A stretch of 58,438 nt of DNA from an uncultured Thiodictyon sp. (GTDB taxonomy: Bacteria; Pseudomonadota; Gammaproteobacteria; Chromatiales; Chromatiaceae): contig NZ_CAJAXH010000081.1 in NCBI RefSeq assembly GCF_903946935.1, positions 1-58,438 on the forward strand. The letters run 5' to 3'. The notes beneath the pieces are model-generated. The model worked only from the letters and a program-made list of their open reading frames with translations. It was not told where the DNA came from and searched no databases. Both the position numbers and the translations under genes were made by a program. Every line of letters begins with the position of its first letter. Within the stretch, counting starts at the first letter, position 1. Of this stretch, positions 1 to 58,438 are shown piece after piece.

Positions 1-2
1 AC

Positions 3-101
3 GACCTTTGCCAGAAAATCAAAAACTTCATCGACTATTTCAACAAGACAATGGCCAAACCATTCCGCTGGACCTACCAAGGCAAGCCGTTGGCAGCCTA
101 G
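3..101 (+). CDS. IS630-family transposase, C-terminal end (cut by window edge)
   Basis: The frame beginning at base 3 reads 32 residues to a TAG stop and contains the ending FNKTMAKPFRWTYQGKPLAA, which resembles the C-terminus of IS630-family (DDE) transposases (a KI-FI-YN-A-PF-WTY-GKPL pattern). The catalytic DDE domain would lie upstream of the window. Only the tail is visible, so whether the element is intact cannot be judged, and no terminal inverted repeat was identified just downstream. The family call is from pattern recognition of a short tail. Confidence 0.6.
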   Translation, partial: DLCQKIKNFIDYFNKTMAKPFRWTYQGKPLAA

Positions 102-149
102 CTTGACATGGTCCGAGCACTTTCATCCTGCGGTACTAGAAAGAGCAGT

Positions 150-283
150 TGTCACGCCAAGGCGCCAAGCTCGCCAAGGCTTTTCAGTGCGTTATCGGCG
201 TTGCGCCAGTCACCCGCAGGGTGAGCTGGATAGTGGCTCTACCCGATTGTATTTCTTGGCGAGCTTGGCGCCTTGGCGTGAGC
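150..283. repeat. Palindromic repeat, 132-bp family, copy 1
   Basis: Terminal inverted repeats related to GCTCACGCCAAGGCGCCAAG on the left and its complement on the right bound about 134 bp. The interior shares a GTTATCGGCG-type core and a CACCCG(A/C) segment with the copy at 21167-21298. A third copy lies inside dnaE2 at 55865-55996. There is no coding capacity of its own; it looks like a non-autonomous MITE- or REP-like element. Confidence 0.7.
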
Positions 284-300
284 AATTCCCGGGCTTAGGA

Positions 301-564
301 TCACGCATAAGCGCGGGTGGCGCCGGTGATCAGACCCCTGGCCCAGAGGCGGTAGCCGACCCCACTGGACTGCGCGAGCTGATAAGGCGTCAAGGGCTTT
401 TGCGCTGACCCCCGCACCGTGCATTGATGATTCGCCTCGTTCAGCAGGATGCGTCCATCCTCAAGCACGAGGAGACCCACACCCTCCAGATCGAAGCGTC
501 CGGTAACGACGCTGGTCGCAAGCGTCTCCGCCACGGCCTGCTTGCTCAGTTGCTCAATGATCAT
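301..564 (-). CDS. Hypothetical protein, 87 aa
   Basis: A small reading frame begins MIIEQLSKQAVAET and has an AGGGGGAC ribosome-binding site about 8 bases ahead of the ATG at 564, which favours this start over the longer open frame from 621. The N-terminal 60 residues have a normal amino acid mix (LEGVGLLVLEDGRILLNEA). The last 25 residues run up to the palindromic repeat at 150-283 and may not be original. No family is recognised. It lies between an IS630 end and an IS3 remnant, so it may be a fragment. Confidence 0.3.
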   Translation of the reverse strand: MIIEQLSKQAVAETLATSVVTGRFDLEGVGLLVLEDGRILLNEANHQCTVRGSAQKPLTPYQLAQSSGVGYRLWARGLITGATRAYA

Positions 565-1007
565 CTCGCCTGTCCCCCTCAGTATGTTTTTTTGATTTTC
601 AACAGGATGCCCGGAGTCCATGTCCAGTCGGCCGAAGTCTCAAGCGCCTTCGGACACCAGCTCCCGATTCAGACCGCTTGTGGCCTTGGGCAGGACCGGC
701 GCAGTGACGCTGCGTTCCCGCCTCGCGATCCGGCCGCGGCCGACCCTCTTGGTGCCGGCCGGGACCACGGATGGGAGGGCAGGCGAGAGGATTGATAAAG
801 AATATACTCTGCATTGCCTGAGCTCGCAAGCGCTGCGCACCGAGTCTGGACCTACGAAACGGCAAACCAGATAGATAAAAAGGGTTGAGGCTGGGCGGCG
901 GTCGCTGGTCCTTGCGTTCGACCCGACTGCGGTGCGGGAGCTAAAGTGGACCCCGAAAACCGGACTGCCATGGATGCTTGTGCCGAGCCAAGAGGGGGCA
1001 GGTCAAC

Positions 1008-1139
1008 GTGGGTGAAGCGAAGCGCAAGACGTACACGGCGTTGTTCAAGGCCAACGTCGGTTTGGCTGAAAAAAAGTCCGGGGTGAGTCTGTGGGCACCT
1101 CGCGCGAGTGGCTCGGGCGCGACGAGGCGTTGGCGGTGA
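1008..1139 (+). pseudogene. IS3-family OrfA remnant
   Basis: From a GTG the frame reads VGEAKRKTYTALFKANVGLA, matching the start of IS3-family OrfA helix-turn-helix proteins (KRRTYSAEFKAKVALAAL pattern). After about 22 residues the match dissolves and the frame stops at 1139; OrfB is absent. It is therefore a short decayed insertion-sequence fragment. The group within IS3 cannot be assigned. Confidence 0.5.
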
Positions 1140-1207
1140 GTCGGCAACGTGCGCTGGCGGGGGCGCGCGTGTCACCGGCACTCCCGCCGCAGCGCGCCTG
1201 ACCCAGA

Positions 1208-1233
1208 CGTGACACCGCCGCCACGGTGTCACG
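1208..1233. repeat. Inverted repeat CGTGACACCG...CGGTGTCACG
   Basis: Two perfect 10-base arms are separated by 6 bases. A closely similar dyad with longer arms occurs at 29191-29218. It lies about 60 bp beyond the glgP stop on the minus strand and could act as a transcription end signal there, but there is no adjacent T-run, so a generic repeat is equally likely. Confidence 0.5.
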
Positions 1234-1295
1234 GGAAGAATAAAGAACCGAAATCGATGCTCGCTACTTGCGCTCAGTTGCGGACAACCCGCTCG

Positions 1296-3812
1296 TCATG
1301 GCGCGGTCAGTGAGACCGGCAGCGGCTTGACCTGCCAAATCTTCTGCGCATACTCCCGAATGGCCCGGTCAGAGGAGAACTTGCCCATCCGCGCGACATT
1401 GAGGATGGACATGCGATCCCAGTGCGGGCGGTCGGCCCAGGCCAGGCTCACCCGCTGCTGGCACTCGACATAGGCGCGATAGTCCGCCAGCACCATGAAG
1501 GGGTCCTGGTTGATCAGGTTCTCGGTGAGTGGCCGAAACAGGGCGGTGTCACCGTGGGAGAAGAGCCCGGAGTTGATGAGATCGATGGCCGACTTGAGTT
1601 CGTGATCGTCCCGATAGATCTCCCAGGGCCGATAGCCCTCCGCCTGGCGACGGGCGACCTCGTCCGCGGTCATGCCGAAGAGGAAGAAGTTCTCCGCTCC
1701 GACCTCCTCGCGGATCTCAACGTTGGCCCCGTCGAGGGTGCCGATGGTCAATGCCCCGTTCATCGAGAACTTCATATTGCCGGTCCCGGATGCCTCCTTG
1801 CCGGCGAGTGAGATTTGCTCCGAGATGTCGGCGGCGGGATAGAGGCGTTGGCCGTTCTGAACATTGAAATTGGGCATGAAGGCGACACGCAGATGGCCGT
1901 TGATCTGGGGGTCGTGATTGATGACCTCACCGACGGCGTTGATCAGCTTGATGATGAGCTTGGCCATATAATAGCCGGGGGCCGCCTTGGCGCCGAAGAT
2001 GAAGGTGCGCGGGACAATGGCGTGGTTGGGATTCTGCTTGATGTGCTGGTAGAGGCTGACGATGTGCAGCAAGTTCAGGTGCTGGCGCTTGTATTCGTGC
2101 AGGCGTTTGGCCTGGACATCGAAGAGGCTCTGCGGGTCGACCTTGACCCACGCGTTCTGTCCCAGCCAGGTGGCCAGATTATGCTTGGCGGCGGTCTTGA
2201 CCGCACGCCACTTTTCCTGCAATCCTGCGTCGTCCGCGTAATTCTCCAACGCGCGCAGGCGGTTCAGGTCGCGCAGCCAGCCCTCGTCCCCGCAGGTCTC
2301 GGTGATCAGCGCGGTGAGACGCGGGTTGCACACCGCAATGAAGCGGCGCGGGGTCACGCCATTGGTGACATTGTGAAAGCGTTCCGGCCACAGTTCATAG
2401 AAATCCTTCAACACCGTGGTCTTGACCAGCTCGGAATGCAGCTCGGCTACGCCGTTGACCGCGCTGGAGCCCACCACCGCCAGATTGGCCATCCGCACCC
2501 GCCGACCGCCCTCTTCACCGATCAGCGACATGCGCGCGACCCGGCCCTCATCATTCATGAAACGCACCCGCACCTCGTCCAGGAAGCGGCGGTTGATCTC
2601 GTAGATGATCTCCAGGTGGCGCGGCAGCAGCTTCTCAAACAGCCGCACCGACCAGGTCTCCAGCGCCTCGGGCAAGAGGGTGTGATTGGTATAGCAGAAG
2701 GTCTGGTGGGTGATGCCCCAGGCCTGGTCCCAGCCCATGCCGTGCTCGTCCATCAGCAGCCGCAGGAGTTCAGCTACCGCGATGGCCGGGTGGGTGTCAT
2801 TGAGTTGGGCGACGAACTTATCGGCGAAGGTGTCGAGCGGGCCGACGGTGCCGAGATGCAGCCGGATCATGTCCTGGAGCGAACAGGAGACGAAGAAATA
2901 TTGCTGCTTTAGGCGCAGTTCCTTGCCGGCCTCGGGCTCGTCGTTCGGATAGAGCACCTTGGAGATGGTCTCGGCCTCGATCTTGGCATGGACCGCGCCG
3001 TAATAGTCGCCGGTGTTGAATGACTGGAAGTCGAATGACTCTGGGGCCTCGGATTTCCATAGCCGCAGCAGGCTCACATTGCCGACCCCGTAGCCCATGA
3101 TTGGGGTGTCATAGGCGACCCCGTTGATCTCCATATCCGCAATCCACCGCACCCGCAGGGCGGCGTGCTCGTCGTGATACTGCTCGGTGCGCCCGCCGAA
3201 CTTGACCGGGAAGCGAATCTTATAGCGAGGCAACTCCCATGGATTGCCGTTCTTGAGCCAGGTGTCGCTCTTCTCCACCTGCCAGCCGTCCTCAATCACC
3301 TGGTCGAAGATGCCGAACTCATAGCGGATGCCATAACCGATGGCCGGGATCTGCACCGTGCTCAATGAATCCATATAACAGGCGGCGAGCCGTCCCAGGC
3401 CGCCGTTGCCGAGGCCCGGCTCTTCTTCGGTCTCAAGGATCTGACGCAGGTCCAGCCCGAGTTCGCGCCCGGCCTCCTGTGCGACATCCGTGATCCCCAG
3501 ATTGACCAGATTGTTGAGCAGGTGCGGACCGAGCAGGAATTCGGCGGACAGATAGCAGACGGTGCGCGCCTTGGTGTCGCGGTAGGTCTCGGCACACTTG
3601 ATCCAGCGCCCCAGCAGGCGGTCGCGGACCGTATAGGCGGTGGCCATATAGTTATCGTTGGGGCTGGCGACCTCGCGGAAGCGGCCTTGGACATAGAACA
3701 GGTTGTCGATGAAGGCCCGTTTCAGTGCGTCCTTCGACATGCCGGTGCGGGTGTGCTCGTGGGTCGGAGTGTCCGCTCCGTTCTGGGTTTCTGGCGTTTT
3801 CTCGGTGGGCAT
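1296..3812 (-). CDS. glgP: Glycogen/alpha-glucan phosphorylase (EC 2.4.1.1)
   Basis: 838 residues, the usual length for the family. It releases glucose-1-phosphate from glycogen by phosphorolysis in the cytoplasm. The sequence carries the GT35 signature EASGTGNMKFSMNGAL with the pyridoxal-phosphate lysine at about residue 681, the glycine-rich GLGNGGLGRLAACYMDS block near residue 135, and the conserved NVTNGVTPRRF block near residue 481. The start at 3812 has an AAGAGA site 8 bases upstream; the first 24 residues are polar and variable, so M25 (MSKDAL) is an alternative start. Its promoter region contains a palindromic element at 3856-3982. Phosphoketolase follows on the same strand upstream, suggesting a shared role in mobilising stored carbon. 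Confidence 0.97.
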   Translation of the reverse strand: MPTEKTPETQNGADTPTHEHTRTGMSKDALKRAFIDNLFYVQGRFREVASPNDNYMATAYTVRDRLLGRWIKCAETYRDTKARTVCYLSAEFLLGPHLLNNLVNLGITDVAQEAGRELGLDLRQILETEEEPGLGNGGLGRLAACYMDSLSTVQIPAIGYGIRYEFGIFDQVIEDGWQVEKSDTWLKNGNPWELPRYKIRFPVKFGGRTEQYHDEHAALRVRWIADMEINGVAYDTPIMGYGVGNVSLLRLWKSEAPESFDFQSFNTGDYYGAVHAKIEAETISKVLYPNDEPEAGKELRLKQQYFFVSCSLQDMIRLHLGTVGPLDTFADKFVAQLNDTHPAIAVAELLRLLMDEHGMGWDQAWGITHQTFCYTNHTLLPEALETWSVRLFEKLLPRHLEIIYEINRRFLDEVRVRFMNDEGRVARMSLIGEEGGRRVRMANLAVVGSSAVNGVAELHSELVKTTVLKDFYELWPERFHNVTNGVTPRRFIAVCNPRLTALITETCGDEGWLRDLNRLRALENYADDAGLQEKWRAVKTAAKHNLATWLGQNAWVKVDPQSLFDVQAKRLHEYKRQHLNLLHIVSLYQHIKQNPNHAIVPRTFIFGAKAAPGYYMAKLIIKLINAVGEVINHDPQINGHLRVAFMPNFNVQNGQRLYPAADISEQISLAGKEASGTGNMKFSMNGALTIGTLDGANVEIREEVGAENFFLFGMTADEVARRQAEGYRPWEIYRDDHELKSAIDLINSGLFSHGDTALFRPLTENLINQDPFMVLADYRAYVECQQRVSLAWADRPHWDRMSILNVARMGKFSSDRAIREYAQKIWQVKPLPVSLTAP

Positions 3813-3855
3813 AGTGCGTCTCTTAATGCATGTTATGCGTGGTCTTCATTTGGGC

Positions 3856-3982
3856 CTTGATCATGATTCCGGTCAGACCGCTCTTGCGGCAACCCGTCGC
3901 GGCCTGGGGGCCGCTCCTACGCGGGTAGGAGCGGCCCCCAGGCCGCGACGAATGTTCTCGGGATGGCCGGAATAACGGTCAA
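3856..3982. repeat. MITE-like element (TTGATC family) with 25-bp perfect hairpin
   Basis: The outer ends CTTGATCATGATTCCGGTCA (3856-3875) and the complementary TGGCCGGAATAACGGTCAA (3964-3982) form terminal inverted repeats like those at 19496, 29038 and 48592. Inside lies a perfect 25-base inverted repeat (3896-3920 and 3925-3949, 4-base loop) containing GGGGGCCGCTCCTAC; a near-identical hairpin occurs at 36102-36150. It fills most of the gap between the phosphoketolase and glgP genes and may terminate transcription between them. Confidence 0.75.
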
Positions 3983-4009
3983 TGTATCATTTGCGTGTGC
4001 CGCGTGCGC

Positions 4010-6400
4010 TCACAGCGGCCAGGTCCATTGCTCGAATTCCGGCTTGTCGATGCCGTTCTCAAAGGCATAGGCGCGCGCCTCGATTTGCCGGTCGCGCATC
4101 CGCTGTTTGACATGGGCGCCGGTCGCCTGCAGGCGCGGGACCCGGTTGATGACATCGATGGCCAGGCTGAAGCGGTCGATCTCGTTGCTGATCGCCAGTT
4201 CCAGCGGGGTGTTGATGTTGCCCTTTTCCTTGTAGCCGCGCACATGCAGGTTGGCGTGATTGGTGCGGCGGTAGGCCAGGCGGTGGATCAGCCAGGGATA
4301 GCCGTGGAAGTTGAAGATGATCGGCTTGTCCTTGGTGAAGATCGAGTCGAAGTCCGCGTCCGACAGGCCATGGGGATGCTCGCCGCTCGGTTGCATCCGG
4401 AACAGGTCGACCACATTGACGAAGCGGATGCGCAGATCGGCAAAGGACTCGCGCAGCATGGCGGTGGCGGCCAGGGCCTCCTTGGTGGGAATATCGCCGC
4501 AGCCCACCATCACCACGTCCGGCTCCACCCCCTGGTCGTTGCTCGCCCAATCCCAGATGCCTAAGCCCTTGGTGCAGTGCTTAATCGCCTCGTCCATACT
4601 GAGATATTGCAGGTGGTCTTGCTTGTCGCAGACAATGACATTGATATTGTTCATGCTGCGCAGGCAATGGTTGGCGGTGGACAGCAGGCAGTTCACATCC
4701 GGGGGCAGATAGACGCGGGTGACTTGTGGGCTTTTGTTGACCACGACATCCAGGAATCCCGGGTCCTGATGGGTGAAGCCGTTGTGGTCCTGGCGCCAGA
4801 CGGTCGAGGTGATCAGCAGATTCAGCGATGAAACCGGTGCCCGCCAGGGGATCTCGTTACAGATAGCCAACCACTTGGCGTGCTGGTTGTACATGCTGTC
4901 GATGACATGGACGAAGGCCTCGTAGGTGGCAAAGAAGCCGTGCCGGCCGCTGAGTAGATAGCCCTCATACCAGCCCTCCAGGGTATGCTCCGAGAGCATC
5001 TCCAGGACCCGCCCATCCGGTGAGAGCTCACCGCCGTCGGCGTCCTCGTCCTTATAGTCGCACAGCCAGAGCTTCTTGCTGACCTCATAGATCGCATCGA
5101 GCTTGTTGGATGAGTTCTCATCCGGCCCGAAGACGCGGAAATTACGCATGTTCTCGGCCATGATGTCACGCAGCAGCGCGCCCAATGGCTTGGTGTTCAT
5201 AGCGCGGGTGGCGCCTGGCGCGTCGATGTTCGCCGCATAGTCGCGGAAGTCCGGCATCCGCAGCGCGCGGCGCAGGACCCCGCCGTTGGCGTGAGGGCTG
5301 GCGCTCATGCGCAGGTTGCCCTGGGGGGCGAGTTCCTTGAGTTCAGGGATGAGTCGGCCGGCGGAGTCGAACAACTCCTCCGGCCTATAGCTGCGCAGCC
5401 AATCTTCGAGCTGTTTCAAGTGTGCCGGGTTGTTGCGCAGGCCGGCGAGCGGTACTTGGTGGGCACGCCAGAAGCCCTCGACCTTGTGACCGTCGACCTC
5501 CTTGGGGCCGGTCCAGCCCTTCGGCGAGCGCAGTACGATCATGGGCCAGTGGGCGCGGGTCGCCGTGCCGCTCGACCGGGCCGCCTGTTGGATGCCGCGG
5601 ATCTCGGTCATACAGGCATCGAGTGTGGCCGCCATCTGCTGGTGCATGACCTGCGGGTCATCGCCCTCCACGAAGTGTGGGGTCCAACCATAGCCGCGCA
5701 TCAGGCTTGCGAGTTCCTCATGCGGGATACGCGCCAGCAGGGTCGGATTATTGATCTTGTAGCCGTTCAAATGCAGGATCGGCAGCACCGCCCCATCGCG
5801 GATGGGATTTAAGAACTTACTGGAATGCCAGGAGGTGGCGAGCGGGCCGGTCTCGGATTCGCCGTCGCCCACCGCCACCACCACCAGCAGGTCGGGGTTG
5901 TCGAAGGCTGCGCCAAAGGCATGGGAGATGGAATAGCCCAGCTCGCCACCCTCGTGGATGGAGCCGGGGGTCTCCGGGGTGCAGTGTGAGCCGATGCCGC
6001 CGGGAAAGGAGAATTGCTTGAAGAAGGCCTGCAAGCCCTCCTCATCCTCGCTCTTGTTCGGATAGACCTCGGAATAGGTCCCCTCCAGGTAGACCGGGGC
6101 CAGCACGCCCGGGGCGCCATGGCCTGGGCCAGCCAGGAAGATGGCCGCTTGCTGCTGTTCGCGAATGATGCGGTTGACGTGGACATACATGAAGGACAGG
6201 CCGGGGCTCGCGCCCCAGTGGCCCAAGAGCCGTTCCTTGATGTGTTCTTCTTTGAGCGGCTCGCGCAACAGCGGGTTGTCGCGTAGATAGATCATGCCGG
6301 CGGCGAGATAATTGCATGCCCGCCAGTAGGCATCCATTTTGCTTAAAAGGTCGGGGGACAAGGGGGCGAGTGTCGTTGAGCCTGGGGCGGTCGCGGTCAT
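4010..6400 (-). CDS. xfp: Phosphoketolase (xylulose-5-phosphate/fructose-6-phosphate)
   Basis: 796 residues from the chosen ATG, typical for the family. The enzyme uses thiamine diphosphate and phosphate to split xylulose-5-P or fructose-6-P into acetyl-phosphate plus a triose- or tetrose-phosphate. Visible features are the N-terminal [19 protein letters not shown] block, the thiamine-diphosphate motif [14 protein letters not shown] near residue 180, and the C-terminal [16 protein letters not shown] block. ATG at 6400 has GGAG 9 bases ahead and is preferred over an upstream TTG at 6415. It lies upstream of glgP on the same strand with a repeat between them. Acetyl-phosphate from this route could supply the PHA genes at 31-36 kb; that link is inference. 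Confidence 0.96.
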
Positions 6401-6518
6401 GGACTGATTCTCCAATGGTCGTTGTTCGCGCTTAAGGTGGGGGCAGGGTAGCGGGTGACAGGTTAGTGTTGTGGCATTACTCCGCCGTGACCGGCTCGCC
6501 CTGGCGCCCTGCGTTCAC

Positions 6519-7436
6519 TCAGTCGCCGATACTGGCCCAAGCATTGGGATCGACGCAAGCGCGTGCGACGGTAGGTACCCGTTCGATCCGCCAGGCGAGA
6601 CGCGCATACTCCCAGAAGTCGGCCAGCGAGGCACGGGATTCGGCGGGGGCGGGCGCCTGACCCAGCCAGGCCCAGGCGCGCAGGAGGGCGGGCCAGGGGG
6701 CAGCCGGGTCCACCGGGGCGGCGGCGAGTGACTTGCTGAGTTTGCGGCCCCCGGCAGCGAGCGCGAGCGGGACATGGGCGTAGTGCGGGGTCGGCAGTCC
6801 CAAGGCCTGTTGCAGCAGGTACTGGCAGGGCGTGGAGTCGAGCAGATCGGCGCCTCGCACCACGTGGTTGATGCCTTGCCAGGCATCGTCGACGACCACC
6901 GCCAGTTGGTAGGCATGGAGTCCGTCGCCACGCCGCAGGATGCAGTCCCCAAAGTCCTGGGCGACGTCCTGGGACCGCTCGCCCTGGATGCGGTCGCGCA
7001 AGCTGACCACGCCGGGCGGGGTGCGCAGGCGGGTGGAGCGGGGGGGGCGGCCGGGCGGCAGCCCATTGCGGCAGGTGCCGGCGTAGATGGGGCCGGCCGC
7101 GCCCGGCCGAGCGTCGCGGGCGATCTCGCTGCGCGAACAGGCGCAGGGGTAGGTGAGCCCGCGTGCGGTGAGCCGTTCCAGGGCCGCGTCATAGGCGCTG
7201 GTGCGGCGGCTCTGTCGGAGCGGTTGCCCGTCCCAGTGCAGACCGAAGGCCCGCAGGGTGCGCAGAATTGCCTCCGCCGCCCCCGGCACCTCGCGGGGGC
7301 GATCCAGGTCCTCGATGCGTACCAGCCAGACGCCGCCGTGGGCACGGGCATCGGCAAAACTCGCCACCGCGGCGATCAGTGACCCGAAGTGCAGCGCGCC
7401 GGTCGGCGACGGGGCAAAACGTCCCCGGTAGGCCAT
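6519..7436 (-). CDS. gluQ: Glutamyl-Q tRNA(Asp) synthetase
   Basis: 305 residues. This short paralogue of glutamyl-tRNA synthetase lacks the anticodon-binding domain and charges glutamate onto queuosine in tRNA(Asp). The HIGH-like motif is FAPSPTGALHFGS near the N-terminus; the KMSKS equivalent is RKLSKS near residue 230; CAC and YAGTC in the middle fit the zinc site of this family. ATG at 7436 is chosen because it places MAYRGRFAPSPTG at the N-terminus. It begins 16 bases after the dksA stop, the classical dksA-gluQ operon. The C-terminal 40 residues are alanine/proline rich. Confidence 0.93.
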   Translation of the reverse strand: MAYRGRFAPSPTGALHFGSLIAAVASFADARAHGGVWLVRIEDLDRPREVPGAAEAILRTLRAFGLHWDGQPLRQSRRTSAYDAALERLTARGLTYPCACSRSEIARDARPGAAGPIYAGTCRNGLPPGRPPRSTRLRTPPGVVSLRDRIQGERSQDVAQDFGDCILRRGDGLHAYQLAVVVDDAWQGINHVVRGADLLDSTPCQYLLQQALGLPTPHYAHVPLALAAGGRKLSKSLAAAPVDPAAPWPALLRAWAWLGQAPAPAESRASLADFWEYARLAWRIERVPTVARACVDPNAWASIGD

Positions 7437-7452
7437 CGCCGCCCGCGGGGGT

Positions 7453-7902
7453 TCAGCCGCGCTGTTTCTCGCGGATTTCGTCCAGGGTCTTGCAATCGAT
7501 ACAGAGCGTGGCGGTGGGGCGCGCCTCCAGGCGGCGTACACCGATCTCCACCCCGCAGGCCTCGCAGTACCCGTACTCGTGATCGGTGAGGCGGGTCATA
7601 CCCTCATCGATCTTCTTGATCAACTTACGCTCCCGGTCGCGCGTGCGCAGCTCCAGGCTGAATTCAGACTCCTGGGTGGCGCGGTCGTTGGGGTCCGGGA
7701 AGTTGGTCGCCTCGTCCTGCATGTGGTGGACGGTGCGGTCGACCTCCTCCATCAAGGACCGCTTCCAGGCCAGCAGGATCTGCCTGAAGTGCTCCTCCTG
7801 CGCCGGGCTCATATACTCCTCGCCCTCGGCCGCGTTGTAGGGCTCGAAGCCGAACGCCTTGGGCTCTTGAGCGTTGACGGGGTTGGTTGTTGTCTCGGCC
7901 AT
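7453..7902 (-). CDS. dksA: RNA polymerase-binding transcription factor DksA
   Basis: 149 residues. DksA binds the RNA polymerase secondary channel and works with ppGpp in the stringent response. The C-terminal zinc finger is complete: CEAC, then 17 residues, then CIDC. A long coiled-coil region carries the conserved DPNDRATQESEFSLELRTRD stretch at the tip. The start at 7902 (MAETTTNPV) has GGGAG upstream. It is transcribed with gluQ. A 165-base gap separates it from the acyl-CoA synthetase stop. Confidence 0.97.
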   Translation of the reverse strand: MAETTTNPVNAQEPKAFGFEPYNAAEGEEYMSPAQEEHFRQILLAWKRSLMEEVDRTVHHMQDEATNFPDPNDRATQESEFSLELRTRDRERKLIKKIDEGMTRLTDHEYGYCEACGVEIGVRRLEARPTATLCIDCKTLDEIREKQRG

Positions 7903-8067
7903 GAACGTGCTCCCGCAGTCTTGTCTTGGGATGAATCGCGACCCGATCCCCAGCCCCATCGTTGGGCTAGGCCGCGAAAAGCGCCCTTTAGTACCAGATT
8001 GACGCGCTATGGGCAACCCGCCTGAGGGCGGGCACCTGCCGCGGGCCTTGGGCTTGGGGGTTTGCGC

Positions 8068-9885
8068 TTATGATTCTACAGAATACATCCGCTCAATTGA
8101 CTCCCGGTAGCGCTTCAGAACCTCGCTGCGCTTGACCTTCAGTGTCGGCGTCAGGAGCCCGTTCTCGACCGTCCAGGGCTCCAGGGTCAGGGCGGCCCGG
8201 CGGATCTTGGCATAGCCGGGGAAGTCGCGGAGCGCAAGTCGCACGCGCTTGACCATGTCCCGGCCCAGGTGCGGGTCTTCCAGGCTATTGGGCGCGGCTG
8301 GGTCGAGTCCGAATTCCTGGGCCAGGCCGTTCCAGAGGTCCTCGTTGAGCACCAGCAGGGCGGTGAGATGGGAGCGCCCCTCGCCGAGCACCAACGCCTG
8401 CTCGAACAGGGGGTCCATGGCGATCGCCATCTCCATGTCTGCCGGCGGCACCTTTTCCCCGTTGGACAGGACCAGGATGTCCTTGAGGCGGCCGGTGATG
8501 TAGACATGCCGGCCGCTCCGGCGCGCCTGGTCCCCGGTGTGCAGCCAGCCGTCGTGGGTCAGCACCTGGGCGGTGGCACTGTGGTTATTCCAGTAGCCCA
8601 TCATGACGCTGTGACCCCTGACCAGCAGCTCGTCGTCTGCCCCGATGCGCAACTGCACCCCGCGGATGGGGACGCCCACGCTCTCCGGGATGTTGTCCTC
8701 GATGGGGTTGACGGTGATCACCGGGCTAGTCTCGGTGAGTCCATAGCCCTGCAACAGGGGCAGGCCGAGACTGAGGAAGGTGCGCGCCACCGGGTAGGGC
8801 AGGGGTGCGCCGCCGCTCACCGCCGCGCGCAGGCGCCCGCCCAGCCGGTCCAACACCGGCCCCGCCACGCGGCGGCGCAGCCACGGCCACAGCAGCAGCA
8901 GTGGGTGCCAGCCGCCGCGCCCTTGGGTGTGCAGAAAGTTGCGCCAGCCGGCGGCGACGCTCAGGCGGAAAAGCCAGCGCACCGGGGCCGCGCGGGTGGC
9001 CAACTGGTCCGCCACCCGGGCATAGACCCGCTCGAAGACCCGGGGCACGGCGATGATGACCGTCGGGCGGACGGTCAGCAGGTCCTCCGCGAGTTGCCCC
9101 ACCGAGCGCGCAAAGGCCACACAGGCCCCGGCCATCATCGGTAGGTAATAGCCGCCGGTGCGCTCCAGTGCATGTGACAGGGGCAGGAAGGACAGGAAGA
9201 CGTCTTCCTGGTAGCAGGCGATCACTGTAATCGAGGCATGGGCATCGGACAGCAGGTTGCGGTGCGAGAGCATCACCCCCTTGGGCCGCCCGGTGGTGCC
9301 TGAGGTATAAACGATGGTCGCCAACGCGCGGGTGTCGCCCGCCCGCGGGGGTGGCGCGGCGGCGGTGTCCGGCAGCCAGTCCTCTGCCACCCGCACCCGC
9401 GGGTCGGCGGCGGCCAGGTCCAGCGCCTGTGCGCCCCCGTCCAGGAGCACCACCCGCAGCGGCCAGGGGGCCGGGCCAAGCGCCTCCGCCAGGCGCTTCC
9501 AGCGTCCCGCGTCCTGCACCAGCAGCACCTTGACCCCGGCGTCCTGCAGAATATAGGCGGCGTTGTCGGCCCGGTCGTCGGTGTAGAGCGGCACCGTGAC
9601 CAGGCCCAGCGACAGCGCCGCCAGGTCGAACATCACCCACTCCGGGCAGTTGCGCAGCAGCATGGCGACCCGGTCGCCGGTGGCGAGGGCCTCACCCGCC
9701 AGGGCGGCGCGCCAGCGCGCCACCGCCTGTCCCATCGCGCCCCAGGTCAGTTGCTGCCAGCCCAGGTCGCGGTCATGGAAGCGGTAGGCGACACGCTCCG
9801 GGGAGCGACGCACCCGCTGGAAAAAGAGGCCGTCCAGGGTTAGTGCGTGCTCGATCGAGATCAGGTCCTCTGACCATTGGCTCAC
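8068..9885 (-). CDS. AMP-dependent long-chain acyl-CoA synthetase/ligase
   Basis: 605 residues of the ANL superfamily, closest in pattern to the COG1022 (FAA1-type) fatty acid ligases. It adenylates a fatty acid with ATP and transfers it to CoA. The phosphate-binding motif YTSGTTGRPKGVMLSH is near residue 195, the GYGLTETSPV motif near 370, and HTGDQARRSG followed by GRLKDILVLSNGEKV in the hinge and C-terminal domain. The exact substrate cannot be read from the sequence. It is monocistronic and divergent from thiS, with 253 bases between them; no riboswitch-like sequence was seen there. Confidence 0.93.
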   Translation of the reverse strand: MSQWSEDLISIEHALTLDGLFFQRVRRSPERVAYRFHDRDLGWQQLTWGAMGQAVARWRAALAGEALATGDRVAMLLRNCPEWVMFDLAALSLGLVTVPLYTDDRADNAAYILQDAGVKVLLVQDAGRWKRLAEALGPAPWPLRVVLLDGGAQALDLAAADPRVRVAEDWLPDTAAAPPPRAGDTRALATIVYTSGTTGRPKGVMLSHRNLLSDAHASITVIACYQEDVFLSFLPLSHALERTGGYYLPMMAGACVAFARSVGQLAEDLLTVRPTVIIAVPRVFERVYARVADQLATRAAPVRWLFRLSVAAGWRNFLHTQGRGGWHPLLLLWPWLRRRVAGPVLDRLGGRLRAAVSGGAPLPYPVARTFLSLGLPLLQGYGLTETSPVITVNPIEDNIPESVGVPIRGVQLRIGADDELLVRGHSVMMGYWNNHSATAQVLTHDGWLHTGDQARRSGRHVYITGRLKDILVLSNGEKVPPADMEMAIAMDPLFEQALVLGEGRSHLTALLVLNEDLWNGLAQEFGLDPAAPNSLEDPHLGRDMVKRVRLALRDFPGYAKIRRAALTLEPWTVENGLLTPTLKVKRSEVLKRYRESIERMYSVES

Positions 9886-10138
9886 GGTGGTGTCCTCGTC
9901 GAGTGTGGTGGCGATCCGGATTCGCGGCCCGAGGCGGTTCGCTGCGGCCGGTAGCTGCCGGAGTCGGCCTCCGGAATTTTGCGCCGTGTAAGGTAACGAG
10001 GCCGACAGGTTTTTGCAATCATGCTAACCCCTTGAGGGTGTGTGCCCCGGCCGCGGCGCCGCCCGGTTCGAGCGGATTCGCCCGGACTGGGCCTGGGCTG
10101 GGATAGAATTGCCCGACCCCAGCTGGAGACCAATCGCT

Positions 10139-10339
10139 ATGCAGATCGAAATCAATGGAGCGCCCGCCGAGGTCGCGGATGGCGCACTCATGTCTACCCT
10201 CATCGCCACCCTCGCCCTGGCCGGGAAACGCATCGCCGTGGAGTTAAACGGTGAGCTGGTGCCGCGCAGCCGCTTCGACTGCCAGCGGCTCGCGCCCGGC
10301 GACCGGGTGGAAATCATCCAGGCGGTCGGCGGCGGCTGA
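10139..10339 (+). CDS. thiS: Sulfur carrier protein ThiS
   Basis: 66 residues with a ubiquitin-like fold pattern (MQIEINGAPAEV...) ending in AVGGG. The terminal glycine is the site of adenylation and thiocarboxylation during assembly of the thiazole part of thiamine. ATG at 10139 has GGAG 10 bases upstream. It is followed by thiG after 87 bases. thiF, thiE and thiC are not in the window. Confidence 0.94.
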   Translation: MQIEINGAPAEVADGALMSTLIATLALAGKRIAVELNGELVPRSRFDCQRLAPGDRVEIIQAVGGG

Positions 10340-10426
10340 GTGGGGGGTTCCTTTGGTCGAAAAAGAACGCACATAGGCCCTTTGTGCGCCACCCCCACAC
10401 CCCCCACAGTTCGGAGCCGCTGCGTC

Positions 10427-11224
10427 ATGTCCCAAGCCCCCACCCATTCCGATCATTTCACCATCGCCGGCCAGGAATACAGCTCGCGCCTCCTGGTCGG
10501 CACCGGAAAATACAAGGACTTGGCAGAAACCGCTCGCGCCATCGAGGCGAGCGGGGCGGAGATCGTCACCGTCGCCGTGCGCCGCACCAACATCGGCCAG
10601 ACCCCCGGGGAGCCCAACATCCTGGACGTGCTGCCCCCGGAGCGCTACACCATCCTGCCCAACACCGCCGGCTGCTATGACGCCGAGACCGCCGTGCGCA
10701 CCTGCCGCCTGGCGCGCGAACTGCTGGACGGCCACAATCTGGTCAAGCTGGAGGTCCTGGGCGACGAGAAGACCCTGTTCCCGGACGTCATCGCCACCCT
10801 CGCGGCAGCGGAGATCCTGGTCAAGGACGGCTTCGACGTGATGGTCTACACCAACGACGACCCGATCATCGCCAAGCGCCTGGAGGAGCTGGGCTGTGTG
10901 GCGATCATGCCGCTGGCCGCCCCCATCGGCTCCGGGCTCGGTGTCCGCAACCCGCTGAACATCCTTACGATCGTCGAGAACGCCCGGGTCCCGGTGCTGG
11001 TCGATGCGGGGGTCGGTACGGCCTCTGACGCGGCCATCGCCATGGAGTTGGGCTGTGACGGCGTGCTGATGAACACCGCCATCGCCGCCGCGCGCGACCC
11101 GGTGCTGATGGCGAGCGCCATGCGCAAGGGGATCGAGGCCGGGCGCGAAGCCTATCTGGCCGGGCGCATGGCCCCCAAGCGCTTTGCGTCGGCGTCCTCG
11201 CCGCTCACGGGGCTGTTCTTCTGA
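10427..11224 (+). CDS. thiG: Thiazole synthase ThiG
   Basis: 265 residues, full length. ThiG condenses deoxyxylulose-5-phosphate, dehydroglycine and sulfur from ThiS thiocarboxylate. The Schiff-base lysine lies in [10 protein letters not shown]; the phosphate-binding segments are [11 protein letters not shown] and [11 protein letters not shown]. The start at ATG 10427 (MSQAPTH) follows GGAG. In many gammaproteobacteria the next gene is trmB; here a type I restriction hsdR gene begins only 9 bases after the stop, marking a probable insertion boundary. Confidence 0.96.
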
Positions 11225-11233
11225 GCCTTCCGA

Positions 11234-14200
11234 ATGACGGAAAAAGACATCGAGCAAGCGCTGATCGAGAAACTGGGCGATCTCAAATACACCTATCGCC
11301 CGGACATCCGCGACCGTGCCGCACTGGAGCAGAACTTCCGCGAGAAGTTCGAGGCCCTGAACCGCGTGCAGCTGACCGACAGCGAGTTCCACCGCCTGCT
11401 GGACACGATTGTTACCGCCGATGTCTTCGCCGCCGCCCGCCACCTGCGCGAATGCAACAGCTTCGAACGCGATGACGGCACCCCGCTCTACTACACCCTG
11501 GTTAACATCAAGGACTGGTGCAAGAACAGCTTCGAGGTGGTCAACCAGCTCCGGATCAGCACCGATTACAGCCATCACCGTTACGACGTGATCCTGGTCA
11601 TCAACGGCATTCCAGCCGTCCAGATCGAGCTGAAAACCTTCGCCATCAGCCCGCGCCGGGCCATGCAGCAGATCGTCGATTACAAGAACGACCCCGGCAA
11701 CGGCTACACCAAGACCCTGCTCTGTTTCCTGCAGCTCTTCATCGTCACCAACCGCAGCGACACCTGGTACTTCGCCAACAACAACAGCCGCCACTTCAGC
11801 TTCAACGCCGACGAGCGCTTCCTGCCGCTGTACCAGTTCGCGGACGTGGACAACACCAAGATCACCCATCTGGACCGCTTCGCCGACGCCTTCCTCGCCA
11901 AATGCCAGCTGGGCGAGATGATCAGCCGCTACATGGTGTTGGTCGCTGGCGAGCAGAAGCTCCTGATGATGCGGCCGTATCAGCTCTATGCGGTCAAGGC
12001 GATGGTCGAATCCATCCACCAGCGCTGCGGTAACGGCTACGTCTGGCACACCACCGGCAGCGGCAAGACGCTCACCTCGTTCAAGGCAGCGACGCTCCTC
12101 AAGGACAACCCCGACATCGACAAGTGCCTGTTCGTGGTGGATCGCAAAGACCTGGACCGGCAGACGCGCGAGGAATTCAACAAGTTCCAGGAAGGCTGCG
12201 TCGAGGAAAACACCAACACCGAAACCCTGGTGCGCCGGCTGCTCTCCGACGACTACGCCGACAAGGTCATCGTCACCACCATCCAGAAGCTTGGCCTGGC
12301 GCTGGATGGAACGAACAAACGCAACTACAAGGAGCGTCTGGAACCGCTGCGCCACCAACGCATGGTCTTCATCTTCGACGAATGCCACCGCTCGCAATTC
12401 GGTGAGAACCACCAGGCCATCAAGGAATTCTTCCCCAACGCCCAGCTGTTCGGCTTCACCGGTACGCCCATCTTCGAGCAAAACGCCAGCTACCAGCAGA
12501 TCGAAGGCCAGCAGGCGTCCTACCGGACCACGGCCGACATCTTCCAGCAGCAATTGCACGCCTACACCATCACCCACGCCATCGAAGACCGCAACGTGCT
12601 GCGCTTCCATGTCGATTACTACAAGCCCGAAGGCAAGAAGCAGCCCAAGCCGGGTGAGGCGCTGGCGAAAAAGGCCATCGTCGAGGCGATTCTGGCCAAG
12701 CACGACGCCGCGACCAACGGGCGCAAATTCAATGCCCTGATGGCCACAGCTTCAATCAATGACGCCATCGAATACCACGCACTGTTCAAAGCCGTTCAGG
12801 CGGAAAAGAAGGCCGCAGACCCCGACTTCCAGCCACTCAACATCGCCTGCGTCTTCTCCCCGCCCGCGGAGGGCAACAAGGACGTGCAGCAGATTCAGGA
12901 AGACCTGCCGCAGGAAAAGGCCGACAACGAACAGGAGCCCGACAAGAAGAAGGAGGCCCTCAAGGCGATCATCGCCGACTACAACGCCCAATACGGCAGC
13001 AACCATTGCATCGGCGAATTCGATCTCTACTATCAGGACGTGCAAAAGCGCATCAAGGATCAGCAATACCCCAATGCCGACCTGCCCCACGCCCAGAAGA
13101 TCGACATCACCATCGTGGTGGACATGCTGCTCACCGGCTTCGATTCCAAATACCTGAACACCCTCTATGTCGACAAGAACCTCAAATACCGCGGCCTGAT
13201 CCAGGCGTTTTCGCGCACCAACCGCGTGCTCAACGACACCAAGCCCTACGGCAACATCCTCGACTTCCGCCAACAACAAGACGCCGTGGACACCGCCATC
13301 GGCCTCTTCTCCGGCCAGACCGGCAAGCAGGCCCGCGAAATCTGGCTGGTGGACAAGGCCCCGGTGGTCATCGACAAACTGCAAACCGCCGTGCAGAAGC
13401 TCGGCGACTTCATGCAATCGCAGGGGCTGGCCAACACTCCCGACGCGGTACCGAAGCTCAAGGGCGACGCCGCGCGCGGCCAGTTCATCAACCTGTTCAA
13501 AGAGGTGCAACGACTCAAGACCCAGCTCGACCAATACACCGACCTCACCGACGGCAACCGCCAAGCCATCGAGCAGATCCTGCCCAAGGATCGATTGCAG
13601 GGCTTCAAAGGCGTCTATCTGGACACCGCCCAGCGCCTGAAGGCGAAACAGGATAAGGGCAGCGATAAGACTGATCCCGCCGTCCAGCAGCTCGATTTCG
13701 AGTTCGTGCTGTTCGCATCAAGCCTCATCGACTACGACTACATCATGGCGCTCATCACCCGCTACGCCAGCCAGACGCCGGGCAAGCAGACGGTGAGCCG
13801 CGCCGAATTGATCGGCCTGATTCAATCCGAGGCCAAACTCATCGATGATCGGGACGCCCTCACCGAATACATCGACAGCCTCGACACCAGCAAGGCGCAC
13901 ACCGTCGAAGGTGTGCGTGAGCAATATGCCCACTACAAGGTCGCCAAGACCGCCCAGGTCATCGCCGACCTGGCCAGGCAGCACGGCCTGTCCGCCGCCG
14001 CCCTGCAAGGCTTGGTGGACGCCATCCTGCGCCGCATGATCTTCGACGGCGCGCTGCTCAATGATCTGTTGGCCCCGCTGGAACTGGGCTGGAAGGCGCG
14101 CACCAAGGCGGAACTGGCGCTGATGGACGACCTGATGCCGCTGCTGCACAGACTCGCCCAGGGGCGGGAGATTTCTGGGTTGGGGGCGTATGAGCAATGA
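11234..14200 (+). CDS. hsdR: Type I restriction enzyme, R (endonuclease/translocase) subunit, system 1
   Basis: 988 residues. HsdR translocates and cuts unmethylated DNA as part of the R2M2S complex. The N-terminal nuclease core is YDVILVINGIPAVQIELKTF (D...ExK, about residues 117-135). The helicase motor has Walker A HTTGSGKTLTSF near residue 272, FDECHRSQF near 381 and FGFTGTPIF near 410, plus a late QAFSRTNR motif VI. The C-terminus ends in ISGLGAYEQ. It starts 9 bases after thiG with no strong ribosome-binding site, so it may be translationally coupled to thiG. The cognate hsdS and hsdM lie 1.3 and 3.7 kb downstream, separated by toxin-antitoxin genes and a YhcG-type nuclease. Confidence 0.95.
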   Translation: MTEKDIEQALIEKLGDLKYTYRPDIRDRAALEQNFREKFEALNRVQLTDSEFHRLLDTIVTADVFAAARHLRECNSFERDDGTPLYYTLVNIKDWCKNSFEVVNQLRISTDYSHHRYDVILVINGIPAVQIELKTFAISPRRAMQQIVDYKNDPGNGYTKTLLCFLQLFIVTNRSDTWYFANNNSRHFSFNADERFLPLYQFADVDNTKITHLDRFADAFLAKCQLGEMISRYMVLVAGEQKLLMMRPYQLYAVKAMVESIHQRCGNGYVWHTTGSGKTLTSFKAATLLKDNPDIDKCLFVVDRKDLDRQTREEFNKFQEGCVEENTNTETLVRRLLSDDYADKVIVTTIQKLGLALDGTNKRNYKERLEPLRHQRMVFIFDECHRSQFGENHQAIKEFFPNAQLFGFTGTPIFEQNASYQQIEGQQASYRTTADIFQQQLHAYTITHAIEDRNVLRFHVDYYKPEGKKQPKPGEALAKKAIVEAILAKHDAATNGRKFNALMATASINDAIEYHALFKAVQAEKKAADPDFQPLNIACVFSPPAEGNKDVQQIQEDLPQEKADNEQEPDKKKEALKAIIADYNAQYGSNHCIGEFDLYYQDVQKRIKDQQYPNADLPHAQKIDITIVVDMLLTGFDSKYLNTLYVDKNLKYRGLIQAFSRTNRVLNDTKPYGNILDFRQQQDAVDTAIGLFSGQTGKQAREIWLVDKAPVVIDKLQTAVQKLGDFMQSQGLANTPDAVPKLKGDAARGQFINLFKEVQRLKTQLDQYTDLTDGNRQAIEQILPKDRLQGFKGVYLDTAQRLKAKQDKGSDKTDPAVQQLDFEFVLFASSLIDYDYIMALITRYASQTPGKQTVSRAELIGLIQSEAKLIDDRDALTEYIDSLDTSKAHTVEGVREQYAHYKVAKTAQVIADLARQHGLSAAALQGLVDAILRRMIFDGALLNDLLAPLELGWKARTKAELALMDDLMPLLHRLAQGREISGLGAYEQ

Positions 14201-14245
14201 AAGGGGGTGCCGTCAAACGCAAGCACTCGCGCCAGCCTCGCGATT
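14171..14245 (+). repeat. hsdR 3'-end direct repeat, copy 1
   Basis: This segment encodes the last nine HsdR residues ISGLGAYEQ plus the stop and about 45 bases beyond. A second, diverged copy encoding ISGLGAYGQ plus a stop lies at 14896-14970, and the following AAAGG...CCG(T/G)CAAACGCAA is also shared. The VapBC-like cassette lies exactly between the two copies. Confidence 0.7.
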
Positions 14246-14318
14246 CTAGCGCAACACGCTCGACGCACTGAAAGTCAAACCTTTATTCTCTGCCTATTAG
14301 CAATAGGGAGCCTATGCC

Positions 14319-14549
14319 ATGCTGACGTTGGAACTGGATCGTGAATTGGAAGCGGGATTGCTGGAGATGGCCCGTAAGGAGCACCAGACGCCGGCTCAAA
14401 TCATCAGCCAGCTGCTTGCCCAGTATTTGTCAAGCAGGCAGTCGGCGGAATTATTGGTGAATGTGGCATCAGACCTGCCCATGATCGACGCATTTGCAGG
14501 AAAAGACCCCTTGAGCATTCAGAAGGAAATGCGCGATGAATGGCGTTAA
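14319..14549 (+). CDS. Putative antitoxin of a VapBC-like module
   Basis: 76 residues, MLTLELDRELEAGLLEMARK..., a short acidic-basic protein with a predicted N-terminal ribbon-helix-helix-like segment (beta strand, then AGLLEMARKEHQTPAQIISQLL) as in VapB-type antitoxins, and a C-terminal tail IQKEMRDEWR that could thread into the toxin. It overlaps the PIN toxin start by 14 bases, the usual arrangement. It lies between hsdR and hsdS of system 1. The fold assignment is by pattern only. Confidence 0.75.
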   Translation: MLTLELDRELEAGLLEMARKEHQTPAQIISQLLAQYLSSRQSAELLVNVASDLPMIDAFAGKDPLSIQKEMRDEWR

Positions 14550-14895
14550 GTTTCTGCTCGACACCAACATTGTGATCGGGTTGTTGAATCGCAGCGAAAC
14601 AGTCATTTGCCTGTTGACACAGCAACAGGTCGCCATCAGGGAATGTGCTTTCAGCGCGATCACTCGCATGGAACTGCTGAGCTACCACGGCCTGAAACCG
14701 GCAGACCGGCAAACCATCGAGCGGCTTCTGAGCCGGATGAATTACCTGCCGATTACCTCGGCCATTGAAGACGCCACCATTGCCTTCCGGCAGAAAAACA
14801 AAGGCAAATTACCCGACGCGATCATTGCCGCCACGGCTGGCCATCACCAACTGGAATTGCTGACGCTGGACACCGCGTTGGCCGGCAAGTATTGA
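14536..14895 (+). CDS. vapC: PIN-domain ribonuclease toxin (VapC family)
   Basis: 119 residues, complete. The PIN acidic residues are present: LLDTNIVIGLL (first Asp), a central Glu in ITRMELLSY, and KLPDAIIAATAGHH and LLTLDTAL near the end. VapC toxins cleave tRNA or rRNA and are neutralised by the antitoxin encoded immediately upstream. The stop codon is followed without a gap by a second copy of the hsdR 3' end (14896-14925), showing that the cassette was joined into hsdR-derived sequence. Confidence 0.88.
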   Translation: MNGVKFLLDTNIVIGLLNRSETVICLLTQQQVAIRECAFSAITRMELLSYHGLKPADRQTIERLLSRMNYLPITSAIEDATIAFRQKNKGKLPDAIIAATAGHHQLELLTLDTALAGKY

Positions 14896-14970
14896 ATCTC
14901 AGGGCTGGGGGCGTATGGGCAATAAAAGGATTTTCCGGCAAACGCAAAACGCTTGCCAGCGGCGAGTGTT
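14896..14970 (+). repeat. hsdR 3'-end direct repeat, copy 2
   Basis: The frame reads ISGLGAYGQ then TAA, differing from the HsdR C-terminus by one residue, and the similarity continues about 45 bases beyond the stop. It begins directly after the vapC stop codon. It marks either a duplication caused by capture of the VapBC cassette or the leftover of recombination between two hsdR genes. Confidence 0.7.
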
Positions 14971-15114
14971 TTGCGTGAGATTGCCGACCCGCGCGAGTGG
15001 CAGCGCGAACAACGCCAGGATCGTCCCCTGCCGGGTAGAAGTCATGCTGATTGACAGCAATCGAATCATCCCTGCCGGCCAGCCGCAGCACCATCTTACA
15101 TAGAGGAGTTCAAG

Positions 15115-15354
15115 ATGAATCACGCGCAATTATCTGAAAGAATACAGACTCTACCGCCAGACAAGCAGGCGGAGGTTTTCGATTTCGTCGATTTTCTGGT
15201 ATCCCGTCACGCCGTCGCCAAGCAACAAGAGATCGCTGATGGTGAATGGACCCGTGCCGAATTCAGCGCCATGGCGATGAGTCAGGCGATGCGTGGTATG
15301 GAGGATGAGCCGCCTCTCTATACCCGCGATGATCTCAAGGAATGCTGGCAATGA
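15115..15354 (+). CDS. DUF2281-type antitoxin
   Basis: 79 residues with the DUF2281 pattern LPPDKQAEVFDFVDFLVSRH, found in antitoxins paired with MazF/PemK or RelE toxins. A TAGAGGAG-type site precedes the ATG. Its stop overlaps the start of a MazF-like toxin gene by four bases (ATGA), but that toxin is a deletion remnant, so this antitoxin is now an orphan. Confidence 0.75.
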   Translation: MNHAQLSERIQTLPPDKQAEVFDFVDFLVSRHAVAKQQEIADGEWTRAEFSAMAMSQAMRGMEDEPPLYTRDDLKECWQ

Positions 15355-15475
15355 AACAAGCCGGGCAAATCGTGCTTGTGCCCTTCCCGTTTACCGATCT
15401 TTCCGGCGCAGTGATGGGCGGTTGCAACGAATTCGTCAACGGCTCGCCGCGTGGATTGCGGAAGATAGCCAATGA
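15351..15475 (+). pseudogene. MazF/PemK-like toxin, internally deleted
   Basis: The start reads MKQAGQIVLVPFPFTDLSGA, a clear MazF/PemK N-terminus. After 20 codons the similarity stops, and a different frame reads LQRIRQRLAAWIAEDSQ before TGA at 15475, which looks like the C-terminal helix of the same toxin family. The middle (roughly 70 residues) is missing and the frames do not match, so the toxin is inactive. The remnant overlaps the hsdS start at 15472. Confidence 0.6.
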
Positions 15476-16755
15476 GTAACGTGCCCAATGTGCCCAAGCG
15501 GCGCTTTCCTGAGTTTCGGGAGGCGGGGGAGTGGGAGACCAAAGAGCTGCGCAAGGTTGCCGCCATTATTAAAAAGAAAGCGGGCAGCGATAAATTCAGG
15601 CTTATGAGTATCACTGCTGGCGTGGGGTTGGTTTCCCAGCTTGAAAAGTTTGGCCGCGAAATTGCGGGGGCACAGTATAAGAATTATCTGGTTATTGAAA
15701 GGCACGACTTTGCGTATAATAAAAGCGCAACCAAAGAATATCCAGAGGGATTCATTGCGATGTATGCAGGAAACGAACCTGGAGCAGTCCCAAACAGCAT
15801 ATTCACCTGTTTTCGAGTTGATGCAAGCGCCGTTTTTCCACAATATCTTGACTACCTGTTTATTAGCAACCTGCACGGCAGATGGCTTAAAATGTTCATT
15901 ACCGTGGGGGCGCGTGCACATGGTTCGCTCAACATTGACGACAACGATTTGTTGGCCTTGCCTGTTCCGTTCCCACAAGGCGATCACTCATTAAGAGAAC
16001 AACAAAAAATCGCCGACTGCCTCGCGTCCCTCGACGAACTGATCACCCTGGAGGCGCAACAGCTCGACACGCTCAAGACCCATAAAAAAGGGCTGATGCA
16101 GCAGCTTTTCCCCGCCGAAGGCGAAACCCTGCCCAAACTACGCTTCCCCGAGTTTCGTGATGCGGGGGAGTGGGAGGAAAAGTCTTTGGGAGATATTGCA
16201 CGAATAACTTCTGGCGGTACGCCGAGCCGTGCCAAACCTGATTTCTGGGGCGGCTCGATTCCTTGGATTACAACCTCCTTAATTGGTTTCAACATAATAG
16301 ATCATGCGGAAGAATTCATTACAGCAGAAGGATTAGTAAATTCTTCCGCCAAGCTTTTCCCAGCGCAAACTTTGCTTATGGCTATGTACGGCCAAGGCAA
16401 AACTCGCGGGAAAGTTGCATTGTTAGGCATGGAGGCCACAACCAACCAAGCCTGCGCAGCAATTATGCTTAATGAAGAGGTTGACACTAATTTTGCATTT
16501 CAAAATCTAGCCTCTCGCTATGATGAAATTCGCAAACTAAGTAATGAAGGCGGTCAAGAAAACCTTAGCGCTGGACTAATTAAAGAAATCCCACTAACCC
16601 ACCCTAGTATTCCCGAACAACAAAAAATCGCCGACTGCCTCGCCTCTCTCGACGACCTCATCACCGCCCAAGCCCAGCAACTCGCCGCGCTAAAGACCCA
16701 TAAAAAGGGCCTGATGCAGCAGCTCTTCCCCGTGATGGATGGGGTGTCGGCATGA
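15472..16755 (+). CDS. hsdS: Type I restriction-modification specificity subunit, system 1
   Basis: 427 residues in two similar halves, each with a target recognition domain followed by a conserved helical spacer. Both halves open with RFPEFR(E/D)AGEWE and close with EQQKIADCLASLD(E/D)LIT...LKTHKKGLMQQLFP, and the DNA of these blocks is strongly repeated (about 16005-16175 against 15500-15540 and 16615-16735). The recognition domains are visibly AT-richer than the flanks, as expected for horizontally exchanged domains. The ATG overlaps the end of the broken toxin gene; the next gene overlaps its stop by four bases. Confidence 0.95.
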   Translation: MSNVPNVPKRRFPEFREAGEWETKELRKVAAIIKKKAGSDKFRLMSITAGVGLVSQLEKFGREIAGAQYKNYLVIERHDFAYNKSATKEYPEGFIAMYAGNEPGAVPNSIFTCFRVDASAVFPQYLDYLFISNLHGRWLKMFITVGARAHGSLNIDDNDLLALPVPFPQGDHSLREQQKIADCLASLDELITLEAQQLDTLKTHKKGLMQQLFPAEGETLPKLRFPEFRDAGEWEEKSLGDIARITSGGTPSRAKPDFWGGSIPWITTSLIGFNIIDHAEEFITAEGLVNSSAKLFPAQTLLMAMYGQGKTRGKVALLGMEATTNQACAAIMLNEEVDTNFAFQNLASRYDEIRKLSNEGGQENLSAGLIKEIPLTHPSIPEQQKIADCLASLDDLITAQAQQLAALKTHKKGLMQQLFPVMDGVSA

Positions 16756-17747
16756 GCGCATTGACCTCATTTCACGCGGACATAAAGGATATTCTCGAAC
16801 AGGCACGCGGCAAAGCGCGCTCAGCGGTGAATTCCGCCATGGTCGAAGCCTACTGGTTGATTGGTCGGCGGATTGTTGAAGAAGAGCAGCGCGGGAAGCA
16901 CAAGGCGGAATACGGCGTCCGCCTGATCAAAGACCTTTCTATAGCATTGACGGCGGATCTCGGCAAGGGCTTCTCTTATGCCAATCTGTACAACTGCCGC
17001 CAGTTCTACTTAACATTCCCCGACCAGGCGATTCTCTACACAGCGTGTAGAGATTTAAGCTGGAGCCACCTGCGCCTGATCATGCGCGTGGATTCGCCGC
17101 AGGCCATCGACTATTACTGCCGCGAGGCCAGAGAGCAGCATTGGAGCGTGCGTCAACTGGAACGTAACATCAAAAGCCAGAGCTTTCAGCGCCTGCTTTC
17201 AACCCAGGCCAGTCCATCATCGACACAGGGCGCATTGGCCCATTTGGAATTCATCAAAGACCCTTATGTCCTGGAGTTCCTGCAACTGCCGGAAGCGGGC
17301 CAGCTAAAAGAGAGCCGACTGGAACAGGCGATTATTGATGAGCTGCAGAAGTTCCTGCTGGAACTGGGTAAGGGGTTCTCGTTCGTCGCCCGGCAAATGC
17401 GCATCAGCACGGAAACCAGCCATTTTTTTATCGACCTTGTTTTCTACAACTATCTACTCAAGTGCTTTGTTATCATCGACCTGAAAACCGGCAAGCTTAG
17501 CCATCAGGATATTGGCCAGATGGACATGTATGTGCGCATGTTTGACGACCTCAAGCGCGGCGAAGACGACAACCCCACCATTGGTGTCATTCTTTGTGAC
17601 AGCAAGGATGAAACCGTCGTCAAATACTCGGTGATCAAGGAGAGTCAGCAACTTTTCGCCTCCAAGTATCAGCGGATATTGCCGACCGAAGAAGAGTTAA
17701 TCGCCGAGATTGTGCGAGAGAAGCGTTTGATTGAGGGAGGCACATGA
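16752..17747 (+). CDS. YhcG/DUF1016-family PD-(D/E)XK nuclease
   Basis: 331 residues. The N-terminal DUF1016_N domain (ARSAVNSAMVEAYWLIGRRI and LSWSHLRLIMRV) is followed by a C-terminal nuclease-like domain with FFIDLVFYNYLLKCFVIIDLKTGKL, matching the D...(D/E)xK pattern (D-L-K). This family is frequently found beside or inside type I restriction loci; its function there is unproven, with proposed roles in DNA cleavage or phage defence. It overlaps the hsdS stop by four bases (ATGA) and ends 114 bases before the preferred hsdM start, so it is part of the operon. Confidence 0.9.
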   Translation: MSALTSFHADIKDILEQARGKARSAVNSAMVEAYWLIGRRIVEEEQRGKHKAEYGVRLIKDLSIALTADLGKGFSYANLYNCRQFYLTFPDQAILYTACRDLSWSHLRLIMRVDSPQAIDYYCREAREQHWSVRQLERNIKSQSFQRLLSTQASPSSTQGALAHLEFIKDPYVLEFLQLPEAGQLKESRLEQAIIDELQKFLLELGKGFSFVARQMRISTETSHFFIDLVFYNYLLKCFVIIDLKTGKLSHQDIGQMDMYVRMFDDLKRGEDDNPTIGVILCDSKDETVVKYSVIKESQQLFASKYQRILPTEEELIAEIVREKRLIEGGT

Positions 17748-17854
17748 CGCAGTTGAATATAGCGGCAACTATCAAGGAATCCTTGACAGTTCAGGTTCAA
17801 GCAAATGATGAGGCAACTACCGAGGAATACTCGGCAGTTCATTTATGCAAATAA
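17744..17854 (+). CDS. Possible 36-aa leader peptide between yhcG-like gene and hsdM
   Basis: An ATG overlapping the previous stop (ATGA), with GGAGG just upstream, opens 36 codons (MTQLNIAATIKES...) ending in TAA eight bases before the preferred hsdM ATG. Its coding sequence is made largely of the two 30-bp dyad repeats (ATIKES/ATTEEY). It could serve translational coupling of hsdM or be a chance frame over repeats. There is no recognisable domain. Confidence 0.25.
   Translation: MTQLNIAATIKESLTVQVQANDEATTEEYSAVHLCK
17764..17841 (+). repeat. Two 30-bp dyad repeats upstream of hsdM
   Basis: Units at 17764-17793 and 17812-17841 share GGCAACTA...CAGTTCA outer parts. Each is palindromic: TCAAGGAATCCTTGA in unit 1 and CCGAGGAATACTCGG in unit 2. 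Two stem pairs differ between units and both change in a compensating way (T-A to C-G, A-T to G-C). This suggests a selected hairpin or a protein-binding dyad. Unit 2 ends 20 bases before the hsdM ATG. Confidence 0.6.
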
Positions 17855-17861
17855 GACAACA

Positions 17862-19475
17862 ATGACCGATCAAGACCAAAAGCAACTAGGCAACATCCTC
17901 TGGGGCATTGCCGACCAACTGCGCGGGGCGATGAACGCGGACGATTTCCGCGACTACATGCTGTCCTTCCTGTTCCTGCGCTATCTGTCGGGCAACTACG
18001 CGGCGGCGGCGCACAAGGAGCTGGGACCGGATTATCCGCAACTGACCGCGGGCGACCGCCGCACGCCGCTGGCGGTGTGGTATGAGCAGAACCCGGACGA
18101 TACCGGCGACTTTGAAAAGCAGATGCGCCGCAAGACGCATTACGTGATTGAGCCAGACTATCTCTGGGGCAGCATCGCGGAGCTGGCGCGGACCCAGAAC
18201 GGTGAGTTGCTTCAAACGCTGAAAGACGGCTTCGATTACATCGAGAACGAATCCTTCGCCAGCACCTTCGGCGGGCTGTTTTCCGAGATCAACCTGAATT
18301 CGGACAAGCTGGGCAAGGACTACCAGGCCCGCAATGCCAAGCTCTGCACCGTGATCAAGGCGATTGCCGAGGGACTGGCGAAGTTCTCCACCGACAAGGA
18401 CACGCTGGGCGACGCCTATGAATACCTGATCGGCCAGTTTGCCGCCGGCTCCGGCAAGAAGGCGGGCGAGTTCTACACCCCTCAGCAGATCTCCAGCATC
18501 TTGTCAGGTCTAGTCACGCTGGACAGCCAGGAACCTGCCACGGGACCCAAAAGGCAGTTGGACAGCGTATTCGACTTTGCCTGCGGCTCGGGCTCGCTGC
18601 TGCTGAATGTTCGCAAACGACTGAAGGACGCGGGCGGCACCATCGGCAAGATCGCCGGGCAGGAAAAGAACATAACCACCTACAACCTGGCGCGCATGAA
18701 CATGCTGCTGCACGGGGTAAAGGACTCCGAGTTCGAGATTTGGCACGGCGACACCCTGCTCAATGAATGGGACATGCTGCGCGAGATGAACCCGGCCCGA
18801 AGCCCCAAATTCGATGCGGTGGTGGCTAACCCACCGTTCAGTTACCGCTGGGAGCCGACCGCGGCGCTGGGGGAGGACATGCGCTTCAAGAACTATGGCT
18901 TGGCGCCCAAGTCCGCCGCGGACTTCGCCTTTTTGCTGCATGGCTTTCATTACCTGAAGCCCGAAGGCGTGATGGCCATCATCCTGCCCCACGGCGTGCT
19001 GTTTCGCGGCGGCGCGGAAGAGCGTATCCGCACCAAATTACTGAAAGACGGGAACATCGACACCGTCATCGGCCTGCCCGCCAACCTGTTTTTCTCCACC
19101 GGCATTCCGGTGTGTATTCTGGTGCTGAAGAAATGCAAGAAGCCCGATGACGTGCTGTTCATCAACGCCGCCCTGCACTTCGAGAAGGGTAAGCGGCAGA
19201 ATCGCCTGTTGCCGGAGCACATTGAGAAGATCATCGACACCTACCAGTTCCGTCGGGAGGAGGAACGCTATTCCCTGCGGGTGTCGATGGAGCGAATCGA
19301 GAAGGAGGCCTACAACCTGAACATCTCACGCTACATCAGCACGGCGCGGGCGGACGAAGAAATCGACTTGCACGCCGTCAATGCCGAGCTGATCACCCTG
19401 GCGCAGCACATCGAAACGGCCAGGGCAAGACACAATGCGTTCCTCCAAGAGCTGGAATTACCAGCCTTGCCGTGA
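17862..19475 (+). CDS. hsdM: Type I restriction-modification DNA methyltransferase, system 1
   Basis: 537 residues from ATG 17862 (MTDQDQKQLGNILW). It methylates adenine in the target and forms M2S with HsdS. The N-terminal HsdM_N domain (LRGAMNADDFRDYMLSFLFL) precedes the methylase domain with SAM motif FDFACGSGSLLLN near residue 237 and catalytic motif IV NPPFSYRW near 322; GEFYTPQQISSIL is the conserved entry block. An upstream in-frame ATG at 17805 exists but lies within the dyad repeats, and neither start has a strong Shine-Dalgarno sequence. Its position last in the island, after hsdR and hsdS, is unusual. Confidence 0.95.
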   Translation: MTDQDQKQLGNILWGIADQLRGAMNADDFRDYMLSFLFLRYLSGNYAAAAHKELGPDYPQLTAGDRRTPLAVWYEQNPDDTGDFEKQMRRKTHYVIEPDYLWGSIAELARTQNGELLQTLKDGFDYIENESFASTFGGLFSEINLNSDKLGKDYQARNAKLCTVIKAIAEGLAKFSTDKDTLGDAYEYLIGQFAAGSGKKAGEFYTPQQISSILSGLVTLDSQEPATGPKRQLDSVFDFACGSGSLLLNVRKRLKDAGGTIGKIAGQEKNITTYNLARMNMLLHGVKDSEFEIWHGDTLLNEWDMLREMNPARSPKFDAVVANPPFSYRWEPTAALGEDMRFKNYGLAPKSAADFAFLLHGFHYLKPEGVMAIILPHGVLFRGGAEERIRTKLLKDGNIDTVIGLPANLFFSTGIPVCILVLKKCKKPDDVLFINAALHFEKGKRQNRLLPEHIEKIIDTYQFRREEERYSLRVSMERIEKEAYNLNISRYISTARADEEIDLHAVNAELITLAQHIETARARHNAFLQELELPALP

Positions 19476-19495
19476 ACCGCAGCGCCATTCAGGCA

Positions 19496-19591
19496 TTGAT
19501 CATCAATCCGGCCACTGGGGCGCGGTGCTCCCGGTCTGTCGGCTTGACGGCCAACCGTCCCTCACTCGATGGCCGGTAACGATGATCAAGG
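19496..19591. repeat. MITE-like element (TTGATC family), short variant
   Basis: The left end TTGATCATCAATCCGGCCA at 19496 and the complementary right end TGGCCGGTAACGATGATCAA at 19570-19589 bound about 96 bp. It lies inside a PIN toxin gene on the minus strand and truncates it after eight codons. The ends match the elements at 3856, 29038 and 48592. Confidence 0.65.
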
Positions 19592-19613
19592 TGGTATCGA
19601 TTAGGAAGCCCAT
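19503..19613 (-). pseudogene. PIN-domain toxin truncated by a MITE
   Basis: An ATG at 19613, overlapping the antitoxin stop by 13 bases, reads MGFLIDTT, the typical start of a VapC-type PIN domain with the first catalytic Asp. The next codons are the MITE end (LIIVTGHRVRD...) and the frame stops at 19503 after 36 residues. The rest of the PIN domain is not seen between here and the hsdM stop, so sequence was lost as well as interrupted. Confidence 0.6.
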
Positions 19614-19825
19614 GGCGGATCACCCCGGCCCAGGTCCCGCGGGCGGGCCAGGTCTTCGTCGGTCAGGCCCTCGGTGACGCTGGCGAACAAGTCCTTCAAC
19701 TGGTCGCCGGTGGCCGCGACCGGTTCCCACATCAACACGACACGCACGGGAGCGCCGCTTGGCACGCCGTCGGGCAGCCGAATGCTGTGGTGCTGCGGCA
19801 CCGTCTCGAACTCGATGGCTTGCAT
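19601..19825 (-). CDS. Orphan VapB-like antitoxin
   Basis: 74 residues from ATG 19825: MQAIEFETVPQHHSIRLPD..., a beta-rich N-terminus with RVVLMWE as in small antitoxins that precede PIN toxins, then an acidic helix (DQLKDLFASVTEGLTDEDL). GAGACC lies upstream of the ATG. It overlaps the start of the truncated PIN gene, so the pair was a complete module before the repeat entered. The antitoxin itself looks intact. Confidence 0.65.
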   Translation of the reverse strand: MQAIEFETVPQHHSIRLPDGVPSGAPVRVVLMWEPVAATGDQLKDLFASVTEGLTDEDLARPRDLGRGDPPWAS

Positions 19826-20010
19826 GGTTGGTCGGTCTCTTGGTGACGAATAGCCGATGCTGTGGTGGGGAGCGTGGCTTTGCAAGCGCGCGGCGCTCGG
19901 GGGATGGTCCGACGCACAGGTTTTGACCTGGGAGCAAGGACCAACGCGGGGATGGTCCCGGGTGCGAACCCATGCACCGAGCGATTCGACACCGCACGCT
20001 GGGGCGTCAC

Positions 20011-20138
20011 TGCCATTTAGTTAAGCCGTTCGTGGTGAGCTTGTCGAACCATGAACGGCTTAACTTCAGCGGGTTAAGGATTCCCCGCTCACCCTTCGAC
20101 AGGCTCAGGGCGAACGGGGAATCCTTAACTAAATGGCA
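20011..20138. repeat. Palindromic element with TGCCATTTAGTTAAG ends
   Basis: Perfect 15-base terminal inverted repeats at 20011-20025 and 20124-20138 enclose two internal hairpins (CGTTCGTGGTGAGCTTGTCG... and GGATTCCCCGCTCACCCTTC...). The hairpins belong to the widespread GTTCG-GAGC-TGTCGAAC repeat type; a relative is at 40602-40634. A 12-base direct repeat ACGCTGGGGCGT flanks the whole (19996-20007 and 20142-20153) and could be a target duplication. Confidence 0.65.
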
Positions 20139-20260
20139 TTGACGCTGGGGCGTCCGGAGTACATTTCGACGCTTGGGCGTCGACGCGAGGGGACCATGCG
20201 TCGACGTCGCGGCCCCCGTCCTCTTCACGCCCGATCCGGGGCGGCCCTATGCCTATCGCG

Positions 20261-20866
20261 TCACCCGATCTCCCCGCCCCCCGCGACCCGGTGGCGCAGC
20301 GCGACGCTGAAGTCCTGATACAGGTAATCGGTCTCGATGGTGCAGTCGGCCTCCAGCACCAGTGCCAGGGCCTCGATCTCCTCCGGCTCCCAGTAGTTGA
20401 AGGTGTGGCAGTCGTCCGCCCCGCGCAGCAGGTTGAAGACGAAGCCCTCCCGCGAGGCGGCGAAACAGCGCTCGATGAAGCAGCCGGTCTCCTCGCGGGT
20501 CAGGGTGTTCATGGCCCCGCTGCACAGGTAGTAATCCGCCTCCGGCAGGGGGTCGCGCAGCGCATCGAGCAACAGGATCTCCCGGCCGGTGCGCCGGCGG
20601 GCGATCTCCACCATGGGCTCCACTACATCGATGCCGAGGTACTCGCCTGGGCAGGCGCCCAGGATCGTCAGGTACTCGAAGAGATCGCCCAGGCCGCAGC
20701 CCATGTCGACCAGGGTCAGGGTGGACAGGTCCGCGGGCAGCAGGCGGCGCAGCACGCCGAAGCGCACCTGCTGACTGCGGACGGACTCCCAGTGGGCGCC
20801 TTGGGCGTTGTGCCCGTAGCGCGCCAGGGCGTTGCGGTAGAAGGTATCGGTGTCGACTCTGGGCAT
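20261..20866 (-). CDS. Class I SAM-dependent methyltransferase
   Basis: 201 residues. SAM-binding motif I is LTLVDMGCGLGDLFEYL near residue 50, followed by LGIDVVEPMVEIARRR (motif II acidic residue) and a later DYYLCSGAMNTL block. The substrate is not apparent. Conserved hypothetical methyltransferases of this length occur in many Proteobacteria. It stands alone on the minus strand, with a repeat element downstream and a gene-free stretch upstream. Confidence 0.85.
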   Translation of the reverse strand: MPRVDTDTFYRNALARYGHNAQGAHWESVRSQQVRFGVLRRLLPADLSTLTLVDMGCGLGDLFEYLTILGACPGEYLGIDVVEPMVEIARRRTGREILLLDALRDPLPEADYYLCSGAMNTLTREETGCFIERCFAASREGFVFNLLRGADDCHTFNYWEPEEIEALALVLEADCTIETDYLYQDFSVALRHRVAGGGEIG

Positions 20867-21459
20867 AGGGTTGCTGGAGGGCGTAGGTTAGTGGTTGGCA
20901 CGCAAGGTCAGCAGTGCCGAGGTATCGAGCCGGTCGTTCGCTGCGCCTCGCGATCCGCTTGACGGTCGGCGATCAGTCGGGCGGCGGCGCCTCCCTTGCC
21001 ACTGGCACGGAAGGCCGCGATGGAGTCCGCCTGGACCGGGACTGCCGTCTGTCCCCGGGAACTGATAGTGCTGTGCATGATGGCCAGGACAGTGAATTAC
21101 AAATGTTTCCCAAGTGTAATTCACCGACCGCCCACCGGCCACCCCGTCAACGCTAATCCGGCAATTGCTCACGCCAAGGCGCCAAGCTCGCCAAGCAATA
21201 CAAGAAGATAGGGAAGTCACCCAGATCAGCCGTCGGGTGAATGGCCGGGCGCCGATAACAGACTGAAAATCTTGGCGTGCTTGGCGCCTTGGCGTGAGAT
21301 ATTCGGGCTAGGCTCAAGCGTCGTCTGGAATCTGCCAGTTCAGGCGTCTGACAACGGGACGGCCGGGGTAGTCGGGCTGTAACATAGCGCCCCGCACCCC
21401 AGCGGCGGTGGGTGCCCGTTCGGGACGCCCCGCCCCCTTCTCTTCTCCGAGGCGCCAGC
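20867..21459. other. Gene-poor stretch with a dyad and a palindromic repeat
   Basis: No gene could be supported. A dyad GTGAATTAC/GTAATTCAC spans 21092-21124 with a 15-base spacer. The 132-bp repeat follows at 21167-21298. On the minus strand around 20890-21030 a frame reads FRASGKGGAAARLIADRQAD, which has a coding look but no good start; it may be a small gene fragment. Confidence 0.4.
21167..21298. repeat. Palindromic repeat, 132-bp family, copy 2
   Basis: It begins GCTCACGCCAAGGCGCCAAG and ends in the complementary CTTGGCGCCTTGGCGTGAG, 132 bp in all, the same length as the copy inside dnaE2. The interior resembles copy 1 (150-283). It lies in the upstream region of the DUF47-Pit operon. 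Confidence 0.75.
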
Positions 21460-22086
21460 ATGTTTTCGCTCCAGACTATTTTCGGCAAAGGAAACCAGTT
21501 CTTCGGGCTGCTCGAGGACGCGGCCAACGCCGCGGCCGACAGCACCAAGGCCCTGTATGCGATGCTGCGCGGCACTGACAAGGCCCCGGCCCTGGACGCC
21601 TTCCGGCACGCCCGCGAGCGCGAGCGCGCCATCGCCGACAAGATCAACGAGGAGTTGGTCAACAGCTTCGTCACCGCCCTGGAGCGCGAGGACATCGAGG
21701 CCCTGAGCTCCGCCCTGGTGCGCATCCCCAAACAGGTGGAGCGCTTTGCCGAGCGCTACACCCTGGCCACCCGCTTGCTCGACGGGATCGACTTCGCCCC
21801 GCGCGCGGCCATGCTGGAGCAGGCCGCCCTGGTGGTGGCCGACATGGTCCGCCAACTGCGCAAGATGAAGCTCCAGAAGATGCGCGACTTAAACGACCGC
21901 CTGCGCTCCATCGAGAGCGAGGCCGACCGGCTGATGCTGGAGCTCTACCGCGACCTCTACTCGGGTCGCTACGAGGGTCAACAGATGTTCCTGATCAAGG
22001 AGTTCTTCGAGATCCTGGAGAAGGCTATCGACCGTTGCCGCGAGGCCGGCGCGGTCGCCTACCAGATCGCACTCAAGAATAGCTGA
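21460..22086 (+). CDS. DUF47/PhoU-like phosphate transport regulator
   Basis: 208 residues, almost entirely helical, matching the TIGR00153/DUF47 family: FGKGNQFFGLLEDAANAA at the start, repeated E-x2-AD(K/R) signatures (REREERAIADKINEEL-like and IESEADRLMLEL) that resemble PhoU metal-binding repeats. These proteins are encoded with Pit-type transporters and are thought to control them. ATG 21460 has GAGG 7 bases upstream. It is followed after 10 bases by the Pit gene. Confidence 0.9.
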   Translation: MFSLQTIFGKGNQFFGLLEDAANAAADSTKALYAMLRGTDKAPALDAFRHARERERAIADKINEELVNSFVTALEREDIEALSSALVRIPKQVERFAERYTLATRLLDGIDFAPRAAMLEQAALVVADMVRQLRKMKLQKMRDLNDRLRSIESEADRLMLELYRDLYSGRYEGQQMFLIKEFFEILEKAIDRCREAGAVAYQIALKNS

Positions 22087-22096
22087 GGATGCCGCC

Positions 22097-23224
22097 GTGT
22101 TGACCCTCCTCATCGCGGTGGTCCTCACCGCGCTCGTTTTTGAATACATCAACGGCTTCCACGACACGGCGAACTCCATCGCCACCGTGGTCGCGACCAA
22201 GGTGCTGTCGCCCATGCAGGCAGTGGCGCTCGCGGCCAGCACCAACCTGATCGGCGCGCTCTGGGGCACCGCGGTGGCCAAGACCATCGCCACCGGTCTG
22301 CTGGACGTGGGCGTGGTGGATGTCACCTCCCAGGTGATCATCTGTGCGCTCATCGGCGGCATCGTCTGGAACCTGGTGACCTGGTATCTCGGCCTGCCGT
22401 CCTCCTCCTCCCATGCGCTGATCGGCGGTCTGTGCGGCGCGGCGCTCGCCGCCGCCCACGGACAGTGGGGGGCGGTGATCTGGTCGCAACCGTCCGACCC
22501 CTGGTACAAGAGCGCGGGGGTGTTCTGGAAGGTGGTGGTGCCGATGGTGAGCAGCCCGATCCTGGGCTTCGTCGGCGGTTACCTGTTGATGGGGTTGCTG
22601 TTTGCGCTCTTCTGGTCGATGTCGCGCAGCGGCGGGGTGCTGATGCGCATCGCCCGGCCCCGCTGGGCCAACGCCTTTTTCGGTAAGGCCCAGCTGTTCT
22701 CCGCGGGCTACATGGGGCTGGCCCACGGGCTCAACGATGCGCAGAAGACCATGGGCATCATCGCGCTCGCGCTGGTTTCGGCACAGCACGCCGGGACCCT
22801 CGATGCGTTGCCGTCATGGCTCAGCTGGCTGCACCCCAGTCCGGCGGCGCTGGCGAAGGGCGATATCGATCTCTGGATCAAGCTCACCTGCGCCGTGACC
22901 ATGGCGGCCGGCACCGCCATCGGCGGCTGGCGGATCATCAAGACCTTGGGCCACAAGATCGTGCGCCTGCACCCGATCCACGGCTTTGCCGCCGAGACCT
23001 CCGCGGCCACCGTGATCACCATCGCCTCCAGTCTCGGCATCCCGGTTTCCACCACCCACAATATCTCCGCCGCCATCATGGGTGTGGGGGCGGCCAAGCG
23101 TTTCTCCGCCGTCCGCTGGACCGTGGTGGAGCGGATGTTGTGGGCCTGGGTACTGACCATCCCGGCCGCCGGCGGCATGGCCTTTGGGCTGGTCAAGCTG
23201 CTGCAGACGCTGGGCCTGGCCTGA
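22097..23224 (+). CDS. pit: Inorganic phosphate transporter, PiT family
   Basis: 375 residues, a polytopic inner membrane protein with about ten hydrophobic segments. Both PiT signatures are present: the N-terminal GFHDTANSIATVVATKVL and the C-terminal half GLAHGLNDAQKTMG, with a further STTHNISAAIMGVGA block. It imports phosphate (or metal-phosphate) with cation symport. The GTG start at 22097 has GAGG eight bases upstream. It is encoded with the upstream DUF47 gene as an operon. Confidence 0.95.
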   Translation: MLTLLIAVVLTALVFEYINGFHDTANSIATVVATKVLSPMQAVALAASTNLIGALWGTAVAKTIATGLLDVGVVDVTSQVIICALIGGIVWNLVTWYLGLPSSSSHALIGGLCGAALAAAHGQWGAVIWSQPSDPWYKSAGVFWKVVVPMVSSPILGFVGGYLLMGLLFALFWSMSRSGGVLMRIARPRWANAFFGKAQLFSAGYMGLAHGLNDAQKTMGIIALALVSAQHAGTLDALPSWLSWLHPSPAALAKGDIDLWIKLTCAVTMAAGTAIGGWRIIKTLGHKIVRLHPIHGFAAETSAATVITIASSLGIPVSTTHNISAAIMGVGAAKRFSAVRWTVVERMLWAWVLTIPAAGGMAFGLVKLLQTLGLA

Positions 23225-23265
23225 CCCCGATCGCCCTTACCCTCATAGAGACGGATATTCCGACC

Positions 23266-23877
23266 ATGCATGACGGCATCCTGTTCATCGTTTCCGCCCC
23301 GTCCGGCGCGGGCAAGACCAGCCTGGTCCGCGCCCTGCTGGAGCGGGACCCGGGCCTCGGGCTCTCGGTCTCGGCCACCACCCGGGCGCCGCGCCCGGGT
23401 GAACGCGACGGGGTGCATTACCACTTCCTGAGCGTGGAGGACTTTCGTGCGGAGGTCGCCGCCGGCGCCTTTCTGGAGCACGCGGAGGTCTTTGGCAACC
23501 TCTATGGCACCCGCGAGGCCGATGTGCGCGGTGGCTTGGTGCCCGGCCGCGGCCTGATCCTGGAGATCGACTGGCAGGGCGCCCGTCAGGTGCGGACCCG
23601 CTTTCCCACGGCCGTGGGTCTCTTCATCCTCCCACCGTCGGGGGCCGAACTGGAGCGTCGGCTGCGCACCCGCGGTACCGACAGCGACACGGTGATCGCC
23701 GGTCGGCTGGCCCAGGCGCGCGAGGACTGTGCCCACTGGGGTGAATATGACTATGTGGTCGTCAACGACGGCTTCGATACCGCGTTGGCGGAGCTGGCCG
23801 CCATCGTCGCCGCCGAGCGCCTGCGTACGGCGCGGCGGCAGGACCTGAGTGCTGGCGGCGACCTGCTGAGGTCCTGA
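23266..23877 (+). CDS. gmk: Guanylate kinase
   Basis: 203 residues. It phosphorylates GMP to GDP with ATP. The P-loop is SAPSGAGKTS at residues 10-19; the GMP-binding region TTRAPRPGERDGVHYHF and the LEIDWQGARQVR block are intact. ATG 23266 is chosen; upstream sequence is not coding in this frame in a convincing way. It lies 41 bases after pit. In many relatives gmk precedes rpoZ and spoT; here the next genes are a convergent two-component pair. Confidence 0.97.
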   Translation: MHDGILFIVSAPSGAGKTSLVRALLERDPGLGLSVSATTRAPRPGERDGVHYHFLSVEDFRAEVAAGAFLEHAEVFGNLYGTREADVRGGLVPGRGLILEIDWQGARQVRTRFPTAVGLFILPPSGAELERRLRTRGTDSDTVIAGRLAQAREDCAHWGEYDYVVVNDGFDTALAELAAIVAAERLRTARRQDLSAGGDLLRS

Positions 23878-23950
23878 CTCCAGCGGCTCGGCATCCGCCC
23901 CACGCCCGCCCGGCAGGCAGGTTGGTTCATCGGCGTTCACCTGCCCCAGC

Positions 23951-24628
23951 TCATTTCATTTCGCCAATGACGTGTACGAGATCGACCAGTGTGTCGACCT
24001 CCAGTTTCTCCATCGCCTGCTGGCGATGCCGTTTGACGGTGCGCAGCGCAATGCCCAGTGCGTCTGCAATCTCCAAATTGCGCTGACCTAGCGCCACCCT
24101 TCGCGCGATCTCGCGCTCCCGCTCGGTGAGTGAATTGAAGCGCGCCGCCAGTTCCTCCCGGCGCGCGCGCTGCTGCTGGCGCTGCGCGCTCACCGCCAGC
24201 GCCTTGGTTACAGCGTCGAGCAGGGTCTGCGCCTTTATCGGTTTGATCAGAAAGTCGAGCGCCCCGGCGCGGAAGGCGCTGGCTGCCTCCGGCGCGCCGC
24301 TGGAGCCGCTCATCAGCAGCATGGGCACATCGCCAAGCTCCTGCAGGCGGCGTTGCAGTTCGAGCCCATCGATCTGCGGCATCCTGACATCGCAGAGCAG
24401 GCAGCAAGGCCCTGGAAAAACGGGACGGTTCTCGCTCAATGCCTGGAGCAAAACGACGGCCGAGTCGTAGGTCTCGCACGCATAGCCCTCGAGCTCGAAG
24501 AGCGCGCGCAGGGCCAGCAGGATTTCGGCATCGTCGTCGATCGCCACCACGCGACCGCGGGCGCAGCGTTCGGCCAGTTGCCGATCGCTGACCGTGATGG
24601 GTCGGCGGATCGAAGGGTTACGAGTCAT
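23951..24628 (-). CDS. Response regulator, FixJ/NarL type (REC-LuxR HTH)
   Basis: 225 residues. The receiver domain has the acidic pair in VVAIDDDAE, the phospho-acceptor Asp80 in LLCDVRMPQIDG, and the conserved Lys in FLIKPIKAQTLL. The C-terminal LuxR-type HTH has LTEREREIARRVALGQRN and ALRTVKRHRQQAMEKL. It begins three bases after the histidine kinase stop. The regulon is unknown; the divergent outer membrane protein/GntH-like operon at 26.4 kb is a reasonable candidate by position only. Confidence 0.92.
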   Translation of the reverse strand: MTRNPSIRRPITVSDRQLAERCARGRVVAIDDDAEILLALRALFELEGYACETYDSAVVLLQALSENRPVFPGPCCLLCDVRMPQIDGLELQRRLQELGDVPMLLMSGSSGAPEAASAFRAGALDFLIKPIKAQTLLDAVTKALAVSAQRQQQRARREELAARFNSLTEREREIARRVALGQRNLEIADALGIALRTVKRHRQQAMEKLEVDTLVDLVHVIGEMK

Positions 24629-24631
24629 CGG

Positions 24632-26044
24632 TCAGGCCTCGGTGGATCGCAGCGCCCGCAGCGGCAGCCTCAGCTCGGCCAGCGCCCCGCCGCCCGCCGC
24701 ATTGGTGAGGGTGAGATTGCCGCCGTGTTGCCCGGCGATCGTACGCGAGATCGACAGCCCGAGCCCCAGCCCCTGGGTCTTGGTCGTGAAAAATGGCTGG
24801 CCGGCCTCCCGCAAGGCCGCGGGCGATAACCCGGGGCCGCGATCCTGCACCTGCAGGCGTGCCTGGCCATCCTGCTGGTCCAGACGGACCTCAATCTCCC
24901 GTCGCTCGCCCAGTGACGCCGCCTCGATCGCATTGCGCAGCACATTGAGCACAATCTGCGAGAGTTGGATCGGGTCGCCGGTGATCCAAAGCGGGTGCTG
25001 AGGCAGGCGCAAGTCCAAGTCGGTGCGCTGGGCCCGCGCCTCGGCGGCAACCAACTCGGCCACGTCCAGTATGACCTGCACCAGATCGACCGGCTCGCGC
25101 TGGTCCTTGGCCGGACGGATGAAGCCGCGGATGTGTTCGACGATCTGCCTGGCACGCTCGGTGTTGTGGACGATCTTGTCGAGCAACGCGAGCGCCGGTA
25201 TCCGGTCGTCGTCGCTGCTGCGCAGGCCGCGCTGGGCGACCTCGGCGTTGGTGAGGATAGCGGTCAGCGGCTGGTTCAGCTCGTGTGCCAAGGAGGCCGA
25301 CAGCAGCCCCAGGCTGCGCTGGCGCTCAAGTTGGGCAATGCGCTCGCTCAAGAGCCGGTTTTCCTCGCCGCGGGCCTGCGCCGCCGCGGCCGCGACCTGC
25401 GCCCCGATCAGGCGCTCCAGTGCGAGGCCAAGCCAGGCGATATTGCTGACGATAATCCCGAAGGTCACGGTCAGCGCCAACAGCAGCGAGTCATAGCCCT
25501 GGGTTAGTAGCCCGGGATGGGAGGCCCCCAGGCCGGCACTGAGCAGACGCAGCCCAAACATCGTGGCCATCAAGGCAAAGGCCGCGGCAATCCAGTCGGC
25601 GCTGCGCTGCCCACCGCGCCGCCCCAGCCGCCAGGCCCACCAGGCCACGCGGGTGTTCATGATAATAAACGCAACCGAAGTAATGACGTAGCGCAACGGC
25701 TCGCTGGCACTGAGCAGCAGAGATTGGTATCCGGCCAGAAAGGCCAGTACCAGGATGACCAGACGACTTGGGGGCTCCGGGGCGTCGAGTGCCAGACGGA
25801 CGGCCTGGAGCTTGAGCACTAGCATCAGGAACGCGAGCAGGGTCGCCAGCGTAAAGCCCAGCACCGTGGGCACGACCGCACGCAGGGCGAATAACAGGCT
25901 GGACACTGCGGCGGCGATACCACCGCCGCACCACAGGTGCAGCGCCAGGGTGCGCTGGCGCCACAGCACGGTCCAGAGCGCCAGCGAAATGACCAGGCTG
26001 AGCACACTGATAAACAGAAAGCCGGTTCGTGCGTCGAAAATCAT
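24632..26044 (-). CDS. Membrane sensor histidine kinase
   Basis: 470 residues from ATG 26044. The N-terminal 230 residues contain about seven hydrophobic segments (FLFISVLSLVISLALWTVL first) with very short loops, so sensing is probably within the membrane. A short coiled coil leads to the HisKA box SLAHELNQPLTAIL with His254; the HATPase_c domain has the N box region, DRGPGLSPAALREAGQPFF and GLGLGLSISRTI. It forms an operon with the FixJ-type regulator. The signal is unknown. Confidence 0.92.
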   Translation of the reverse strand: MIFDARTGFLFISVLSLVISLALWTVLWRQRTLALHLWCGGGIAAAVSSLLFALRAVVPTVLGFTLATLLAFLMLVLKLQAVRLALDAPEPPSRLVILVLAFLAGYQSLLLSASEPLRYVITSVAFIIMNTRVAWWAWRLGRRGGQRSADWIAAAFALMATMFGLRLLSAGLGASHPGLLTQGYDSLLLALTVTFGIIVSNIAWLGLALERLIGAQVAAAAAQARGEENRLLSERIAQLERQRSLGLLSASLAHELNQPLTAILTNAEVAQRGLRSSDDDRIPALALLDKIVHNTERARQIVEHIRGFIRPAKDQREPVDLVQVILDVAELVAAEARAQRTDLDLRLPQHPLWITGDPIQLSQIVLNVLRNAIEAASLGERREIEVRLDQQDGQARLQVQDRGPGLSPAALREAGQPFFTTKTQGLGLGLSISRTIAGQHGGNLTLTNAAGGGALAELRLPLRALRSTEA

Positions 26045-26430
26045 TGCGTCGTTCAGGCGCCATCGTGACGAGAAGCGAGGGCTTATAGGGTGCCGGATCT
26101 CCGGGTTGCCGTCCACCATGGCGCGACGGTCTCGCTGGGCCTGGCCGCTACGGCCGGGGCTGTTGGCGGGGCCCATTCCCGGTCAGCCGATCAGGCCCCG
26201 CGGGACCTTAGGTCGCTCGCTTGGCCCTTTGGGGCAATAGACAGGATGTGATCGCTGCCTAACATGGGCCTGCCCGAGTCGAGCTGTCCGGCGCCGCCTT
26301 GCCCATGGTGCGCGCGCTCGTGGCCGGCCGCGCGTACGGGCCCCGAGGCGATTCAAATGATAAAGCGAGAACACCGAAGGATCGGCTTCAAGACACCGGC
26401 GCCTACCGATCGATCACTGCGAGGTAACCA
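26045..26430. other. Divergent intergenic region (kinase / outer membrane protein)
   Basis: 386 bases with no supported gene. It must carry divergent promoters for the kinase and for the outer membrane protein operon. No clear -35/-10 pair or long dyad was identified by eye. Confidence 0.4.
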
Positions 26431-27252
26431 ATGAGTAAGATGCCTGATATCCGACGGCTAGCCGCCGTACTCGGCGTGGCAGCAACGGTCGCGGCAACCG
26501 CGGCCCGCGCCGAATTGAGCGCCGAGCAGTTGGCAAAGATCACGCAGAACCCGGTGGCCAACCTGATCAGCGTGCCATTCCAGAACAACACCAATCTGCA
26601 TTTCGGTCCCCAGAATAACACGCAGAATGTGCTCAACATCCAGCCGGTGATCCCGTTCACGGTCAATTCCGACTGGAATATCATCACACGCACGATCGTG
26701 CCGGTGATCTGGATGCCTGACCTAACGCCGACGGTGAAGGCGGTGAACGGGATCGGCGATACGGTCTTCACCGCCTGGTTGTCCCCCGCTAAGCCTGGGA
26801 AATGGATTTGGGGCGCGGGACCGGTCGTGCAGGCGCCCACGGATAGTGACACTCGGCTCGGCAATCGCAATTGGGGGCTGGGGCCCTCGGTGGTCCTCGT
26901 CCACCTCGATCACCAGAGCCCCTGGGTCTTTGGTCTGCTGTTCAACAACATCTGGTCACTGTCCAGCAACCAGGCGGGCGGGTCATATAACCATGGTGTC
27001 ATCCAACCGGGTATTAATTACAACTTCACGAACGGCGTGTATATCACCTCGTCGCCCGTCATTACCGTCGACTGGCGGGCCGCCAGTAGTCAGCAGTGGA
27101 CCGTGCCGGTCGGCGCCGGCATCGGCAAGGTCTTTCGCCTCGGCAAGTTGCCCGTCAATATGAGTTTGGCTGGCTATTACAACGTAGTCTCACCCACCAA
27201 TGGCCCTAACTGGGATATCCGGGCACAGGTCCAGTTCCTGTTCCCCAAGTAA
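26431..27252 (+). CDS. Outer membrane beta-barrel protein (transporter-like, 'neuromedin U' type)
   Basis: 273 residues with a signal peptide (basic MSKMPDIRR, hydrophobic core, cleavage likely after AARA near residue 27). The mature part has alternating hydrophobic strands typical of a barrel and ends in a terminal phenylalanine-rich strand (WDIRAQVQFLFPK). It resembles the bacterial family loosely named neuromedin U or phenol-pathway MetA-like transporter. A ribosome-binding site (GAGG) precedes the ATG. The GntH-like hydrolase follows after 18 bases, so the two are probably co-expressed. Confidence 0.75.
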   Translation: MSKMPDIRRLAAVLGVAATVAATAARAELSAEQLAKITQNPVANLISVPFQNNTNLHFGPQNNTQNVLNIQPVIPFTVNSDWNIITRTIVPVIWMPDLTPTVKAVNGIGDTVFTAWLSPAKPGKWIWGAGPVVQAPTDSDTRLGNRNWGLGPSVVLVHLDHQSPWVFGLLFNNIWSLSSNQAGGSYNHGVIQPGINYNFTNGVYITSSPVITVDWRAASSQQWTVPVGAGIGKVFRLGKLPVNMSLAGYYNVVSPTNGPNWDIRAQVQFLFPK

Positions 27253-27270
27253 AACCAAAGAGAAACCATC

Positions 27271-28893
27271 ATGACTGACTCGAATAAGACAGAACCCACC
27301 GGTTGGACGCGGCGCGACGCATTGAAGCTGTCAGGCTGGAGCCTGGGCGGCTTGGCCCTTGGGGGCACGCTTACCGATGCCGTGGCGGGTACAGCCGCGG
27401 TTGGTGAGAGCTGCGCGGACGCCAGCTGCTCATGCCCGCCCGGGCCGACCTGTAGCTGGACCGACCCGGCCGCCGCGCAGCGCTATACCTATTTCGACAA
27501 GCTACCCCCATTCGTTCCGTTCAGCCATCACACGCGCACGACCATCGCGCCGCTGGCCGAAAATGAGATGCGGATCACCTTCATGGGGTCGGCGATCCCG
27601 CCGCGCACCCTGGCCCAGCGGATGATGAGCATCTTTGTCGAAGTGGGTTGGGACCCGGCGAAAGAGATGCCGCTGGATCAGTTTGTATTCGACTGCGGCT
27701 CCGGGGTCGGTGCCAATTATGGCGCGATGAATGTCGGCTATGGGCGGATGGATAAGGTCTTTCTGACCCATCTGCACGGCGACCACATGAGCGACCTGAC
27801 CACCTTCTATTGCTTCGGTCCCGCGGGTGATCGCAAGTCTCCACTGTACGTGTGGGGGCCTGGCCCGTCGGGGGTGGAAAACCCGCTTGCTTCGACAGGG
27901 GCGGGCCAGCCGAGATTTTATGACGACGGCACGCGGGCCTTCTGTGCGCATCTGCGTGAGGCCTGCCGTTGGCACACGGAGAGCTTCAGTTTCGAGTCGA
28001 CCGGCCATGTCGGCTACCGCGCGCCCACCCGGGAAAGCTGGGGTTTGCCCTGCGAACCCATACCCGTCGGCAACGATCCGAAGGACGATGGTTATGCCAT
28101 GATTCCGATCGAACTGGATTTACAAGCGTATGCGAAAGGCGAGAACGTCGCCTATGAAAATAAGGCCACCGGGGTCAAGATCACCTTCTTCCCGGTGATC
28201 CATACCCGCAAGGGGTCCATCGGCTACAAGCTAGAATGGCGGGGGCGGAGCATGATCTACACGGGCGACACCAAGCCCGAACGGCTCAGTCTGGAGGCGG
28301 CCCGCAACGGCGGCCGCGGTGTGGACGTATTCATCCACGAGATGGTCGTTCCAGCGCAGGTGTGGGCGATGAAGATGAAGGGCATGACCGATCCGTCGAA
28401 GGTGCCTGGACCCCTGGTCCAAAATCTGACGGTGGTCCAGAATAGCTCCCATACCCCGCAGGGGGCCTTTGGGTATCTACTCAGCCAGGTCGAGCCGCGT
28501 CCGCGGCTCATGGTTGCCACCCACTTTCCGACGGCCGATGATACAGTCGCCTGTGCCATGAAAAGCGTGCAGGAGCATTGCAAGGTATTTCAGGGTAATG
28601 ATCCGAACCCCGAAACAGGTGCTGCCCGTATCACCTGGTCCTTTGACCGCATGGTGATTTCGGTATTCCCCGATCGGATCCTCGAGCAGCGGGGCGAGGT
28701 CCAGGAGTTCGGATTTACCGCCACGCCCCAGCTACCTCCAGGTGGGCTCATGGCCTTGAAGACCCCGAAATATCACTATGCCGATAAGTTCGGGGTCATT
28801 GCCGGGAATCCCTATGCGCAGATCGATCTGTCGACGGGGATCCCTGCCTGCAATTGCGACCATACCTGCAATTTCCGGGAGGACGGGTATTGA
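27271..28893 (+). CDS. Tat-exported MBL-fold metallohydrolase, GntH-like
   Basis: 540 residues. The N-terminus WTRRDALKLSGWSLGGLALG is a twin-arginine signal. A cysteine-rich spacer (CADASCSCPPGPTC) is followed by a metallo-beta-lactamase domain with THLHGDHMSD (HxHxDH metal ligands, about residues 165-174), GDTKPE and a late ATHFPTADDT histidine. The size and the flanking blocks resemble the MBL-fold protein named GntH in guanitoxin clusters, but none of the other guanitoxin genes is present, so that pathway should not be inferred. The C-terminus has another cysteine cluster (CNCDHTCNF). Periplasmic, substrate unknown. Confidence 0.8.
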   Translation: MTDSNKTEPTGWTRRDALKLSGWSLGGLALGGTLTDAVAGTAAVGESCADASCSCPPGPTCSWTDPAAAQRYTYFDKLPPFVPFSHHTRTTIAPLAENEMRITFMGSAIPPRTLAQRMMSIFVEVGWDPAKEMPLDQFVFDCGSGVGANYGAMNVGYGRMDKVFLTHLHGDHMSDLTTFYCFGPAGDRKSPLYVWGPGPSGVENPLASTGAGQPRFYDDGTRAFCAHLREACRWHTESFSFESTGHVGYRAPTRESWGLPCEPIPVGNDPKDDGYAMIPIELDLQAYAKGENVAYENKATGVKITFFPVIHTRKGSIGYKLEWRGRSMIYTGDTKPERLSLEAARNGGRGVDVFIHEMVVPAQVWAMKMKGMTDPSKVPGPLVQNLTVVQNSSHTPQGAFGYLLSQVEPRPRLMVATHFPTADDTVACAMKSVQEHCKVFQGNDPNPETGAARITWSFDRMVISVFPDRILEQRGEVQEFGFTATPQLPPGGLMALKTPKYHYADKFGVIAGNPYAQIDLSTGIPACNCDHTCNFREDGY

Positions 28894-29035
28894 TCTCCGT
28901 CTGGCGCCGGCGGGTGGTATGACTGGGGGGGATGCACGCCGATCTCAGGTCGCCTTTGGATGAATAAGCGCTTCCCGACTCATCTGGATGGCGACCACCT
29001 GAGGCCTTGATCATAACTCTGGCCACTGGCGCTTC

Positions 29036-29157
29036 CGGCCTTGATCGTCGTTCCGGCCACTCCGGGGCAGGAGTCCAAGGCTTCAGCCTTGGCTGGACAG
29101 GACCAAGGCTGAAGCCTTGGACTCCAGAAGATGGCTGCTGGCCGGAACGATGATCAA
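29036..29157. repeat. MITE-like element (TTGATC family), full copy
   Basis: The left end CTTGATCGTCGTTCCGGCCA and the right end TGGCCGGAACGATGATCAAG are near-perfect inverted repeats. Inside is a strong hairpin with arms GGAGTCCAAGGCTTCAGCCT and its near complement. The copy at 48592-48712 is about the same length and has the same internal hairpin. Confidence 0.75.
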
Positions 29158-29190
29158 GCCCGCGCTTCCCGCGCACGGCGACTGACACAG

Positions 29191-29218
29191 GCGTGACACC
29201 GCGGGCGCGGTGTCACGC
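29191..29218. repeat. Perfect inverted repeat GCGTGACACCGC/GCGGTGTCACGC
   Basis: Twelve-base arms with a four-base loop. It matches the dyad at 1208-1233. It lies downstream of the acyltransferase gene on the minus strand. Confidence 0.6.
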
Positions 29219-29370
29219 GTACGGGGGGAGCTTGATCATCGTTCCGGCCAGCGTTGCGCCGTCATTGCCGCCGGGATAATGATTGAGGTCCAACGGAGCG
29301 ACCAGCGCACTGTTATCCGTGGATGAACCAAGCGCTGAACCACCGGCAGTTATGATATGCGAGTGATTGA

Positions 29371-30468
29371 TTAATAAGGAAAAAATCGTTTCAGTCCGTT
29401 AAGTGGTCGCTCAACGATCTCCCAGGATAAGATTGCAATACTGACAGTCAGCATCGCATTGAGCGGGACTTGCCACGCAAAATCAAGGGTATCGTAAGGG
29501 AAGCCGGTATTTCGCGAAATCAAGCCCCATCCCCAGGCGGCAAAATTATGGTACAGATACAGGCCGTAGCTAATTAAACCGAGATAGCGAATGGCCCGCA
29601 AATCGAAAAATGCCCCAAGGGGGCCGCGATAACCTTTCATTGCCTTAGCGACCAGGACGACCGAAAATCCCACAACAGAATAGCCGCCAACGATGCCGAT
29701 AATCGGGTGGTTGAAAATAGCGCCACTTGGCCTGAACATTGCCAATAGAAAAAATAGTGGAAGCAAGAGCGCCAGCGGTTGCGCAATGCGATAGAGTACG
29801 TCTTTGTCACCGCCGGGCAGGGCTAGTAGTCCGCCGATCACCAGCGCTTGCATGCTCACAATTGGAAGTATCTCGGGAAACTTCACGTCCGGCAGAAACA
29901 AGGTAAATCCCAACCTATAGATAAAGCTGAAAATCAGTACCCCAACCAGAAACTGCCTTAAGTTCCTTGCAAAGAAAAGGACCAAAATCGGCAAGACAAG
30001 ATAAAACTGCTCCTCGACTGCCAGCGTCCATAAGTGAGATGGCGGTCCGATCCAACTTTGCTTCAAGAATACCAGAATATTTGTTCCATAAAGGGCGAGC
30101 CAAAGAAAGTCTTCGCGACACGAGCCCTTTACGAGCCAGGCCGCGACCAAGATAAGCAAGAAATAAACCGGAAAAATGCGAAGTGACCGCCTAAGGTAGA
30201 AAGCGCGAAGAAAACGCGACTTGGCACGGCCCTCAAGACCTTGGCCTTTAATGAGAATGCCGGTAATCAAGAACCCGGACAATACAAAAAATATCGTTAC
30301 GCCGAAATAACCAAGCGAAATTCTGAATAGGTAATCGTACCATTTGTTGCAGGTATCATGATCCCTGGCGACAAAGATCCAGTGTTCGTACATGACCATG
30401 GCAACGGCGATCGCTCGTAATCCGTCAAAATGCACATACCGCCGAAAAGTATCGACTGAATCGTTCAT
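29371..30468 (-). CDS. Acyltransferase 3 family membrane protein
   Basis: 365 residues with about ten hydrophobic segments. The N-terminus YVHFDGLRAIAVAMVMYEHW has the family motif with the catalytic-type His, followed by GYFGVTIFFVLSGFLI and RRSLRIFPVYF, and later HLWTLAVEEQFYL. Such proteins O-acylate surface polysaccharides or lipids at the inner membrane. Codon and base composition are less GC-rich than neighbouring genes, which suggests acquisition. No linked polysaccharide genes are present. Confidence 0.9.
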   Translation of the reverse strand: MNDSVDTFRRYVHFDGLRAIAVAMVMYEHWIFVARDHDTCNKWYDYLFRISLGYFGVTIFFVLSGFLITGILIKGQGLEGRAKSRFLRAFYLRRSLRIFPVYFLLILVAAWLVKGSCREDFLWLALYGTNILVFLKQSWIGPPSHLWTLAVEEQFYLVLPILVLFFARNLRQFLVGVLIFSFIYRLGFTLFLPDVKFPEILPIVSMQALVIGGLLALPGGDKDVLYRIAQPLALLLPLFFLLAMFRPSGAIFNHPIIGIVGGYSVVGFSVVLVAKAMKGYRGPLGAFFDLRAIRYLGLISYGLYLYHNFAAWGWGLISRNTGFPYDTLDFAWQVPLNAMLTVSIAILSWEIVERPLNGLKRFFPY

Positions 30469-30592
30469 TGCTTATCAACTGGCTTATTAACTAAGCGTTT
30501 GCAGGGATTTTGCGTCAAAAAACCGGCTGCGGCATGCGCGATCTTTACGCAGTCCCGTCGCGAGCCTCCTAGCCAACTCATGCGGGACGCCG

Positions 30593-31033
30593 TCAACTCG
30601 GCCTGCCGGGGCTTTGGTTGAGGCTGAAATCGATCAGCATCTCGAGTGCGAGCCCCGGATGGGCGCCGATGGTGGCGGGGTCGAAGCCGTGCTCGAAGAA
30701 TGGCGCATAGCCGGGGTGGGTCGCTGCGTCGCCTGCGCTGAGGCGTTTGAAACCCATGCTCCAGCGATCGAAGTGGCGCTCGTCGACCGGTTCGCGCGCG
30801 ATTTCAAACACGTCGGTGTGGCGCGGGTCGCGCTTGATTCGGGTGAAGGTTTCGTCCACGGCGGCCGCCTCGCCTTCCAGCACCTGCATAAAGCTACCGC
30901 CGGCATAGAGCAGCATCCCGGTCACCTGTTGCGGCGTGTTGTGTCGAACACTGGATGCTAGAATCTGATCGAGTGCGGTCGTGTCCAATTCCTTGAACGC
31001 CGTGCTGACATAGATGAGATGGATAAGCGCCAT
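30593..31033 (-). CDS. BLUF-domain blue-light photoreceptor
   Basis: 146 residues. The FAD-binding BLUF core is complete: Tyr8 in HLIYVS, Asn32, Gln50 in FMQVLEG, and Trp91/Met93 in DRWSMGF, the residues of the light-driven hydrogen-bond switch. About 45 residues follow the core, probably capping helices; no output domain is fused, so it must signal through a partner. It is a single gene between an acyltransferase and the PHA locus. Blue-light sensing fits a phototroph. Confidence 0.92.
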   Translation of the reverse strand: MALIHLIYVSTAFKELDTTALDQILASSVRHNTPQQVTGMLLYAGGSFMQVLEGEAAAVDETFTRIKRDPRHTDVFEIAREPVDERHFDRWSMGFKRLSAGDAATHPGYAPFFEHGFDPATIGAHPGLALEMLIDFSLNQSPGRPS

Positions 31034-31207
31034 GAGTTAACGACTGCTCAAGTCGATCCGGGGGGGCTCGAAGTATCTGATCCGCTGGCCGCGTCGTCAA
31101 GCGCTTGCGGTGGGGTTGCCGGGTCGGCGCGCCCGACCGCCGCCCTCGCCATGATGGGCGTCAACAACAAAAGTTATTGATATTAGAGGTAGCGAAAAAT
31201 CGCAGGC

Positions 31208-31234
31208 AAAAAAAGCCCGGCGGGGAGCCGGGCT
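31208..31234 (-). terminator. Rho-independent terminator (phaB)
   Basis: An eight-base stem AGCCCGGC/GCCGGGCT with a five-base loop; read on the minus strand it is followed by a run of seven T. It lies about 85 bases past the phaB stop. Confidence 0.85.
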
Positions 31235-31318
31235 GGAACGTCTCATGTTTAGAGAGACGAGGAGGACTCGGTTGAGATCCTGGGGTGACGTGAGTTGTTG
31301 TTTGTTACGTCACCCGAT

Positions 31319-32059
31319 TCAATGCATGAACAGGCCGCCGTTCACCGGGATGTTGGCGCCCGTGACATAGCCGTTGGCATCGGCGGCGAGGAAGCCGACC
31401 GCAGAGGCGATCTCGGCCGGTTGCGCCATGCGGCGCATCGGGATCCCGCCGATGATGGAGTTACGCACCTTGTCATCCATGGCCAGCGTCATCGCCGTCT
31501 CCACATAGCCGGGGGAGATGGTGTTGACGGTAATGCCCTTGGAGGCGCCCTCTTGGGCCAGGGCCATGGTGAAACCGTGCATGCCAGCCTTGGCGGCGGA
31601 GTAATTGGTCTGCCCGAACTGCCCGCGCTGGCCGTTGACCGAGCTGATGTTGATGATCCGCCCGTAACCGCGCTCCAGCATCCCTTCCCAGACCTGCCGG
31701 GTCACATTGAACACGCTGTTCAAGTTGACGTTGATCACCGCATTCCATTGCGAGGGCTGCATCTTCTTGAAGGTGGTGTCGCGGGTAATGCCGGCGCAAT
31801 TGACCAGGACTTCGATCGGACCATGCGCGGCGACGATCTCACCGATCATGCGCCCGGTGTCCTCGAAGGAGGAGACATCGGCGGAATAGGTGGCGATCGT
31901 CATGCCTTCGGCGGCGCGATCCTTTTTCCAGGCTTCCGCGATCTCGCACTCAGAGGGGTGATGGTTGGCGACCACGGTAAAACCGTCCTGCACCAGACGG
32001 GTGCAAATCGCGGTGCCGATACCGCCGATACCACCGGTGACGAATGCGACTCGTGCCAT
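31319..32059 (-). CDS. phaB: Acetoacetyl-CoA reductase
   Basis: 246 residues, short-chain dehydrogenase family. It reduces acetoacetyl-CoA to (R)-3-hydroxybutyryl-CoA with NADPH, the step before polymerisation. The nucleotide motif TGGIGGIG is near residue 8, NCAGITRD near 88, and the catalytic Ser and YSAAK motif near 150. GGAGGAGAG precedes the ATG. It lies downstream of the phasin gene with 168 bases between and has its own terminator. The thiolase phaA is not in the window. Confidence 0.96.
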   Translation of the reverse strand: MARVAFVTGGIGGIGTAICTRLVQDGFTVVANHHPSECEIAEAWKKDRAAEGMTIATYSADVSSFEDTGRMIGEIVAAHGPIEVLVNCAGITRDTTFKKMQPSQWNAVINVNLNSVFNVTRQVWEGMLERGYGRIINISSVNGQRGQFGQTNYSAAKAGMHGFTMALAQEGASKGITVNTISPGYVETAMTLAMDDKVRNSIIGGIPMRRMAQPAEIASAVGFLAADANGYVTGANIPVNGGLFMH

Positions 32060-32148
32060 TATCTCTCTCCTCCGGGTTATTGCTTGTTCTTACGGTTATA
32101 TGGCCACCAGCGCCATTGGCGGGCGGCCAAAATAGGGTGTCTGCGACC

Positions 32149-32194
32149 CCATTTTCACTAGCCGCTCCGGCGACCGTGCGGCTAGTAAAAATGG
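32149..32194. repeat. Inverted repeat between phaB and phasin genes
   Basis: Arms of 17 bases (CCATTTTCACTAGCCGC and a one-mismatch complement) with a 12-base loop. It could end or stabilise the phasin transcript; there is no long T-run, so a strong intrinsic terminator is not claimed. Confidence 0.5.
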
Positions 32195-32227
32195 CGGTCC
32201 ATCCATGGACCGAGTGCCTATCTGTAC

Positions 32228-32593
32228 TTAGACGGCCGGGACGGCCTTGCGCAGGTCGGCGCTCACGTCGGCCAGGTTCTTCTCAAACCACACGCGGTAG
32301 TCGTCACGGGCTTGGCCAGCGAGTTGCATGTTGATCTTGGACTCGCTCAGCACGCGCTCGCTCAGTTCCTTGGCGGCCTCGGCCTGGGCCTTGAAGAATT
32401 CGGTCACGCCCTTGGACTCGGTGGCGAGCTTGGTCAGGCGCACACTGTGCTCGACGGCCAGGTTCATGGCATCCACTTGACGGGTGGCCATGCGCTCGAA
32501 GATGCGCAGGTTGAGTTCGCCCAGGCTGGACATACGCTCCACGCCCTTGTTGGTGATTTCGTTGACGGTGTTAAAGGTATCGGTCGCGGTCAT
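32228..32593 (-). CDS. phaP: Phasin (PHA granule-associated protein)
   Basis: 121 residues from ATG 32593, which has GGAG eight bases ahead. It is helical and amphipathic with the phasin pattern (FNTVNEITNKGVERMSSLGELNLRIFERM, split here over the N-terminal half) and FFKAQAEAAKELSERVL. Phasins coat PHA granules. The upstream 50 bases contain PhaR-type operator sequences shared with phaE. It is divergent from nothing: phaR lies upstream on the same strand. Confidence 0.9.
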   Translation of the reverse strand: MTATDTFNTVNEITNKGVERMSSLGELNLRIFERMATRQVDAMNLAVEHSVRLTKLATESKGVTEFFKAQAEAAKELSERVLSESKINMQLAGQARDDYRVWFEKNLADVSADLRKAVPAV

Positions 32594-32612
32594 CGTCGTT
32601 ACTCCGGAAATT

Positions 32613-32644
32613 GCTGCGATGCAGCATTTGTTGCAGCGCACAAT
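32613..32644. promoter_or_regulatory. Putative PhaR operator upstream of phasin gene
   Basis: A perfect dyad GCTGCGATGCAGC at 32613-32625 fits the CTGC-N3-GCAG pattern described for PhaR in Rhodobacter. It is followed at 32627-32644 by TTTGTTGCAGCGCACAAT, which is repeated exactly upstream of phaE. The site is 20-50 bases from the phasin ATG. Its assignment to PhaR is inference. Confidence 0.6.
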
Positions 32645-32791
32645 AGTCGGCTCGCTAACCGGTGTCAAGTCAGAAATGTTCAATGCTCGGGATTGGTTTT
32701 TCCGGCGCCGGTCGTGTCCGCTGTCCGGGGCGTCAAGTCTCTGTGTCAAAAACAGTGCGGGATTATTACATGCGGCATTCGCGGCGCCGGA

Positions 32792-33262
32792 TCAAGGGTC
32801 TTCGTCGCGGGGGCGCTCGCTGCCGACGGGGATGCCCGCCGCACGCATAAACTCGTCCTGGAGGTTCGCCCACAGGTCCATGTTGCGCTTGGTCATCCGG
32901 GTCACCGCGTCGATGGGGTTGTCGCCCCAGGTGTTGCTCAATTGCTTCTGTTGCTGGGCGAAGAGGTCCAGGGAGCTCTCCAGGTAGCGGGCAAATACCC
33001 CCTGTACCGTGCCCCCGTAGAAACGGATGATCTGGGCCAGCATGTTGGCGCTGAACAGTGACTCGCCCCCGGTTTCCTCCTCCAGCATGATCTGGAGCAG
33101 GATCGAACGGGTGATATCGGCGTCGTTGGCGGCGTCGACGACCCGAAACCGGGCGCTGTCCATGACCAGCGTGCGTACGTCGGCGAGCGTGATGTAGCGG
33201 CTGACCTCCGTGTCATACAGACGCCGATTGGGGTACTTCTTGATGATGCGCTCGCTACTCAT
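32792..33262 (-). CDS. phaR: PHA synthesis repressor PhaR
   Basis: 156 residues. The N-terminal PHB_acc_N DNA-binding domain is clear (RIIKKYPNRRLYDTEVSRYI, then LADVRTLVMD), followed by the PHB_acc repeat region (ILLQIMLEEETGG). PhaR senses free polymer and represses phasin and synthase genes. The gene lies between the phasin gene and the divergent phaE, with candidate operators on both sides (32613-32644 and 33460-33477). Confidence 0.95.
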   Translation of the reverse strand: MSSERIIKKYPNRRLYDTEVSRYITLADVRTLVMDSARFRVVDAANDADITRSILLQIMLEEETGGESLFSANMLAQIIRFYGGTVQGVFARYLESSLDLFAQQQKQLSNTWGDNPIDAVTRMTKRNMDLWANLQDEFMRAAGIPVGSERPRDEDP

Positions 33263-33459
33263 GCTGATGCCCTGTGGCTGGTCGGAGTCCGGCTTGCCGG
33301 TCGGGTCGCAACGCCGTCACGGGCGACTGGTGTGGATGTAAGTGGCTGTTGTGAAGCCTACTTTATCGCGTATCGCGCAAGACGGCGGAGGGCGGCGCAC
33401 CGGCGGTGGACGCCGCGACAAGTGGGTGCCCGCCCCGATTTCGACGGATAATAGCGGAG

Positions 33460-33477
33460 TTTGTTGCAGCGCACAAT
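33460..33477. promoter_or_regulatory. Putative PhaR-type operator upstream of phaE
   Basis: TTTGTTGCAGCGCACAAT is identical over 18 bases to 32627-32644 upstream of the phasin gene. It lies 46 bases before the phaE start. Chance recurrence of 18 bases at the two PHA promoters is very unlikely. Confidence 0.6.
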
Positions 33478-33522
33478 TTTCCGTGCTAGCTTTTTCCAAC
33501 TTACACCCGAGGAGGCCGCAAC

Positions 33523-34599
33523 GTGAACGAAGATAGCTTCTTTTCAAACGACTGGATGGAGACCCAGCGCAAGTACTGGGACAGTTGGATCGCGATGAAT
33601 CGCAAGGCCATGGGCCAGGAGGGCGGTAGCCACACCGCCCCCTGGGAATCGGCCCTGGACCACTGGTGGACCGCCATCTCCCCGGCCGCACCGGGTGCTT
33701 CCAAGCAGTTTATGGAACGGATGATGGATCAGGGTAAGGCCTTCTTCAAGATGGCCGAGACCTTTCTGCCCAGCGCCGGTGGCGACACTGACGCCTGGAG
33801 CGCCTTGAGCAAGTCACTGGAGGAGATGCAGAAAGGCTTCGCCGGCTCGTTCGGCGGGGCGGGTGAGGGGCAGACCGCCTTACACCGCATGCTCGCCTTC
33901 TGGGAGCTGCCCTACGACAACTGGCAGCGCATGGCCTCCTCCATGTCGCCGGTGCCCGGCGACTTCCTGCGCAACATGCCCCACGACGGCATGCAGGAGC
34001 ATGTCGATCGGTTGCTGTCGGCACCGGGTCTGGGTTACACCCGTGAGGAGCAGGGCGCCTACCAGGACCTGATGCGTCGCAACCTGGACTACCAGAAGGC
34101 CCTCCAGGAGTATGCGGGTTTCTACTCCAAGCTCGGGGTCAAGGCGGTGGAGCGTATGCGCGCCTACATGCAGGACCTGATCAAGAGCGGCAAGACCATC
34201 GACTCCGCCCGCGCCATCTATGACGACTGGGTCAACTGCTGCGAGGCCGTGTACGCGGAAGAGGTCGGCACCACGGCTTACGCGGAAATCCATGGCAAGC
34301 TGGTCAACGCCCAGATGGCGCTCAAGCAACGCATGGCGATCATGGTCGACGAGCAACTGGGCGGCATGAACATGCCGACGCGCTCCGAGATCCGCACCCT
34401 GCAGGAGCGCGTCCACGAGGGACGTCGCGAGAACAAGCGGCTCGCCCGGGAGTTGAAGGCCCTCAAGGCCCAAGTCGAGGCCCTGGTCAGCGGCCAGCCG
34501 GCCGCGCCGGCGGTCGGTACACCCCGCGCCGCGCTGATCGCCGGTCCCGCGGCCGCCGCGCCCAAGCCGCCCGCCGCCGTCAAGCCAGTCAGCAAATAA
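33523..34599 (+). CDS. phaE: Class III PHA synthase subunit PhaE
   Basis: 358 residues. PhaE is the non-catalytic partner that activates PhaC in class III synthases, typical of purple sulfur bacteria and cyanobacteria. The N-terminus has NDWMETQRKYWDSWIAM; the C-terminal part has the MNMPTRSEIRTLQERVHEGRR block, a predicted coiled coil (ENKRLARELKALKAQVEAL) and an alanine/proline-rich tail. The GTG start has a strong GAGGAGG site. phaC follows after 60 bases. Confidence 0.95.
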   Translation: MNEDSFFSNDWMETQRKYWDSWIAMNRKAMGQEGGSHTAPWESALDHWWTAISPAAPGASKQFMERMMDQGKAFFKMAETFLPSAGGDTDAWSALSKSLEEMQKGFAGSFGGAGEGQTALHRMLAFWELPYDNWQRMASSMSPVPGDFLRNMPHDGMQEHVDRLLSAPGLGYTREEQGAYQDLMRRNLDYQKALQEYAGFYSKLGVKAVERMRAYMQDLIKSGKTIDSARAIYDDWVNCCEAVYAEEVGTTAYAEIHGKLVNAQMALKQRMAIMVDEQLGGMNMPTRSEIRTLQERVHEGRRENKRLARELKALKAQVEALVSGQPAAPAVGTPRAALIAGPAAAAPKPPAAVKPVSK

Positions 34600-34659
34600 C
34601 TGCCGCCCGCCCGAACCCTAAAGCGCGCGTCAGACACACCTATAACGAGGAGAGATCAC

Positions 34660-35727
34660 GTGATCCCAATCGACATTCGGCCGGACAAGCTGACCCAGGA
34701 AATGATGGACTATACCCGCAAGCTGGGTAAAGGCATGGAGAACCTGCTCAACGCGGACAAGATCGATGCCGGCGTCAGTCCCAAGCACGCCGTCTACAAG
34801 GAAGACAAGCTGGTGCTGTATCGCTACGACACCCCGGAAGGCGTCACCCCGCAGCCGGTGCCCCTGCTGATCGTCTATGCCCTGGTCAATCGGCCCTACA
34901 TGACCGACATCCAGGAAGACCGCTCCACCATCAAGGGTCTGCTCAAGACCGGTCAGGACGTCTACCTGATCGACTGGGGCTATCCGGACGGGGCCGACCG
35001 TTGCCTGACCCTGGATGACTATCTCAACGGCTACCTGGACCGTTGCGTGGATTACATCTGCGAGGCCCATGGGCTCCCGGCCATCAACATCCTGGGCATC
35101 TGCCAGGGTGGCGTTTTCAGTCTGATGTATACCTCGATGCACCAGGACAAGGTGAAGAACCTGGTCACCATGGTGACCCCGGTCGACTTCCAGACCCCCG
35201 GCAACCTGCTCTCCAATTGGGTGCAGCACATGGACATCGACCTGGCGGTCGACACCATGGGCAATGTCCCAGGCGAATTGCTCAACTGGACCTTCTTGTC
35301 GCTCAAGCCATTCGCCCTCGCCGGCCAGAAATATGTGAATATGGTCGACGTGCTGGAGGACGCCGACAAGGTCAAGAACTTCTTGCGCATGGAGAAGTGG
35401 ATCTTCGACAGCCCCGATCAGGCGGGCGAGACCTTCCGGCAATTTTCCAAGGACTTCTACCAGAAGAACGGACTCATCAATGGCGGCGTCGTGATCGGTG
35501 AGCATGAGATCAACCTCAAGAATCTCACCTGCCCGCTGCTCAATGTCTATGCCCTGCAGGACCACCTGGTGCCCCCGGCCGCCTCGCGGCCGATGAAGGA
35601 CCTGGTCGGCAGCACGGACTATACCGAAAACGCCTTCCCCGGCGGTCACATCGGTATCTATGTCAGCGGCAAGGCGCAAAAGGAAGTCACTCCGGCCATC
35701 GGCAAGTGGCTGAACGATCGCTCCTGA
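34660..35727 (+). CDS. phaC: Class III PHA synthase catalytic subunit PhaC
   Basis: 355 residues, the class III length. It polymerises 3-hydroxyacyl-CoA. The lipase-like box GICQGG holds catalytic Cys148; Asp301 (YALQDHLVPP) and His330 (FPGGHIG) complete the triad, in the same spacing as the Allochromatium enzyme. The GTG start has GAGGAG upstream; translation is in operon with phaE. A hairpin terminator follows at 35794-35829. Confidence 0.97.
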   Translation: MIPIDIRPDKLTQEMMDYTRKLGKGMENLLNADKIDAGVSPKHAVYKEDKLVLYRYDTPEGVTPQPVPLLIVYALVNRPYMTDIQEDRSTIKGLLKTGQDVYLIDWGYPDGADRCLTLDDYLNGYLDRCVDYICEAHGLPAINILGICQGGVFSLMYTSMHQDKVKNLVTMVTPVDFQTPGNLLSNWVQHMDIDLAVDTMGNVPGELLNWTFLSLKPFALAGQKYVNMVDVLEDADKVKNFLRMEKWIFDSPDQAGETFRQFSKDFYQKNGLINGGVVIGEHEINLKNLTCPLLNVYALQDHLVPPAASRPMKDLVGSTDYTENAFPGGHIGIYVSGKAQKEVTPAIGKWLNDRS

Positions 35728-35793
35728 GTCAGGTCGGTGCCCCGCTCATTCGCGGCGGGGTAGGGCGGCCTTAAGAGCCGCCCGTCGATAAGC

Positions 35794-35829
35794 AAGGCCC
35801 GTGCGGCGGTGACGCCTCACGGGCCTTTT
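35794..35829 (+). terminator. Rho-independent terminator (phaEC)
   Basis: Arms AAGGCCCGTG and CACGGGCCTT followed by TT then C. A second hairpin, GGGCGGC/GCCGCCC at 35763-35783, precedes it. Both lie just beyond the phaC stop. Confidence 0.8.
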
Positions 35830-35894
35830 CGTTTCCCGTGCTGCGCTCCGCCAGGGTCTCGTGATACCGCTCCAGAACCTGTGAGCATAGTCCC

Positions 35895-35925
35895 GTAGGA
35901 TGGGTTGAGCGCAGCGAAACCCATC
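35895..35925. repeat. Imperfect palindrome GTAGGATGGGTTGAGCGCAG type
   Basis: The sequence GATGGGTT-GAGCGCAGCG-AAACCCATC belongs to a widespread proteobacterial intergenic repeat with complementary GGGTTTCGCTGCGCTC. A related copy lies at 44214-44238. Confidence 0.55.
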
Positions 35926-36101
35926 GGTGCCGCTGGGTCGTGGCCATGCTGAACCACGCCAGCGCCGAGCACCTGTCGGCCGATGCCCTCATTGCCACCC
36001 TCGAGGGCATAGCCAAAACCGATGACGAGCGGCGCCTGCTCGCCACCGCCAAGGCCCGCGTGGCGAAGTTCAACGTGGGGCGGCGTCAGCCGTTATCAGT
36101 A

Positions 36102-36150
36102 TCGCGGCCGGGGGCCGCTCCTACGGCGTAGGAGCGGCCCCCGGCCGCGA
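36102..36150. repeat. 23-bp perfect hairpin (GGGGGCCGCTCCTAC type)
   Basis: Arms at 36102-36124 and 36128-36150 are perfectly complementary with a three-base loop. They match the hairpin core of the element at 3896-3949 except for one T/G difference. No TTGATC ends were seen here, so the hairpin can occur by itself. Confidence 0.65.
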
Positions 36151-36168
36151 CCGGCTGCCGTTCGCCTG

Positions 36169-36447
36169 ATGGTCGGGGTGATGATCGGGCGACAATGTGA
36201 GATGGGTGGAGCGGTCCAATTGGTCTTCGTTAAGTATAAGACCCACGGGATCAACATCTACCGCAAACGCGAAGGGGATAGCGATTGGGTCCTGCTGGGC
36301 CGCGCCACCATGTCCCCCTTCCTGGACAACCGCCCGCTGCCTCAGATCGGCAAGGCCGAGCTACGCCGCTACAGGGCGGTCTATGTGTACAAAGACCAGC
36401 AGGTCGGGCAATTCAGCAACGAGGTCGCGATCAGTTGCGCGTCTTAG
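36169..36447 (+). pseudogene. C-terminal fragment of a lineage-specific hypothetical protein
   Basis: The frame reads QLVFVKYKTHGINIYRKREG... through FLDNRPLPQ and VGQFSNEVAISCAS, a beta-sandwich (fibronectin-III-like) pattern with a conserved ending. A similar terminal domain with WWHKDEPVGDWSPAQTI is the end of the full-length protein at 44661-45356. The expected N-terminal 120 residues (helical segment) are absent here, replaced by the hairpin repeat, so this is a truncated relic. Confidence 0.45.
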
Positions 36448-37022
36448 GCCTGTGTCACTGCTGGCTCGACGCATCCACCCAGACCCACCCTTGCCGGCAA
36501 GCTCCGCCCCCGGCTCGCCCCCGGCTTCGTCGCGGCGCGGTTCCTGCTGACCCGCGGTGCGGTCCGTTTCGACGCGGCCAAGCGCCCAAGCCCCCGCGGC
36601 GTCGCTGTCTTCGGGTTGTCTGAATGCCTGGACTTGGTGGCGGCCGGCGGCCGGACGCAACTGAACCCCGACCATCGCCGAGCGGAGCAAGGATCAGGGC
36701 TGGGACCTTGCGGCACGTCTGGCCTATGCCCAGCCCATGCTCGCGGCCCTGCACGAGTTCCATCAGCCGCAGGACCAGAAACTGCCGGCAATCCTCCACC
36801 GCCGCCTGTCCCCGACCAGTCTGCGCGTCCGGCACAACAACCAACTCGTCGGACGGCTGGGGCGCGGCGGCATTGGCTAGACCTTGAGATACGTCGCACC
36901 TGAGCGCATCCTAAGCGCCACTGTCGTCAAGACTTCGCAGCGCGGCGCCCCCCATCGATCACCGCGCTGGTTGGCGCCATCATGCGTCTCCAAGGGCCAG
37001 CTTCACGCGCCGGGTTGCAGAT
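36448..37022. other. Eroded stretch without a supported gene
   Basis: Short coding-like pieces are visible, for example a frame ending at 36880 reading MLAALHEFHQPQDQKLPAIL, but without a plausible full gene or known domain. It appears to be decayed accessory DNA between two repeat-rich areas. Confidence 0.35.
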
Positions 37023-37429
37023 ATGAACATGATCGACATCGAAGGCATGAGCATCGCAGAATGCATTCAGGCGATCGAGGCGATCTGGGCCTCGCTGCTG
37101 AAATCGAAGAGGCCAGCAACGGCGATCCCCAGGCCGCCCAACAACGCCTTGCGGCACTGCGGCTGATTCCTGTGCTGCCGGTCAACCCGGAGATCCTCGA
37201 GCTTGCGGAGTTTCTGCTGCTCGGCGGCGGATTGCCCCCCAAGGCTCGCATCGACGCCCTCCACATTGCCTGTGCCGCCCATCACCGTATCCAGGTGCTA
37301 CTGACCTGGAATTGCTCCCACATCGCCAACCCCGCTCAGACGCCGGTGCTGCGCGGCCTGTGCGCTGCCCAGGGCTTCATTCTACCCGAATTGGTAACGC
37401 CGTTTGAGCTGATGGAGATATTGCAATGA
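37023..37429 (+). pseudogene. Fused remnants of an addiction-module antitoxin and a PIN toxin
   Basis: From ATG 37023 the frame reads MNMIDIEGMSIAECIQAIEA then IWASLL, a clear start of the TIGR02574-type addiction module antitoxin. It then shifts into sequence whose other frame reads EIEEASNGDPQAAQQRLAAL ... RIDALHIACAAHHRIQVLL, the C-terminal two thirds of a PIN-domain toxin ending at 37429. The antitoxin C-terminus and toxin N-terminus, with the first catalytic Asp, are both missing. A single deletion joining two modules explains this. Confidence 0.55.
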
Positions 37430-37671
37430 CTACCACTGCCGTCTGCCGAGATCCGATTGTCGCTGAGCTTCATGCCATTCGCGAGCAGCTTGCCCAACGC
37501 TTTCACAACGATCTGGCAGCGTATTCAAGCGCAGCGGATGCCCACTGTCGCGAATTGGGATTCCATATTGTAGAATCGCTGGCGGATGAGCCATCCAGGG
37601 CGCACGTATCTCACCCAGTACCGTTGCTGGAAAATCGCGGCATGCCCAATGGAAACCTGGCTGACCGATGA
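37426..37671 (+). CDS. Small protein partnered with PIN toxin
   Basis: 81 residues overlapping the PIN remnant stop by four bases (ATGA). The N-terminal half, DPIVAELHAIREQLAQRFHN then DLAAYSSAADA, resembles small conserved proteins commonly encoded directly after PIN genes and likely to be the antitoxin partner. The last 25 residues look less conserved. With the PIN gene broken it would be an orphan. Confidence 0.55.
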   Translation: MTTTAVCRDPIVAELHAIREQLAQRFHNDLAAYSSAADAHCRELGFHIVESLADEPSRAHVSHPVPLLENRGMPNGNLADR

Positions 37672-37904
37672 ACCTCGAATTCGACCCAGTAGCAGACGCC
37701 GCTTACCTTGAGATCTCGACGGCCCAGATCGAAACAACCAATGAGATCGAGCCCGGTATCCTCGCGGACTACGACGGAGCGGGGCGTATCGTCGGCGTTG
37801 AGATTCTGTCTGTCAGCAGACGCAGCAACAGGGTATGCGTGACGCAGGCGGTGCGGAGCGGTGTGGACGGAGAATCTTCATTTGACGGCCCGGAGGCGCC
37901 GTAG
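37668..37904 (+). CDS. DUF2283 family protein
   Basis: 78 residues. MNLEFDPVADAAYLEIS followed by GILADYDGAGRIVGVEILSVS is the DUF2283 pattern, a small beta-rich protein often paired with DUF4258 in presumed toxin-antitoxin modules. It overlaps the previous stop by four bases. The C-terminal 20 residues run into other sequence (a minus-strand relic) and may be an extension caused by rearrangement. Confidence 0.65.
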   Translation: MNLEFDPVADAAYLEISTAQIETTNEIEPGILADYDGAGRIVGVEILSVSRRSNRVCVTQAVRSGVDGESSFDGPEAP

Positions 37905-38039
37905 CACAATTCCCAGTGCAAGCAGGGGAAGGAGGGTGATGCCTGCTGGAATCCCAGGATTCTGAAACGCAACAGCGAGTCCTGTTGCAGCCGAAAATGC
38001 TCGGGCCTGAGGTGTTTGAGCCCCCGCTGGCGGCGGCAT
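37878..38039 (-). CDS. Possible relic with sortase-like/PEP-CTERM-like end
   Basis: A 53-codon minus-strand frame ends in IPAGITLLPLLALGIVLRRL, i.e. a proline motif, a hydrophobic helix and a basic tail, as in C-terminal membrane-sorting tails. There is no body of a surface protein, so it is at best the end of a deleted gene. It overlaps the end of the DUF2283 frame. Confidence 0.25.
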   Translation of the reverse strand: MPPPAGAQTPQARAFSAATGLAVAFQNPGIPAGITLLPLLALGIVLRRLRAVK

Positions 38040-38130
38040 GCGGGCAGCGATGTGCTGCGTTCACTCCTTGGGCACCTGCGGGTTGGCGCAGGAGCGAACC
38101 AGTTCAATGGAACCAGATGGGAATAATGCG

Positions 38131-40560
38131 ATGGACAAATATCAGCTCACCGAACGGGATATCTGCACCAAGTTCATCACGCCTGCCATTTTACAGGCAG
38201 GCTGGCAGCAGCACGAATTCCGCGAAGAGGTCTCACTCACCGATGGCCGGGTGATGGTACGGGGCAAGCTCGCGGCGCGCGTCCGCGATGTATTGGCCAA
38301 AGGTGGCCCCAAGCGGGCGGACTTTGTGCTCTATGCCATGGGCAGTATCCCCATTGCCGTAATCGAGGCCAAACAGGCCAAATTCCCGGTGGGGCACGGG
38401 ATGCAGCAGGCCCTGACTTACGGCGAAATGCTCGACGCCCCCTTTGCCATCAGCAGCAACGGCAATGGCTTTTTGTTGCACGACCGCACGGGTCTGACTC
38501 AACCCACCGAGCGGGAGCTGGCGCTGGACGCCTTCCCGACCGTGGCGGAACTCTGGTCGCTCTATCAGCAGTGGAAAGGTCTGACCGAACCCGCTGCGGT
38601 CAAGCTGATCGAGCAACCATTCCATAGTGATGGCAGTGGCCGTGAACCACGCTATTACCAGTGTGTGGCGACCAACCGCTCGCTGGCGGCCATCGCCAAT
38701 GGTGTTGATCGCATCTTGCTGGTGATGGCCACCGGTACCGGCAAGACCTACACCGCGTTCCAGATCATCTGGCGGCTGTGGAAGGCCAAGGTCAAAAGGC
38801 GTATTCTCTTTCTGGCCGACCGCAATATCCTGGTCGATCAGACGATGCAGCAGGACTTTGCCCCCTTTGGCGAAGTGATGCACAAAGTGACCAACCGCGA
38901 GGTCAAGAAGAACTACGAGATCTATCTCGCGTTGTACCAGGCCGTGACCGGCCGGGAGGAGTGGAAACAGATCTACCGCCAGTTTCCTGCCGACTTCTTC
39001 GACCTCGTGGTGGTGGACGAATGCCACCGGGGCAGCGCCGCAGACGACTCTGCCTGGCGCGAGGTGCTGGACTATTTCAGTAGTGCCACGCACCTGGGCC
39101 TCACGGCCACGCCCAAGGAAACCAAAGAGGTCAGCAACAGCCACTACTTTGGCGAGCCGCTCTATACCTACTCGCTCAAGCAGGGGATCGACGACGGCTT
39201 TCTAGCGCCCTACAAGGTCATTCGCATCGCCACCGATGTCGACGCCCTTGGCTATACGCCCGCCAAAGGCAAGATCGACAAGCTGGGGCAGGTGGTCGAA
39301 CAGCGCCAGTACAACACCAGCGATTTCGACCGCAACCTGGTGCTGGAGCAGCGCACGCAATTTGTCGCTGGCAAGATATGGGAATATCTCAAGGCGACCG
39401 ACCCGATGGCCAAGACCATCGTCTTCTGTGATGACCAGGACCATGCCGAACGCATGCGCCAGGAACTGGTCAAGCTGATCCCCGCCGCCGCCAGCAACCG
39501 CCGCTATGTGATGCGTATCACCGGCGATGACACCGAGGGCAAGGCGCAGCTCTCGTATTTTATCGATAACGACGAGCCTTACCCCGTCATCGCCACCACC
39601 TCCAAGCTGCTCACCACTGGGGTGGACGCCAAGACCTGCAAGTTGATCGTGTTGGACCAAAGCATCAAGTCGATGACCGAGTTCAAACAGATCATCGGTC
39701 GCGGTGCGCGCATCCGCGAGGACTACCAGAAGCTCTATTTCACCATCATGGACTTCAAGGGGGCGACTCGTCTGTTCGCCGACCCCGAGTTCGATGGCGA
39801 GCCGGTGGTGATCTACGAGCCCAAGCCCGGCGAGCCGGTGGTCCCACCCGAACCCATCGACCCGCCCGGTGTCGCTGAACCCGAGCCCCCGGACTTTGTC
39901 CCGAACCCCACGGACGGCGACGACACGGACACCGGCGGCGGCAAGAAGGGCGGTGAAGGCCGCATCAAATATGTGATCGCCGACGTCGCGGTCAAGCTCG
40001 CGGTGGAGCGCTCCCAATATCTCGACGCCGACGGCAAGCTCGTCACCGAAGACTTCCGCTCACTGCTCAAGGACGACATCAAGAAGCCACTGCGGCAGCA
40101 ATTCGGTACACTCACCGATTTCCTGCGTCGCTGGAACGCCGCCGAGCGCAAGCAGGCGCTGATCAAGGAACTGGCCGAGCACCATGTGCCCCTGAACATC
40201 CTGCGGCAGGCCGTCGCCAACGGCAATGAGTTGGATGTCTTCGATCTGGTGGCCTACGTCGCCTTCGATCAACCGCCGCTGACCCGGCGCGAGCGCGTCA
40301 ACCAGGTGAAAAAGCGCAACGTCTTCGGCCAGTATGGCGAACAGGCCCGCGCCGTGCTCGAGGCACTGCTCGACAAATACGCCGATCACGGGGTGCAGGA
40401 CCTCGAGGACCCGAAGGTGCTGGAACTACCGCCCTTCGACCAACTCGGCAGCCGGACCCATATCCGGCGCAACATCTTCGGTGGCGCGCAGCACTACGCC
40501 GAGGCCGTAAAGGCGCTGGAGCAGGCACTTTACGACACCCCTGAACTGAAATCGGCCTGA
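38131..40560 (+). CDS. hsdR: Type I restriction enzyme, R subunit, system 2
   Basis: 809 residues from ATG 38131 (MDKYQLTERDICTKFITPAI), the EcoEI-like short form. The nuclease core is KRADFVLYAMGSIPIAVIEA then KQ (residues about 63-82). The motor has VMATGTGKTYTAF near residue 198, VVDECHRGS near 295 and GLTATPKET near 318; IGRGARIREDY is motif VI. A proline-rich linker (EPIDPPGVAEPEPPDFVPN) precedes the EcoEI_R C-terminal domain. Upstream ATGs at 38038 and 38107 are less likely since they precede the conserved start. It leads a compact hsdR-hsdM-hsdS operon. Confidence 0.95.
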   Translation: MDKYQLTERDICTKFITPAILQAGWQQHEFREEVSLTDGRVMVRGKLAARVRDVLAKGGPKRADFVLYAMGSIPIAVIEAKQAKFPVGHGMQQALTYGEMLDAPFAISSNGNGFLLHDRTGLTQPTERELALDAFPTVAELWSLYQQWKGLTEPAAVKLIEQPFHSDGSGREPRYYQCVATNRSLAAIANGVDRILLVMATGTGKTYTAFQIIWRLWKAKVKRRILFLADRNILVDQTMQQDFAPFGEVMHKVTNREVKKNYEIYLALYQAVTGREEWKQIYRQFPADFFDLVVVDECHRGSAADDSAWREVLDYFSSATHLGLTATPKETKEVSNSHYFGEPLYTYSLKQGIDDGFLAPYKVIRIATDVDALGYTPAKGKIDKLGQVVEQRQYNTSDFDRNLVLEQRTQFVAGKIWEYLKATDPMAKTIVFCDDQDHAERMRQELVKLIPAAASNRRYVMRITGDDTEGKAQLSYFIDNDEPYPVIATTSKLLTTGVDAKTCKLIVLDQSIKSMTEFKQIIGRGARIREDYQKLYFTIMDFKGATRLFADPEFDGEPVVIYEPKPGEPVVPPEPIDPPGVAEPEPPDFVPNPTDGDDTDTGGGKKGGEGRIKYVIADVAVKLAVERSQYLDADGKLVTEDFRSLLKDDIKKPLRQQFGTLTDFLRRWNAAERKQALIKELAEHHVPLNILRQAVANGNELDVFDLVAYVAFDQPPLTRRERVNQVKKRNVFGQYGEQARAVLEALLDKYADHGVQDLEDPKVLELPPFDQLGSRTHIRRNIFGGAQHYAEAVKALEQALYDTPELKSA

Positions 40561-40601
40561 AGGTTAGGCGATTTCCTGGAAAGCCTATGCCAGGGTTGCA
40601 T

Positions 40602-40634
40602 CCGTTCATCCTTCGACAAGCTCAGGATGAACGG
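40602..40634. repeat. Palindrome CCGTTCATC...GATGAACGG
   Basis: Inverted arms around CTTCGACAAGCTCAG. It belongs to the same repeat type as the internal hairpins of the element at 20011-20138. It sits between hsdR and hsdM of system 2 and in the frame upstream of hsdM, favouring the downstream hsdM start. Confidence 0.6.
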
Positions 40635-40700
40635 AAAATCGGTAAGATATTTTCCGAAAATGACCTTAAGCCATTGCCGCACGGAAACCAAGACAACGCG

Positions 40701-42479
40701 ATGAATCTCAGCAGCACCATCAAGTCCATCCAGGACATCATGCGCAAGGACGACGGCGTCGATGGCGACGCCCAGCGGATCGGCCAACTCACCTGGATGC
40801 TCTTCCTCAAGGTCTTCGACCAGCGCGAGGAGGAATGGGAAGACGACCAGCCCGATTACCGATCCCCACTGCCCATGCGCTTGCGGTGGCGCAACTGGGC
40901 CGCCTACAAGGCCGATGCCGAGGGCAAGAAAATGCCGCAGATCCAGGGCAGCGAGCTGATCCCCTTCATCAACAATGAGCTCTTCCCGACGCTGAAAGAG
41001 GAGATCCTCGCCAGCCGCAGCCCATTGCACAAGGTGATCAAGCAGGTCTTTGAAGACGCCAACAACTACATGAAGTCCGGCCCGCTGATGTTGGCCGTGA
41101 TCGAAAAGCTCGAGGAGGCCATCGACTTCCACGACTTCAAGACCCGCGCCAACCTGGGCGATGTCTACGAGCAGATCCTCAACGACCTGCGCGGCGCCGG
41201 CAACGCCGGCGAGTTCTACACCCCGCGCGCCATCACCCGCTTCATGGTCGACCGCGTCAACCCCAACCTGAGAAAACGCGAAACCGTGCTCGACCCGGCC
41301 TGCGGCACCGGCGGCTTTCTCACCGCCGCCATCGATCACTTTCGCCACCAGTTCGACGATGCCTCCAGCGCCGGGGATCAACGCGCCGTCGAGGCCCAGA
41401 TCCGCGGCATGGAAAAGAAGCAGTTGCCGCACCTGCTATGCACCACCAATATGCTGCTGCATGGCATCGATGTGCCCAGTCAGATCGAACATTGCAACAC
41501 CCTGAATCGTCAGTGGAATGGCTGGGGTGCGCGCGACAAGGTGGATTGCCTCATCACCAATCCACCCTTCGGCGGCTATGAGGACGATGGTGTGGGCGGC
41601 GACTACCCCGCCGACCTGCGTACCCGTGAAACGGCCGATATGTTCATCGCGCTCATCATCAAGAAGCTGTTGAAGGAAAACGGCCGCGCCGCCGTAGTGT
41701 TGCCCGATGGCTTTCTGTTTGGCGACGGCATCAAGGCCACACTCAAGAAACTGCTGCTGCGCGACTGCAAGCTGCACACCATCGTGCGCCTGCCCAAGGG
41801 TGTATTCGCCCCCTACACCACCATCAAGACCAACCTGCTGTTCTTCACCAGGGGCGCGGTGGTGGACGACGGCCACGAGCACTTTCACACCGAGACCATC
41901 TGGTTCTATGAACACCCCTACCCGGCGGGCTACAAGAGTTATTCTAAGACCAAACCCATCCGCTTCGAGGAGTTCAAGCCAGAGCAGGAATGGTGGGGCG
42001 ACGAGGCCAATGACTTCGCCGACCGCGTGGAAAACAGCTACGCCTGGAAGGTGGATTTCAAGTCCAAACGCGAACAGGCGGAGGCCGCCGCCGCTCCGCA
42101 CTGGCAGCGCGCCGAACAACTCAACAACGAGGCCGCGGCGCTGGAGGCGCAAGCCAGCAATCTGCGCAAGTGTCTGGTCGGCAGCACCGATGCCGACGAC
42201 CGTAAGCGGATCGAGGCGCAGATCGCGGCCCTGCGCGAGCAGGCGGAACCCATACGCCTGCAGGCCCGCGATGCCCAGTCGGCCGGCGACCGCCAATACT
42301 GGCCTGTCTTCAACCTGGATTTGAAGAATCCCAACGCGCCGGAAGCCGAAAGCCACGACCCTGATGTGTTGCTCGCGAAATACAAGAAACTGCTGGGCGA
42401 TATCGAAGAAACCGAAAACAAGCTCAAAAGCGAGCTGGGCGCCGCGTTGGCGCATCACTTCGTGGGCGAGAGTGCCTGA
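40701..42479 (+). CDS. hsdM: Type I restriction-modification DNA methyltransferase, system 2
   Basis: 592 residues from ATG 40701 (MNLSSTIKSIQDIMRKDDGV). HsdM_N domain QLTWMLFLKVFDQREEEWE; SAM motif I VLDPACGTGGFLTAA near residue 196; motif IV ITNPPFGGYED near 285; GEFYTPRAITRFM is the entry block. The C-terminal 100 residues contain a long glutamine/alanine-rich coiled coil and a KLLGDIEETENKLKSELG helix. The frame is open further upstream, but that part is the repeat at 40602-40634. It overlaps hsdS by one base (TGATG). Confidence 0.95.
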   Translation: MNLSSTIKSIQDIMRKDDGVDGDAQRIGQLTWMLFLKVFDQREEEWEDDQPDYRSPLPMRLRWRNWAAYKADAEGKKMPQIQGSELIPFINNELFPTLKEEILASRSPLHKVIKQVFEDANNYMKSGPLMLAVIEKLEEAIDFHDFKTRANLGDVYEQILNDLRGAGNAGEFYTPRAITRFMVDRVNPNLRKRETVLDPACGTGGFLTAAIDHFRHQFDDASSAGDQRAVEAQIRGMEKKQLPHLLCTTNMLLHGIDVPSQIEHCNTLNRQWNGWGARDKVDCLITNPPFGGYEDDGVGGDYPADLRTRETADMFIALIIKKLLKENGRAAVVLPDGFLFGDGIKATLKKLLLRDCKLHTIVRLPKGVFAPYTTIKTNLLFFTRGAVVDDGHEHFHTETIWFYEHPYPAGYKSYSKTKPIRFEEFKPEQEWWGDEANDFADRVENSYAWKVDFKSKREQAEAAAAPHWQRAEQLNNEAAALEAQASNLRKCLVGSTDADDRKRIEAQIAALREQAEPIRLQARDAQSAGDRQYWPVFNLDLKNPNAPEAESHDPDVLLAKYKKLLGDIEETENKLKSELGAALAHHFVGESA

Positions 42480-44191
42480 TGGACGCACAGCAGTTCTTGG
42501 CGGAGTTTGGGCATATCGTCAATGCACCTGCGGGGATTGCCCGACTTAGGGAACTCGTTTTGCAGCTCGCCATCACTGGGCGTCTTACTGAGCGCCAGGA
42601 AGGCGATACGAGGGCCGACGATCTCATCGCCTTGAACGTTAAAGCGAAAAGCGCTCTTTGGATGGCGAGAAAGATAAAGCGACAGCCTGATCCATCACAG
42701 ATCTCCGGAAACGACGCACCGTGGCGACTTCCAGAGGGGTGGGAATGGACCCGTTTGGGCGCCGTCACTAACTATGGAGATGCACCAAAGGTTGAGTTTA
42801 ATGAAGTATCGCCGGATACTTGGGTGTTGGAGCTCGAAGATATCGAGAAGAATACATCAAAGTTACTGAATAGAGTCCTTGCCAAAGGTCGAAGATTCAA
42901 GAGTACAAAGAACGGATTTCCTGCGGGAGCCGTTCTTTATGGAAAGCTGCGGCCGTACCTAGACAAAGTCCTGATCGCGGAGACTGCTGGAGTCTGTACG
43001 ACAGAAATTGCCCCGATATCATTTTTTGACCAGATCGAGCAAGGTTATCTGCGATGGTACCTTAAGTCTCCATATTTCATTAACTACGCAAGTGGGTCGA
43101 CATATGGGATGAATCTTCCACGAATGGGGACTGGATCTGCGCGAGAGGCACCCTTTCCTTTTCCTCCTAAGGAAGAACAGTCTGTCATTGTAGCAAAAAT
43201 TAATGCTCTGATGAAAATATGCGACACTCTCGAGGAGCAGAAAGAGCAACAACGTAATCTGCAGCACTCCTTGCGACAGTCTACGCTACAAGCCGTCGCT
43301 ACAGCCATTAGCCCGCACGAGTTGCAAAGCTCTTGGGCGCGCCTCGTCGATAATTTCAGGCACTTGTTTCAAGCCGCCGAGGATGTCGATCAGTTCATCG
43401 CCGAGCTTAAGAATATGGCGGTGCGTGGACTGCTTTCCTTACCGTCACAAGATTCACCGGACCTTGACGAGATTGTTGCAGCTTGTAGTCAGTTGCGTGC
43501 TCAATATGTCGAATCCGGCCTGATGCGGCGACAGAAGATCATCGCCACCGTCGAAACGGATGTCACCTATCCGGGACACTGGGCGCTGGCCCCCTTTGAC
43601 GAGGTGGCGATCGTGATCGGCGGAGTGACCAAGGGACGCAATCTTCGTGGGCGGGAGGTCGTGACCTGCCCCTATCTGGCAGTCGCTAACGTGCAGCGCG
43701 GATTTTTCAATCTCAATGAAATGAAGGAGATTCAGATTGCCCGTGAAGAACTGGAAAAGTACCTCGTCAAAGATGGTGACTTGCTGATCACCGAGGGCGG
43801 TGACTGGGACAAGGTTGGACGTACAGCAATTTGGCGTGGCGGGGTTGAGAATTGTCTGCACCAGAACCACATCTTCAAGGCGCGTATCCCTGCCCAATCG
43901 CTATTGAATGAATGGGTGGAGCTCGTCCTGAACTCTGGCGTTGGTCGCGACTACTTTGCTGGTGCATCAAAGCAGACGACCAACCTGGCGTCGATCAATA
44001 TGACGCAATTGCGAAGCTTTCCCCTGCCCATTCCACCGCTGGATGAGCAGCAAGCCATTATGAAGAAATTGGAGTTTCTGTCGAAGCGCTGTGACGTCTG
44101 GCGCGAGCAACTTGGGAAGAAACAGACATTGGCATCCCTCCTTGCCACGACCTATGTTGCTGCCTTTACAGGGATGCCGCCCGAAGGCTGA
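42479..44191 (+). CDS. hsdS: Type I restriction-modification specificity subunit, system 2
   Basis: 570 residues, at the long end of the family. The N-terminus AGIARLRELVLQLAITGRL is the conserved block of this HsdS subtype. Target recognition domain 1 covers about residues 80-230 (WRLPEGWEWTRLGAVTNYGD, ...PFPFPPKEEQSVIVAKINAL), followed by a central helical spacer; domain 2 covers about 360-530 (PGHWALAPFDEVAIVIGGVT, ...LPIPPLDEQQAIMKKL). Base composition is less GC-rich in domain 1. It shares no close repeat with the HsdS of system 1, so the two systems should recognise different sites. Confidence 0.93.
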   Translation: MDAQQFLAEFGHIVNAPAGIARLRELVLQLAITGRLTERQEGDTRADDLIALNVKAKSALWMARKIKRQPDPSQISGNDAPWRLPEGWEWTRLGAVTNYGDAPKVEFNEVSPDTWVLELEDIEKNTSKLLNRVLAKGRRFKSTKNGFPAGAVLYGKLRPYLDKVLIAETAGVCTTEIAPISFFDQIEQGYLRWYLKSPYFINYASGSTYGMNLPRMGTGSAREAPFPFPPKEEQSVIVAKINALMKICDTLEEQKEQQRNLQHSLRQSTLQAVATAISPHELQSSWARLVDNFRHLFQAAEDVDQFIAELKNMAVRGLLSLPSQDSPDLDEIVAACSQLRAQYVESGLMRRQKIIATVETDVTYPGHWALAPFDEVAIVIGGVTKGRNLRGREVVTCPYLAVANVQRGFFNLNEMKEIQIAREELEKYLVKDGDLLITEGGDWDKVGRTAIWRGGVENCLHQNHIFKARIPAQSLLNEWVELVLNSGVGRDYFAGASKQTTNLASINMTQLRSFPLPIPPLDEQQAIMKKLEFLSKRCDVWREQLGKKQTLASLLATTYVAAFTGMPPEG

Positions 44192-44660
44192 TCACTGGAC
44201 CAGGCGTCGATTGCTGGGTTTCGCTGCGCTCTACCCAGCCGACAATAGGTCGGGAACCGCCATCGGCTAACGGCGATGGCGCCCGCGCACCCCAAGAAAG
44301 GAAAGTCGCCGTGGGAGCGGCCTCTGGCCGCGATGCGACGCTACGGTAACCTGCGAGATTTCGTCGCGGCTGCAAGCCGCTCCCACGGGGTCCGAGCGCG
44401 ACTTTCACGGTACGGCCATGGCGCCCGCGCCACCCAGTCAGATGAAAGTTGCGGGCGCCGGCCGCTCCCCCACCCCGCCCTCCCCCATGATGGGGGGGGG
44501 AGAAGTGGAGCGCGCTCCCGGCGCGACTTTCACGGTAGGCCTCGCCGTCCGGTTGTGGACGAACCGGCTGATTGGAACGATGACCAAGGCCGATCCGCGT
44601 CCTCAAGCCCTGCGCTGCGGTTCCGGGAGCCATGTTTTCCGGAACCGCGTCGCCAAACCG
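44192..44660. repeat. Cluster of intergenic palindromes
   Basis: No gene is supported. It contains a CTGGGTTTCGCTGCGCTCTA palindrome (44214-44238), a GTGGGAGCGGC/GCCGCTCCCAC inverted repeat (44309-44388), a GGGGGGGGAG-containing hairpin near 44490, repeated GCGACTTTCACGG motifs, and a degenerate TTGATC-type end near 44567-44590. Confidence 0.5.
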
Positions 44661-45356
44661 TCAAGCCCCGACCAGTATGGTCTGGGCCGGGCTCCAGTCG
44701 CCAACGGGTTCGTCCTTATGCCACCAGCGCAGACGATATTCGCGGCTCTCCGGCAGACCAGGGGTGGTCAGCTCGCGCTCATCATGGATGGTTTTCTTGC
44801 TGAAGTGGCCCAGTGGCGACCAAGGACCGGCATTGATGCGGCACTCGACGAAGACTGCATCATGTCCATACTTGGTCGTCTCGATGCATACCCGTGTATT
44901 CTTGGCGCCTGGCTCAGTGCTGAGGGTGAATTCCGGCACCGGGTGCTCGACCGGCTCGGCGATCGGGAGGATACCCAGGTCGCGGCCCATGCCCTCGGTA
45001 TATCCGGTGTGGAGTTTGAGCCGCTGAATCTGCCTGGTGATCCGATTCAAGATGCCGGGCGCGACTGCCGGCGGCGGCGCCGGATAAATCCGGGGGGTCG
45101 GCGGCGGGGTCGGGTCCAACCCCTCGCCGATGGTCATGAGCTTCTTGTAGCCGGGTGAGTCCTCCCCATCCTGGCGGACAGCGGGGTACCAGGCTTCCAA
45201 GACCCAGAGGAGATAGGCGATGTCCGCCTGGGTGGCGGCGAGCTCCTCGGCGCCGATGCCAATGAAAGCGGCATATTTCACCAAGGCGACGATATAGTTC
45301 TTCAGCCACGCGATCAGTTCGGCTTCGGTGTGTGGAAAATAACGCTGGCTAAACAT
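44661..45356 (-). CDS. Conserved hypothetical protein with C-terminal beta domain
   Basis: 231 residues from ATG 45356, which has GGAGGG about ten bases ahead. The N-terminal 80 residues are helical (FPHTEAELIAWLKNYIVALV), a proline-rich hinge follows (PTPPPTPRIYPAPPPAVAPG), and the last 90 residues form a fibronectin-III-like sandwich ending YRLRWWHKDEPVGDWSPAQT. A truncated relative of the C-terminal domain is at 36169-36447. The family seems restricted and its function unknown. There is no signal peptide. Confidence 0.75.
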   Translation of the reverse strand: MFSQRYFPHTEAELIAWLKNYIVALVKYAAFIGIGAEELAATQADIAYLLWVLEAWYPAVRQDGEDSPGYKKLMTIGEGLDPTPPPTPRIYPAPPPAVAPGILNRITRQIQRLKLHTGYTEGMGRDLGILPIAEPVEHPVPEFTLSTEPGAKNTRVCIETTKYGHDAVFVECRINAGPWSPLGHFSKKTIHDERELTTPGLPESREYRLRWWHKDEPVGDWSPAQTILVGA

Positions 45357-45397
45357 GATGCAAGACCCTCCATCTAAAGTCATAGGGCATTGATCCG

Positions 45398-45676
45398 ATG
45401 CGGTATCGATCCGCATCCACGGGCAGCTATGGGCGCGATAATCGCACTTTCAAGAGGCCCTGGGAGATTTATCTGCATGGTGGCCGCGGTTGCCTGGCAG
45501 CGCCCGGTTTGGGTCGTGGCGAGCGGCTCTTACAGGCGCGTGCGACCTGTTTGCGTCAGGTCAGGCAGGATTTACGTCAGCTCACGCCGTATTGGCGCCA
45601 GTTTTCTTCGTGCTTACGTCAGATTCTATCGTACTTGCACGAGTTCAGGTCGCACTTACAGAAGATCTCGTCGTAG
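45398..45676 (+). pseudogene. Possible heptad-repeat (coiled-coil) protein with premature stop
   Basis: From ATG 45398 the frame gives 92 residues, the last part reading LRQVRQDLRQLTPYWRQFSS then CLRQILSYLHEF, a seven-residue periodicity. A TAG interrupts it at 45674, after which the same frame continues LQKISSQLQEISSYLQ. The stop replaces a variable Tyr/Gln/His position, so one base change would restore about 20 more residues. All three plus-strand frames are open through most of the repeat, so coding status is uncertain. Confidence 0.3.
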
Positions 45677-45714
45677 TTACAGAAGATCTCGTCGCAGTTA
45701 CAAGAGATCTCGTC
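45547..45714 (+). repeat. Minisatellite, eight 21-bp units
   Basis: Eight units of exactly 21 bases can be marked from 45547; the last three are most alike (GCACTTACAGAAGATCTCGT, GTAGTTACAGAAGATCTCGT, GCAGTTACAAGAGATCTCGT plus C). Earlier units are degenerate (GGATTTACGTCAGCTCACGC, GTGCTTACGTCAGATTCTAT). The unit equals seven codons. On the minus strand it reads as CNYDEIF-type heptads. Confidence 0.75.
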
Positions 45715-45993
45715 GTACTTGCAACCGGCAAGCACGATTCTGGGCGGTCTGTCGCACTGCCGTTTGACGATGCAAAATATGTCATAAAGAGCAATAGCTT
45801 GCTAAAATCACACAACGCGGGGAGGGGCGCGTAATTGCGACGGCTTTCGCTGTAAGTACGACGCCTCTGGCTGCAATTTCAACCTGTGCCGCAACCGCCC
45901 GCTGCCAAGGTTTGGTCGCCGGCTCGTTCCGACATCGGACGAGCATGTGTGTGCTGCCTGCGATCGTCGTTCCGGACAAGGGCGGATCACCAA

Positions 45994-46428
45994 TCAGCAG
46001 TTCTTGCACGCCGTCACCGGCAGCTCGCGCTTGAGCCAGCCGGGGCCGTTGGCCCCGCCGGACACGCCCTCCTTGACGTTGGCTACGTTGGTGAAGCCGC
46101 GGGACTCCAGGGCCTCTTGCACCCGGGTGGAGCGGTTGCCGCTGCGACAGATGACCGCGATGGGGGCGGCATGGTCGCCGTGGACCTGGGCGAGGACCGC
46201 CTCGGCGAAGCCGTCGGGACCCTTGGGGTCTTGCATGTCGATGGCGACGGCGCCCGCGGGCACGCCGGTGTCGCGCCATTCGGCGGGGGTGCGCACATCG
46301 ATCAGGGTGACGGTGCCGGCCTTGGCCTGGTCGTAGGCCTGGGGCGGGGTCAGGATCGGGCCGGCCGCGGCGAGTCCGGCGGTGAGGAGCAGGGCGGCGA
46401 ACAGGGTCAGGGTTTGGCGGTGGAACAT
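45994..46428 (-). CDS. Periplasmic rhodanese-like protein
   Basis: 144 residues with a signal peptide ([20 protein letters not shown], cleavage near residue 22). Rhodanese domain: [10 protein letters not shown] and the active-site loop [10 protein letters not shown] with Cys94 as sulfur acceptor, then [19 protein letters not shown]. It probably transfers sulfane sulfur or acts as a persulfide carrier in the periplasm, which would suit sulfur metabolism, though that is inference. The C-terminus has a CKNC pair. Confidence 0.9.
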
Positions 46429-46592
46429 GGTGGGTCTCCATGGGCGGGAGGCGCCCGCAGGGTCGGTGGGTAATTACGCAAAGTCAGGTCGCGGGTCGGT
46501 CATTCCAACCGCGTCGGTCGTACCGGTTCGGTTTGGTCGCCCGCTCGGTATACACTTGCAGCCTTCACGATGCCAGCCGCAGGAGTACCAGT

Positions 46593-48086
46593 ATGATCGA
46601 TTCCGTTCTCGTCGGCACCGGCCAAGCGCCGGTGTCGATCGGCCTGCGTATGGCCAATCGCCATGGCCTGATTGCCGGTGCGACCGGTACCGGTAAGACC
46701 GTGACGCTGCAACGCCTGGCGGAGCAGTTCAGTCGCGCCGGGGTGCCGGTCTTTCTGGCGGATGTGAAGGGCGATCTGGCCGGGATCAGCCAGGCGGGCG
46801 GGGACAACCCGGCGGTGGCGCAGCGGGTCGCGCAACTGGGGCTGGAACAGTCCGAAGGCTTTCGCTATGCCGCCAATCCGGTGATGTTCTGGGACATCCA
46901 GGGGCAGCAGGGTCATCCGGTGCGCACCACCATCAGTGAGCTGGGTCCGCTGTTGCTGGGCCGGCTCCTGGGGCTCAATGAGGTCCAGGAGGGTGTGCTC
47001 AACATCGTCTTCCAACTGGCGGATGAGAACGGCTGGCTGCTCCTGGATCTCAAGGACCTGCGCTCGTTGCTGACCCACGCGGCGGATGCGGCGGAGACGC
47101 TCCAGACCCGCTACGGCAATGTCTCCAAGGCCAGCGTGGGGGCCATCCTGCGCCGCCTGCTGGCCTTGGAGCAGCAGGGGGCGCAGGCGCTGTTCGGTGA
47201 GCCGGCCCTGAACCTGGCTGACCTGATGCAGACCGATGAGCAGGGGCACGGCTATATCAACATCCTGGCGGCCGACCGGCTGGTCCAGACGCCGGCCGTT
47301 TACTCCACCTTTCTGCTATGGCTGCTGGCGGAGTTGTTCGAGACCCTGCCGGAGGTGGGCGATGTGGACCGGCCGAAGCTGGTCTTCTTTTTCGATGAGG
47401 CGCACCTGCTCTTCAACGATGCCCCGAAGGTCCTGCTGAATAAGATCGAGCAGGTGGTGCGACTGATTCGCTCCAAGGGGGTCGGGGTCTATTTTGTCAC
47501 CCAGAGCCCGCTCGACGTGCCGGAGACGGTGCTGGGCCAACTCGGCAACCGCGTGCAGCACGCGCTGCGCGCCTTCACGCCCAAGGACCAGCAGGCGGTG
47601 CGGGCGGCGGCCCAGACCTTCCGCCCGAACCCGGACCTGGACACGCAGGCGGCGATCACGGCCCTGGGGGTTGGTGAGGCCCTGGTCTCGACGCTCGACG
47701 GACAGGGCGTCCCGGGGATCGTGCAACGGGTGACGGTGGCCCCGCCGGGGAGTCGGCTGGGCCCGGTGACGGCCGCGGAGCGCCAGGCGGTCATGGACCG
47801 CTCATTGGTCAAGGGTGTCTATGACGTCGGCATCGACCGGGTGTCCGCCTATGAGCAACTGGCGCAACGCGCCACCGAGGTGGCTGGGGCCGCGCCGGGC
47901 GGCGGCGGTTGGCGCGAGGTGCTGGGCGGGGCGCTCGGGAGCGGCGGCCGCTCGCGCGGGCGTCAAACCACGCTGGAGGCCTTCGCGACCAGCGCCGCCC
48001 GCAGCCTGGGTTCCCAGATCGGTCGCCAATTGGTGCGCGGGGTCATGGGTTCGCTGTTTGGCACCAAGACGGGTGGCAAGGGCTGA
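46593..48086 (+). CDS. HerA-like ATPase, DUF853/YjgR family
   Basis: 497 residues from ATG 46593, with AGGAG seven bases ahead. Walker A is [11 protein letters not shown] (residues 29-39); Walker B is [13 protein letters not shown] near residue 265; [20 protein letters not shown] is the sensor region. The C-terminus is glycine/arginine-rich ([10 protein letters not shown]) and ends in a small-residue helix. YjgR-type proteins resemble HerA/FtsK motor ATPases; their biological role is not established. Confidence 0.92.
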
Positions 48087-48170
48087 GTCGCTGCACGTTC
48101 CCCTCTCCCCGACGGGGGTGAGGGGCTTTCAACTGTCTGATTATCTCAACACTGATTCGGGAGCTACCCC

Positions 48171-48569
48171 GTGGATACCTATTCCTTTACCCATGAGATG
48201 GCCGTGCGCGATTACGAGTGCGACATCCAGGGGATCGTCAACAATGGCGTCTACCAGAACTATCTGGAGCATGTCCGCCATCTGTATCTCAAGTCCATCG
48301 GCATTGACTTTGCCGAGTACACCCGCGCCGGTATCAATCTGGTGGTGGTGCGCGCCGAACTCGACTACCGGCTCCCGCTGACCAGCGGGGACCGGTTCTG
48401 TGTCGGGTTGAACTTTGTGCGCGAATCGCGGCTGCGTTTCGCCTTCTTGCAGGGCATCGTGCGGTTGCCGGATGACAAGCCCGTGCTGGATGCGCGGATC
48501 ATTGGCACCGCACTCAATGCCCGCGGCCGGCCCTACCTGCCGGATGAATTGGCGACCCTGCTGGTCTAG
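48171..48569 (+). CDS. Acyl-CoA thioesterase, hotdog (YbgC/FadM) family
   Basis: 132 residues. The 4HBT hotdog signature is RDYECDIQGIVNNGVYQNYL with the catalytic Asp18 followed by the hot-dog helix. It hydrolyses short or medium acyl-CoA thioesters. The GTG start at 48171 is used because it aligns with the family N-terminus; no strong Shine-Dalgarno sequence is visible. It lies 84 bases after the HerA-like gene. A MITE begins 22 bases after the stop. Confidence 0.9.
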   Translation: MDTYSFTHEMAVRDYECDIQGIVNNGVYQNYLEHVRHLYLKSIGIDFAEYTRAGINLVVVRAELDYRLPLTSGDRFCVGLNFVRESRLRFAFLQGIVRLPDDKPVLDARIIGTALNARGRPYLPDELATLLV

Positions 48570-48591
48570 GGTCGCGGTCGGAATAATCGGC

Positions 48592-48716
48592 TTTGATCGT
48601 CGTTACGGTCACCCCGGGGCTGGAGTCCAAGGCGTTAGCCTTGGATGGACAGGACCAAGGCTGAAGCCTTGGACTCCAGAAGGTGGCCGCTGGCCCGAAC
48701 CATGATCAAGGCCGAT
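48592..48716. repeat. MITE-like element (TTGATC family), full copy
   Basis: The left end TTTGATCGTCGTTACGGTCA and right end TGGCCCGAACCATGATCAAG are inverted; the internal hairpin GGAGTCCAAGGC.../...GCCTTGGACTCC matches the copy at 29036-29157. TAATCGGC occurs on both sides (48584-48591 and 48717-48724) and may be an 8-base target duplication. The right flank also makes the palindrome GCCGATTAATCGGC, next to the YbjN-like stop codon. Confidence 0.75.
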
Positions 48717-49201
48717 TAATCGGCGTTCAAGAACTCTTTCGCAAACGCTGGCACCGATATCACGACAGTACGGATGAAGTCGGCGATGCGCTCTTTCTGC
48801 ACGCCGCCTACCAGGTCCAGATCGAGCTCTATGACCGGGTCGCCATCCTTGTCGATGTAGGCGCGCGAATAGCGCTTGGTCTTGTTCCATTCATTGATCC
48901 GGTGCAGTGTGGCCTTATCGGACTTGAACGCGGCATAGGCCTGCATGCTTTCATTATCGTCGGCGATCAGGAGCAGCGTCTTGTAACCTTCGATCTTCAT
49001 CGTCACGACCGACGGCTTTTCTACCTTGGCGACGTATCCTTCCTCTTTAAGGATCGCGGCCAGTTCGTCACCCGTCATGCGTGAAATGGCCCCGTTGGCG
49101 GCCGGCGCCGCAGCGCTGGCCTCCTCGGCACCCACCGCCGGGGGCAGGCCAATCAGTAACAGGCCGCAGATGGCGAGCGTCGATACCGATTTTCTCATCA
49201 T
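48716..49201 (-). CDS. Secreted YbjN-domain protein
   Basis: 161 residues with a signal peptide (MMRKSVSTLAICGLLLIGLP, cleavage near AVGA). The remainder matches the YbjN pattern: LAAILKEEGYVAKVEKPSVV, a MKIEGYKTLLLI strand and INEWNKTKRYSRAYID. The ATG overlaps the hflC stop by four bases (ATGA) with GAGG ahead, so it is translationally coupled to hflC. YbjN-type proteins have unclear regulatory or chaperone-like roles; linkage to HflKC is unusual. Confidence 0.8.
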   Translation of the reverse strand: MMRKSVSTLAICGLLLIGLPPAVGAEEASAAAPAANGAISRMTGDELAAILKEEGYVAKVEKPSVVTMKIEGYKTLLLIADDNESMQAYAAFKSDKATLHRINEWNKTKRYSRAYIDKDGDPVIELDLDLVGGVQKERIADFIRTVVISVPAFAKEFLNAD

Positions 49202-50100
49202 TTGGACACCTCTTGGTTCACGGCGGCGGCCGTGCCGCCCTGGTTACGGAAGAAGCGGAAGAACTCGGATTCGGGCTGCAATACCATCATGTCCCCGCCG
49301 GGGCCGAAGGCGCCGCGGTAGGCGTTCAGGCTGCGATAAAAGGCATAGAAGTCCGGGTCGGCGCTGTAGGCGGCGGCATAGATGTCGGTGGCCTTGGCGT
49401 CACCCTCACCGCGCGTCTCCTCCGACTCCTTGTAGGCATCGGCCAGGGTCACGGTGCGCTGGCGATCGGCGTCGGCGCGTATGCGCTCGCCGGCCTCCTT
49501 GCCCTTGGCCCGCAGGTCGCTGGCTACCCGCTCACGCTCGGCGCGCATCCGCATGTAGACCGACTCGCTGACCTCAGGCGGCAGGTCGATCTTCTTGATC
49601 CGCACGTCGATCACCTCCACACCCAAGGCGTTGCCCTGGAGGTCGGCCTTCTTGGTCAGGTCGGACATCATCTCCGCGCGGTCCTCGGACACCACCTCCT
49701 GAATGGTGCGGCGGCCGAATTCCTCGCGCAGGCTGCCGCTGATCCGCTCCGACAATAGCCGGGAGGTTCGGCTGGCGCTCCCGCCGGTGGAGCGGAAATA
49801 CTGCGCCGGGTCGGCGATCCGCCACTTCACGTAGGAGTCCACGATGACCGCCTTCTGCTCCACCGTGAGGTAGCGCTGGGGGGACGAGTCCAGGGTCTGA
49901 ATACGCCGATCAAACAGCTTGATGTCGTTGAGCAGCGGGACCTTGAAGTGGAGCCCGGGCGGGTAGTCGGTGCCGATAATCTCACCGAGCCGCAGTTTGA
50001 TGGCCGTCTGCCACTCATTGACGATGAAGGTGGACGACCACAGCAGCAGCACCGCCGCGGCCAGGACCGCCGGCAGAAACATCTTGTATCTATCCATCAA
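49198..50100 (-). CDS. hflC: HflC, SPFH-domain regulator of FtsH
   Basis: 300 residues. One N-terminal membrane anchor (FLPAVLAAAVLLLWSSTFIV) then a periplasmic SPFH/band 7 domain (AIKLRLGEIIGTDYPPGLHF, VDSYVKWRIADPAQYF) and a coiled coil (RMRAERERVASDLRAKGKEA). HflC pairs with HflK to form a cage around the FtsH protease. It overlaps hflK by four bases. Confidence 0.96.
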   Translation of the reverse strand: MMDRYKMFLPAVLAAAVLLLWSSTFIVNEWQTAIKLRLGEIIGTDYPPGLHFKVPLLNDIKLFDRRIQTLDSSPQRYLTVEQKAVIVDSYVKWRIADPAQYFRSTGGSASRTSRLLSERISGSLREEFGRRTIQEVVSEDRAEMMSDLTKKADLQGNALGVEVIDVRIKKIDLPPEVSESVYMRMRAERERVASDLRAKGKEAGERIRADADRQRTVTLADAYKESEETRGEGDAKATDIYAAAYSADPDFYAFYRSLNAYRGAFGPGGDMMVLQPESEFFRFFRNQGGTAAAVNQEVSK

Positions 50101-51260
50101 CGGGCCCTCCGATCACGCTCGACGGGGCGCGGCGCGGCCACCCGGAGGTCCGGTTCTGCCGCGACCGTGGGCGGCGGGGATACCGCGGTACTCGCCGCGT
50201 CCTGGCGCTGCTTCATCAGTTGATCGAGCGGCAGGTACAGTAGACTGTTGCCGCCCTTTTTGACGTCGAGCAGCACCTTATTGGTGCCGCTGAACACCTG
50301 CTCCATGGTGTCCAGATACAGGCGCTCCCGCGTCACCCCGGGGGCCTTCTGGTAGGCCGTGAGCACCGATGTGAAGCGCGCCGCCTCACCCTGAGATTCA
50401 GCGATCACCTTGTCCCGGTAGGCCTTGGCGTCGGCGGTAATACGGGCCGCTTCACCACGTGCCTGGGGCAGGATCTGATTGGAATAGGCCTCGGCTTGGT
50501 TCTCCGAGCGCTGCTTGTCCTCACGCGCCTTGATGGCGTCGTCGAAGGCCTCCTTGACCTGCTCCGGCGGCTTGGCCGGTTGCATGTTGACCGAGGTGAC
50601 CTTGAGCCCGGTCTTGTAAAGGTCCATCAGTTCCTGCACGCGCCCGATGATGGTCGTCTCGATGGACTCGCGTCCGTCAGTGAGGATGAAGTCAAGCTTG
50701 CTGCCGCCGATGGTCTTGCGCACCACGGTCTCGGTGGCGTCCTTGAGCGAGCGTCCCGGGTTTTGGTCCTGAAACAGGTATTGCGCCGGGTCTTGGATCA
50801 GCGACTGGATCGTCAACTCCACGTCGACAATGTTCTCGTCCTTGGTCAGCATGGCCGCCTCGTGGCTGAACGTCGATACCTCGTCCACATTGACTTTTTC
50901 CACCGTCTCGATGGGAAAGGGGATGATCCAATGCGGGCCCGGGTCGGTGGTGTCGAGATACTTGCCGAAACGCAAGACCACACCGCGTTCCGCCGGCCCG
51001 ACGATATAGATTCCGGTGGCGAGCCAGATCAGGACCAATACGGCGATGACGAGTCCGACACCGCGCGCGCCCAAGCTCGCGCCGGGGAGGTTCAACCCCC
51101 CGCCGCCGGTCGGGCCGCCGGGTTTGTTCCCGCCGAACAGGCCACCGAGCTTTTCCTGGAGCTTGCGTACGACCTCATCGAGGTCGGGCGGGCCTTGGTC
51201 GCCGCCGTTCTTGCCACTCCAGGGGTCTTTGTTGCCGCCACCTGGCTCATTCCAGGCCAT
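50097..51260 (-). CDS. hflK: HflK, SPFH-domain regulator of FtsH
   Basis: 387 residues. The cytoplasmic N-terminus is glycine/proline rich (MAWNEPGGGNKDPWSGKNGG), followed by one membrane helix (GVGLVIAVLVLIWLATGIYI), the SPFH domain (ERGVVLRFGKYLDTTDPGPH) and a coiled coil with ITADAKAYRDKVIAESQGEA. The C-terminal tail is variable. It is the partner of HflC. The gap to hflX is 282 bases, longer than usual, and holds nothing recognisable. Confidence 0.96.
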   Translation of the reverse strand: MAWNEPGGGNKDPWSGKNGGDQGPPDLDEVVRKLQEKLGGLFGGNKPGGPTGGGGLNLPGASLGARGVGLVIAVLVLIWLATGIYIVGPAERGVVLRFGKYLDTTDPGPHWIIPFPIETVEKVNVDEVSTFSHEAAMLTKDENIVDVELTIQSLIQDPAQYLFQDQNPGRSLKDATETVVRKTIGGSKLDFILTDGRESIETTIIGRVQELMDLYKTGLKVTSVNMQPAKPPEQVKEAFDDAIKAREDKQRSENQAEAYSNQILPQARGEAARITADAKAYRDKVIAESQGEAARFTSVLTAYQKAPGVTRERLYLDTMEQVFSGTNKVLLDVKKGGNSLLYLPLDQLMKQRQDAASTAVSPPPTVAAEPDLRVAAPRPVERDRRAR

Positions 51261-51542
51261 AGGTACTCCGTCTTTCGTACTTCAGCGTCACTGATGAATG
51301 CGTCGATCGACGCGTACGCCGAACCGAGGCCATGAATAGAGCGCACACCGCGCACCGGATCGCCCGGTACGCTGCGGCGGGATCGCTCAACCCCGCTCGG
51401 TGTAAATGCCGACGGATGCCGGCCGAATCAACCATGCCCCAACGACGATGGAACAAGGCGTTGCCGTAGGACCCAATGGGCGATTGTAGGCAGGGCGCCG
51501 CCGCGGCGCAAATCCCGCCGCGCTCAGGGTGCCGGCTCCGGG

Positions 51543-52844
51543 TCATGCTGGACCCTCGGGGGCGCGGCCCGGCGGGCCCAGCAGTTCCGGCGCCTGTGCC
51601 AACAGGCGCTGCAGGTCGGTCGGGCCGATCAGGATCTGGAGTCGCGCACCCCCTTGGTCGTCCGGTTCATCGGCCAGCACATTGGCATGGGCGAAGACCC
51701 AGGCGCGCAGGCGCCCGTCGGCCGGGCCGAGGTGCAGCTCATGGAGCGTGCGCGCGCCCCCGGTCAGCTCGGCCACGGCGGTCAACAGCAGGTCGATACC
51801 GGCCCCGGAGCGGGCGGACACCCAGACCCGCACCGGCCGCCCGTCCGCATCCCGCTCCAGCCGCGGGGCCGCGTCCGCCAACAGGTCAAGCTTGTTCCAG
51901 ACCTCCAGACGCGGCAGGTCCAGGCTCCCGATCTCCTCCAGCACCGTCTCCACATCCTTGATCAGGCGTGCGTGGTGGGGTGCGGAGCCGTCCACCACAT
52001 GCAGCAGCAGGGCGGCGTTGCGGGTCTCCTCCAGGGTGGCGCGGAAGGCGGCCACCAGCTCATGGGGGAGCCGGCTGACGAAGCCGACGGTGTCGGCCAG
52101 CAGCGCCCGGCCGCCATCCGGCAGGGTGAGCCGGCGCAGGGTCGGGTCCAGGGTGGCAAAGAGCTGATCGGCCTCGAACACCCCGGCCTCGGTCAGCCGA
52201 TTGAACAGGGTGGACTTGCCGGCGTTGGTGTAACCGACCAGTGAGACCACCGGCAGTTCCGCCTTGTCGCGGGCGCGTCGGCCCTGGGCGCGCTGCGTCT
52301 GGATCTGATCGAGCCGTTGATTGAGCTGGGCGATCCGTTTGGCCAGGAGGCGCCGATCGGTCTCGAGCTGGGTCTCGCCCGGACCGCGCAGGCCGATGCC
52401 GCCCTTCTGGCGCTCCAGATGGGTCCAGCCGCGCACCAGCCGGGTCGACAGGTGACGTAACTGGGCCAACTCCACCTGGAGCTTGCCCTCGAACGAGCGC
52501 GCCCGTTGGGCGAAGATGTCGAGGATCAGGCCGGTGCGGTCGACCACCCGGCATTGGAGCAGGCGCTCCAGGTTGCGCTCCTGGGCCGGGGAGAGCGGAT
52601 GGTTGAAGACCGCGAGCTCGGCCCCGGTGGCAGCCGCCAGGTCCTTGAGCTCCTGCGCCTTGCCGCTGCCGATAAAGAGCCGCGCGTCGGGCACCTTGCG
52701 CGTGCCCGCCAGGGTCCCGACCACCGCGGCGCCGGCCGAGGTGGCCAGCAGCGCGAACTCCTCGCGCTCGTCGGGCTCGGCGGTGCCACCCAGGTCGAGC
52801 TGGACCAGGATCGCGCGTTCGCCTGAATCGGGTCGGTCAATCAA
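51543..52844 (-). CDS. hflX: Ribosome-associated GTPase HflX
   Basis: About 433 residues from a TTG at 52844 (LIDRPDSGERAILVQLDLGG, the family start). The GTPase has G1 GYTNAGKSTLFN, G3 DTVGF, G4 NKLD and G5 SARSG; upstream is the HflX domain with GLRGPGETQLETDRR. HflX splits stalled ribosomes. No ATG lies between the hfq stop and the conserved region; the alternative is a GTG at 52949 inside hfq, giving 468 residues with a 35-base overlap. Neither has a good Shine-Dalgarno sequence, so the exact start is open. Confidence 0.93.
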   Translation of the reverse strand: MIDRPDSGERAILVQLDLGGTAEPDEREEFALLATSAGAAVVGTLAGTRKVPDARLFIGSGKAQELKDLAAATGAELAVFNHPLSPAQERNLERLLQCRVVDRTGLILDIFAQRARSFEGKLQVELAQLRHLSTRLVRGWTHLERQKGGIGLRGPGETQLETDRRLLAKRIAQLNQRLDQIQTQRAQGRRARDKAELPVVSLVGYTNAGKSTLFNRLTEAGVFEADQLFATLDPTLRRLTLPDGGRALLADTVGFVSRLPHELVAAFRATLEETRNAALLLHVVDGSAPHHARLIKDVETVLEEIGSLDLPRLEVWNKLDLLADAAPRLERDADGRPVRVWVSARSGAGIDLLLTAVAELTGGARTLHELHLGPADGRLRAWVFAHANVLADEPDDQGGARLQILIGPTDLQRLLAQAPELLGPPGRAPEGPA

Positions 52845-52914
52845 AGGGTTTGGCGCGCGCGAGCACGCCGGGTCGGCGGCCGGTCGGCCGCATAAGTGCG
52901 GTGGTCGGCAAGCA

Positions 52915-53169
52915 CTAGGCGTTACCTGGCTCTTCGAGTTCCTCGTCACCGGCGGCCGGCAGCCTGACCTGGCGGGCTGGGACCACGGTGGAGATCGCGT
53001 GCTTGTAGATCATCTGGCTCACGTTGCTCTTGAGCAGCACGACGAACTGGTCGAAGGACTCGATCTGGCCTTGCAGCTTGATGCCGTTGACCAGGAAGAT
53101 CGAGACCGGGATGCGCTCCTTGCGCAGGGCGTTGAGGAAGGGGTCTTGCAGGCTTTGGCCCTTGGACAT
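52915..53169 (-). CDS. hfq: RNA chaperone Hfq
   Basis: 84 residues. Sm1 motif [20 protein letters not shown] with [19 protein letters not shown], Sm2 motif [10 protein letters not shown] with the KH pair that forms the proximal RNA pocket. The acidic tail DEELEEP is short. ATG 53169 has AAGGAG eight bases ahead. It is the first gene of the hfq-hflX-hflK-hflC series; miaA, which often precedes it, is not here, and dnaE2 is divergent instead. Confidence 0.97.
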
Positions 53170-53452
53170 GGCTTGGCTCCTTGTTGTAGTCATTTGTTGT
53201 TCGATTTGCCCGGCTTGAATGGTTGGCCTGCCACGGCGGGCCTGAGGGCACGGCGTGGCGGGCGTCGGTCGGCGTAGTCTGCAGCCGGGACTTGCCGAGC
53301 TACGCGTTAACGAAACCTTGATATAGGGGCTTAGTGTCGCCCAGCCCAGCCGATAAAGCCATGGTGAATATTTTTTGTTGATGCCGCGCGCGCTGCCGGG
53401 TAGGGTGCCCGGCCCGGACGCCGGGGGCTGCACGCGGCAGCGGATTGGTGGA

Positions 53453-53472
53453 TACTGTGTTTATCGACAGTC
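53453..53472. promoter_or_regulatory. LexA (SOS) operator upstream of dnaE2
   Basis: TACTGTGTTTATCGACAGTC matches the gammaproteobacterial SOS box CTGT-N8-ACAG with the flanking TA. It ends 18 bases before the dnaE2 ATG, so LexA bound here should block dnaE2 transcription. Confidence 0.75.
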
Positions 53473-53490
53473 ATCCACCCGACCAGCGCC

Positions 53491-56400
53491 ATGGCGACCC
53501 CGGCCTACGCCGAACTCTTCTGCCGTTCCAATTTCTCCTTTCTCCAGGGGGCATCCCACCCGGAGGAACTGGTGCGGCGCGCCCATGCCTTGGGCTATCG
53601 TGCGCTGGCGCTGACCGATCGCTGTTCGCTGGCGGGGGTGGTGCGCGCCCACGCGCAGGCGCGCACCCTGGGGCTCAAGCTGATCGTCGGGGCGGAACTC
53701 CAGGTGGAGTCCGGCCCCCGCCTGGTGGCCCTGGCGATGGACCGGGCGGGCTACGGCAACCTCTCGCACCTGATCACGGTGGCGCGGCGGCGTGCGCCCA
53801 AGGGCCAGGACCGGCTGCTGCCGGCGGACCTGGCCGACGGTCTGCCGGGCTGTCTCACGCTCTGGCTGCCGGACCCACTGGCCGATGCGGCCACGCTGCG
53901 GGCGCAGGGCGCCTGGCTGAACGATCGGTGTCCGGGCCGGCTGTGGATCGGCGTCGTGCAGCAGCGCCGCGGTGCCGACCTGGACTGGCTCGCGCGCCTG
54001 CGTGGGCTGGGTGCGGACCTGGGGCTGCGGCTTACCGCCGGCGGCGAGGTGGCGATGCACACCCCGGGCCGGCGGGCACTGTTGGATGTCCTGACCGCCA
54101 TCCGGCTCGGGGTGCGGGTGGATCAGGTGGGCGCCGCCCTGGCCCAGAATCGGGAGCATCACCTGCGCACCCGCGCCGATCTCGCCCGGTTCTACCCGCC
54201 CGACCTGTTGGCCGAAACCCTGGTGCTGGCGGGGGCCTGCCACTTTTCGCTCGCCGAACTGCGCTATGAGTATCCGGACGAACTGGTCCCGCCGGGTCAG
54301 TCCCCCGCGGCCTATCTGCGACGTCTCACCGAGGAAGGGATCGTCGCCCGCTGGCCGGCCGGTTGTCCGCCCCGGGTGCGGGACCAGATCGAGCACGAGC
54401 TGGCGCTGATCGCTGAACTGACCTATGAGCCCTATTTTCTCACCGTACACGATATCGTCCGCTTCGCCCGCGCCCGCGGCATCCTCTGTCAGGGCAGGGG
54501 CTCCGCGGCCAACTCGGCGGTCTGCTATTGCCTGGGAATCACCGAGGTCGACCCGGCGCGGATGGACATGCTGTTCGAGCGCTTCATCTCCCGGGAGCGG
54601 GGTGAGCCGCCAGATATCGACGTGGACTTCGAGCACCAGCGCCGGGAGGAGGTGATTCAGTACATCTACAGCAAATACGGGCGCGAACGGGCCGCGCTGG
54701 CCGCCGCGGTGGTCACCTATCGGCCCCGGGGCGCGGTGCGCGATGTCGGCAAGGCGCTGGGGATGGACCCAGACCAGCTCGACCGGCTGGCGCGCAATCT
54801 CAATTGGTGGGATGGCGCGGCGCTGCCCCCGCAGCGGCTGCGCGAGGTCGGGCTCGACCCCGATAACCCGCTGGTCGGCAAGACCCTGCGCCTCGTGCAG
54901 GCGATCCTGGGTTGTCCGCGCCACCTGTCCCAGCACGTCGGCGGCTTCGTGATCTCCCGCGGGGCGCTGTCGCGTCTGGTGCCGGTGGAAAACGCGGCGA
55001 TGGCGGGGCGCACGGTGATCCAGTGGGACAAGGACGACCTGGATACACTGGGCCTGCTCAAGGTCGACTGCCTGGCCCTGGGGATGCTCTCGGCCATTCA
55101 CCGCGCCCTGGACCTGATCAATGGCGTGCGCGGGACCCGTCTCACCGTCGCCGACATCCCGGCGGAGGACCCGGACGTCTACCGCATGATCCAGCGCGCC
55201 GAGACCACCGGGGTCTTCCAGATCGAGTCGCGCGCTCAGATGGCGATGCTGCCGCGCCTGAAGCCCGCCTGTTTCTATGACCTGGTGATCGAGGTGGCCA
55301 TCGTGCGCCCCGGTCCCATCCAGGGCGATATGGTCCATCCGTATCTGCGCCGCCGGCAGGGGTTGGAGCCGGTGAGCTATCCCTCCGCGGCGCTCCAGGA
55401 GGTCCTGGGGCGGACGCTGGGGGTGCCGATCTTCCAGGAGCAGGTGATCAAGGTGGCAACGGTGGCGGCCGGGTTCTCGCCGGGCGAGGCGGATCAGGTG
55501 CGCCGCTCCATGGCCGCCTGGCGTCGGCGCGGCGGTCTCACGGCGCTGCGTGGGCGGCTCCTGGGCGGCATGCTGGAGCGCGGCTATACCCGCGAATTTG
55601 CCGAACAGATCTACCACCAGATCCTGGGCTTCGGCGAATACGGCTTCCCCGAGTCACATGCCGCGAGCTTCGCACTCCTGGTCTATGTGTCCGCCTGGCT
55701 CAAGCACCACGAGCCGGCCGCCTTCTTTGCGGCCCTCTTGAACAGCCAACCCATGGGGTTTTATGCCCCGGCGCAGTTGGTCCGCGAGGCCCGGCGCCAA
55801 GGGGTGGACGTGCGCCCGGTGGACGTGACCGCGAGCGAGTGGGACTGCACCCTGGAGCCCATTGGCTCACGCCAAGACGCCAAGACGCCAAGTCAAACAA
55901 CGGTGTTGGGGAACTTCCCAACGCCTGCGCCGGATGTCTCGTCCGCTGCCGATCACACATCGGAAAAACTTGGCGCCTTGGCGCCTTGGCGTGAGCATTC
56001 TTCGTCTCAGGTTGGGGCTCCGGAGGGTGCTCTGGAAACCCCGACGCTGCGGTTGGGCCTGCGTCTGGTGAAGGGCCTGTCCCGCGCAGGTGCCGAGCGG
56101 CTGGTGGCGGCGCGGGGGGCGGCGCCCTGGTCGGACCTCAATGACCTGATGGCCCGCGCCGCGCTGGAGCGGGCCGACCTCAAGGCCCTGGCCCATGCGG
56201 ATGCCCTGGCGCCCCTGGCGGGTCATCGACATCGGGCGGCCTGGTCAGTTTTGGGGTCGGTCGGTCTGCGCCGTGCGCCGCAGCCCGTCCAGGGTGAATT
56301 GGCGCTCCCGCCCCCGGCCGACCCCGCCGCCGCGTCCCCGCTGCCCGTCCCCACCGAACGGGCGGAGATCGTCGCCGACTACGCCGCCCTGGGGCTGAGT

Positions 56401-56772
56401 CTGCGCCGCCACCCGCTGGCCCTGCTGCGCCCGCGCCTCAACGAGTGGCGCCTGCTCACTGCACTGGAGGTGGGCGAGGTGCCGCCGGGGGCGCGGATCG
56501 CGACCGCCGGTCTGGTGATCAACCGTCAGCGTCCGGGCGCCGCCAACGGGGTAACCTTCGTCACCCTGGAGGACGAGACGGGGCAGGTCAATCTGGTGGT
56601 CTGGAAGCAACTCGCCGAACGTCAACGCTCAGTGCTCTTGGGGTCACGGTTGCTGGGTGTCTATGGTGAGGTCCAGCGGGAGGCGGGTGTGACCCACCTG
56701 ATCGCCCGGCGCCTGCTGGACTACTCGGCCCTGCTGGGCGGGCTCGTCACCCGCTCGCGGGACTTCTGCTGA
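53491..56772 (+). CDS. dnaE2: Error-prone DNA polymerase III alpha subunit DnaE2
   Basis: 1093 residues. N-terminal PHP domain (YAELFCRSNFSFLQGASHPE, ALALTDRCSLAGVVRAH), polymerase palm with GRGSAANSAVCYCLGIT and PPDIDVDFEHQRREEVIQYI (catalytic aspartates), late NLVVWKQLAERQR OB-fold and the usual ending SRDF. It does translesion synthesis in the SOS response with ImuA/ImuB; neither is encoded here. Residues about 792-835 are an in-frame 44-codon insertion made of a 132-bp palindromic repeat, lying between EWDCTLEP and TLRLGLRLVKGL, just ahead of the tandem HhH region. Without it the length is normal (about 1049). Confidence 0.95.
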   Translation: MATPAYAELFCRSNFSFLQGASHPEELVRRAHALGYRALALTDRCSLAGVVRAHAQARTLGLKLIVGAELQVESGPRLVALAMDRAGYGNLSHLITVARRRAPKGQDRLLPADLADGLPGCLTLWLPDPLADAATLRAQGAWLNDRCPGRLWIGVVQQRRGADLDWLARLRGLGADLGLRLTAGGEVAMHTPGRRALLDVLTAIRLGVRVDQVGAALAQNREHHLRTRADLARFYPPDLLAETLVLAGACHFSLAELRYEYPDELVPPGQSPAAYLRRLTEEGIVARWPAGCPPRVRDQIEHELALIAELTYEPYFLTVHDIVRFARARGILCQGRGSAANSAVCYCLGITEVDPARMDMLFERFISRERGEPPDIDVDFEHQRREEVIQYIYSKYGRERAALAAAVVTYRPRGAVRDVGKALGMDPDQLDRLARNLNWWDGAALPPQRLREVGLDPDNPLVGKTLRLVQAILGCPRHLSQHVGGFVISRGALSRLVPVENAAMAGRTVIQWDKDDLDTLGLLKVDCLALGMLSAIHRALDLINGVRGTRLTVADIPAEDPDVYRMIQRAETTGVFQIESRAQMAMLPRLKPACFYDLVIEVAIVRPGPIQGDMVHPYLRRRQGLEPVSYPSAALQEVLGRTLGVPIFQEQVIKVATVAAGFSPGEADQVRRSMAAWRRRGGLTALRGRLLGGMLERGYTREFAEQIYHQILGFGEYGFPESHAASFALLVYVSAWLKHHEPAAFFAALLNSQPMGFYAPAQLVREARRQGVDVRPVDVTASEWDCTLEPIGSRQDAKTPSQTTVLGNFPTPAPDVSSAADHTSEKLGALAPWREHSSSQVGAPEGALETPTLRLGLRLVKGLSRAGAERLVAARGAAPWSDLNDLMARAALERADLKALAHADALAPLAGHRHRAAWSVLGSVGLRRAPQPVQGELALPPPADPAAASPLPVPTERAEIVADYAALGLSLRRHPLALLRPRLNEWRLLTALEVGEVPPGARIATAGLVINRQRPGAANGVTFVTLEDETGQVNLVVWKQLAERQRSVLLGSRLLGVYGEVQREAGVTHLIARRLLDYSALLGGLVTRSRDFC
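55865..55996. repeat. Palindromic repeat, 132-bp family, copy 3, inside dnaE2
   Basis: It starts GCTCACGCCAAGACGCCAAG and ends CTTGGCGCCTTGGCGTGAGC. It is exactly 132 bp, a multiple of three, and contains no in-frame stop, so the polymerase frame is kept. The other copies are at 150-283 and 21167-21298. Confidence 0.8.
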
Positions 56773-58438
56773 GTCCGGGGGCGAGCGCTGGAGCGTGAGA
56801 GCCAGAAGACCCCCGCTCCCGCCAGCCCGTCGCGGCTAACGGCCATGGAAGGGGGGCCTGCCACCCCTGACCATGAAAGTCTTTCAGGCTAATCTTTAGA
56901 GAGATATCCTCGTCCGTCTCGACCCATCGCGCCCATCGCGCGCCCGCCGCCCGCCGCCAGATCGCTCGCAGTGCCCCTGCAGTCCCGTTAGCGATCACCT
57001 TTGCCGGCTCCCAGTACCAGCCGCTCCCACCACCATCGGCCACTGCGAGCGCGCAGGCCAGCACCTCTATCCGCGGGTGAACCCCCGCCAGGCCCTCTTC
57101 CGAAAGCTCCCGACTCAGGTGCCGCGCAAGCCTGCAGCAGAGGAACCGCCCCCGCTCGGTCGCTGGCGGTTGATACGGCCAACCCCAGCGAGCCAGGACA
57201 GCGGTATCCTCCGGACGCGCGTCCGCCCCCCGATCCGGTGTCTCGCCCGTTCTGTCGACAAGGCTCCAAAACTCGTCCAGCGTTGAGCAGCGGGCCAGCG
57301 CCACCGCAACCGCCTGTTCAAGCTCTGGCTCCAGCCAGGGCCGCCCCTCCAGATCGAACAGCACCCCCACCGCCTGGGCGCGGCGCAGCCCGTCGATCCA
57401 TTCGCAACGTTTGGCGAGCGGGGTCTCGGTCTGGCGCAGGACGGCGGTGCTGACCAGCAGGGCGTCCTCGGCCATGGCCGGCAGGATGCGGCCCAGGTCC
57501 AGCCGCTCCAGGTTGTCGATGAGAAAGCCGGTCAGCTCCGGGCTCGGCCGGCGCAGGGCGGCAAGCAGCAGTTCTTGCAGGAGCGGTGCCGGCAGGTCGG
57601 CGCCCCGCTCGCGCAGCAAGTCGTGCAGCAGGCCCCCGGCGCGGGTCCCATAGGTGGTGAGCGGATTGGCGGCCAGATAGCCCAGGCTCGCGATGACCTG
57701 GGGCTCCGGCTCGGCCGCGAGGTCGCGTCCGGCGGCGTCCAGTACCAGCCCGGCGGTGGCCGGGTCCACCACCCGGGCCTCGGTGAGGGCGGTAAGTGCG
57801 AGCCCGAGCTCGCCCCGGTCGAGCAGGGTCGCAAGAATGCGTGAGACCGCCGTCGGCTGGGTGCAGAGGCCGCTATAGAGCAGCAGGACCTCCCGCCAGC
57901 GTCCCGGGTCCTTACCATAGAGCGCGAGCATCCCGTCCAGGTCCGCGGCGGCGAGCAGGTGCGCGGCGGCGAAGAACTCCAAAAAGGTCTGGTGCGGGAA
58001 GCGCAGGCCGTTGGGCGGCAGCCGCACCAGGAGGCCGGCGTTCTGGACCAGTTCCTCCAGTAGCTTGTGGTTGCCGGCGCGCTCCAGCCCCAGGGCGCGC
58101 TCCATCTCGGCGGCGAGCAGCGCCAGGGCCCAGTCCTCGTCGATATCCCGCGCCGGGTCCTCGCCGGTGATGTGGGCGTAGGCCAGCGCGGCGAGCAGGA
58201 TCTCCTTGTGCGGGCGGTCGAACTGGTTGGCGCGGTCGCGGCTCTGGGTCTGGTCCCACTCCTCCAGCAGGGCGCGGGAACAGACCTCGTAGAACTGGGG
58301 GCCTTGATCATCGTTCCGGCCACCCCCGGTTACGCCGCCACCAGCAGGAGCGCGGACGACTTGGGCGGACGGGGCCGTCGGCGCGCTGGTGACGGAGGCA
58401 ACGGCATGCGCTGGAGCACCTGCGCGAACAGCGTTTCG
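56747..58438 (-). CDS. NACHT-type NTPase, C-terminal part (runs off window, probably degenerate)
   Basis: The minus frame is open from the window edge to the stop at 56747. From about 58300 it reads FYEVCSRALLEEWDQTQSRD ... RPHKEILLAALAYAHITGED, then LRFPHQTFLEFFAAAHLLAA, the winged-helix end typical of NACHT/STAND proteins, followed by helical repeats. Upstream of 58300 this frame becomes low-complexity (APTAPSAQVVRAPAGGGVTG) while another frame reads ETLFAQVLQRMPLPPS, and a TTGATC-family repeat end lies at the junction. No P-loop is visible, so the ATPase core was probably lost. An internal ATG at 58105 gives 452 residues. The 3' end overlaps dnaE2 tail to tail by 26 bases. Confidence 0.65.
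   Translation of the reverse strand, partial: RNAVRAGAPAHAVASVTSAPTAPSAQVVRAPAGGGVTGGGRNDDQGPQFYEVCSRALLEEWDQTQSRDRANQFDRPHKEILLAALAYAHITGEDPARDIDEDWALALLAAEMERALGLERAGNHKLLEELVQNAGLLVRLPPNGLRFPHQTFLEFFAAAHLLAAADLDGMLALYGKDPGRWREVLLLYSGLCTQPTAVSRILATLLDRGELGLALTALTEARVVDPATAGLVLDAAGRDLAAEPEPQVIASLGYLAANPLTTYGTRAGGLLHDLLRERGADLPAPLLQELLLAALRRPSPELTGFLIDNLERLDLGRILPAMAEDALLVSTAVLRQTETPLAKRCEWIDGLRRAQAVGVLFDLEGRPWLEPELEQAVAVALARCSTLDEFWSLVDRTGETPDRGADARPEDTAVLARWGWPYQPPATERGRFLCCRLARHLSRELSEEGLAGVHPRIEVLACALAVADGGGSGWYWEPAKVIANGTAGALRAIWRRAAGARWARWVETDEDISLKISLKDFHGQGWQAPLPWPLAATGWRERGSSGSHAPALAPGLSRSPASG
58303..58322. repeat. TTGATC-family repeat end within the NACHT gene
   Basis: CCTTGATCATCGTTCCGGCC matches the terminal repeat of the elements at 3856, 19496, 29036 and 48592. 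Only one end is visible. It coincides with the point where the NACHT reading frame loses similarity. Confidence 0.6.

Follow-up and report, generated by a model that had tools for sequence, protein, structure and literature searches.

The locus described here raises the question of how a palindromic repeat comes to lie in frame inside a conserved DNA polymerase, and whether its host protein is harmed by it, makes use of it or merely tolerates it. The window, i.e., the whole stretch of DNA analysed, is contig C81 (58,438 bases) of a draft assembly that comprises 6.0 Mb on 321 contigs, and its dnaE2 gene (53491..56772, plus strand) encodes an error-prone DNA polymerase III alpha-type protein of 1093 amino acids in one uninterrupted frame with no stop, whose product shows the Pfam domains DNA_pol3_alpha, finger, PHP, HHH_6 and OB-fold. 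No long plus-strand frame was seen directly upstream in any of the three frames between 51000 and 53500. Inside the gene, the 132 bases 55865-55996 (GCTCACGCCAAG...CTTGGCGTGAGC) are flanked by the blocks EWDCTLEP and LRLGLRLVKGL, and the proposal of an earlier interpretation made from the letters of the window alone (hereafter, the sequence-only reading) that a palindromic repeat sits there in frame was borne out. Both flanks belong to one protein, as judged from Pfam and relatives, and on either side of the insert DnaE2 keeps the residues that are invariant among 16 DnaE2 proteins. The core of the insert is a palindrome of 130 nt (CTCACG...CGTGAG; 55866..55995, plus strand) that encodes SRQDAKTPSQTTVLGNFPTPAPDVSSAADHTSEKLGALAPWRE; its 5' arm of 27 nt (55866..55892, plus strand) is built of 8-nt units (ACGCCAAG), and its 3' arm, likewise 27 nt (55969..55995, plus strand), complements the former except at two positions where A stands opposite C. 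The RNA fold predicted for 55860-56000 has -80.4 kcal/mol (z -9.3), with none of 200 shuffles as good. A profile of conserved flanks and a search for ends place the whole inserted segment at approximately 55851..56011 (plus strand). Its right edge is clear at 56011 (...TCTCAGG), while the first bases at its uncertain left edge coincide with native CTLE codons, so that the insertion point is approximate, and we saw no clean target duplication around this copy.

The dnaE2 palindrome is one member of a large family. Within the window, arm matches with up to three mismatches number 6 versus 0.04 expected, and two further copies are an intergenic palindrome of 131 nt (21168..21298, plus strand), found from the sequence and by arm search, and a third copy at about 151..282 on the minus strand that the arm search recovered. 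The sequence-only reading had considered the dnaE2 and the intergenic segments as 132-bp copies with identical ends, which is nearly but not exactly right: the copy at 21167-21298 does start with GCTCACG, but the base after CGTGAG is A and not C, and the two palindromes are of near-equal length only (130 nt at 55866-55995 versus 131 nt at 21168-21298). Genome-wide, the arm 11-mer CTTGGCGTGAG occurs 354 times (189+165) and its reversed control not at all, and 51 whole palindromes satisfy a strict pattern. The sequence-only reading had staked itself on the presence of other copies in the genome, and a full-element profile indeed yields 184 distinct hits, 154 of them near-full, in 693,213 bases of sampled loci (overlaps included), a sample that is biased to copies from earlier searches and covers part of the genome rather than the whole.

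Conservation extends beyond the palindrome into its flanks (5'-CCTAAATCCGGGAATTG leading into CTCACG and approximately AACYGCTCTTTCTAGG following CGTGAG), and the element measures about 163-165 bp with the ends CCTAA...TAGG (CCTAAATCCGG...TAGG). Its inverted termini consist of CCTAA/TAGG plus the long inner arms, the two outer ends being alike over a few bases only. Both ends are recognisable in 41 of the 84 copies examined, most commonly 165 bp apart (14/41), and nine of these 41 copies show a perfect 5-bp duplication where 0.49 would be expected and at most 5 were seen in 2000 shuffles, with no such signal at 3, 4 or 6-9 bp. All nine perfect duplications read NTNAN; none of them belongs to a copy in a gene, though the flanking 5-mers of the copy in a YgiQ-like gene (see below) are alike in four of five bases. 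Given its conserved ends and 5-bp duplication, the repeat family inserted into dnaE2 is a MITE, i.e., a non-autonomous transposable element, and the mobile unit is this element of ca. 163 bp with longer ends and a target duplication instead of the 132-bp segment that had been proposed. In about 0.69 Mb of sampled loci we saw no transposase or autonomous partner with the same ends. At two of these loci (L262, about 4427; L068, about 5237), family-like outer ends are joined to unrelated interiors, from which one might speculate that several MITE families perhaps share ends and a transposase; elsewhere, a miniature of ~48 bp (L021, about 1484-1531, on G000 contig C17) has both family ends joined with the interior absent. 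A scan of the window at Rfam gathering thresholds gave no match. At E 1e-6, a profile of the embedded peptide finds 4 of 146 sampled genomes of the bacterial family, all from the host's own genus, which by kinship is probably Thiodictyon of the Chromatiaceae; among 398 genomes sampled across the phylum, it finds one, the genome studied here, and at E 0.01 it finds all eight genomes of the genus.

A profile of eight embedded peptides was run genome-wide (150 of 889 candidates scored, with the best hits in long frames), and copies were called genic from the coding scores of their flanks, Pfam and relatives. By this definition, 7 of the 154 near-full copies lie in protein genes. The inserts are firmly in frame in DnaE2 (window), HrpB (C123), an AcrB-type RND pump (C14), a YgiQ-type radical SAM protein (C255) that we take to be YgiQ-like and a protein of 844 amino acids with no Pfam match (C87). 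We count only these five as firm because the copies in a DUF4129 protein (C88), 27 codons before its end, and in an APH-type protein (C256), 11 codons into the open frame, could be tail and leader insertions, respectively. All seven copies share one orientation and one frame (SRQDAKTP...LGALASWRE) with a palindrome of 129-130 nt, and no in-frame insert was accepted among the other 147 near-full copies. The host proteins are mutually unrelated by Pfam, and the peptide of the dnaE2 insert shares 40-54% identity with those embedded in seven other frames, of which one is doubtful. The suggestion that a mobile family can create protein-coding inserts is supported by these findings, including the uniform phase of the copies in genes.

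Several frames were too doubtful to be counted as genic. These comprise L089/C193 (a frame of 347 amino acids with no Pfam match and a good peptide match), L141 (345 amino acids, flagged as in frame and open, in opposite orientation and with a poorly coding left flank), L124 (a frame of 441 amino acids, opposite orientation) and L131 (218 amino acids); none of the latter three has a Pfam match, and L141 and L124 look like shadow frames. The peptide hits on C137 and C41 sit at frame starts, and in genome G003 a hit in a frame of 832 amino acids appears, on visual inspection, to precede a CoA-transferase-like gene. Another 15 copies have coding flanks on one strand and are not open in-frame inserts. 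In eight of them, the upstream frame ends no more than 12 nt from the edge of the element (e.g., L093 at 2564, L290 at 2200 and L131 at 1481), and the element may often supply a stop codon. Five of the remaining seven pairs of flanks were passed through Pfam, with different families on each side in one case and a match on at most one side in four, and no disruption of a gene by the element was demonstrated in the 13 of 15 copies examined in this way (all but L257 and L176). In a plasmid collection, the dnaE2 element matched a single record over 27 nt, plasmid pTs417 of Candidatus Thiodictyon syntrophicum (NZ_CP020371.1). This plasmid carries a family copy (L382, about 2890-3030) at the 3' end of pglX, where it supplies the last codons of the annotated BREX-2 methyltransferase gene as a tail insertion. 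In viral contigs, no relative of the YgiQ-like insert was found.

Close relatives largely preserve the empty sites. The sequence-only reading called for a comparison of DnaE2 proteins, and the DnaE2 proteins of six congeners and of eleven additional relatives turned out to lack the insert. Similarly, all aligned relatives of HrpB (6/6), the RND pump (3/3), the YgiQ-like protein (7/7), the DUF4129 protein (5/5) and the APH-type protein (4/4) do without it, counts that cover the aligned relatives as a subset of all homologue hits. These relatives vary in length at the respective sites, indicating that the element occupies positions at which its host proteins can accommodate change. The YgiQ-like copy, with an element of 163 bp, best fits the expectation that 163 + 5 bp add 56 codons: its host protein is longer by 56 residues than those of G001, G004 and G006 (hand count), by 59 than that of G003 and by 64 than that of G007. 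For HrpB, the RND pump and DnaE2, the net length relative to empty sites is not 56 codons because the linkers themselves vary.

One insertion can be placed in time. The protein of 844 amino acids (L173, G000:C87) and its orthologue of 828 amino acids (L106, G003:C314) carry it at the same place, whereas it is absent from G001, G004, G005, G006 and G007, so that by its distribution among these sequences it is older than the split of the two species, i.e., inherited. The two inserts are 82% identical with no indels and no stops, and dN/dS amounts to 0.73 in the shared insert (with few sites) versus 0.29 and 0.35 in its flanks. Across six comparable genic cores, divergence by codon position is flat (0.31/0.26/0.32). 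From this relaxed dN/dS and the flat codon positions it follows that the peptide is not visibly constrained though the frame is kept, and the inserted peptide appears to be a tolerated passenger under no visible protein-level constraint. On the same two measures, we rejected the reading that selection reveals a function of the peptide.

Why, then, are the copies in genes so uniform? In a tree of all 154 copies, the seven genic ones fall into a single clade of 39 copies (support 0.95), and 7/39 in this clade versus 0/115 among the majority-form copies outside gives a Fisher p of 4.3e-5, which is not corrected for kinship; given their common clade, the genic copies are not independent draws. Taken together, the 32 clade members outside genes yield a consensus (164 columns, including one that we assigned to the flank by comparison with the majority form) that can be read without a stop along its whole length in the same frame as in the genes (PESGNFSRQGAKTPRK...LGVLAPWRENFSLR), although only nine of these 32 are individually open in it. 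With 163 bp, insertion plus the 5-bp duplication adds 168 bp or 56 codons and keeps the frame. The consensus of the 115 majority copies is 165 bp long and is likewise open, though in a frame of the opposite strand, which 52 of these copies retain intact, but 165 + 5 = 170 bp is not a multiple of three and would shift the frame of any gene hit. In line with this arithmetic, the TCACG..CGTGA core is 128 nt long in all six measurable genic copies, and only 27 of 136 other measurable copies fall into the same length class modulo 3 (p 1.1e-4), a result that follows in part from the definition, as an insert in frame has to fit. What the definition does not dictate is that all of them share one orientation, one frame and one clade. 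Nor is openness by itself a sufficient reason for the use of one frame, because six of the seven genic copies can also be read through in one frame of the opposite strand and four of seven in another frame of the same strand, and because so few of the non-genic clade members are themselves open.

The insertion site within DnaE2 deserves attention of its own. The sequence-only reading had the insert just precede the HhH region; in fact it falls within residues 771-915, the stretch assigned to the Pfam HHH_6 model. The DnaE of Taq (2hpi) has few residues at this place, between two segments that are conserved in the profile of 16 DnaE2 proteins, and the place is probably a surface turn. We compared 96 DnaE2 proteins (at least one pair of which, L037 and L296, is the same record); the database search for DnaE2 matched at least 595 stretches, of which 80 were kept. 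Between CTLE and LRLG, the DnaE2 of the window has a segment of 63 residues, compared with a median of 9 (range 3-83) for the other 95 proteins, and 19 of the 96 have linkers of at least 20 residues. A long unrelated segment at the same place, as named by the sequence-only reading as evidence against itself, is found in none of the congeners. Some of the more distant DnaE2 proteins do have one, and several such segments are palindromic repeats themselves. In 4 of the 19 long linkers (the window, L302, L334 and L375), the palindrome folds with a z below -8, and the next has -3.2. Exact copies of the arm are repeated in their own genomes 210 times for L375 and 72 times for L302 (control 0), while for L334 the only exact match is in the dnaE2 region itself; the linker of L373 includes a stretch of 21 nt that occurs 12 times in its genome, and the fold of the whole linker is not unusual. 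Unrelated multicopy palindromes thus occupy the same place of DnaE2 in two further genomes and perhaps in four, in counts that cover DnaE2 alone with no control protein and so give no rate relative to other proteins. As a separate observation, the DnaE2 linker of a Rhodoferax MAG (L350, at about 3907) has 77 residues with LGSDPNSG twice and a fold z of -1.5 and may be another repeat inside DnaE2.

By far the best account of these data, in our view, is that the dnaE2 insert is a resident MITE copy, that a frame-keeping open subfamily lengthens tolerant proteins, and that the inserted peptide then drifts. A transposase supplied in trans would recognise the CCTAA...TAGG ends and, as the duplications suggest, make staggered cuts, 5 bp apart, at NTNAN targets. 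A copy of the ~163-bp subfamily, which can be read through from one end to the other in a single orientation and frame, that lands in the right phase would then lengthen the protein by 168 bp or 56 codons instead of breaking it, and insertions into variable linkers would be the ones that survive. In dnaE2, this site would be the point inside HHH_6 at which DnaE2 proteins mostly carry some nine residues. From then on, the frame would be kept while the peptide drifts, and we infer that the insert is translated and nearly neutral for the enzyme. Its presence in frame is in keeping with a length that preserves the reading frame, with the openness of that frame and with a site that accommodates inserts.

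A more ambitious version would see the 163-bp subfamily as a selfish element fitted to genes, its ancestor open end to end in one frame and its length plus duplication frame-keeping, and the place in DnaE2 as a recurrent landing site of unrelated palindromes that perhaps tunes mutagenesis; we consider this combined scenario rather unlikely. Similarly unlikely, by a hair more so, is that dnaE2 is impaired and on its way out because the mRNA hairpin lowers translation or invites RNase III. The predicted hairpin of the insert, with -80.4 kcal/mol, could be taken in favour of this, and RNase III cutting has been proposed for NEMIS hairpins (PMC2229807, in the part of the article available), but the frame of 1093 codons is intact with invariant residues kept on both sides, and the same kind of insert is open in seven genes. 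It is more doubtful still that the insert has been put to use and is kept by selection because it alters the activity, partners or stability of DnaE2, e.g., by a mutator effect. Such a role could be read into the unrelated palindromes at the same place of DnaE2 in other lineages, into the one other insertion that was kept since before two species split and into the many intragenic REPs in DNA repair genes, for which a mutator effect has been speculated upon (PMC3733652). Against it stand the flat divergence by codon position and the relaxed dN/dS, measures that come from a comparison among genic copies and from the insert shared by the proteins of 844 and 828 amino acids, the dnaE2 insert having been found in this genome only, as well as the lack of relationship between the host proteins and the fact that congeners do without the insert. 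Repeats are where assemblies fail, and this is a draft of 321 contigs, yet an assembly artefact or chimera is very improbable with the same in-frame arrangement in several genes, an insertion common to G003 and both dnaE2 flanks from one protein. Finally, a lineage-specific expansion of a linker that ranges from 3 to 83 residues in the 95 other DnaE2 proteins, with a likeness to the repeat by chance, has next to no credibility, as such chance resemblance is excluded by the hairpin z of -9.3, by copy counts such as 6 arm matches against 0.04 expected and by the 40-54% peptide identity.

Among titles and abstract openings listed for Chromatiaceae miniature inverted repeats or Thiodictyon repeats, we found no description of this MITE family. 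The family is new, and the kind of event, with protein-embedded palindromes in general and REPs in DnaE2 in particular, has already been published. What it adds is a clear example, from beyond the Rickettsiales, of a mobile palindrome that writes peptides into conserved enzymes; it comes with a target duplication, with sites still empty in close relatives, with one dated insertion and with a simple sum (163 + 5 bp = 56 codons) that fits the entry of one subfamily into genes while the abundant one was not seen to enter any. The sequence-only reading had framed such inserts as a matter of Rickettsia, which proved too narrow: ERIC, YPAL, Correia and other elements are also named in this context (PMC2229807 and PMC10969869, as far as the available parts of both extend), in-frame MITEs are known in enterobacteria (PMC2229807, same part), in-frame cases are on record in Coxiella (PMC5896051, in the portion available), and REPs inside DnaE2 genes had been reported before (PMC3733652).

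Among the close parallels by description are the Rickettsia palindromic elements (RPEs; Ogata et al. 2000/2002), which the accessible portions of these articles present as palindromes of 100-170 bp with many copies that lie in frame in unrelated conserved proteins and encode a conserved peptide; in Rickettsia conorii, there are 44 RPEs of ~150 bp, nearly half of them in frame in genes (PMC10969869, available part). We set RPEs apart by description and not by sequence. The host here is a purple sulfur bacterium, kin of the Chromatiaceae, and not Rickettsia; the element makes a 5-bp target duplication where the table in PMC2229807 has a "?" for RPE; and 7/154 copies are in genes versus nearly half according to the part of PMC10969869 cited above. 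YPAL / RU-2 of Yersinia, also compared by description, resembles our family as a unit of 168 bp with a contiguous frame of 56 amino acids and in-frame fusions, but the fusion highlighted in the available text concerns a putative exported protein and is not an insert in a conserved enzyme (PMC2229807). For Correia/NEMIS of Neisseria, the same excerpt describes an open form of 107 bp in genes and a closed form of 155 bp that is almost only intergenic (PMC2229807), a pair of size classes reminiscent of the two classes found here, which in contrast are just 2 bp apart (163 versus 165) and of which the majority class also has an open frame. The GTAG/CGTC REPs are a further parallel as palindromic repeats within DnaE2 and other repair genes that are thought to lie in flexible linkers or loops (PMC3733652). 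They differ from the element described here, which has 163-165 bp, CCTAA/TAGG ends and a 5-bp duplication, by their size of 20-40 bp and a GTAG or CGTC end, and this place in DnaE2, with unrelated palindromes elsewhere, offers an inroad to whether such inserts alter a mutagenic polymerase or are tolerated by it.
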